Source: Candidatus Solibacter usitatus (GTDB lineage Bacteria; Acidobacteriota; Terriglobia; Bryobacterales; Bryobacteraceae). Taken from it: a stretch of 33,275 nucleotides of DNA. The position numbers and the translations under genes are program-made. The stretch's first letter is position 1. Every line of letters starts with the position of its first letter. The stretch lies in NCBI GenBank assembly GCA_016213245.1, contig JACRBC010000090.1, forward strand, positions 1-33,275, given 5' to 3'. The notes beneath the pieces were generated by a model. That model ran no database searches. It was not told the DNA's origin and worked only from the letters and a program-made list of their open reading frames with translations. Positions 1 to 33,275 of this stretch are shown here, in pieces.

Positions 1-317
1 CGTCCGACCTGGCGCGGTTCGCCGCCGAGATCTGGCGGGCATCTCGGGGGGAAGGGGGATCGGTTTTGCAGCCCGGCGCCGCCCGTCTGATGCTGACGCC
101 GCAGATGGGCAACTACGGATTGGGGCTCACCTTGCAGGGGTCGGGCGACGACCTGCGGTTCGGGCACGGCGGAAGCAACAGGGGCTATCAGTACCTGTGG
201 GAGCTGAACGCGGCGACAGGCGACGGATTCGTAATGATGACCAACTCCGGCGCGGGCCAGCGGCTGTTCGGCGGAGTGCGGGAGAAGGCGGCGCAGGAGT
301 TCCGATGGCGCCAATAG
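1..317 (+). CDS. Serine hydrolase, beta-lactamase class C-like family (C-terminal part)
   Basis: The reading frame is open from base 3 of the window to a TAG at 315-317, so only the C-terminal ~104 residues are present. The sequence FGHGGSNRGY resembles the HxG (KTG-like) box of class C beta-lactamase/D-aminopeptidase-type serine hydrolases. It is followed by a strand ending in VMMTNSG, as is usual after that box. The catalytic SxxK and YxN motifs would lie upstream of the window. Members act in the periplasm on peptidoglycan peptides, beta-lactams or esters; the substrate cannot be told from this fragment. The stop lies 13 bases inside the next gene, so the two are probably co-transcribed. 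Confidence 0.75.
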   Translation, partial: SDLARFAAEIWRASRGEGGSVLQPGAARLMLTPQMGNYGLGLTLQGSGDDLRFGHGGSNRGYQYLWELNAATGDGFVMMTNSGAGQRLFGGVREKAAQEFRWRQ

Positions 318-1309
318 GAAGACGCGAGTTCCTCGGCACGGCGGCGTCAGTGGCGCTGCCCGCGGCCGCGCAGCAGACCGGGCGCGTCGTCGTGGTGGGC
401 GACGTCCACGGCGACCTGGACCGGCTTGTCGACGTGCTGTCGATGGCCGGCCTGGTGGGCGACCGGCAGGAATGGACGGGCGGAACGGCGCAACTGGTTC
501 AGTTGGGAGACCTGGTGGACCGCGGGCCCAGAAGCCGCGAGGTGATCGAGTATCTCCAAAAACTGGAGAAGGAAGCCCGCAAGGCCCAGGGGCGGGTGTG
601 GCGCCTGATCGGGAACCACGAAGCCATGCGCATGTTCGGCGACTTGCGTGACGTCCCGGCACAGGAGTACGGACTCTACGCGAACAGAAAGAGCCAGGCG
701 GCGCGGGAGAAGCTCTACCAGTTGCACATCGCCCAGATGGAGGCCTCCGGCGACCCCAGAAAGCGGCTCGATCTCAGCTTGGGATACCGGCAGCAGTGGG
801 AGAAGGAACACCCGCTGGGGGAGATGGAACTGCTCCAGGCGTTTTCCGCGCAAGGGGTGTACGGCAAGTGGTTGGTGGAACAGCGGGCCGCACTGCGGCT
901 GGCCGATACCCTGTTCGTCCACGCGGGAATCTCTCCGAAGTATGCCGAGTGGAGCGAGAGCCGGCTGAACAGCCGCGTGAAGGAAGAGCTGACCGCCGGA
1001 GGGAGGCAGGGCGAGGATGCGGTGTGCCGCGACCTGGAGGGGCCGCTGTGGTGGCGAGGCTTCGCCCAGGATTCCGAGGCGTCGCTGGAGGCGCACGTCG
1101 GCCAGTTGCTGAGCAGGCACGGCGTGAAACGGATCATCGTGGGCCACGTCCCCACCGGCGGCAGAGGGGTGGTAAGCCGGCTGGGCGGAAAACTCGTTCT
1201 GGCTGACGTGGGGCTCTCGAGCCAGTACGGCGGCCGGAGGGCGTGCGTGGTGATTGAAGGCGGCGTTGCGGCCGCTCTCGACCAGGGCAAGCGGCTTCAG
1301 CTCAAGTAG
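305..1309 (+). CDS. Tat-exported Shewanella-like metallophosphatase
   Basis: The product is 334 residues and starts at ATG 305, which overlaps the end of the previous gene. Residues 5-9 (GRREF, then LGTAAS) form a twin-arginine signal ending near PAAAQQ, so export in folded form is likely. Metal-binding blocks of the calcineurin-like PPP fold appear in order: GDVHGD, GDLVDRGPRS, GNHEAM, FVHAGIS and IIVGHVPT. The GNHEAM...GDLRDV arrangement matches the Shewanella-like phosphatase (SLP) branch better than classical PP1/PP2A enzymes. The expected activity is a binuclear-metal phosphoesterase, possibly on phosphoprotein; the natural substrate is unknown. It converges with the epimerase gene and the two coding ends overlap by 13 bases. 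Confidence 0.85.
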   Translation: MAPIGRREFLGTAASVALPAAAQQTGRVVVVGDVHGDLDRLVDVLSMAGLVGDRQEWTGGTAQLVQLGDLVDRGPRSREVIEYLQKLEKEARKAQGRVWRLIGNHEAMRMFGDLRDVPAQEYGLYANRKSQAAREKLYQLHIAQMEASGDPRKRLDLSLGYRQQWEKEHPLGEMELLQAFSAQGVYGKWLVEQRAALRLADTLFVHAGISPKYAEWSESRLNSRVKEELTAGGRQGEDAVCRDLEGPLWWRGFAQDSEASLEAHVGQLLSRHGVKRIIVGHVPTGGRGVVSRLGGKLVLADVGLSSQYGGRRACVVIEGGVAAALDQGKRLQLK

Positions 1310-2184
1310 GAGCCGGAGAAGATCTCGTCGAAGATCGACGGCTTGCGCACCGTCCAGCCGAAGAAGCGGGCGGCCTTGGTGGAGCCGGCCTTGAGGTCCA
1401 TGGCCAGGCAGTCGGCCAGCGGCCCGAGTTGCTGGCGGGCTGTTTCTACGGGAATCAACTCCACTTTGCCCTCGATGCCGCAGGCTTCGGCGACGGCGCG
1501 GGCGATCTTGCCGGTGGTCTGGGGCATACCGCCGCAGGCGATGAAGAGTTCGCCCGGCGCGGGCGAAGTGACGGCGCGCACATACAGATCGGCCAGGTCG
1601 TCGATATGGACGGTGGACCAGTGGTTCTCGCCGTTGCCGATGATGCGGACCGCGCCATGCTCCCGGGCGCTCTGGAAGAGGCCGGCCAGCGCTCCGCCCT
1701 TGCGGCCGTGGACCATGCCGGGGCGCAGCACCACGCTCTTGACGCCGCGTTCCTTGGCGGCGCAAACCATCTCCTCCACCGTCGGACGCCAGGCGACCAA
1801 AGGCGGCGGCTTGAGCATGGCGGCCTCGCCGACCATCCGCCCGCCGGTGTCGCCGGTCACCCAAACCCCGCTACTGTAGACAAACGGCTTGCCGGAGCCG
1901 GCCAAGGCGTCGAGCATGGCGGCCACGGCGGTCGAATCGCGCGCCCCGGCCCCTGCGCCGAACTTCATCGCCGCGTGGATGACCGCTTCGGAATCGGCTG
2001 CCGCCGCGCTGAGGCCCGGCAAGTCGTCCAGGTCCCCGATGCGGGACACAAAGCCCCTGGATTCGAGCAGATGGGCCCTCTCCTGATTGCGCGCCAGGCC
2101 GACTACCTGGTGCCCGGCCGCCTTCAGAGCATCGCAAACCGCCCCGCCGACGTAGCCCGTTGCTCCCGTGACTAGAATCTTCAT
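1297..2184 (-). CDS. NAD-dependent epimerase/dehydratase family protein
   Basis: The product is 295 residues. ATG 2184 is preferred over the longer frame to 2250 because a GGAG ribosome site lies about 8 bases before it and the Rossmann motif GATGYVGG falls at residues 7-14, as usual for the family. The core resembles extended short-chain dehydrogenases. The catalytic region reads VYSSGVWVTG, and the usual YxxxK signature is not clearly present (YSSGVW occupies the serine region), so this may be an atypical or NmrA-like member. LRPGMVHG later in the protein is typical of epimerases. The substrate is unknown. A 7-base inverted repeat lies just upstream at 2204-2231. Confidence 0.8.
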   Translation of the reverse strand: MKILVTGATGYVGGAVCDALKAAGHQVVGLARNQERAHLLESRGFVSRIGDLDDLPGLSAAAADSEAVIHAAMKFGAGAGARDSTAVAAMLDALAGSGKPFVYSSGVWVTGDTGGRMVGEAAMLKPPPLVAWRPTVEEMVCAAKERGVKSVVLRPGMVHGRKGGALAGLFQSAREHGAVRIIGNGENHWSTVHIDDLADLYVRAVTSPAPGELFIACGGMPQTTGKIARAVAEACGIEGKVELIPVETARQQLGPLADCLAMDLKAGSTKAARFFGWTVRKPSIFDEIFSGSYLS

Positions 2185-2203
2185 CAAAAAGTCTCCAAAT
2201 AGC

Positions 2204-2231
2204 TGACGCTCAGACAGACAGTGTAGCGTCA
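2204..2231 (-). promoter_or_regulatory. Inverted repeat in the epimerase promoter region
   Basis: TGACGCT (2204-2210) and AGCGTCA (2225-2231) are perfect inverted repeats separated by 14 bases. On the minus strand the distal arm contains TTGACG, which resembles a -35 box. A dimeric repressor bound here would block transcription of the epimerase gene that starts at 2184. The arrangement is seen directly; a regulatory role is inferred. Confidence 0.35.
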
Positions 2232-2277
2232 AATCAAAACTGGAGTGCAACGCCCTGAAGGTGTTGACGAGTTTAAA

Positions 2278-2299
2278 CCTCCGTCAAGGAGGGGATGCA
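2278..2299. repeat. Collapsed third copy of the three-hairpin element
   Basis: CCTCCGTCA at 2278-2286 is identical to 2626-2634 of copy 2, and GGGGATGCA at 2291-2299 is identical to 2666-2674. In copy 2 these two segments flank the middle hairpin. Here they are nearly joined, as if that hairpin had been deleted. CCTCC/GGAGG can pair locally around a GTCAA loop. An 8-base palindrome GTTTAAAC ends at its left edge (2271-2278). Confidence 0.4.
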
Positions 2300-2308
2300 C
2301 CAATGGAG

Positions 2309-2404
2309 AGAAGGCCCTGTGGCTGGGAGCCGCAGAGCCTTCTTTGAGGGGCTAGTGAGGGGCTGGGTCCCCTCACGGGATGTTTGAAGTCGATGACGAC
2401 TCAA
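2309..2404. repeat. Structured repeat, copy 1 (three hairpins)
   Basis: Three successive hairpins are visible. A: AGAAGGC (2309-2315) pairs with GCCTTCT (2337-2343); a C/A mismatch follows, then CTG/CAG, a U-G wobble and GGC/GCC around a TGGGA loop. B: GTGAGGGG (2355-2362) pairs with CCCCTCAC (2369-2376) around CTGGGT. C: AGTCG (2388-2392) pairs with CGACT (2397-2401) around ATGA, extended by pairs across a bulged A. The order, loops and spacing match copy 2 about 290 bases downstream. The region has no convincing ORF. The transcribed strand is not known. Confidence 0.6.
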
Positions 2405-2598
2405 TTGCCCTTCTTGGTGCACCTGGACTGCCAAACTCTCATCTACATGGAATCATGCGATTACCGGCGAGTCTTGTCATCGGGCGGGCTGGGTTGGGGC
2501 ATATGACTAGGGTGGACCCGGCCCATTGGGTGAGACTTCACACCCTCGAGTACGATTAGGTTTGGCTGACTCCCTGGAGGCTGGCCCTGAAAAGCGTA

Positions 2599-2695
2599 GA
2601 GGCCGTGTGGCTGGGAACCGCACGGCCTCCGTCAGAGGGGCTTGTGAGGAGCTGGGCCTCCTCACGGGGATGCAATTAAGTCGATGACGACTTAT
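2599..2695. repeat. Structured repeat, copy 2 (three hairpins)
   Basis: Hairpin A: GAGGCCGTG (2599-2607) pairs with CACGGCCTC (2621-2629), then a U-G wobble and GG/CC around a CTGGGAA loop. Hairpin B: GTGAGGAG (2644-2651) pairs with CTCCTCAC (2658-2665) around CTGGGC. Hairpin C: TAAGTCG (2677-2683) pairs with CGACTTA (2688-2694) around ATGA. Relative to copy 1, a G-C pair in B has become A-T and a C-G pair in A has become G-C, so pairing is kept. A run of seven T (2740-2746) lies 45 bases downstream on the + strand and could end a + strand transcript. Confidence 0.6.
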
Positions 2696-2775
2696 GTGTT
2701 AGAGTCATTATGCATTACGGACAAGAGAGTCTGCAAGTGTTTTTTTATTATGTACATTTCAGACTGGATTGATCG

Positions 2776-3762
2776 TTACTCGAGGTAACGCTTCAGGTCC
2801 GGGTTGAGCAGGCGCTGGACGTCGGGCGAGTCGAGATCCTGGCGGCGGAGGAGCCTGGGCGGAAGCTTCTGAACCTTCTCCACTGGCTGCTTCCGTATGG
2901 CCTGGAAAGCGGCCTGGACGGAGCGGTAGCCGATCTGGAAAGGGTCCTGGGCGACCAGTGAGTCGATGACACCTTCCCTGAGCTGGTCGATGAGGGCGGG
3001 CGACCAGTCGAAGCCGACCAGCGGGACTTTGCTTTGGCGGGATTTCAGAGCCTGGGCGGCGCCGACCGTGGCGCCTTCATTGACCGAGAAGATGGCGTCG
3101 AGCGCGGGCAGGGCGGTGAGGATATTCTCGGTGACGGCCATGGACTTGGCGAAGTCCGAATAGGCGTAACGCTTGTCGGCGATGCGGATGCCGGCGAAGG
3201 CGGAGCGAAGGTGCTCCTCGAAGCCCTGTTCCCGGGCCATGGTGGAGGCGACGCCTGGGACGCCGGCCACGATAGCGACCGTGCCTTTGCCGCCGCAGAT
3301 AGCGGCGACGCGTTCGGCGGCCAGCCTGCCGGCGGCGTAGTTATCGGTGGCGACCCAAGAGGAGTAGGCCTCGGAATCGAGGCCGGAGTCGAAGATGACA
3401 ACGGGGATGCCGAGCGCGGCGGCACGTTCGACGGCGCCGGCGAGCGCTTTGCGGTCGATGGGAGAGAGGCAGAGGGCGTCGACGCGGCGGTTGATCATGG
3501 CGTCGACGATCTGGAGCTGGCCGTTGAAGTCGGACTCGGTGGCGGGGGGACTCCACTGGATCTCCAGGCCGTGTTCGCGGGCGGCGGCGACGGCGCCGGC
3601 GTGGATGGACTGCCAGAAGAGGTGGGTACGGCCCTGGGCGATGACGGCGACGACCTTGCGCGAAGAGCGGTGGCACGCCGCGGCCCAGGGCAAGGCCAAG
3701 AGCGTCCGGCGGGAGAGGGTTGCGGCTCTGTCGTTGCTGGAGAAATACATCTGGACCGGCAC
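2776..3762 (-). CDS. Sugar ABC transporter substrate-binding lipoprotein (RbsB-like)
   Basis: The product is 328 residues. GTG 3762 is preferred because GAGG lies about 8 bases upstream; an ATG at 3750 is the alternative. Residues 18-30 combine a twin-arginine start (SRRTLLAL) with a lipobox ending WAAAC, so a Tat-exported lipoprotein is likely. The rest fits the periplasmic-binding-protein type I fold: VVAVIAQGRTHLFWQSI at the N-terminus, LQIVDAMINRRVDALCLSP, IPVVIFDSGLD, TDNYAAGRLAA, and VPLVGFDWSP near the hinge. Such proteins bind ribose, galactose, inositol or similar sugars. No permease or ATPase gene is adjacent, so its transporter, if any, lies elsewhere. It follows the aldo/keto reductase gene by 9 bases. 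Confidence 0.8.
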   Translation of the reverse strand: MPVQMYFSSNDRAATLSRRTLLALPWAAACHRSSRKVVAVIAQGRTHLFWQSIHAGAVAAAREHGLEIQWSPPATESDFNGQLQIVDAMINRRVDALCLSPIDRKALAGAVERAAALGIPVVIFDSGLDSEAYSSWVATDNYAAGRLAAERVAAICGGKGTVAIVAGVPGVASTMAREQGFEEHLRSAFAGIRIADKRYAYSDFAKSMAVTENILTALPALDAIFSVNEGATVGAAQALKSRQSKVPLVGFDWSPALIDQLREGVIDSLVAQDPFQIGYRSVQAAFQAIRKQPVEKVQKLPPRLLRRQDLDSPDVQRLLNPDLKRYLE

Positions 3763-3771
3763 TCGATGGCC

Positions 3772-4629
3772 TCAGCCTCGTGTGGAGGCGGCGGGGATCT
3801 TCCTGAGGAGGTCGCTCATTTCGGCGATGCTTTCGGCGCCGATGGTGAAGCAATCGAGGACATCCTGGGCCAGCGCGAACTGGAGGCATTCGTCGGCCTT
3901 GTCGCGAAGCTTGCCGGCGCCGAGGATCTTCATGCCGATGATGCCTTTGCCGGCGGCCTTCATCTCCTGGAGCACGGGAATCACCTGGGCGGGCGGCCCA
4001 TCCATGGCGACACCGGCGGGGTTGAGGCGCGCCAGGTCCACCTCCACCCAAGGGGTGCGGGCGGCGGTCTTGAGCGCGGCCAGGGTGTGGCAACTGACGC
4101 CCTTGGTGCGAACGACGCCCTTTTCCTGGAGCTGGCTGATGTACTCCATGGCGCCCTTCTTGCGCTCGGGCCAGGTGCCGTCCATCATGCAGTGGAGCAG
4201 CAGGATGTCGATGTAGTCGGTACCGATCTCGCGCCGGAAGCGGTCGATGTCGGCCTTCATCTCGGCCTCGGTGGAGGCGTGGGTCTTGGACATGATGACG
4301 ACCTTGTCGCGGGGCACGCGCCTGAGGCCCTCCTTGACGTGGGCGTGGGTGCCGTACTGGTCGGCGGAATCCCAGAAGGTCAGTCCGTTGTCATGGCCGG
4401 CTTTGAGCAGGTCGCCGACGCCGCCGAGCCCAAGTTTCTTGGTCTGGTTGGAGGAGCCTCCGCCGCCGTTGGTGCCGGTACCCTGCGCCAGGCGGCTGAG
4501 GCGGATCTTGCGCGGGCCCAGCGTGACGATATCGGAGGCCTCTTTGCGGGCGCCGGCCAGCAGGTGGCAGGGGAAGGCGTTGAGACCGGCAAGTCCGGCT
4601 CCGGTGGTGAGAAAGGCGCGTCGTTGCAT
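3772..4629 (-). CDS. Tat-exported aldo/keto reductase
   Basis: The product is 285 residues. ATG 4629 is chosen because GGGAGG lies directly upstream and the frame then opens with a twin-arginine signal (MQRRAFLTTGAGLAG). Aldo/keto reductase landmarks are visible: DSADQYG with the catalytic Asp and Tyr, VIMSKTHAST with the Lys, and IDILLLHCM with the His. The typical NADPH-binding tail appears short, and IGAESIAEM replaces the usual IGxxxxxxL end. Substrate and cofactor are unknown; sugar-related neighbours suggest a carbonyl or sugar substrate. It is co-transcribed with the downstream binding protein. Export of a nicotinamide-dependent enzyme is unusual, so a tightly held cofactor is possible. 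Confidence 0.83.
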   Translation of the reverse strand: MQRRAFLTTGAGLAGLNAFPCHLLAGARKEASDIVTLGPRKIRLSRLAQGTGTNGGGGSSNQTKKLGLGGVGDLLKAGHDNGLTFWDSADQYGTHAHVKEGLRRVPRDKVVIMSKTHASTEAEMKADIDRFRREIGTDYIDILLLHCMMDGTWPERKKGAMEYISQLQEKGVVRTKGVSCHTLAALKTAARTPWVEVDLARLNPAGVAMDGPPAQVIPVLQEMKAAGKGIIGMKILGAGKLRDKADECLQFALAQDVLDCFTIGAESIAEMSDLLRKIPAASTRG

Positions 4630-4709
4630 GAGACCTCCCAGGTGGCTTGGCCCGATGCGCGGGCCGGATGTTTGAGACGATAGCACACCGCCTGCGGTGG
4701 CGGCCACGT

Positions 4710-5681
4710 CTACGGGGGAGTCGCGCTGAAGAGCGCCAACTGGCCGCCGGTGTGCCAGAACATGACGCTGCTGGAAGAGTCGAGACGGCCTTCTCTCAGA
4801 TAGGCGAGCATGCCGGCGAAGGCTTTGGCGGTGTAGACGGGATCGAGCACGATGCCCTCGGTGCGGCCGAGCAAGCGGAGGGCCTCTTGCGACTCGGGAG
4901 AGGGGATGCCGTAGCCGGGGCCGGCGAAGCGCTCCTCGACGTGGATTTCGGTGAGGAGGGTTCGGGCGGGCAACTCGAGCATCAGTTCGAGCCCGGAGAG
5001 GATGGACTGGACGCTCTCCCGGACCTCGGCCGCGGTATCTCCGGCGCTGACGCCGACCAGGTGGGTATCGCGGAAGCCGTACAGGCGCAGGCCGGCCAGC
5101 AGGCCGGCCTGCGTGCCGCCACTCGATGAAGAGTGGAAAATGACGCCTGGCGCGGATTCGAGTTCGGAGATGGCGCGGACAAAACCCAGGGCGCCCAGAG
5201 GCGTGGAGGCGCCGAGCGGGATCTCCATGGGATGCCTGCCAGCGGCGCGCAGTGAATCGGACAGTTCAGCCATCGCGGAGGCCCGTGAGCCGCTGTCGGC
5301 GACACGGTGGATCGAAGCGCCGTAGATCTCATCCAGAAAAAGCGATGCCGGCACGCCGGACTGCGACGCGGGGCTGAGCACCAGGTGGCATTCAAGGCCC
5401 GTCTGGGCGGCAATGGCGGCGGTGATGCGGCAGTGGTTGGAGGTTTCGGCGCCGCAGGTGATCACGCTGTCGTAGCCCTGGCGCAGGGCCTTTGAAAAGT
5501 AGTACTCCAACTTACGAATCTTGTTGCCGCCGAAGCCGGGGCCTGCCAGATCGTCCCGCTTGATCAGCAGGCGGGGCCGGACGTTCAAGTGGCTGCGAAG
5601 GCGCGCAAGCTCCTGGAGGGGCGTCGGGTAGAGGCCGAGTGGAATCCGGCCGATTTGCTGGAGGCGATCGAGCGGTGTCAT
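4710..5681 (-). CDS. PLP-dependent deaminase: D-cysteine desulfhydrase/ACC deaminase family
   Basis: The product is 323 residues, close to the usual length of the family. ATG 5681 is preceded by AGGA. The PLP-lysine motif is seen in GFGGNKIRKLEYY, and LLIKRDDLAGP precedes it as in DcyD and ACC deaminase. SSSGGTQAGLLAGL matches the phosphate-binding loop and HTGGQLALF the C-terminal closure. D-cysteine desulfhydrase yields pyruvate, sulfide and ammonia; ACC deaminase yields 2-oxobutyrate and ammonia. Residues that separate the two cannot be judged with confidence from the sequence alone, so no symbol is given. Its promoter probably lies at 5700-5745, shared with the small ORF on the other strand. 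Confidence 0.85.
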   Translation of the reverse strand: MTPLDRLQQIGRIPLGLYPTPLQELARLRSHLNVRPRLLIKRDDLAGPGFGGNKIRKLEYYFSKALRQGYDSVITCGAETSNHCRITAAIAAQTGLECHLVLSPASQSGVPASLFLDEIYGASIHRVADSGSRASAMAELSDSLRAAGRHPMEIPLGASTPLGALGFVRAISELESAPGVIFHSSSSGGTQAGLLAGLRLYGFRDTHLVGVSAGDTAAEVRESVQSILSGLELMLELPARTLLTEIHVEERFAGPGYGIPSPESQEALRLLGRTEGIVLDPVYTAKAFAGMLAYLREGRLDSSSSVMFWHTGGQLALFSATPP

Positions 5682-5716
5682 AGTCCTACTGGCAGGATAA
5701 CGCCGGAAGCGCGTAC

Positions 5717-5724
5717 AGTATACT
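5717..5724. promoter_or_regulatory. Symmetric -10-like box between divergent genes
   Basis: AGTATACT is a perfect palindrome, so the same bases read TATACT on both strands. It sits 36 bases from the start of the minus-strand desulfhydrase gene and 19 bases before the ATG of the small plus-strand ORF. No strong -35 box is seen on either side. Use as a two-way promoter is inferred. Confidence 0.3.
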
Positions 5725-5743
5725 CAGGCGGTAACCCATTGAA

Positions 5744-5941
5744 ATGATAGAACGGCGCTCAACGACGGCTGAGACTCGCACCCAGGCAGCGGAGCGGTTT
5801 TTCGCGCCGCGAGGCTGGCGGCTGGCACGTCTGGTTGCGATGCTGGCGTTGGCCGGTATCGGGTTGGGGTATTGCCAGTCGTCCTACATGCGGCGCGTGA
5901 GGCAGGCGCCGGCGGTGACGGGGGCGGTGCCGGAGCCTTGA
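5744..5941 (+). CDS. Small single-pass membrane protein (hypothetical)
   Basis: This is a possible 65-residue protein. It has a charged N-terminus of about 27 residues (IERRSTTAETRTQAAERFF), one hydrophobic segment (LARLVAMLALAGIGLGYC), then a short basic tail (MRRVRQ) and a proline-rich end. No family is recognised. The ribosome site before ATG 5744 is weak. A TATACT box 19 bases upstream supports transcription. The frame has the high third-position GC expected here, but at this length it could be chance. Confidence 0.4.
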   Translation: MIERRSTTAETRTQAAERFFAPRGWRLARLVAMLALAGIGLGYCQSSYMRRVRQAPAVTGAVPEP

Positions 5942-5944
5942 CGG

Positions 5945-5989
5945 AAAAAGAAAACGGCCCGGCGTTGGAGGAGGATTCGCCGGGCCGTT
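5945..5989 (-). terminator. Minus-strand intrinsic terminator-like hairpin with a CCUCCUCC loop
   Basis: AACGGCCCGGCG (5953-5964) and CGCCGGGCCGTT (5978-5989) form a perfect 12-base stem with a 13-base loop. Read on the minus strand the stem is followed by TTCTTTTT, the usual pattern of a Rho-independent terminator. The minus-strand loop reads AATCCTCCTCCAA, complementary to Shine-Dalgarno sequences. No minus-strand gene lies directly upstream, so it may end an unannotated small RNA from the 6.0-6.3 kb region. Confidence 0.55.
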
Positions 5990-6304
5990 GGTTGCGTGGA
6001 AGACTGGCTCGGAGGGAATCTCCGGCGCCGCCGTATCTCCAGCAAGAAGTCGTCAAGAGAGCACGACGCCACTCCTTTTGACGTGGAATGTGCGCCCGCC
6101 TCGAACAACAGACTCATATGTATTAAAATGCACCCGCCGGGGGAAATCAAGAGGACATGTGCGGTTGAGGCGAAGAATGCCCGTTCGATAGGTGGAATGA
6201 GCCAGCCCGTGTGATGCACGAGGGCACGCGAGCGGTCCGAAATGAACGGACCTTCACGCCGGGTAAACGGGGCCGCGCACGGGAGGCGGAACCCGGCAGT
6301 CTGT

Positions 6305-6310
6305 TATGAT
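6305..6310 (+). promoter_or_regulatory. -10-like box of the ROK kinase gene; probable leaderless start
   Basis: TATGAT ends 8 bases before ATG 6319. With the normal spacing from a -10 box, transcription would begin at or within a few bases of the start codon. No ribosome-binding sequence is seen between them, which fits a leaderless mRNA. No clear -35 box is visible about 17 bases upstream. Confidence 0.4.
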
Positions 6311-6318
6311 GCGGCTTC

Positions 6319-7257
6319 ATGGCCTCGAGGACCCGCTATTCGATCGGTGTCGACATGGGCGGCACGAACCTGCGCGCGGCAGCGATCGACGGGGAAGGCA
6401 ACCTGCTTGGCAAAGTTTCCGGGAGCACCAACCTCGGAGAGGGCCGCGAAGCCGTGCTGAATGATCTGGTTTCGGGCATCCGCGCGCTGCGGGAGCGCTT
6501 CGGAACTGGAGAACTGGCCGGCGTGGGCGTGGCGGTGCCGGGCTTCATCGATATCCAACAGGGCTTCATTGTCGGCTGCAACAACCTGCCGCAGTTTGAC
6601 GGGTTTCCGGTCCGCGACGAGATCAGCCGCCGTCTGGGCGCGCCGGTAATCCTGGAAAACGACGCCAACGCGGCGGCGCTGGGCGAAAAGTGGCTGGGCG
6701 CTGGGCGCGGGGTGAACGACCTGGCGCTGCTCACGCTGGGCACTGGCATCGGGGGAGGGATCATCGTTCGCGGCCGTGTGCTGCACGGCTTTGTGGGCAT
6801 GGCCGGCGAGTTCGGGCACATGACGGTGTTTCCCGGAGGCAATCCGTGCGGGTGCGGCAACAACGGCTGCCTGGAGAAGCACGCCTCGGCGACCGCCGTC
6901 GGCGCCATGGCCCGGCTGCTTCAATTGGGCGACAATCTGACGTCGAAGGATGTCCTTGAGATCGCCCAGGGCGAGGGAGAACCGGCGCGCCGCGCCTCGG
7001 CGGTGTTCGAGACGATGGGCACGGCGCTGGGCATCGCCATCGCCAACCTGGTCAACATTTTCAACTTTCCGCTGTACCTGCTGAGCGGCGGCCCGCTGCC
7101 GGCGTGGGACTACTTTGCGCCGGCCATGTACCGTGAGGTGGAGAAGCGCAGTTTTACCTGGCGGAACACAAAGACCAGGATCGAGAAGGCGGCGCTGGGG
7201 GGCGAGGCAGGGCTGTTCGGCGCGGCGTACCTGCCTTTTCTTGAGTTGGAGAGCTAG
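6319..7257 (+). CDS. glk: ROK-family sugar kinase (glucokinase)
   Basis: The product is 312 residues, normal for ROK kinases. The ATP-phosphate motif DMGGTN lies at residues 12-17 and the catalytic Asp at about 115 in ENDANAAALGE. The ROK zinc site is complete: His 167 in EFGHMTV, then CGCGNNGC at 177-184. LTLGTGIGGGII is the second nucleotide-binding motif. The enzyme phosphorylates glucose or a related hexose using ATP in the cytoplasm. It lacks the N-terminal HTH of ROK repressors. Xylulokinase follows 34 bases downstream on the same strand, so the pair probably feeds glycolysis and the pentose phosphate pathway together. Glucokinase rather than fructo- or N-acetylhexosamine kinase is the family default, not proven. 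Confidence 0.85.
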   Translation: MASRTRYSIGVDMGGTNLRAAAIDGEGNLLGKVSGSTNLGEGREAVLNDLVSGIRALRERFGTGELAGVGVAVPGFIDIQQGFIVGCNNLPQFDGFPVRDEISRRLGAPVILENDANAAALGEKWLGAGRGVNDLALLTLGTGIGGGIIVRGRVLHGFVGMAGEFGHMTVFPGGNPCGCGNNGCLEKHASATAVGAMARLLQLGDNLTSKDVLEIAQGEGEPARRASAVFETMGTALGIAIANLVNIFNFPLYLLSGGPLPAWDYFAPAMYREVEKRSFTWRNTKTRIEKAALGGEAGLFGAAYLPFLELES

Positions 7258-7291
7258 ACGTGCGGCGGGGGAACACGGGAGAATTCATCAT

Positions 7292-8788
7292 ATGTACTGG
7301 CTTGGGATTGACATCGGAACAGGCGGCAGCCGGGCCCTGCTGATCGACGCGCGGGGCAATGTGGCGGCGGGCTTCACCGCGCCGCACGAAGAGATGCGGA
7401 TGGAGCGCCCGATGTGGGCCGAGCAACGGCCGGAGGACTGGTGGGCGGCGGCGCAGAAGGCCACCCAAGGGGTCCTGAAGGAGGCCGGAGCGAAGGGTGA
7501 CGACGTGAAGGCGGTAGGCCTCTCCGGGCAGATGCACGGACTGGTGCTGCTGGACGCGGCAAACCAGGTGGTGCGGCCCTCGTTGATCTGGTGCGACCAG
7601 CGCAGCCAGCCGCAGGTGGACTACATCAACCAGACGGTGGGCAAGTCCAACGTGGTGGCCCACACGGCCAATCCGATGCTCACCGGCTTCACGCTGCCCA
7701 AGCTGCTGTGGGTGCGCGACAACGAGCCGGCCAACTTCGAGAAGGCGAGGAAGGTTCTGCTGCCGAAGGACTACGTGCGCTTCATGCTCACCGGCGTCCA
7801 CGCAACCGAGGTGAGCGATGCCTCGGGCACCGGCCTGCTCGACGTGGTGACACGGCGCTGGTCCAAGCCGATGATCGAGCGGCTGAAGCTGGACGCCTCG
7901 CTGCTGCCCGAGGTGAAGGAATCAGTCGAGGTGAGCGGGACGATCTCCAAGGCCGCGGCCAAGGCCACGGGGCTGAAGGAAGGCACACCGGTGGTGGGCG
8001 GGGCGGGCGACCAGGCGGCCTCGGGCGTCGGCAACGGCATCGTGAAGCCGGGTCTGGCCTCATGCACCATCGGCACGTCGGGCGTGGTCTTCGCCTACCT
8101 GGACCGGCCGCAGTACGATCCGCTGGGACGCGTGCACACCTTTTGCCACGCGGTGAAGGGCAAGTGGCACGTGATGGGGGTGACGCAGGGCGCGGGGCTG
8201 AGCCTGCAGTGGTTCCGCAACAACTTCGCCCAGGGGAGCTCCTACGACGAGCTGATGGCCCAGGCGCGGAGCGCGCCGCCGCTTTCGCACGGGCTCTACT
8301 GGCTGCCCTACCTGATGGGCGAGCGCACGCCGCATCTGGACGCCATCGCCCGCGGCGGCTGGATCGGCCTCACCGCCAAGCACGGCCGGGCGGAGATGAT
8401 CCGCGCCCTGGTGGAAGGCGTCAGCTACAGCCTCCGGGACTGCCTGAGCGTGATCGAGGGCATGGGCGTGGACGCGCATTCGGTGCGGGCCTCGGGCGGC
8501 GGAGCCCGCAGTCCATTCTGGAGACAGATGCTGGCCGACGTCTTCCGGCGTAGCGTCGCCACACTCGAGAACACGGAAGGGTCCGCCTATGGCGCGGCGC
8601 TGCTGGCGCTGGCCGGGGGCGGCGAGTACAACAGCGTGGAGGAGGTCTGCGCGGCGGCGGTGCGCGAGGCCGACAGCCTGATTCCCGGAGCGCACGAGTC
8701 GGCGGCCTATGAACGAGGATACGAGGTCTTCACGGTGCTCTATCCAACCCTGAAACCCGTCTTCGGATTGATCCAGCAGTTGGCCTGA
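7292..8788 (+). CDS. xylB: Xylulokinase (FGGY carbohydrate kinase)
   Basis: The product is 498 residues, the usual length. ATG 7292 is chosen because the frame then begins MYWLGIDIGTGGSRALL, the N-terminal phosphate motif of FGGY kinases; the upstream extension is non-homologous. GLSGQMHGLVLLD is the xylulokinase substrate signature, and VGGAGDQAASGVGNG carries the catalytic Asp. ASGGGARSPFWRQMLADV is the C-terminal FGGY signature. It converts D-xylulose and ATP to xylulose 5-phosphate. No xylose isomerase is in the window. Its stop codon forms part of an inverted repeat shared with the convergent DUF302 gene. Confidence 0.9.
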   Translation: MYWLGIDIGTGGSRALLIDARGNVAAGFTAPHEEMRMERPMWAEQRPEDWWAAAQKATQGVLKEAGAKGDDVKAVGLSGQMHGLVLLDAANQVVRPSLIWCDQRSQPQVDYINQTVGKSNVVAHTANPMLTGFTLPKLLWVRDNEPANFEKARKVLLPKDYVRFMLTGVHATEVSDASGTGLLDVVTRRWSKPMIERLKLDASLLPEVKESVEVSGTISKAAAKATGLKEGTPVVGGAGDQAASGVGNGIVKPGLASCTIGTSGVVFAYLDRPQYDPLGRVHTFCHAVKGKWHVMGVTQGAGLSLQWFRNNFAQGSSYDELMAQARSAPPLSHGLYWLPYLMGERTPHLDAIARGGWIGLTAKHGRAEMIRALVEGVSYSLRDCLSVIEGMGVDAHSVRASGGGARSPFWRQMLADVFRRSVATLENTEGSAYGAALLALAGGGEYNSVEEVCAAAVREADSLIPGAHESAAYERGYEVFTVLYPTLKPVFGLIQQLA

Positions 8789-8806
8789 GGCCGGCGGACT
8801 CAGGCC
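8782..8806. terminator. Inverted repeat between convergent stop codons
   Basis: GGCCTGA (8782-8788) and TCAGGCC (8800-8806) pair perfectly around an 11-base GC-rich loop. The two TGA stops, of xylB and of the opposing DUF302 gene, lie in the two arms. No T-run follows on either strand, so it would be at most a weak two-way terminator. Confidence 0.35.
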
Positions 8807-9180
8807 GACTCGTCGATCATCGCCTTCATCACGGCCTCCACCTCGACGGCGATCGGCGCCAGCTCCGGCGAGCCGAACATCCCCATGATGGCGGTCGGCA
8901 GGATGGTGGAAAGCACCAGGCCCTGGGCGGTCTCATAGGCGGAGATCCGGCACGGCAGGGCGGACGAAACCGCGCCATTGACCTCCAGTACCTTCTTGGC
9001 CTGGTGCGGGTTGCAGACCTCGAAGATGAAGCACTGGCGTTCAAAGTCGACGCCTTTTTTCTTCATGGTCTGCTGCAAGTCGTGGATGTGGATCACGCCG
9101 AACTTGTGGCGCGCGGCCGAGTCGCGTAGCGCGAGCTCGATTTCGGGCATGGTCTTCTGGGAGAGTTTCTCGTACAACAT
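8800..9180 (-). CDS. DUF302 domain protein
   Basis: The product is 126 residues, essentially one DUF302 domain. ATG 9180 is preferred over the upstream start at 9204 because AGGAG lies 7 bases before it. The order of segments fits the domain: KFGVIHIHDLQQTMKKKG, then FIFEVCNPHQAKKVLE, then LPCRISAYETAQGLVLST. No signal peptide is present. DUF302 proteins are small alpha/beta proteins whose biochemical role is not established; some are linked to redox or sulfur metabolism. Nothing in the neighbourhood settles the role here. Confidence 0.8.
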   Translation of the reverse strand: MLYEKLSQKTMPEIELALRDSAARHKFGVIHIHDLQQTMKKKGVDFERQCFIFEVCNPHQAKKVLEVNGAVSSALPCRISAYETAQGLVLSTILPTAIMGMFGSPELAPIAVEVEAVMKAMIDESA

Positions 9181-9255
9181 GGACGGCTCCTGAGTTTGCA
9201 CCATTAGTGTAGCGGCTCAAGCTCCGGGATAGCAGGGCGCCGCGGCCCGTGCAGT

Positions 9256-11372
9256 ATGCTGAAATGCGTGATGCGCGCAGCCGTAATCCTCGCTCTTCTG
9301 GCGGCCACCCTGCCGGCCCAGCCGGTAGTGAACAAGCCCGCCCAGCCCAATAAGTTCATGGAAGCGGTGGGCCGCCGCGCCGCGCTGCTGGGCCGCGAGG
9401 ACGGCACTTTCGAAGCCTGGGTCTACCCCATCAAAGTGCTGCGCGACTTCCGGCTCTCGGTGTACGTGGACGACGCACTGGAGCCGGTGGGCCTGGCTGC
9501 TCTGGCCGAGACGGCCGAGGTGCGCGCCGGGCGGGTGACCCTGACGCACGCCCACGCCGCATTCACCATCCGGCAGAGCTGGGTGGCGGCCGTGGACCGC
9601 CCGGCGGCGGTGGTGCTGCTGGACATCGACACGTCCCGGCCGCTGAAACTGCGGGCGAGCTTCACGCCCGAGATGAAGCCGATGTGGCCGGCCTCGTTCG
9701 GCGGCCAGGCGACAGGCTGGAACGGGAAGGACGGCGTGTTGACGTTTCACGAGGGGCTGCGGCGGTTCCGCCCGGTGCTCGGCTCGCCGGCCTTTCGCCG
9801 CATCAGCGAACAGGTCGGCCATCAATTGCCGGACAGCACGATCATGATCGAGTTCGACGTGGACAAGAGCGGCCGCGTGCCGATTGTGATCGCCGGTTCA
9901 CGCGCCGAGTACGACGCGGCGATCAAGTCGCCGGAGGAACTGGCGGCGGCCTCCGATCGTCACTACAAGTCGTTTCTGAACCGCACCCTTCACGTCGAGG
10001 CCGCCGGCCTGACCGAAGCCTTCAATTGGGCCAAAATCGCCATCGAAAAGGGCTGGGCCTGCAATGAGGGCGTGGGCTGCGGGCTGGTGGCCGGCTGGGC
10101 GCCCTCCGGAGCCAGCCAGCGGCCGGGCTTTGGTGGTACTTCGGCGGCGACGCCATGATGAGCGCCTGGGCGATGCAGGACTACGGCGATTGCGACGGCG
10201 CGCGCGCGGCGCTGGAGTTTCTGCTGGCGCGCCAGCGGGACGACGGCAAGATCATGCACGAGCTGACCCAATCGGCCGCGCTGCTGGACTGGTCGAAGTA
10301 CCCCCACGGCTACTATCACGCCGATACGACGCCGCTGTTCCTGTACTCGGCGGCGCGCTATCTGCGGCAAACCGGCGACCGGGCGTTTCTGGAACAGTAC
10401 TGGCCGCAACTGGAGAAGTGCTACCGCTTCTGCCTGACGATGGCCGACCCCGACGGGCTGCTGTCGAACGAAAAGGGCGGCGCGGCCGCGGTGGAGACCG
10501 GAGCGCTCAGCGGGAAGGTGCGCCGCGACGTGTACTTGCAGGGGGTCTGGCTGGGCGGGCTCGACGGCTTCGCGCAGATGGCCGGCTGGATGAACAAGGC
10601 CCCATTGCGGGCGGAGGCGGTGGAGCGCCTGGCCAAGGGCCGCGAGGCGATCAAGTCGTGGTTCGTCCCCGCAAGAGGCATCTTCGCCTTCGCGGAGCTG
10701 AACGACGGTTCGCGTTACGAGGCGAACTCCGGCTGGCAGGGCTTTCTGGCCGCCTTCGGGGGAGTCGACTCCACCATGGCGCGGAGGACCGCCGCTTCCC
10801 TGGCCGGCCCGGCGCTGGCCACGCCCTGGGGCACGCGGCTGTTCGCCACCGGCAGCCCATCCTACAACCCGCTGGGCTACAACGACGGCAGCGTCTGGCC
10901 GTTCGTGACCGCGCAGGCGGCGATGGCCATGTTTCTGCACGGACAGGAGGCGTCCGGCTACAGGTACCTGCACGGCATGGCCCAGGCCACAGGGCTGAGC
11001 GGCGCGGGCTTCATCAGCGAGTACTTCAGCGGCGACCGCTTCGCCGAAGGCCCGCGGGCCGTGCCGCACCAGCTCTTTTCCAGCGCGGCGCTGATCCACC
11101 CGCTGGTCGGCGGCATGCTGGGCCTGGAGCCGGACGCCATGCAAAACACGCTGCGCATCGACGCGCGCATCCCCTGCCAGGCCGGTCCTGTCCGCTTTGA
11201 GAACTACCGCGTGGGCCAGAGCGTGGTTTCGGCCGAGATCTTCCCGTCCAAGCCCTCCAGCGTAATGCAGTTCCGGAACACGGGCCCAATACTGCTGATC
11301 ATTCGCGGCGACAGCCCGTGCATCGACGTGCCGCCGCTCAAGCCGTTGACGCCGGGGCAGCGAGCGGAATGA
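9256..11372 (+). pseudogene. Secreted six-hairpin-type glycosidase, disrupted by a one-base frameshift
   Basis: Two adjacent frames form one protein of about 700 residues. The first runs to TGA 10158. The second continues from TGG 10134 to TGA 11372. Phe (10129-10131) is followed by GG and then TGG-TAC-TTC, so restoring one base in a Gly codon at 10132-10134 gives GFGWYFGGDAMMSAW. This matches the WWFGGDA-type core of amylo-alpha-1,6-glucosidase/GH63-like (alpha/alpha)6 glycosidases. The C-terminal part has NPLGYNDGSVWPF and HQLFSSAAL, also typical. ATG 9271 gives a clean signal peptide (MRAAVILALLAATLPAQ); ATG 9256 is the longer option. The gene is either recently inactivated or carries a sequencing error. 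Its tail overlaps the convergent radical SAM gene by 35 bases. Confidence 0.8.
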
Positions 11373-12339
11373 GCACCTCTTCGTGGAACCGGTCGCATCC
11401 GATGCAGAGATTCTGGTACGGGCGGCCGGACGGGAGAGTCAGCCGCGACTTCTCGCGGAAGGTCTCTTCGCTCCAGCCCTGCGACAGGCCCATCTTGTGC
11501 GGCTCTCCGGCGTTGATCGCCTCGTACACCGGGTTGCCGCGCAACCGGACGAGTATCGATTCCAGTGGATCGCCGGCGGCATTGCCGATGGGCAGGCGCG
11601 TCTTGATGCAGCAGGGATAGACGCTGCCGTCCGGCTCGATGGAGACCTCCGAGCCTCTCCGGGCGGAGTCCAGGAAGTGGATGCCGCCGGACCAGCGGGC
11701 GCAGAAGTTGTCCTCCATGCCCGCGCTGGAGAGTTCATTGGCCATCGCCCGCCCGCGCGGCCAAAGGCGGCCGATCCAATGGTCCGGCGTGGCGCCGAAG
11801 AGATGGTAATAGCGCCCGTCGTCGTCCGCTTCCCGCGCCTCGCCGGCGACGGGAGCAAGGTGTGTGAATCCGGCCTCCTCCAGCAGGGCGGCCACCCGGG
11901 GGCGCAACCCCTCCAGCCCGGCGTGGAAATCGTCCATCCCGGAGACCGAGACGGTCCACACCCCCAGTTCGCGCAGTTCGGCGGCGATGCGCGGCGTGAG
12001 CAGGTCGCCGGTAGTTTGCACGATGAGCTTGCAGCCCCCATGTTCCGCATACCTGGCCCGAAGCAGCTCCAGCGCCGGGTAGAGGACGCTTTCGCGCACC
12101 TGGTCAAGCAGCACCTCGCCGCCGGCCAGAATGATGCTCCCGCGCCGCTCCACGTCTGAACCGCGATCGCGGAAGGTCATCCGTCCGGGCAAATTGGCGA
12201 TGATGCGGCGGAAGCGCCCGCGGGACTCGTCGAGCACGCCGGCCAGCCCGTCCCCGTGGTACGGCCGGAAGCGGTCGTCGTAGCAGTGCTCGCAGCTCCG
12301 GTGGCAGAGCCACGTCATGACGTAGTAGATGGATTCCAT
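11338..12339 (-). CDS. Radical SAM protein with SPASM-like C-terminus
   Basis: The product is 333 residues. The radical SAM cluster motif CxxxCxxC is at Cys 12, 16 and 19 (CHRSCEHC). SIILAGGEVLL corresponds to the GGE SAM-binding motif. The C-terminal third carries further cysteines (NFCARW, VYPCCIKT, LCIGCDRF) in a pattern like the SPASM/twitch auxiliary Fe-S domain. SIEPDGSVYPCC is the usual strand before such a cluster. Family members modify peptides or proteins, or mature sulfatases. No precursor peptide or partner enzyme is evident next to it. Its ATG is only 17 bases from the ATG of the divergent glycosidase gene. Confidence 0.82.
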   Translation of the reverse strand: MESIYYVMTWLCHRSCEHCYDDRFRPYHGDGLAGVLDESRGRFRRIIANLPGRMTFRDRGSDVERRGSIILAGGEVLLDQVRESVLYPALELLRARYAEHGGCKLIVQTTGDLLTPRIAAELRELGVWTVSVSGMDDFHAGLEGLRPRVAALLEEAGFTHLAPVAGEAREADDDGRYYHLFGATPDHWIGRLWPRGRAMANELSSAGMEDNFCARWSGGIHFLDSARRGSEVSIEPDGSVYPCCIKTRLPIGNAAGDPLESILVRLRGNPVYEAINAGEPHKMGLSQGWSEETFREKSRLTLPSGRPYQNLCIGCDRFHEEVLIPLAAPASTA

Positions 12340-12356
12340 GGGAAAATACGAACTGG

Positions 12357-13454
12357 ATGCGTCTGCCCGTCTTCACCTTGATGGTAGCCTCTCTCAGCGC
12401 CGCCGGCGCCGCTCCGGAGCTGCGCGGCGTGTGGGTGGACCGCGGCCCGCTGGCCTCACGCGAGAGCATCCAGGCCATGCTCGACGATGTAAAGGCCGCC
12501 AATTTCAATGCCGTCTTCGTCGACGTCTGGTCGCGCGGCTATCCGCTGTGGCGCAGCGCGGTGTTTGAAGCACACACGGGCGTGCCAACCGACCCCGTCT
12601 ACGGCAGCCGCGACGTGCTGGCCGAGGTCTTGGAAGAGGCCAAGGCCCGCGGGCTGGCCGTAATCCCCTGGGTGGAGTACGGCTTCGTCATCGGCTACTC
12701 CGGCGGCAAGGCGCCGCTGGTGGAGGCCCACCCCGATTGGCTCGCCAAACGCAAGGACGGCTCCAGCGACTACTCCTGGGCGGGCACGACAAAAAGCTTC
12801 TGGATCGCCCATTCGCACCCCGACGGGCAGAAGTTTCTGCTGGACCTCATGGCCGAGCTGGCGGACAACTACGACGTGCCCGCCATCCAGTTCGACCGCG
12901 CCCGCTACCCAGAACTCAACTGCGGCTACGACGAGTCGACAAAGGCTCTCTATGCCGCCTCTCATGACGGCGCCGCGCCACCGGATGACGAAACGGACCC
13001 CGAGTGGATGCGCTGGCGCGCCGGCCAGCTCAACAGCTTTGTCGCCAGCCTGAGCCGGCGCCTGAAGGACGCAAACTGGCGCCAGTTGGTGACCAATGCG
13101 CCCGTGGTCTACAGCTACTCCTATGTCAACTTCCTTCAGGAATATCCGGCCTGGATGAAAGCGGCGTCCCTCGATTTCGTCTCCCCACAGATCTACCGCG
13201 CCGATCCGGCGGGCTTCGGGCGCGAGCTCGACAACCAGATCAAGGCGCTCGGCGGCGACGCGTCCCGGTTGGCGCCGGGCATCGACATCACCAACAGCAG
13301 TGCCGGCGCGCTGGCCCAGTCCATTGAGATGTGCCGCGAACGCGCCACCGCCGGCTTCGTGGTTTGGTACTACGGTGGACTGGTTCAGAAGCAGGCCTTG
13401 GACACTCTGAAGGAGACGGTGTTGGCCGAACCGGCTCCTCTGCCCTGGAAATGA
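12357..13454 (+). CDS. Secreted GHL10-type glycoside hydrolase-like protein
   Basis: The product is 365 residues with a signal peptide (MRLPVFTLMVASLSAAGAAP). LRGVWVDRGPL begins the TIM barrel of the GHL10/UPF0748 (YngK-like) family, followed by FNAVFVDVWSRGYPLW, AVIPWVEYGFVIGY, VPAIQFDRARYP and LDFVSPQIYR in the expected order. Catalytic acids are probably Glu in VEYGF and Asp in QFDRARY, by family analogy. The protein should act in the periplasm or outside the cell on a glycan. It is divergent from the radical SAM gene with 17 bases between start codons and no visible ribosome site, so a leaderless transcript is possible. Confidence 0.82.
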   Translation: MRLPVFTLMVASLSAAGAAPELRGVWVDRGPLASRESIQAMLDDVKAANFNAVFVDVWSRGYPLWRSAVFEAHTGVPTDPVYGSRDVLAEVLEEAKARGLAVIPWVEYGFVIGYSGGKAPLVEAHPDWLAKRKDGSSDYSWAGTTKSFWIAHSHPDGQKFLLDLMAELADNYDVPAIQFDRARYPELNCGYDESTKALYAASHDGAAPPDDETDPEWMRWRAGQLNSFVASLSRRLKDANWRQLVTNAPVVYSYSYVNFLQEYPAWMKAASLDFVSPQIYRADPAGFGRELDNQIKALGGDASRLAPGIDITNSSAGALAQSIEMCRERATAGFVVWYYGGLVQKQALDTLKETVLAEPAPLPWK

Positions 13455-13531
13455 CCACTTTCGGCTTGTCTCTTTAGTACCAACACCGTAGATTGATCTA
13501 AGGTGATACTGATAGAGGAGCTCAGGTAGTA

Positions 13532-13555
13532 CGCCAATACCAGATGGTACTGGCG
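13532..13555 (+). promoter_or_regulatory. Inverted repeat upstream of the response regulator
   Basis: CGCCA-A-TACCA (13532-13542) and TGGTA-C-TGGCG (13545-13555) form a 10-pair inverted repeat with one mismatch and a 2-base centre. It lies about 40 bases before ATG 13594. The TACCA/TGGTA core recalls NarL-type half-sites, although spacing is tighter than the classic 7-2-7 arrangement. It could be an autoregulatory site for the downstream NarL-type regulator or an mRNA hairpin. Confidence 0.4.
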
Positions 13556-13593
13556 CCCCCTAATATCGGAGGTGAGGATGAAAGGGGGCCACG

Positions 13594-14343
13594 ATGAACG
13601 TCTTGGCGCAACCGGAAGAGCTGAAATCGGAGGCGGCCGTGAGCGCTGCTCAGGAACCTGAGAATCGGAGGATCAAGGTGATGATCGCCGACGATCACCC
13701 GATCGTGCGCGAAGGCCTCCGCAAACTGCTCAACCTGGAGGACGACATCGACGTGGTGGGCGATGCCGCCGACGGGCGTGAACTGATCGAAAAGGTGGGC
13801 GACTTGCAGCCCGACGTCATCCTACTGGACCTGCGCATGCCAAACCTGGACGGGCTGGGGGCGCTGCAGACGCTGGTGCACACCAACTCCAAGGCAAAGG
13901 TGATCATCCTCACCGCCTCGGAGGACAAGAACGAATTCGTACAGGCGATGAAGCTGGGCTGCTCGGGCATCGTGTTGAAGCAGACCTCGGCCGATCTCAT
14001 CGTGAAAAGCATCCGCAAGGTGTACAACGGCGAGATCTGGCTGGATTCCAATACCACCGCTGCGGTGATGCGGCAATTCGCCGCGCCAGGCGAGCTGGGG
14101 GGCTCTTCGTCCTCGTCGCGGGCGCGCGAGCGTTCGCCGCTGAGCACGCGCGAGCGCGAGATTGTCGCCCTGGTCGCTCAAGGCTACAAGAATAAAGAGA
14201 TGGCCGAGAAGATGTTCATCAGCGAACAGACGGTGAAAAACCACCTGCACAACATCTTCGACAAGCTGGGAGTGTCGGACCGCCTGGAACTGGCGCTGTA
14301 CGCGATCCACAAGGGACTGCATCTCGAGCAGGGCACTCGTTAA
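13594..14343 (+). CDS. NarL/FixJ-type response regulator (orphan)
   Basis: The product is 249 residues. The receiver domain spans about residues 27-150, with the acidic pair Asp 33-34 (IADDHP), phospho-acceptor Asp 79 (VILLDLRMP), the Thr/Ser switch in IILTAS and the Lys in IVLKQTS. A LuxR-type HTH follows at about 185-245 (LSTREREIVALVAQG, SEQTVKNHLHNIF). It has an unusual 25-residue N-terminal extension and a Ser/Arg-rich linker. The ribosome site is GGGGG just before ATG 13594. No sensor kinase is nearby, so the partner is encoded elsewhere. Confidence 0.9.
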   Translation: MNVLAQPEELKSEAAVSAAQEPENRRIKVMIADDHPIVREGLRKLLNLEDDIDVVGDAADGRELIEKVGDLQPDVILLDLRMPNLDGLGALQTLVHTNSKAKVIILTASEDKNEFVQAMKLGCSGIVLKQTSADLIVKSIRKVYNGEIWLDSNTTAAVMRQFAAPGELGGSSSSSRARERSPLSTREREIVALVAQGYKNKEMAEKMFISEQTVKNHLHNIFDKLGVSDRLELALYAIHKGLHLEQGTR

Positions 14344-14455
14344 CCTCCTGTCGTACCTTCGGCTTTCGGAGAGAGGCCCCCCGCTCGAACTCCTGGACTT
14401 GCGCTATTGCATTCTGCCGTGCGCGGGCCTAGGATCAATTCAGAAGGACAAATAG

Positions 14456-14815
14456 ATGCGGTTCTCTCTAGCACTCTTCATCCCATTCATGTTGTTGACT
14501 TTGGCCGCCGCTCCCGCGCTCGTGGCGCAGGACACGATTCCACGCTGCACGACGGTTGAGCCGATGAGCGGCAAGACGGGGATCGACATCGTCGTAACCG
14601 GCGAGAACCTCGACAAGGAGCACGTTGCCAAGCTCTACCTGACCGACGGGACCAATGACATCGAGATGGTGATCGCCGAACAGACCGGCGCCACCATGAA
14701 GGCCAAGATCCCCGCCAAGGCGAAAGTGGGCGTCCGCTACAAGCTGATGATCCTGACCCGGGGCAAGGAGCCGAAGCTGATCGAGCAGCCGGTGCGGTTC
14801 GAAGTGGAAGAGTAG
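14456..14815 (+). CDS. Small secreted IPT/TIG-domain protein
   Basis: The product is 119 residues, with AGAAGGA ahead of ATG 14456. Residues 1-24 are a signal peptide ending at ALVAQ. The remainder fits one IPT/TIG immunoglobulin-like domain: EPMSGKTGIDIVVTGENL is the typical first strand pair, followed by VAKLYLTDG and KAKIPAKAKVGVRYKLMI. Single-domain forms of this kind are probably periplasmic binding or scaffold proteins; the partner is unknown. It lies 61 bases before the transhydrogenase gene. Confidence 0.75.
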   Translation: MRFSLALFIPFMLLTLAAAPALVAQDTIPRCTTVEPMSGKTGIDIVVTGENLDKEHVAKLYLTDGTNDIEMVIAEQTGATMKAKIPAKAKVGVRYKLMILTRGKEPKLIEQPVRFEVEE

Positions 14816-14876
14816 CGGGAATCGGGCTGCCTGCTAAGATCGGATGAGCCGGGCAGCTCCGGCGCATCGGTCATTC

Positions 14877-16331
14877 ATGGTCCAAAGCACAAACTCCTAC
14901 GATTACGATCTGCTGGTGATCGGGTCGGGTCCGGCCGGGCAGCGCGCGGCCATTCAAGCGGCGAAGATCGGGCGGCGCGTGGCTCTCATCGAGCGCAAGA
15001 GCGTGCTGGGCGGCGTGTCGGTGAACACCGGCACCATCCCGTCCAAGACCCTCCGGGAAGCCGTGCTGGACCTCTCCGGATACCGCGGCAAGGAGTTCTA
15101 CGGCAAGTCCTACTGCGTGAAGCAGCGCATCACCATGGAGGATCTGCTGCAGCGCGTCGACACGGTGGTGCGCCACGAGATCGACGTGACGCGATCGCAG
15201 TTGCTGCGGAACCTGGTGGAGGTGATTGAGGCCACGGTCTCGTTCGTCGACCGCCACACCGTGCTGCTGGCCTACGTGGACGGCGGCGGGCAGCGGCAGG
15301 TGACCGCGCAATCCGTGATCATCGCCACTGGCACCGAATCCACCCGGGATCCGCACATCCCCTTCGACGGACGCCGGGTGTTGATCAGCGACGACATCCT
15401 GGAGCTGGACGAGTTGCCGAGGACGCTGGCGGTGGTGGGCGCGGGAGTGATCGGCTGCGAATACGCGTCGATGTTCGCCGCCCTGGGCGTGCGCGTCACC
15501 CTGGTCGACAAGCGCCCGCGGCTGTTGCCTTTCGTCGACGCCGAGATCATCGACACGCTGGCCTACCACCTGCGCGAAAACCGCGTCACGCTGCGGCTGA
15601 ACGAAAACGTGCACGGCATCGAGATGCTGGAGGACGACTCCGGCGAGCGCGTGCGCCTGGTGCTCGACAGCGGCAAGCAGATCGTGGCGGAGAAGGCGCT
15701 TTATTCGATCGGGCGCACCGGCAACACCCGGCGTTTGGAACTCGGCCGCGCCGGACTCACCCCCGATGAGCGGGGCCGGATCACGGTGAATGAGCACTAT
15801 CAGACCTCGGCGGAAAACATCTACGCCGTCGGCGACGTGATCGGTTTCCCGAGCCTGGCTTCCACCTCAATGGAGCAGGGGCGGCTGGCGGCCTGCCACG
15901 CCTTCGGCGTGCCCGCCACCAGCGTGCCGGAGTTGTTCCCCTACGGCATCTACACCATTCCGGAGATCTCCATGTGCGGCCGGACGGAAGAAGAACTCAC
16001 GCTGGCCGGAATCCCCTACGAAGTGGGCAAGGCGCGCTATCGCGAAATCGCCCGCGGCCAGATTGTGGGCGACACGACGGGCTTGCTCAAGATGATGTTC
16101 CACGTGGAGACGCGCCAGTTGCTGGGCGTGCACATCATCGGCGAGGGCGCCAGCGAACTGATCCACATCGGCCAGGCCGTGTTGGCCTTCGGCGGCAAGG
16201 TGGACTACTTCGTGAACACGGTGTTCAACTACCCGACGCTGGCCGAGTGCTACAAGACCGCGGCGTTCGACGGCGTGAACCGGCTCGGATTCTTCACGGA
16301 AAAGGTCAGCATACGCGGGCCGCGCGACTAG
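14877..16331 (+). CDS. sthA: Soluble pyridine nucleotide transhydrogenase
   Basis: The product is 484 residues from ATG 14877; a start at 14844 would add 11 residues that are not family-like. YDLLVIGSGPAGQRAA is the FAD-binding motif. The region that carries the redox disulfide in lipoamide dehydrogenase reads GVSVNTGTIPSKTLRE here. Both cysteines are absent, as expected for SthA-type rather than disulfide oxidoreductases. A second Rossmann motif, VVGAGVIGCEYA, binds the pyridine nucleotide, and the C-terminal dimer domain is complete. It interconverts NADPH and NADH in the cytoplasm. glgC follows after 15 bases. Confidence 0.87.
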   Translation: MVQSTNSYDYDLLVIGSGPAGQRAAIQAAKIGRRVALIERKSVLGGVSVNTGTIPSKTLREAVLDLSGYRGKEFYGKSYCVKQRITMEDLLQRVDTVVRHEIDVTRSQLLRNLVEVIEATVSFVDRHTVLLAYVDGGGQRQVTAQSVIIATGTESTRDPHIPFDGRRVLISDDILELDELPRTLAVVGAGVIGCEYASMFAALGVRVTLVDKRPRLLPFVDAEIIDTLAYHLRENRVTLRLNENVHGIEMLEDDSGERVRLVLDSGKQIVAEKALYSIGRTGNTRRLELGRAGLTPDERGRITVNEHYQTSAENIYAVGDVIGFPSLASTSMEQGRLAACHAFGVPATSVPELFPYGIYTIPEISMCGRTEEELTLAGIPYEVGKARYREIARGQIVGDTTGLLKMMFHVETRQLLGVHIIGEGASELIHIGQAVLAFGGKVDYFVNTVFNYPTLAECYKTAAFDGVNRLGFFTEKVSIRGPRD

Positions 16332-16346
16332 TATGCTGTAGGTGAC

Positions 16347-17570
16347 ATGGACAACGTCCTGGCCATTCTCCTGGCCGGCGGCGCGGGGGAACGGCTCTTC
16401 CCTTTGACGCGGAACACGGCGAAGCCGGCTGTTCCATTCGGCGGTATCTACCGGATCATCGACTTCACGCTCTCCAATTGCGTCAATTCGGGGCTGCGGC
16501 AGATCCTTTGCCTGACGCAGTACAAGTCGCTGGAGTTGGGCCGGCACCTGCGCGAGGGTTGGAACCTGTTTGCCGGCGAGATGGGCGAGTACATCGAAGT
16601 GATCCCGCCGATGAAGCGGATCCACTCCGGCTGGTACCTGGGCACGGCCGATGCGGTCTACCAAAACCTGGAGAGCGTCACGGCCGACCGGCCGGAATAC
16701 GTGCTGATCCTCGCCGGCGACCAGATCTACAAGATGGACTACCGCGAGATGTTCGCGCGCCACAGTGCCCACCGGGCGGACGTGACCGTGGCCACTCTCC
16801 AGGTCCCAAGAGAGGAGGCGTTCCGGTTCGGTGTGATGCGGATCGAGGATCAGACGCACCGGATCACGGGATTCGCCGAAAAGCCGGAGAACGGGCTGCT
16901 GCCCGGGGCTCCCCACGACGCCACGATGGTAAACGCTTCCATGGGGATCTACGTGTTTACCACGAAGGTGTTATTGGAGGCGCTGCACGAGGACGCCGCC
17001 TGCGCCGGGTCGTCGCACGATTTCGGCCGGGACATCCTGCCGCGCCTGATCCCGCAGCGGCGGGTGCTGGCCTACGATTTCCGCGATCTGAACAGGAAAA
17101 AGGTCCGCTACTGGCGCGACATCGGGACTATCGACGCCTACTTCGAAGCCAACATGGACCTGGTGAGCGTCACCCCGGAGTTCAACCTCTACGACCAGCA
17201 CTGGCCCATCCGCACGCGCATGCCGCAGGCGCCTCCGGCCAAGTTCGTGTTCGCCCAGGAGGGGCGCCGGATGGGAGTGGCGACCGATTCCATCGTCGCG
17301 CCAGGGGTCATTGTCAGCGGCGCGCGGGTGCATCGCAGCGTGCTGTCGCCGGGAGTGCGGGTGAACAGTTACTGCGACGTGCAGGAGTCCATCCTGCTGA
17401 ACGGCGTGAACATCGGGCGCTATTGCCGGGTAAGGCGGGCGATCCTGGACGTGGGCGTGAACCTGCCCGAGGGGACCATCGTCGGCGAGGACTCCGAACG
17501 CGACCGCGCGGCGGGCTGGCACGTGACCGAGGGCGGCGTGACGGTGGTGTCGGGTGTGGGCAGCGGGTAG
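16347..17570 (+). CDS. glgC: Glucose-1-phosphate adenylyltransferase
   Basis: The product is 407 residues. LAGGAGERLFPLTRNTAKPA is the nucleotidyltransferase signature with the substrate-binding region. GGIYRIIDFTLSNCVNSG is diagnostic of ADP-glucose pyrophosphorylase. GFAEKP and YWRDIGTIDAY follow in order, and the C-terminal left-handed beta-helix is recognisable (VRVNSYCDVQESILLNGVN). It makes ADP-glucose for glycogen synthesis and is usually the allosterically controlled step. No other glg gene is present. TATGCT 9 bases and AGG 4 bases before the ATG suggest its own promoter inside the sthA intergenic space. It converges on the kinase gene with 9 bases between. Confidence 0.93.
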   Translation: MDNVLAILLAGGAGERLFPLTRNTAKPAVPFGGIYRIIDFTLSNCVNSGLRQILCLTQYKSLELGRHLREGWNLFAGEMGEYIEVIPPMKRIHSGWYLGTADAVYQNLESVTADRPEYVLILAGDQIYKMDYREMFARHSAHRADVTVATLQVPREEAFRFGVMRIEDQTHRITGFAEKPENGLLPGAPHDATMVNASMGIYVFTTKVLLEALHEDAACAGSSHDFGRDILPRLIPQRRVLAYDFRDLNRKKVRYWRDIGTIDAYFEANMDLVSVTPEFNLYDQHWPIRTRMPQAPPAKFVFAQEGRRMGVATDSIVAPGVIVSGARVHRSVLSPGVRVNSYCDVQESILLNGVNIGRYCRVRRAILDVGVNLPEGTIVGEDSERDRAAGWHVTEGGVTVVSGVGSG

Positions 17571-17579
17571 CGGGCGGCT

Positions 17580-20264
17580 TCAGCGGTAGCGCGACTCCTT
17601 ATCGGGCTTGCCCCAAAGCTGGTACAGACGGCGCAAGCGCTCAAGGGCGAGGCGGGTGCGGATGTCCTGGGCGCCGCGGCTAGCGAGAAGCGCCTCGTAG
17701 GAGGGAACGAGCAAAGGCTCGGCCTCCTGGAATCGCCTCAGTGCGGTGAGGCAGCCCCCGAGGGCGCTCTCGGCGTCGGCGATGCGCCAGTGTCCGGCAG
17801 GCAGGGCCTTACGCTGGAGGCCGGCGGATTCGCGGAGAAGCGGCTCAGCCTGGGAGGCCAGACCGCGATCGGTGAGGAGACGACCGAGGTTGGTCAGAGA
17901 AGTGCCTATTTCATAATTGGCCGGCGGCAGGGTTTTGCGCCGGATGAGGAGGGCTTGGCGGTAGAGAGTTTCGGCCTCGCGGAGCTTGCCCTTCTCGTGC
18001 AGGACGCCGGCGAGGTTGTTCATGCACCTGGCCGTGTCCGCGTTCTCGCGGCCGTGGGCCAGGAGGAAAATGCGCAGGGACTCGCGAAACTCGCGTTCCG
18101 CACCGTCCAGATCGCCTCGTTTCATCAGCAACAGGGCGAGGTTGTTCCGGTCGACCGCCACGTCCTGGCGGTCCGCCCCCACCGTTTCGATATGGATGGA
18201 CAAGGCCTCCTGATACAAAGGCTGCGCCTCGGCGGTCCGGCCGTAAGTGGAGAGGAGCAGACCCAGGCTGCTCAGCGTGGTGGCGACATCAGGGTGGCGC
18301 GGGCCGAGGATCTTGCGGCGCAAAGCCAGGGCCTCGCGATAGGACCGCTCCGATGCCGGAACATCGCCTTTGTGGTCAAACAGAACGCCCAGGCTGTTCA
18401 AGGCGTTGGCCACCAGCGGGTGGTCGTTGCCGAGCAGTTCCCTGAACGTGGCCAGCGTCTGCCGGAGCAGAGGCTCGGCGGAGGCATAGTCGCCCTTTTC
18501 CATCAGCAACTCAGCGAGATTGGTCCGCGCGTTGGTGGCTTCAAACCGGTTGTCGCCGGGCAAGTGCGCATACATCTCCAGGGATTCGCGCAGCAGCGCC
18601 TCTCCGGCCGTGAACTCGCGTCTGTCGTAGGACAGCACGCCGAGGTTATTGAGAGTGCCTGCGATGTCTTTGTGGTCATGGCCCAGGAGCTTCCGCTGCA
18701 TCGCGAGCGCGGCCCTCAACTGCGTTCCGGCGGCGTCATACTGGCCATTGGAACGGAGTGCGTCGCCGAGGTCGCTGAGACTGAAGGCAAGTTCGGCGCT
18801 CTCAGCTCCCAGCGCCCTGCGTCGAATGTCAACGGACCGCTGCAGGATGCTCACGGCCTTGTTGTAAAGACCGAGGGAAAGGTGGACCTTGCCCATCACG
18901 TCGAAAAGGCTGGCCTGCACATCGGGCTGGCCGCCGAGGTTCCGGCTGACGTTGTCGACGCTCCTATCCAGGATTTCGCGGACGGTGACGGCATTGCCGC
19001 GCGACTCGCCCGGGTCGGCCACGCGAAACGACTCCACCAGAAACCGCGTCACCTGCTGGGCCTTGTCCCGTTCGCGCCGGATTCTGGCGGCCTGCACGCT
19101 GGTGGTGGCGGTGAAGCCGGCCCCGAGCAGAAGGATTGCCGCGCCGGCGGCCACGCCGAGCTTGTTGCGGCGAATGAACTTCGCGGTCCGGTAGCGCAGC
19201 GTATCGGGCCGGGCCACCACCGGGCGGCCTTCGAGGTAGCGGCGGAGGTCCTCGGAGAACTGGTCGGCGGAGGGGTAGCGGCGCTGCGGCTCTTTGCGCA
19301 TGGCCATGCGGACGATGTTGTCGAGGTCGCCGTCGAGGCGGCCGGGGGCGGTGGTACAGATGACGCGCCGGATCTCCTCGGGCGTGAGGGCCTGAAAGGC
19401 GTGCGCCTTGCGGCCGGACAGAAGCTCGTAGAGGATGGCGCCCAAGGCGTAGATGTCCGTAGCCGTGGCGATAGGGGCGCCCTCGACCTGTTCGGGGCTG
19501 GCGTACTGCGGCGTCATGGCCTGGAGGACCGTCACCGTGGCGGAGGCGTCGCCGTCTTCGGTCTCCGGACGCAGCAGTTTGGCCACGCCGAAGTCGAGCA
19601 GTTTGGGCTCGCCGGCGGCGGTGACGAGAATATTGCCGGGCTTGAGATCACGGTGGACCACCAGATTCTGGTGGGCGTACTGGACGGCCGCGCAGACATG
19701 GCGGAACAGTTGCAAGCGCTCCCCGGCGGGCAGTTGGCGTTGTTCGCAGTAGGTGGTGATGGGGACGCCGTCGACATACTCCATCACGAAGTAGGGACGG
19801 CCGTCCGCGGTCGCGCCGCCGTCCAGCAGGCGGGCGATGTTGGGATGTTCGAGGCGGGCCAGAATCTGGCGTTCCTGGCGGAAACGGCCGAGCAGCAGAT
19901 CCGTGTCCATGCCTCGCTTGACCACCTTGATGGCGGCGTGTTTCTGGTATTCGCCGTCGGCGCGGGTCGCAAGATAGACCTCGCCCATGCCGCCCCGTCC
20001 GAGTTCGCGGACCACCTGGTAGAGACCGATGCGGCTGCCTTCCAGCGGGGCGGCCGTGCGCTGGAGTGTCTCAGCTTCGCGGCAGACGGCGGATTGAACA
20101 AGGTCCTGGGCGCCGGTGGCGCAGCTCAGCAGCGAGTCCAGTTCGCGGCGCAGGGCCGGGTCGTTCTCGCAGGCGGCGTCCAGGAAGGCCGGCCGGTCGG
20201 CAGGCTCCCGCTCCAGCGCGGACTGAAAGATCTGTTCCATGCGCTGCCATTGATCCGGAGTCAA
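17580..20264 (-). CDS. Membrane Ser/Thr protein kinase with TPR repeats
   Basis: The product is 894 residues. The start is TTG 20264, preceded by GAAGGGAG; it gives the family N-terminus MTPDQWQRMEQIF. The kinase domain has the Gly loop (LGRGGMGEVYLA, about 88-99), Lys 113, the catalytic HRD loop at 204-206 (VVHRDLKPGN) and DFG at 224-226. A single membrane segment follows (about 375-392, GVAAGAAILLLGAGF). The C-terminal half is a tandem of about 42-residue TPR_12-type repeats, for example NNLGVLSYDRREFTAGEALL, predicted to be outside the cytoplasm. This architecture is commonly paired with an ECF sigma factor in Acidobacteriota and Planctomycetes, as here. Confidence 0.9.
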   Translation of the reverse strand: MTPDQWQRMEQIFQSALEREPADRPAFLDAACENDPALRRELDSLLSCATGAQDLVQSAVCREAETLQRTAAPLEGSRIGLYQVVRELGRGGMGEVYLATRADGEYQKHAAIKVVKRGMDTDLLLGRFRQERQILARLEHPNIARLLDGGATADGRPYFVMEYVDGVPITTYCEQRQLPAGERLQLFRHVCAAVQYAHQNLVVHRDLKPGNILVTAAGEPKLLDFGVAKLLRPETEDGDASATVTVLQAMTPQYASPEQVEGAPIATATDIYALGAILYELLSGRKAHAFQALTPEEIRRVICTTAPGRLDGDLDNIVRMAMRKEPQRRYPSADQFSEDLRRYLEGRPVVARPDTLRYRTAKFIRRNKLGVAAGAAILLLGAGFTATTSVQAARIRRERDKAQQVTRFLVESFRVADPGESRGNAVTVREILDRSVDNVSRNLGGQPDVQASLFDVMGKVHLSLGLYNKAVSILQRSVDIRRRALGAESAELAFSLSDLGDALRSNGQYDAAGTQLRAALAMQRKLLGHDHKDIAGTLNNLGVLSYDRREFTAGEALLRESLEMYAHLPGDNRFEATNARTNLAELLMEKGDYASAEPLLRQTLATFRELLGNDHPLVANALNSLGVLFDHKGDVPASERSYREALALRRKILGPRHPDVATTLSSLGLLLSTYGRTAEAQPLYQEALSIHIETVGADRQDVAVDRNNLALLLMKRGDLDGAEREFRESLRIFLLAHGRENADTARCMNNLAGVLHEKGKLREAETLYRQALLIRRKTLPPANYEIGTSLTNLGRLLTDRGLASQAEPLLRESAGLQRKALPAGHWRIADAESALGGCLTALRRFQEAEPLLVPSYEALLASRGAQDIRTRLALERLRRLYQLWGKPDKESRYR

Positions 20265-20375
20265 GAATCGGCTGCTCCCTTCTAGTCATCGTTCCGTAGT
20301 GACCGGGCTGCTTGATTCGGCAGTTTACTACAACCAGCCCGGTTTCCAGCTCTTTTCGCTGTTTTGCGTAAGAAC

Positions 20376-20409
20376 GCGGGGCGGGTCCTGGTCGGAGAAC
20401 CCGCCCCGC
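20376..20409. ncRNA. Hairpin 1 of a four-hairpin intergenic region
   Basis: GCGGGGCGGGT (20376-20386) and ACCCGCCCCGC (20399-20409) are a perfect 11-base stem with a 12-base loop. On the minus strand it lies downstream of the beta-helix gene and is followed by GTTCTTACGC, too poor in T for a confident intrinsic terminator. It may be part of a structured untranslated region or a separate RNA. Confidence 0.45.
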
Positions 20410-20420
20410 CGCAAGAGCCC

Positions 20421-20447
20421 CCGCCCGGATCACCTCCCTCCGGGCGG
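20421..20447 (+). ncRNA. Hairpin 2, displaying the 16S anti-Shine-Dalgarno sequence
   Basis: CCGCCCGGA (20421-20429) and TCCGGGCGG (20439-20447) form a perfect 9-base stem. The plus-strand loop is TCACCTCCC, and GGATCACCTCC at 20427-20437 equals the conserved 3' end of 16S rRNA. On the minus strand the loop reads GGGAGGTGA, a near-perfect Shine-Dalgarno sequence without a start codon. The strand assignment is tentative; no promoter is evident. Confidence 0.4.
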
Positions 20448-20463
20448 AGTATTGCGCCTGAAT

Positions 20464-20506
20464 CGCGGGCCGGAATCGGGGTGGTTCACGGCCCGCGGGA
20501 AGACCT

Positions 20507-20518
<12 letters not shown>
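20464..20518. ncRNA. Hairpins 3 and 4 beside the beta-helix stop codon
   Basis: CGCGGGCCG (20464-20472) pairs perfectly with CGGCCCGCG (20489-20497) across a 16-base loop. CCTCT (20504-20508) pairs with AGAGG (20514-20518) around AGCGA and spans the stop codon of the beta-helix gene. With hairpins 1 and 2 this makes four stems in about 140 bases. Confidence 0.4.
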
Positions 20519-23649
<3,131 letters not shown>

Positions 23650-23659
23650 GAGCGAGGCC

Positions 23660-24409
23660 ATGTACAAGCTTGTCCTCATCCGCCACGGCGAAAGCACGTG
23701 GAACAAAGAGAACCGCTTCACCGGCTGGACCGACGTCGATCTCAGCGAGACGGGCGTCCGGGAAGCCGTCGAAGCCGGTCAGGTGCTGGCGCGGGAAGGC
23801 TATGAGTTCGACCTGGCCTACACTTCGGTGCTGAAGCGGGCGATTCTTACGCTCAACACGGTGCTCGAACAGATGGACCAGTTGTGGATCCCGGTGGAGC
23901 GGAGCTGGCGTCTCAACGAGCGCCACTACGGCGGCCTGCAAGGGCTGAACAAGAGCGAGACGGCAGAGAAGTACGGCGAGGCGCAGGTGAAGATCTGGCG
24001 CCGCAGCTACGACGTTCCTCCGCCCGCCTTGGCCCTGGACGACGAGCGCTATCCTGGCCGCGACCGGCGCTACGCCGGCGTGGCCAGGCAAGACCTGCCG
24101 CTGACCGAGTGCCTGAAGGACACCGTGGCGCGCTTCCTGCCTCTGTGGCACGAATCCATCGCCCCGGCCGTCAAGAGCGGCCAGCGCGTGGTGATCGGCG
24201 CCCACGGCAACAGCCTGCGGGCCCTGGTGAAGTACCTGGACAACGTCAGCGAAGCCGGCATCCTGGAGCTGAACATCCCCACCGCCATGCCGCTGGTCTA
24301 CAAACTGGACGCGGACTTGAAACCGCTCAAGTCCTACTACCTGGGCGACCCGGAGAAGGTGAAGGCGGCCATGGATGCGGTGGCCAGGCAGGGCCAGAAA
24401 AGGACCTAG
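23660..24409 (+). CDS. gpmA: 2,3-bisphosphoglycerate-dependent phosphoglycerate mutase
   Basis: The product is 249 residues, as for E. coli Gpm[19 protein letters not shown] holds the phospho-acceptor His, [16 protein letters not shown] the substrate loop, and [17 protein letters not shown] the second catalytic His. ATG 23660 is preceded by GGAG and GAGG. It interconverts 3- and 2-phosphoglycerate, directly upstream of enolase in glycolysis. Confidence 0.96.
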
Positions 24410-24439
24410 CGGGCGGTTGCAACTGAACCCTGGCCAGAA

Positions 24440-24451
24440 GTATGATCATAC
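24440..24451 (+). promoter_or_regulatory. Palindromic operator overlapping the toxin-antitoxin promoter
   Basis: GTATGATCATAC is a perfect 12-base palindrome 12 bases before the antitoxin ATG. It contains TATGAT, a good -10 box, and a further GTATGA half-site recurs at 24457-24462 next to the AGGAG ribosome site. Ribbon-helix-helix antitoxins usually repress their own operon through such palindromes, so this is the likely operator. Binding is inferred. Confidence 0.55.
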
Positions 24452-24463
24452 CAGGAGTATGAA

Positions 24464-24772
24464 ATGGCTGGCGTCGAACGTGTGACCGTCACTCTGCCCC
24501 ATGAACTGGTGCGGGACATCGACCGGCGTGAGAAGAACCGTAGCAAGTTCGTGGCGGAAGCGATTCGGCAGGAGCTGGATCGCCGCCGTCGCGCGGAGCT
24601 TCGCCGGTCGTTGCAGAATCCGCACCCGGAAAGTGCTGAACTCGCTGAACAGGGACTGGAGGAGTGGGTGCGCGGCCTGCCCGAAGAGGACGCGGGAGCG
24701 CTGGTCGACAGCAGCGCGGGCAAGCCGGTCCAGTGGGTTCCCGGCGAGGGCTGGGTGGAGGGCCGCGAGTGA
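24464..24772 (+). CDS. Ribbon-helix-helix antitoxin (MazE-like)
   Basis: The product is 102 residues, with AGGAG upstream of ATG 24464. The N-terminus (RVTVTLPHELVRDID, then RSKFVAEAIRQELDRR) is a ribbon-helix-helix DNA-binding domain of about 43 residues. The acidic C-terminal half (ESAELAEQGLEEWVRGLPEEDA) is a typical flexible toxin-neutralising tail. The stop codon overlaps the toxin start by four bases (GTGA), indicating translational coupling. The DNA-binding end probably represses the operon at the palindrome just upstream. Confidence 0.82.
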   Translation: MAGVERVTVTLPHELVRDIDRREKNRSKFVAEAIRQELDRRRRAELRRSLQNPHPESAELAEQGLEEWVRGLPEEDAGALVDSSAGKPVQWVPGEGWVEGRE

Positions 24773-25149
24773 AGCTGGGTCGCGGCGCAGTGGTCGTGGT
24801 GGAACTCGACCCCACGGTCGGGCACGAACAGCAAGGCGTGAGGCCCTGTGTCGTGGTCAGCGATCCCGATGTGATCAGTGACCAGCGCTTCCATCTCGTT
24901 TGCGTGGTGCCGGTCACCGGAACTCCGGGCGAGGGACTGCTCTACCCTCCGCTCGCGCCTGGGCAAAGCGGTCTCACCAGGGAGTCCTTCGCGCTGATCG
25001 ACCAACTGCGATCGATCGACAAACGGAGAATCCGGCGCGTGTTCGGTGAAATCGCGCCGGATGAGCTAATTGCAGTTGATGAGGGGCTGGCGGCGTTCCT
25101 CGGCCTTGCAGACCGGCTCCATGGCGCAGGCGCGCCGCCCGTCCAGTGA
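24769..25149 (+). CDS. MazF/PemK-type toxin, mRNA endoribonuclease
   Basis: The product is 126 residues from GTG 24769, which overlaps the antitoxin stop. KLGRGAVVVVELDPTVGHEQ is the conserved opening of the PemK/MazF fold with the glycine-rich loop, followed by GVRPCVVVSDPD (catalytic Arg in RP). FALIDQLRSIDKRRI matches the second conserved block. Such toxins cut single-stranded mRNA at short motifs; the cut site is unknown here. An intact domain suggests a working toxin, held in check by the antitoxin encoded just before it. Confidence 0.87.
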   Translation: MKLGRGAVVVVELDPTVGHEQQGVRPCVVVSDPDVISDQRFHLVCVVPVTGTPGEGLLYPPLAPGQSGLTRESFALIDQLRSIDKRRIRRVFGEIAPDELIAVDEGLAAFLGLADRLHGAGAPPVQ

Positions 25150-25539
25150 ACGATTGGCCGCCCCACTCGCGGAGGCGGTTCACGGCCGATCGAAATAAAT
25201 CCGGAACCCATAGCTCGCTCATTCCGCCTCACTTGCTGCTCCGGCGTCGCAACCCCGCGTCAGGTTGCCGGCCCGTCCGTGCCATGCTCCCGTCGGATGA
25301 TCACCCTTGTGCCCACTCGCGCCATCAACTCGAAACCCACCCCACCACGGGTCTCCGTCCCCAGCGGGCGCGGTTCCAATCTATTTCACAGCCCGAACCG
25401 GCAACTTACTGAAAACACAGGATCGCCCGTCTCCCCATCCACGGCTCGCGGCTCTGCCTGCCGCACGGGCCTCCCCGCCCGCCTCCGATCTGAAATAATC
25501 GGCGCTGATGCGCGTCTAGGCAGGCAGGAGAGACCTGAC
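25150..25539. other. Gene-free spacer between toxin and sigma factor genes
   Basis: The 390 bases are rich in C on the + strand, opposite to the purine bias of the neighbouring genes, and contain no frame that looks like a protein. A short inverted repeat CCGAT/ATCGG (25485-25489 and 25498-25502) flanks TCTGAAATA-like sequence about 40 bases before the sigma factor start and may lie in its promoter. Nothing else is recognised. Confidence 0.5.
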
Positions 25540-26058
25540 ATGGGAGCACTCAGCCTGGCGGCCGGCGCGGAGACGATCCAGATGATGGCGCCCCCGGCAT
25601 TCACTGACCTTTACCAACGCTACTCGGAGACGGTGTACCGGGCCGCGCTGCGGGTGACGGGCAACCCGGCCGACGCCGAGGACGCCATGCAGACCGTCTT
25701 CATGCGCGTGCTGAACCAGGGGGGCCGGCTGGACCCGGTGGCGGTGCCGGAGCGGTACTTCCGCCGGGCGGCGGCCAACGCCGGGCTGGACATCCTGCGG
25801 CGCAGGGTCTCCAAGGCCGAATCGCAGTTGGACGACGCGCTGCCCCACGCCACCTCGGAGAGCTCGCCGCTGTTGAAGCAGCGGTTGCGGCAGGCGCTGG
25901 CCAGCCTGGAGGCGCGGGACGCGGAGATCTTTGTCCTGCGCTACGTGGAAGGGCTGTCCAACGGCGAGATCGCCGGGCTCTGCGGCGTTGAAAAGGCGCG
26001 GATCGCGGTGCGGCTGCACCGCATCCGGCAGGAACTCAAAGCGGAATTGGAAGGGTAA
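25540..26058 (+). CDS. ECF RNA polymerase sigma factor (sigma-70 family)
   Basis: The product is 172 residues. ATG 25540 has AGGAG nine bases upstream; the frame is open further up but the added residues are not sigma-like. Region 2 is seen in FTDLYQRYSETVYRAALRVTGNPADAEDAMQTVF taken as separate helices, and region 4 in LASLEARDAEIFVLRYVEGLSNGEIAGL and KARIAVRLHRIRQEL. The protein directs RNA polymerase to a small regulon. It begins an operon whose next gene encodes a zinc-finger membrane protein, the usual place for its anti-sigma factor. Confidence 0.88.
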   Translation: MGALSLAAGAETIQMMAPPAFTDLYQRYSETVYRAALRVTGNPADAEDAMQTVFMRVLNQGGRLDPVAVPERYFRRAAANAGLDILRRRVSKAESQLDDALPHATSESSPLLKQRLRQALASLEARDAEIFVLRYVEGLSNGEIAGLCGVEKARIAVRLHRIRQELKAELEG

Positions 26059-26075
26059 GGGAAGGGAGTACGGCC

Positions 26076-28553
26076 ATGTCTGAAGATCGTCTGGACAAAG
26101 CGTTGGACGCGATGAAGAACGAGGCCGCCCCGGAGGCGGGATTTGCTGCGGCGCGGGAGCGGGTGTGGGCGAAAATGCAGGCCCATCAGCCGGCGGTGTG
26201 CGAGGAGTTCCGCTCGGAACTGGCGGCCTACGCCGCCGGCCAGCTCGGCGAGAGCCGGCGGCTCTTGATGGACGACCACCTGAGCCGCTGCGCGGAGTGC
26301 CGCAAAGCCTATGGCACGTTGCAGGGCGAGCGCAAGGTGGTGCCGATGCCGGCGCGGCCGGCGCATGTCCGCTGGCGGCGCTGGGCCATCGCCGCCGGCG
26401 TGGCGCTGGTGGCGCTCTACGCGGGGCGGGACCGTCTGGACCGCGCGCTGGCGCCTTCGGGGGCGCGGGCAACGGTCGAGATGGCCAAGGGCGGCCTCTA
26501 TCAGGTCCCGGACGGCGCGCTGGCGCCTGGAGCGGTGATTCAGGAAGGCGACATTGTGAGGACGGGTGCGGACGCGCGGGCGGTGCTGCGCCTGGCCGAC
26601 GGCTCGGCCGTGGAGCTGAACCAGCGCACGGAGCTGCTGCTGCGCGCGGCCTGGACCGGCCAGACCATCGAACTGCGGCGCGGCGACGTGATCGTCCAGG
26701 CGGCCAAGCAGCGGCGCGGCCGGCTGCGGGTGCAGACCAGCGATTCCCTGGCGCAGGTGAAGGGCACGATCTTCGCCGTCTCGTCGGGGATGACGGGCTC
26801 CCTGGTGTCGGTGGTGGAAGGATCGGTCGAGGTGACGCAGCCGGGCGGCGAGCGGCTGTTGCAGCGGGGTGAGCAGGCCGCCTCCAGCGCGGCTCTCGGC
26901 GCGGTGACGCCGCGGCAGGCCGTGGCCTGGAGCGAGGACAACGAGAAGTACTACGCGCTGCTGGGCGAGTTCTCCAAGCTCGAAAAGCAGATCGCGGCCA
27001 TTCCGGCGCCGGCGCTGCGCACGCAGGCGCGGCTGGTCCCCTACCTGCCGGACGGCGCGTGGGTGTACGGCGCAATGCCGAACCTGAGCGGTACGCTGAA
27101 ACAGACGCTGCTGCTGGCCGACCAGAGGGCCGGCGAGAGCGAGACGTTCCGCGAATGGTGGAACTCGGCCCCGGCGGGCGAGTTGAAGAAGATGCTGAAT
27201 CAGGTGCAGGCTGTGCTACCGATGCTGGGCGGCGAGATCGGCTTCGTCATGATCAAGGACGGAGCGGCCGGCAAGGGCACGCCGATGGTGCTGGCTGAGG
27301 TGCGCGCAGGCCAGAAGGAGGCCTTGCAGAAGGCGCTGGAGGGGCTGTGGGCCACCGGCGCGCCGAACGGCGGGTTCCGCGTCACCGAGCAATTGATGGT
27401 GATTTCCGACACCGCGGCGCACGCCGGGGCCGCGCTGGCGCGCATGGGCCGCGGCACGTCGAGCCCGTTCGCCACCGAGGTTCAAAACCGCTACCGGCGC
27501 GGCGCCGGCTGGCTGGTGGGGTTGGACCTGACGGCGATGGACCAGGGCAAGGGCGGCGCTGAAGCCAAGGCCGCGCTGGCGGGAACCAAGCTGAGCAGCG
27601 TCTTCTTCGAGCAGCGCACGACGCAGGGCGTGGAGGAGAACGAGGCGACGCTGAACTTCGCCGGCGAGCGCAAGGGTCCGGCCGCCTGGCTGGCTCCGGG
27701 CGGCGCGGGCGGCGCGGCGCAGTACATCTCCAGCGAGGCGGTGGCGTCGTTCGCCGGAACGATTGTGGAGCCGAGCCAGATCTATGCCGAGATCATGGCC
27801 CTGGCGGCGGCGAAGCACCCGGAGGCCGAGGCCAAGCTGAAGGAGATCGAGGCCAAGCTGGGCATCAGCGTGGCCAACGACATCGCGGCGTCCATCGGCA
27901 CGGACTTCGCCATCGCACTGGAGCGCCCGGCCGTTCCGGTACCCGGAGTTGTGGCGGCGATTGAAGTCTACAAGCCCGGCACGCTGGACGGCACCATCCA
28001 GAAGGTGGTGGATGCCGCCAACCGGGAGCCGGCCATGCAGGGCAAGCAGATCACGCTGGGCCAGGAGTCGGCCGGCGGGCGCCTCTGGATGACGCTGAAG
28101 CCGCCCACGGGCGGGCAGACCGTCTACTGGACTTACGACCAGGGCTACATGGTGCTGAGCAACGACCGCGGCCTGGCCGAGCGCGCCATCCAGACTCGCA
28201 ACGGGGGCTTCGCCCTGGTGCGGGCGGCGAGCTTCCAGCAGCAGATGCCCTCCTCGGCCGGGTTGCACCCTTCGGGCTTCTTCTGGCTGAACACCAAGGG
28301 CGCGCTGGAGGGGCTGCTGAAGCAGCTTCCGGCCGGCGGGCAACTCGATGCCTTCAGGAAGCTGGCCTCGGACCGCGATCCGCTGCTGGTAGTGTTCAGC
28401 GGAGAAAAGGAACGAATCCACGCCGCGAGTCGTACTCGTTTAACGAGCTTGGTATTCGACGCCATGATGGCCCCCATGTGGGGCGGTGGCGGAGGAGCGA
28501 AGGCCGGAGCAATGAGAAAGGCCGGAATCGCCGCGAATGCCCAGCGTCATTGA
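26076..28553 (+). CDS. Zinc-finger anti-sigma/FecR-domain membrane protein with a large C-terminal domain
   Basis: The product is 825 residues and starts 17 bases after the sigma factor, with GGGAG before ATG 26076. Residues 42-75 carry Cys 42 and the His 68-x3-Cys 72-x2-Cys 75 pattern (HLSRCAEC) of zinc-binding anti-sigma domains. A short membrane segment follows (about 103-117, WAIAAGVALVALYAG). Residues 150-270 are a FecR domain (GDIVRTGADARAVLRLADGS, VKGTIFAVSS, VVEGSVEV). The remaining 520 residues are predicted to be outside and resemble the DUF3352 type (VPYLPDGAWVYGAMPNLSG). The likely role is to hold the sigma factor at the membrane and release it on an envelope signal. A domain of this size on an anti-sigma protein is unusual. 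It overlaps the next gene by 17 bases. Confidence 0.8.
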   Translation: MSEDRLDKALDAMKNEAAPEAGFAAARERVWAKMQAHQPAVCEEFRSELAAYAAGQLGESRRLLMDDHLSRCAECRKAYGTLQGERKVVPMPARPAHVRWRRWAIAAGVALVALYAGRDRLDRALAPSGARATVEMAKGGLYQVPDGALAPGAVIQEGDIVRTGADARAVLRLADGSAVELNQRTELLLRAAWTGQTIELRRGDVIVQAAKQRRGRLRVQTSDSLAQVKGTIFAVSSGMTGSLVSVVEGSVEVTQPGGERLLQRGEQAASSAALGAVTPRQAVAWSEDNEKYYALLGEFSKLEKQIAAIPAPALRTQARLVPYLPDGAWVYGAMPNLSGTLKQTLLLADQRAGESETFREWWNSAPAGELKKMLNQVQAVLPMLGGEIGFVMIKDGAAGKGTPMVLAEVRAGQKEALQKALEGLWATGAPNGGFRVTEQLMVISDTAAHAGAALARMGRGTSSPFATEVQNRYRRGAGWLVGLDLTAMDQGKGGAEAKAALAGTKLSSVFFEQRTTQGVEENEATLNFAGERKGPAAWLAPGGAGGAAQYISSEAVASFAGTIVEPSQIYAEIMALAAAKHPEAEAKLKEIEAKLGISVANDIAASIGTDFAIALERPAVPVPGVVAAIEVYKPGTLDGTIQKVVDAANREPAMQGKQITLGQESAGGRLWMTLKPPTGGQTVYWTYDQGYMVLSNDRGLAERAIQTRNGGFALVRAASFQQQMPSSAGLHPSGFFWLNTKGALEGLLKQLPAGGQLDAFRKLASDRDPLLVVFSGEKERIHAASRTRLTSLVFDAMMAPMWGGGGGAKAGAMRKAGIAANAQRH

Positions 28554-29520
28554 GCTCGACAACCTGCGAGTCCAACTGGGGCGGCGGGAGATCCTCAAAG
28601 GGATCTCCTGCCGCCTCGGCGTTTCCGGCGCCGGAAAAGCGATCGGACTGCTGGGGCCGAACGGCGCCGGCAAGTCGACGCTGATCCAGACGCTGCTGGG
28701 CTTCCACATGCCGGTGGGCGGGCGGGCGCGGGTGCTGGGGTTCGACTGCCACCGGCAGCCGCGGCAGGTGCGGTCATGCATCGGCTACATGCCGGAGACC
28801 GACAGCTTCATCGCCAACATGACGGCGGTGTCGTTCCTCAGGTTGATGGGGCAGATCTCGGGGCTGCCGGCGGAGACGGCGCTGGAGAAGGCGCACGAGG
28901 TGCTCTTCCACGTCGGCCTGGGCGAGGCGCGGTACAGGCAACTGGGGACCTACTCGCTGGGCATGAAGCAGATGGCCAAGCTGGCGCAGGCGATCGTGCA
29001 CGGGCCGGAACTGGTGATCCTGGACGAGCCGACCAACGGGCTGGACCCGGCGGCGCGGCAGCGGATGCTGAAGCTGGTGCGGGAGATGAAGGAAGAGCAC
29101 GGGATGAACGTGGTGCTGTGCTCGCACCTGCTCGGCGACGTGGAGGAGGTCTGCGACGAGGTGGTGATCATGAAGGACGGCCAGGTGGTGCACCAGTCCA
29201 ACCTGGAAGAGGAACGGAGATCCAACCGCCGCTTCGTGGAGCTGGAGGTGATGGGCGACGACAGCCGGCTGGGAGAAGGACTGGCGCGGATCGGCGCCGA
29301 CGGAGTGGCCGAGGGCGAGGGTCGCTGGCGCATCGTCCTGCAACCGGAGATGGAGGTGGCCGTGCTGTGGAAGCTGGCCGCCGAGCAGGACCTGCTGGTG
29401 CGGAAACTGACGCACCGCCGGGACTCGCTGGAGGAGATCTTCCTCAAAGCCGTGGGGCATCTGCGGCAGACGCCGGGCGAGGCGGCGCGGGAGGAGGTGG
29501 CGGCCAATGGCGGTCTATAA
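28537..29520 (+). CDS. ABC exporter ATP-binding protein (ABC-2 type), first pair
   Basis: The product is 327 residues. Walker A is GPNGAGKST (about 40-48), the signature is YSLGMKQM (about 139-146) and Walker B is LVILDEPTNGLD (about 159-170), with the switch His in VVLCSHLL. SLGMKQ replaces the usual LSGGQ, as in many ABC-2 ATPases of the CcmA/NatA type. A C-terminal regulatory part of about 100 residues follows. It should power the permease encoded next, whose start it overlaps by 14 bases. The start ATG lies inside the end of the FecR-domain gene, so translation is probably coupled. Confidence 0.9.
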   Translation: MPSVIELDNLRVQLGRREILKGISCRLGVSGAGKAIGLLGPNGAGKSTLIQTLLGFHMPVGGRARVLGFDCHRQPRQVRSCIGYMPETDSFIANMTAVSFLRLMGQISGLPAETALEKAHEVLFHVGLGEARYRQLGTYSLGMKQMAKLAQAIVHGPELVILDEPTNGLDPAARQRMLKLVREMKEEHGMNVVLCSHLLGDVEEVCDEVVIMKDGQVVHQSNLEEERRSNRRFVELEVMGDDSRLGEGLARIGADGVAEGEGRWRIVLQPEMEVAVLWKLAAEQDLLVRKLTHRRDSLEEIFLKAVGHLRQTPGEAAREEVAANGGL

Positions 29521-30367
29521 GCGGGGATACCAGCGCTACCAGGGCCCGCTGACCGGCCGTTTCGCGCGGCTGATGGCGATGCCGAGGTTCGCCTGGGAGC
29601 GGCTGTTGCAGCAGCGCCTGGTGGTGATCATGCTCTGCCTGTCGATGCTCTGGCCGCTGCTGTGCATGGGATTCGTCTATCTGGCCAATCACCTGGACCT
29701 GATTCCGGGGATGGGAGGCGGGCTGGAGAAGATGGTCTCCATCAACGCCAAGTTTTTCGTGGTGTTCATGAACATCCAGGCGATCTTCACGGTGATCCTG
29801 GCGGCCATGGCGGGCCCGGGGCTGATTGCGCCGGACCTGGCCAACAACGCGCTGCCGCTGTATTTCAGCCGCCCGATGACTAGGGTGGACTACGTGCTGG
29901 CGCGGATGATGGTGCTCGCCGGGCTGCTGTCGATGGTGACCTGGGCGCCCGGCGTGGTGCTGTTCACCATGCAGTCGTCGATGGCCGGGTGGGGATGGTT
30001 CACCGGCAACTGGCGGCTGGGGGCGGGGCTGGTGGCGGGCTTCCTGCTTTGGATTCTGGTGGTGAGCCTGGTGGCCATGGCCAGTTCGGCCTATGTGAAG
30101 TGGCGCATCATCGCCGGCGCGCTGGTGCTGGGCTTCTTCTTCATCCTGGCCGGCGTGGCGGAGATGGTGAACGCCGTCTTCCGGGTGGACTGGGGCTCGC
30201 TGCTGAATCCGTCCAGGTCGATGTATCACATCTGGTGCCGGCTGTTGGGCGCCGAACTGCCGGAAGGTCCCGGCACCTGGGAGTACGCCTCGGCGATCGC
30301 CGCGCTGGTGGTTCTGCTGCTGGTAGTGCTGGAGAGGAAACTGCGGCCGGTGGAGGTGATCAAGTGA
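29507..30367 (+). CDS. ABC-2 type permease, first pair
   Basis: The product is 286 residues with about six hydrophobic segments, including VVIMLCLSMLWPLLCMGFVY, FFVVFMNIQAIFTVILAAMA, MMVLAGLLSMVTWAPGVVLF, AGLVAGFLLWILVVSLVAMA, AGALVLGFFFILAGVAEMV and AIAALVVLLLVVL. APDLANNALPLYFSRPMTR between segments 2 and 3 is the cytoplasmic coupling region typical of ABC-2 permeases. The substrate is unknown. The stop overlaps the start of the second ATPase by four bases (GTGA). Confidence 0.85.
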   Translation: MAVYKRGYQRYQGPLTGRFARLMAMPRFAWERLLQQRLVVIMLCLSMLWPLLCMGFVYLANHLDLIPGMGGGLEKMVSINAKFFVVFMNIQAIFTVILAAMAGPGLIAPDLANNALPLYFSRPMTRVDYVLARMMVLAGLLSMVTWAPGVVLFTMQSSMAGWGWFTGNWRLGAGLVAGFLLWILVVSLVAMASSAYVKWRIIAGALVLGFFFILAGVAEMVNAVFRVDWGSLLNPSRSMYHIWCRLLGAELPEGPGTWEYASAIAALVVLLLVVLERKLRPVEVIK

Positions 30368-31332
30368 GCGCGCCGCCCTCCAATGGAAACCGCGGCGGGG
30401 CTGAGCGGCCGGTGGTGGTGTGCGAAGAAGTATCGAAGTTCTACGGCGAGGTGCTGGGCGTCAACCGGGTGACCTTGACCATCCCGCCGGGCATCACCAG
30501 CCTGGTGGGGCCGAACGGCTCGGGCAAGACGACGCTGATGAACCTGATGACGGGGCTCATTCATCCGGACCGGGGATCGATCCAAGTGCGGGGCATCTCG
30601 CCGCGGGAGCCGGAGCGGATGATGCGCATCACGGGGTACGCGACGCAGTTTGACGCCGCGCCGCGGTGGGCCACCGGCTTCCAATTCGTTTCAACCAGCC
30701 TGGAGTTGTTCGGGCTGCCGCGAGCCGAAGCCGAGTCGAGGGCCTGGAAGGCGCTGGAGCGGGTGAGCCTGACCGACGCCGCGCACCGCAAAGTGGCCGG
30801 CTACTCCAAGGGCATGCGGCAGCGGGTGCGGCTGGCGCAGGCCATCGCGCACGACCCCGAAGTGCTGGTGCTGGACGAGCCGCTCAACGGGCTGGACCCG
30901 CTCGTGCGCGCCGAGACCATCGCCCTGTTCCGCCAGTGGGGCGCCGAAGGCAGGCACGTGATCCTGTCCAGCCATGTCTTGCAGGAAGTGGACGTAATCA
31001 GCGATCAGGTGATCCTCATCGCCAACGGCATGATCGTGGCCGAGGGCGAGATCCGGGGCGTGCGCGAGGAGATCAGCGAGCACCCGAGCCAGTACATCAT
31101 TCGCTGCCGCGACGCCTCGCGCATCGCGTCGCTGCTGTTCAGCGAGGACCACATCACCGAGATCAAGCTGAACGACGACCGGCTGGGGATGCTGGTGATG
31201 ACGCGCAGCCGCGAGGAGTTCTCCCGCGCGCTGGGCAGAATCGCCCTGGACGGCCACGTGATCGACGGCGTGATCCCGGCGGATGAAAACGTGGACGCGC
31301 TGTACGAGTACCTGATCGGAGGCGGGCGATGA
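30364..31332 (+). CDS. ABC exporter ATP-binding protein (ABC-2 type), second pair
   Basis: The product is 322 residues from GTG 30364, within the GTGA overlap; the frame is open upstream but only as a shadow of the permease gene. Walker A is GPNGSGKTT (about 49-57), the signature is YSKGMRQRV and Walker B is VLVLDEPLNGLD, with His in ILSSHVL. It is clearly a paralogue of the first ATPase but has diverged well beyond a recent duplication, so the two probably energise different permeases. The stop overlaps the next start by four bases (ATGA). Confidence 0.9.
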   Translation: MSAPPSNGNRGGAERPVVVCEEVSKFYGEVLGVNRVTLTIPPGITSLVGPNGSGKTTLMNLMTGLIHPDRGSIQVRGISPREPERMMRITGYATQFDAAPRWATGFQFVSTSLELFGLPRAEAESRAWKALERVSLTDAAHRKVAGYSKGMRQRVRLAQAIAHDPEVLVLDEPLNGLDPLVRAETIALFRQWGAEGRHVILSSHVLQEVDVISDQVILIANGMIVAEGEIRGVREEISEHPSQYIIRCRDASRIASLLFSEDHITEIKLNDDRLGMLVMTRSREEFSRALGRIALDGHVIDGVIPADENVDALYEYLIGGGR

Positions 31333-32441
31333 CGCTGCAGTTTCGCATGAGACAGGCGTGGACCATCGCCCGCATCGAGATGCGGCGGGCGTTCTTCTCC
31401 CGCCGCGCGCTGTGGGTGTACCTGCTGGCGCTGTTCCCGGCGGTGATCTTCATCGGCCACGGCATCGAGATGACCTACCGGCACAAGCGCTGGTCGGGCC
31501 AGGGGACCACGCCGGCGGCGGCGCTCGATAGCGTCAATCCGCGGGACACAGCAGAAGAGGTGCTGAAGAAGGCGGGCAAGCCGATCACCGACCGCGACTG
31601 GCGGCGGCGCAAGCTGACCGAGGAAGAGGAGACCGAAAAGGGCGGCCGGATCCGGCGCTACGAGATGGTCGAAGGCCGGATGATGATGTACTACGACGGC
31701 CGGCGGAGCGTCAGGCTGTTCTTCGAGGACGGTGTCCTGAAGGACAAGAGCATCCGCGAGGAGATGAACTTCGACCAGGACCGGCAGGCCTATGCCGGCG
31801 TGTTCCAGTATTTCTACCTGCGCCTGGCGATCTTCTTCGGCTGCCTGGGCATCTTCATGAACCTGTTCCGCGGGGAGATGCTGGATAAGACCTTGCACTA
31901 CTGGTTCCTGGCGCCGGCCAGACGGGACGTCCTGCTGGCCGGCAAGTACCTGGCCGGCTTGACGGCGTCGACGGTGATCTTCACCGGCGGGGCGATGCTG
32001 AGCTTCGCCGGGATGCTGTGGCCGCACGAGAGCGCGGCGGTGGCGGCTTATTGGTCCGGGCCGGGCATGGGGCACCTGTTCTGGTACGCGGCCTCGGCGG
32101 CGCTGGCCTGCGTCGGTTACGGGAGCGTATTTTTGGCCGCCGGCCTGCTGTTGCGCAACCCCATCATTCCGGCGGCGGTGCTGCTGGTGTGGGAGAGCAT
32201 CAACGGCTTTCTGCCCGACCTGTTGCAGAAACTGAGCGTGCTCTACTACGTGCAATCGCTCTGCCCGGTGCCGGCGCCGGCAGACCCGGGCATGCCGCCG
32301 CTGCTCAGAACGCTGCTGTCGCCGGCCACGCCGGCGGCCAAGGAGTGGGCGGTGCTGGGAGTGCTGGCGGTGACGGTGCTGGTCTTGTGGGCGGCCGCCG
32401 GAGCCGTGCGGCGGATCGAGATCAACTACAGCACCGAGTAG
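31329..32441 (+). CDS. ABC-2 type permease with a large extracytoplasmic insert, second pair
   Basis: The product is 370 residues. After the first membrane segment (WVYLLALFPAVIFIGHGI) there is a hydrophilic insert of about 110 residues (rich in R, K, E and D, with RRKLTEEEETEKGGRIRRYE) before the second (LRLAIFFGCLGIFMNLF). Three to four more segments follow, ending VLAVTVLVLWAAAGA. FRGEMLDKTLHYWFLAPARRD is the coupling loop seen in ABC-2 permeases. The insert would face the periplasm and could meet a partner such as the FecR-domain protein. The substrate is unknown. Confidence 0.84.
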   Translation: MTLQFRMRQAWTIARIEMRRAFFSRRALWVYLLALFPAVIFIGHGIEMTYRHKRWSGQGTTPAAALDSVNPRDTAEEVLKKAGKPITDRDWRRRKLTEEEETEKGGRIRRYEMVEGRMMMYYDGRRSVRLFFEDGVLKDKSIREEMNFDQDRQAYAGVFQYFYLRLAIFFGCLGIFMNLFRGEMLDKTLHYWFLAPARRDVLLAGKYLAGLTASTVIFTGGAMLSFAGMLWPHESAAVAAYWSGPGMGHLFWYAASAALACVGYGSVFLAAGLLLRNPIIPAAVLLVWESINGFLPDLLQKLSVLYYVQSLCPVPAPADPGMPPLLRTLLSPATPAAKEWAVLGVLAVTVLVLWAAAGAVRRIEINYSTE

Positions 32442-32504
32442 GCCCGGCGGCGGTTTTGCTCAAACGGCGGCCACGGCCGCCGATGAGTGGGGCATCAGGA
32501 CCCT

Positions 32505-32768
32505 ATGGATGCCTCGCAACTATCCCTGCTGACCGATGAACTGCTCTGGACGCTGGCCGGACTGCTGACCACGCTGGCCTGCGTCCCGCTGTGCCTGTAC
32601 GCGTCCGGGCGGCTGAAGCCCCGCGGTCACGCCCCGGAGCCCGAGCGTGCCCCTGAGGCGGCTGAGCACGAGAGCTTCCCCTACAGCCTGGCGATCCTGG
32701 CGCGCGTGCTGGAGGCGGAGAAGATGCCCCACGCAACGGCTTCGACCCCCGCGGAAGAGCGGGGCTGA
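32505..32768 (+). CDS. Small single-pass membrane protein (hypothetical)
   Basis: The product is 87 residues from ATG 32505, preceded by CAGGA; GTG 32487 is an alternative. One hydrophobic segment is visible (LLWTLAGLLTTLACVPLCLYA), followed by a proline/glutamate-rich linker (PEPERAPEAAEHE) and a short helix (YSLAILARVLEAEKM). No family is recognised. It lies 63 bases after the exporter operon in the same direction and could be its last member. Confidence 0.6.
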   Translation: MDASQLSLLTDELLWTLAGLLTTLACVPLCLYASGRLKPRGHAPEPERAPEAAEHESFPYSLAILARVLEAEKMPHATASTPAEERG

Positions 32769-32839
32769 CCGCGGCAGGGCAGTCGGTGAGGCGCTGGACC
32801 GGGACAGGGGTGTAGAATCGATCCTGCATAGGAGTGACC

Positions 32840-33070
32840 ATGACGCAGCAACAGAACTTGGAGCAGTTGCTTGCAGAGTTGGGAATCTTGTACCGGAAGC
32901 GGGAAGCCGCCTCCCTGTCGTACGCCTCCGAAGAGGGCTTGGTCAATGTCGCTGAGTGGGACGTCTCGATCGACGTGCCGGAGGGGATTGGGCTTCCCGG
33001 GTTCGTGGCGAGCTTCTATTTTGACGCGAATGAGACGTTCCTGGCCCACCGGATCTGGAAAGCGCAGTAG
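32840..33070 (+). CDS. Hypothetical protein
   Basis: The product is 76 residues. ATG 32840 is chosen because AGGAG lies five bases upstream; TAGAAT at 32813-32818 may be its -10 box. The sequence begins with a glutamine/leucine-rich helix (TQQQNLEQLLAELGILY) and continues with strand-like segments (VNVAEWDVSIDVPEG, GFVASFYFDANETFLAHRIW). It has no membrane segment or signal peptide. No family is recognised. Confidence 0.6.
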   Translation: MTQQQNLEQLLAELGILYRKREAASLSYASEEGLVNVAEWDVSIDVPEGIGLPGFVASFYFDANETFLAHRIWKAQ

Positions 33071-33151
33071 GCGCGGCGCCGCTACTGTCGAAGACGTTTG
33101 AACGCCACCCGCCGCCGTGCCGCCGCCGTTGCCGACGATCCGGGCGCACGT

Positions 33152-33275
33152 CTAGCCCAACTTCCGCAGTTGCGCTGAAAAGTCCTTTACCTGCAACGCG
33201 GAGGTAGCGAAGTCTTCACTACAAGTCCGCGTTTTCGATGCTGGTGGGGAGCTTCAGGCCGAGTCGCTGCAGGAG
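33152..33275 (-). pseudogene. C-terminal tail of an unidentified ORF at the window edge, possibly frameshifted
   Basis: On the minus strand one frame reads LLQRLGLKLPTSIENADL and stops at 33219-33221. The next frame, open from there, reads SEDFATSALQVKDFSAQLRKLG and stops at 33152-33154. Both look like real protein and they abut, which suggests one C-terminus broken by a frameshift, or two unrelated chance tails. Only 124 bases are visible, so no family can be named. A decayed transposase is one possibility. Confidence 0.3.

What the first reader, a model, noticed from the sequence alone, without database searches (positions are those of the whole stretch)
2309..2695. Duplicated three-hairpin element with compensatory changes between copies
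Two copies about 290 bases apart share the same order of hairpins A-B-C, the same CTGGG-type loops in A and B, and an identical AGTCGATGACGACT core in C. Where stems differ, both partners change: a G-C pair in hairpin B becomes A-T (2361/2370 versus 2650/2659), and C-G becomes G-C in A (2317/2335 versus 2605/2623). Selection on RNA or single-stranded DNA structure is the simplest reading. I do not recognise the element as a named RNA class.
Basis: partly seen in the sequence, partly recalled or inferred. Interest (0 to 1): 0.72.

Follow-up and report, generated by a model that had tools for sequence, protein, structure and literature searches.

The report
Sigma54-controlled small RNA gene pair

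Summary
In detail: two three-hairpin copies with compensatory changes. They look like real RNA genes, but on the minus strand. An alignment of 52 copies shows strong covariation (20 of 26 pairs with changes on both sides). Matches occur in 103 of 237 genomes of the family (by record titles Bryobacteraceae) and overlap, always on the opposite strand (60 of 60 places), Rfam's orphan Acido-1 (RF01686), which does not itself detect the window copies.

On the minus strand each copy is a complete gene: promoter, hairpin C, hairpin B, C-rich linker, hairpin A as terminator. Copy 1 has a sigma54 promoter, copy 2 a sigma70-type one; both classes recur at fixed positions. Upstream of 44 sigma54-type copies lies a de novo dyad, TGnGnGAAaTCnCCCA. 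It also precedes one enhancer-binding protein (bEBP) in 26 of 30 orthologues, and respiratory or Fe-S genes such as cytochrome bd, pyruvate:ferredoxin oxidoreductase and molybdoenzymes.

Best reading: a trans-acting, C-rich sRNA in a redox/anaerobic sigma54 regulon, resembling Pxr in build and perhaps FnrS or RoxS in role. Targets and expression are untested.

The parts
2300..2407 (-). sRNA gene copy 1 (sigma54 class), predicted start ~2407, terminator tail ~2300-2310
2387..2402 (-). hairpin C, copy 1 (5' hairpin of the RNA)
2355..2376 (-). hairpin B, copy 1, loop with CCCAG
   Evidence: 7 of 8 pairs of this helix have changes on both sides in the 52-copy alignment
2342..2354 (-). C-rich single-stranded linker UAGCCCCUCAAAG, likely seed
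   Evidence: GCCCCTC invariant in 52 copies; unpaired
2311..2341 (-). hairpin A, copy 1, terminator stem
2418..2433 (-). sigma54 -24/-12 promoter TGGCAGTCCAGGTGCA of copy 1
2449..2465 (-). conserved proximal AT-rich block (GTAAGTnnTTGAWTTC-like)
2494..2511 (-). enhancer dyad 2 (weak, score 8.8) upstream of copy 1 promoter
2526..2543 (-). enhancer dyad 1 GTGTGAAGTCTCACCCAA (score 10.9)
2589..2700 (-). sRNA gene copy 2 (sigma70 class), predicted start ~2700
2677..2694 (-). hairpin C, copy 2
2644..2665 (-). hairpin B, copy 2
2630..2643 (-). C-rich linker AAGCCCCUCUGACG, copy 2
2599..2629 (-). hairpin A, copy 2, terminator stem with CUUUUC-type tail to 2589
2707..2736 (-). sigma70-type promoter of copy 2: TTGCAG (2736-2731), 18-nt spacer, CATAAT (2712-2707)
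   Evidence: one search scored the overlapping TGCAGA-17-CATAAT
2740..2749 (-). A-tract (UP-element-like) upstream of copy 2 promoter

Best explanation
Each copy is a gene of about 105-112 nt for a trans-acting small RNA on the minus strand. The RNA is hairpin C, then CAUCCC, then hairpin B (CCCAG loop), then an unpaired GCCCCUC linker, then hairpin A, which with its U-rich tail terminates transcription. Copy 2 is driven by a sigma70-type promoter. Copy 1 is driven by sigma54 with an upstream enhancer of two TGnGnGAAaTCnCCCA dyads, bound by one bEBP (PAS with four cysteines, AAA+, Fis-type HTH) that probably also controls its own gene and genes of micro-oxic/anaerobic electron transport. I infer that when this redox-type signal is on, the sRNA is made and its exposed C-rich segments, perhaps Hfq-assisted, pair with G-rich Shine-Dalgarno regions to repress unneeded mRNAs, as FnrS or RoxS/RsaE do elsewhere (recalled). 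Supported by sequence: structure, strand, promoters, terminator, dyad shared with the bEBP gene. Inferred: that this bEBP binds the dyad, the signal, the targets, the anti-SD action.
For: Covariation in 52 copies. Sigma54: 45 of 106 scored copies pass the test; 3 of these sit at other distances, leaving 42 with GG-N10-GC 50-58 nt before the CATCC box, against a shuffled rate of 2.1% per sequence anywhere in the 80 nt. Copies with the canonical Acido-1-type CCCCUCC loop: 34 of 34 have T[TAG]GAC[AC] 40-50 nt before the GCAT box, and the printed sequences show A-tracts upstream and GGCCCCGAG..CUCGGGGCC plus U-run terminators. Dyad score 660 versus 296 in shuffled sequence. Dyad >=15 at -130..-40 of the bEBP start in 26 of 30 orthologues; background at most 10 such sites in 263 kb, about 0.1 expected in that space. 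22 of 23 genomes in which I saw sigma54-type copies among G000-G054 hold the bEBP. 25 of 25 family genomes tested hold rpoN and 24 of 25 hfq. Dyad loci: 16 of 28 have a -24/-12 box 40-220 nt away against 21% of 4434 random positions; 8 of the 16 precede respiratory or Fe-S genes.
Against: No expression data. The bEBP has GAFTDA in 30 of 30 orthologues instead of GAFTGA. G031, G284, G285 and G081 have sigma54-type copies but no bEBP match at E 1e-130. Window copy 1's own dyads are weak (10.9 and 8.8 of 22). Of 22 copies fetched later, not used for the motif, 9 have a correctly placed box scoring 9 or more, and only 5 of those 9 have a dyad of 14 or more. G-U versus A-C counts do not favour the minus strand (GU 27, AC 43 cells, partly from alignment error and shared ancestry). 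U-richness alone separates the strands poorly (80% versus 60% of 100 copies). 12 of 28 dyad loci lack a nearby -24/-12 and 5 of the 16 that have one show no respiratory link, about what chance gives. The copies come from related genomes and are not independent. No target was identified.
Confidence: 0.72

Rival explanations
1. The functional RNA is read from the + strand, as the first reader and the Rfam model RF01686 have it.
For: RF01686 scores that strand; G-U/A-C counts on the minus strand (27 versus 43) lean this way; sequence on the far side of hairpin C is also T-rich on the + strand.
Against: At 60 of 60 places listed by both models the R2 gene lies opposite to RF01686, and it is on the R2 strand that sigma54 and sigma70 promoters, enhancer and terminator fit. 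Upstream of the + strand RNA 20 of 109 copies pass either promoter test, against 100 of 106 on the other side.
Confidence: 0.06
2. A cis-acting leader or riboswitch of the gene downstream on the minus strand (epimerase gene 1297-2184).
For: In six of 43 loci a related gene lies downstream (cluster c0; identity with the window gene judged by eye).
Against: No cluster of neighbours covers more than 6 of 43 loci, and neighbours lie in both orientations; each copy ends in its own terminator-like hairpin and tandem copies each have a promoter.
Confidence: 0.05
3. The sRNA acts as a sponge of a protein that binds C-rich or CCC-loop RNA, not by pairing with mRNAs.
For: CCC-containing segments occur in both loops and the linker, and copies are multiplied in tandem.
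Against: No such protein is known to me in these bacteria; hfq is present in 24 of 25 genomes and the invariant unpaired GCCCCUC fits an mRNA seed.
Confidence: 0.15
4. Another bEBP, not P0001, activates copy 1; the dyad at P0001 is coincidence or belongs to a wider class.
For: Four genomes have sigma54-type copies without a close P0001 orthologue; GAFTDA variant.
Against: Among the 13 strong bEBP loci of the own genome only P0001 has a dyad of 14 or more; 26 of 30 orthologues keep it.
Confidence: 0.2
5. A transposon end, REP-type repeat or ssDNA element.
For: Duplicated hairpins.
Against: Two copies in the genome, 1-4 matches per positive relative, fixed promoter architecture, no plasmid match.
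Confidence: 0.01

Closest known systems
Acido-1 RNA (Rfam RF01686)
   Same: Hairpins A and B with the conserved linker; Acidobacteria; not tied to one gene. RF01686 finds relatives of the window copies, and R2 overlaps 60 of the 106 Acido-1 rows listed (the R2 list was cut off).
   Different: Opposite strand; window copies score below detection; an added hairpin C; sigma54 promoter and enhancer; loop B is CCCAG here, CCCCUCC in canonical copies.
Pxr sRNA of Myxococcus (PMC5568312, passages read)
   Same: Apparent upstream sigma54 promoter, predicted triple stem-loop, tandem diverged paralogues.
   Different: Shared sequence was not tested; Pxr lies downstream of nla19 and blocks development; here neighbours vary and the regulon looks respiratory.
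Qrr sRNAs of Vibrio (recalled; named in a passage of PMC5568312)
   Same: Several copies; sigma54 and a bEBP in control (recalled).
   Different: No Qrr family among Rfam matches; other bEBP.
FnrS and RoxS/RsaE (recalled; search listings and abstract starts only)
   Same: sRNA tied to redox or anaerobic metabolism; C-rich seeds in RoxS/RsaE.
   Different: Other regulators and no sigma54 (recalled); sequence not compared beyond the Rfam scans.

Membership tests
Acido-1 (RF01686) | Covariance-model score at or above 50 bits | tested here: not met
   Window 2200-2800: no Acido-1 match at E<=10; own genome none at E<=0.01. Relatives: 48.0 bits in L025, 56.2 in G210 and up to 86 in canonical copies.
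Acido-1 (RF01686) | Two hairpins joined by a conserved ACUCAGAGGG-type linker | tested here: met
   Same arrangement in the alignment and; the linker of the window copies differs in part (window copy 1 TTTGAGGGG, copy 2 TCAGAGGGG on the + strand).
Acido-1 (RF01686) | Strand of the Rfam model | tested here: not met
   Gene inferred on the opposite strand; 60 of 60 shared listed places.
Acido-1 (RF01686) | Found in Acidobacteria, no fixed neighbour | tested here: met
Pxr | sigma54 promoter and three stem-loops | tested here: met
   Copy 1.
Pxr | Sequence homology to pxr | not tested
   No pxr sequence was fetched.
sigma54-dependent sRNA (functional class) | -24/-12 at a fixed place, enhancer, rpoN present | tested here: met
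   the window's own dyads are weak.
sigma54-dependent sRNA (functional class) | Transcript lost without rpoN | not testable with these tools
   Needs a mutant.
Hfq-dependent trans-acting sRNA | Unpaired conserved seed, terminator U-tail, Hfq present | tested here: met
Hfq-dependent trans-acting sRNA | Binds Hfq and pairs with mRNAs | not testable with these tools
   Needs an experiment; targets were not predicted here.

The most novel reading that the evidence does not exclude
A complete redox circuit of Bryobacteraceae: a PAS bEBP with a conserved C-x5-C-x2-C-x3-C-type motif (29 of 30 orthologues), perhaps an Fe-S oxygen or redox sensor, does the work of FNR and, with sigma54, turns on cytochrome bd, PFOR, molybdoenzymes and an Acido-1-type sRNA that plays the part of FnrS, while a sigma70 paralogue provides a basal level.
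Probability: 0.4. Interest if true: 0.85.

Novelty: new variant of a known kind. Interest (0 to 1): 0.72.

Why it matters
Acido-1 was published as an orphan motif in 2010, and I found nothing on its function in the library searched. Giving it a strand, a start, an end, two promoter classes, a likely regulator and a regulon makes it directly testable. It would correct a library entry, add a sigma54-controlled sRNA in a phylum whose RNA regulation is little studied, and suggest how these soil bacteria could couple oxygen or redox state to gene control.

Tried and rejected
Plasmid search: no match. Rfam at gathering score: nothing in the window. R2 matches elsewhere in the phylum (29 genomes besides the own one, of 396; best 31.1 bits) were read as chance; L085, L086, L087, L098 and L100 look by eye like ordinary terminators or coding DNA and were dropped before the counts. 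Same-order hits G095 and G110 gave no R2 match (L053, L054). Pattern hits in Myxococcales and Rhodobacteraceae records (L150, L174) gave no R2 match. Gene neighbourhood gave no consistent partner. G-U asymmetry and U-tail counts did not decide the strand.

Rows dropped. Of 65 matches, 52 went into A4; left out were 9 weak hits on the other strand of the same copies, 3 partial ones (L027 twice, L050:1824) and L018:1410. Of 77 R2 matches were printed; left out were 9 from the same or near genomes, 2 cut by a contig end and 3 weak ones. In one search, 4 of 110 copies had no anchor or too short an upstream. The 44 rows were chosen for having the promoter, so the -24/-12 conservation there is by selection; the unselected count is that.

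The bEBP/sRNA table (31 both, 6 bEBP only, 3 sRNA only, 15 neither; Fisher p 2.3e-6) treats related genomes as independent, rests on incomplete genomes and includes one weak sRNA match (G040), so it is only indicative. CsrA binding was considered for the + strand loops and set aside by eye, since the loops of hairpin B in the window copies lack GGA.

Full report
OBSERVATION. They are 82% identical and fold better than shuffles on either strand. Both named compensatory pairs are present. No third copy was found in the held genome, which is 79% complete.

FAMILY. A blastn search of 151 genomes (the own one and 150 relatives) found matches in 35. A model from the two copies (R1) gave 65 matches in the window and 45 fetched loci, of which 52 copies went into alignment A4. 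Under the three-hairpin structure 91.6% of cells pair (30-49% when slid) and 20 of 26 pairs change on both sides. A model built from A4 (R2) matches 103 of 237 genomes of the same family at E<=0.01, 67 of 148 good ones. In 396 genomes spread over the phylum 30 have a match; apart from the own genome these score 31 bits or less, many on a part only. A collection scan with a 25-base pattern returned 42 stretches, 24 titled Bryobacteraceae or Bryobacterales and one Paludibaculum. The family name is thus inferred from record titles.

LINK TO ACIDO-1. Rfam's Acido-1 (RF01686, hairpins A and B only) reaches 48.0 bits in relative L025 against a gathering score of 50. It finds 57 of 237 family genomes, 30 above cut-off, but not the window's genome and nothing at E<=10 in 2200-2800. 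Of the 106 places listed, 60 overlap a listed R2 place, on the opposite strand in 60 of 60; the other 46 have no listed R2 overlap, the R2 list being cut off. Acido-1 was published as a likely noncoding RNA of Acidobacteria (PMC2864571, passages read). In the library searched only that paper and PMC6337395 (listing seen only) hold the word Acido-1, and none the phrase 'Acido-1 RNA'.

STRAND AND GENE ANATOMY. Read on the minus strand, beyond hairpin C many copies carry TGGCAC-N5-TGCA, the sigma54 -24/-12 box (consensus recalled). Of 110 copies, 106 could be scored: 45 pass the sigma54 test, 55 the sigma70 test, 6 neither. 42 of the 45 sit 50-58 nt before the CATCC box; 3 sit elsewhere and are probably sigma70 copies. 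Shuffles pass the sigma54 test in 2.1% of sequences and the loose sigma70 test in 29%, so for sigma70 the fixed distance, not the score, is the evidence. On the other side of the element 9 of 109 pass the sigma54 and 11 the sigma70 test. All 34 copies with the canonical Acido-1 CCCCUCC loop have T[TAG]GAC[AC] 40-50 nt before the GCAT box, and the print shows A-tracts and a GC-rich stem with a U-run. In the window, copy 1 has TGGCAGTCCAGGTGCA at 2433-2418, predicted start ~2407, and copy 2 has TTGCAG-N18-CATAAT, predicted start ~2700. Folded alone, the two minus-strand RNAs form the three hairpins and leave CAUCCC, the CCCAG loop of B and most of the GCCCCUC linker unpaired. Two simple strand tests, G-U against A-C and T-richness, did not decide.

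ENHANCER. In 44 sigma54-type copies (chosen for that promoter) a palindrome-constrained search upstream found TGnGnGAAaTCnCCCA, score 660 against 296 in shuffled sequence. Window copy 1 has two, scoring 10.9 and 8.8 of a possible 22. Of 22 copies fetched later, 9 have a correctly placed -24/-12 box scoring 9 or more, and 5 of these 9 have a dyad of 14 or more.

REGULATOR. The own genome has 18 matches to the sigma54-activator domain, 13 of them strong. Only P0001 (G000:C53:6141-7484, minus strand) has a near-perfect dyad in its locus, 19.8, at -83 from its start. In 263 kb of fetched sRNA-region DNA the highest score was between 18 and 19. P0001 has PAS, Sigma54_activat and HTH_8 domains. Close matches occur in 39 of 91 genomes, own included, and 26 of the 30 fetched carry a dyad >=15 at -130..-40 of the start codon. 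All 30 have GAFTDA rather than GAFTGA (one other own bEBP locus, L223, has GAFTDA too), and 29 of 30 have a four-cysteine motif in the PAS region. Among G000-G054, 22 of the 23 genomes in which I saw sigma54-type copies hold it; G031 does not, and outside that set neither do G081, G284 and G285. The cut-off was strict (1e-130), so distant orthologues may be missed. In one search, 42 of 48 chosen sRNA-bearing genomes hold it, including genomes in which every copy I inspected is of the sigma70 type, so it should have other targets.

REGULON. The pattern TGNGNSAAWTSNCNCA gave 5 strand-hits at 3 places in the own genome (control, pattern reversed: 2) and 51 strand-hits in 8 relatives (control 10). 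Of 28 such loci screened, 16 have a -24/-12 box 40-220 nt away, against 21% of 4434 random positions in the same loci, i.e. about 6 of 28 by chance. Eight of the 16 precede respiratory or Fe-S genes: cytochrome bd subunit I (L279), pyruvate:ferredoxin oxidoreductase (L286), ferredoxins (L277, L284), an Fe-S protein followed by a molybdopterin oxidoreductase (L288), Fe-S proteins in L272 (by eye) and own L262, the latter followed by a TtrA-like molybdoenzyme (L264), and own cytochrome c plus TtrB-like Fe-S protein beside hypB (L260, L263) (the Ttr names are below NCBIfam cut-offs). Two are small proteins without a family (L266, L289) beside the bEBP, one is the sRNA (L290), and five have no evident link, as many as chance would give.

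MECHANISM. Supported by sequence: structure, strand, promoter classes, enhancer, dyad shared with one bEBP gene and with respiratory genes. Inferred: binding, signal, and repression of mRNAs through the C-rich linker and loops. rpoN is present in 25 of 25 and hfq in 24 of 25 family genomes tested (the one without hfq is 62% complete). Pxr of Myxococcus is the closest design: apparent sigma54 promoter, triple stem-loop, tandem paralogues (PMC5568312, passages).

NOVELTY. No paper in the library searched joins Bryobacteraceae with 'small RNA', or Acidobacteria with both 'enhancer binding protein' and 'sigma 54'; the one hit for Acidobacteria, small RNA and sigma54 is a plant-microbiome review (listing). 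The library lacks most subscription papers. I rate this a new variant of a known kind.

Noticed in passing
G000:C53 (L265) and L230-L259: The putative regulator gene lies, in the own genome, beside multihaem cytochrome genes; in several relatives a small unnamed, receiver-like protein is read divergently from it. Its PAS has a conserved four-cysteine motif that may bind a metal or Fe-S cluster.
   Followed up: partly
window 2707-2736 and sigma70-class copies: The spacer of the sigma70 promoters is itself conserved by eye (roughly AGRTCYGAAAYTGC), which may be an operator for another regulator.
   Followed up: no
L032, L036, L037, L046: In some copies hairpin C is replaced by another hairpin whose 3' arm seems to be the TAGCAT box, which is unpaired in the window copies' folds.
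   Followed up: no
window 2449-2465 and 44 copies: A conserved GTAAGTnnTTGAWTTC-like block sits between the enhancer and the sigma54 promoter; possible bending-protein site.
   Followed up: no
G063:C8, G033:C27, G035:C18, G020:C26, G037:C59, G006:C1:8095903: The identical 16-mer TGCGGCAAATCGCGCA recurs in six genomes; may be a conserved coding stretch rather than a regulator site.
   Followed up: partly
   Followed up: partly
window 2296-2303 and 2416-2424: Arms that pair around copy 1 on the + strand overlap the -12 box of the sigma54 promoter; no such pairing appears in the fold of copy 2.
   Followed up: no
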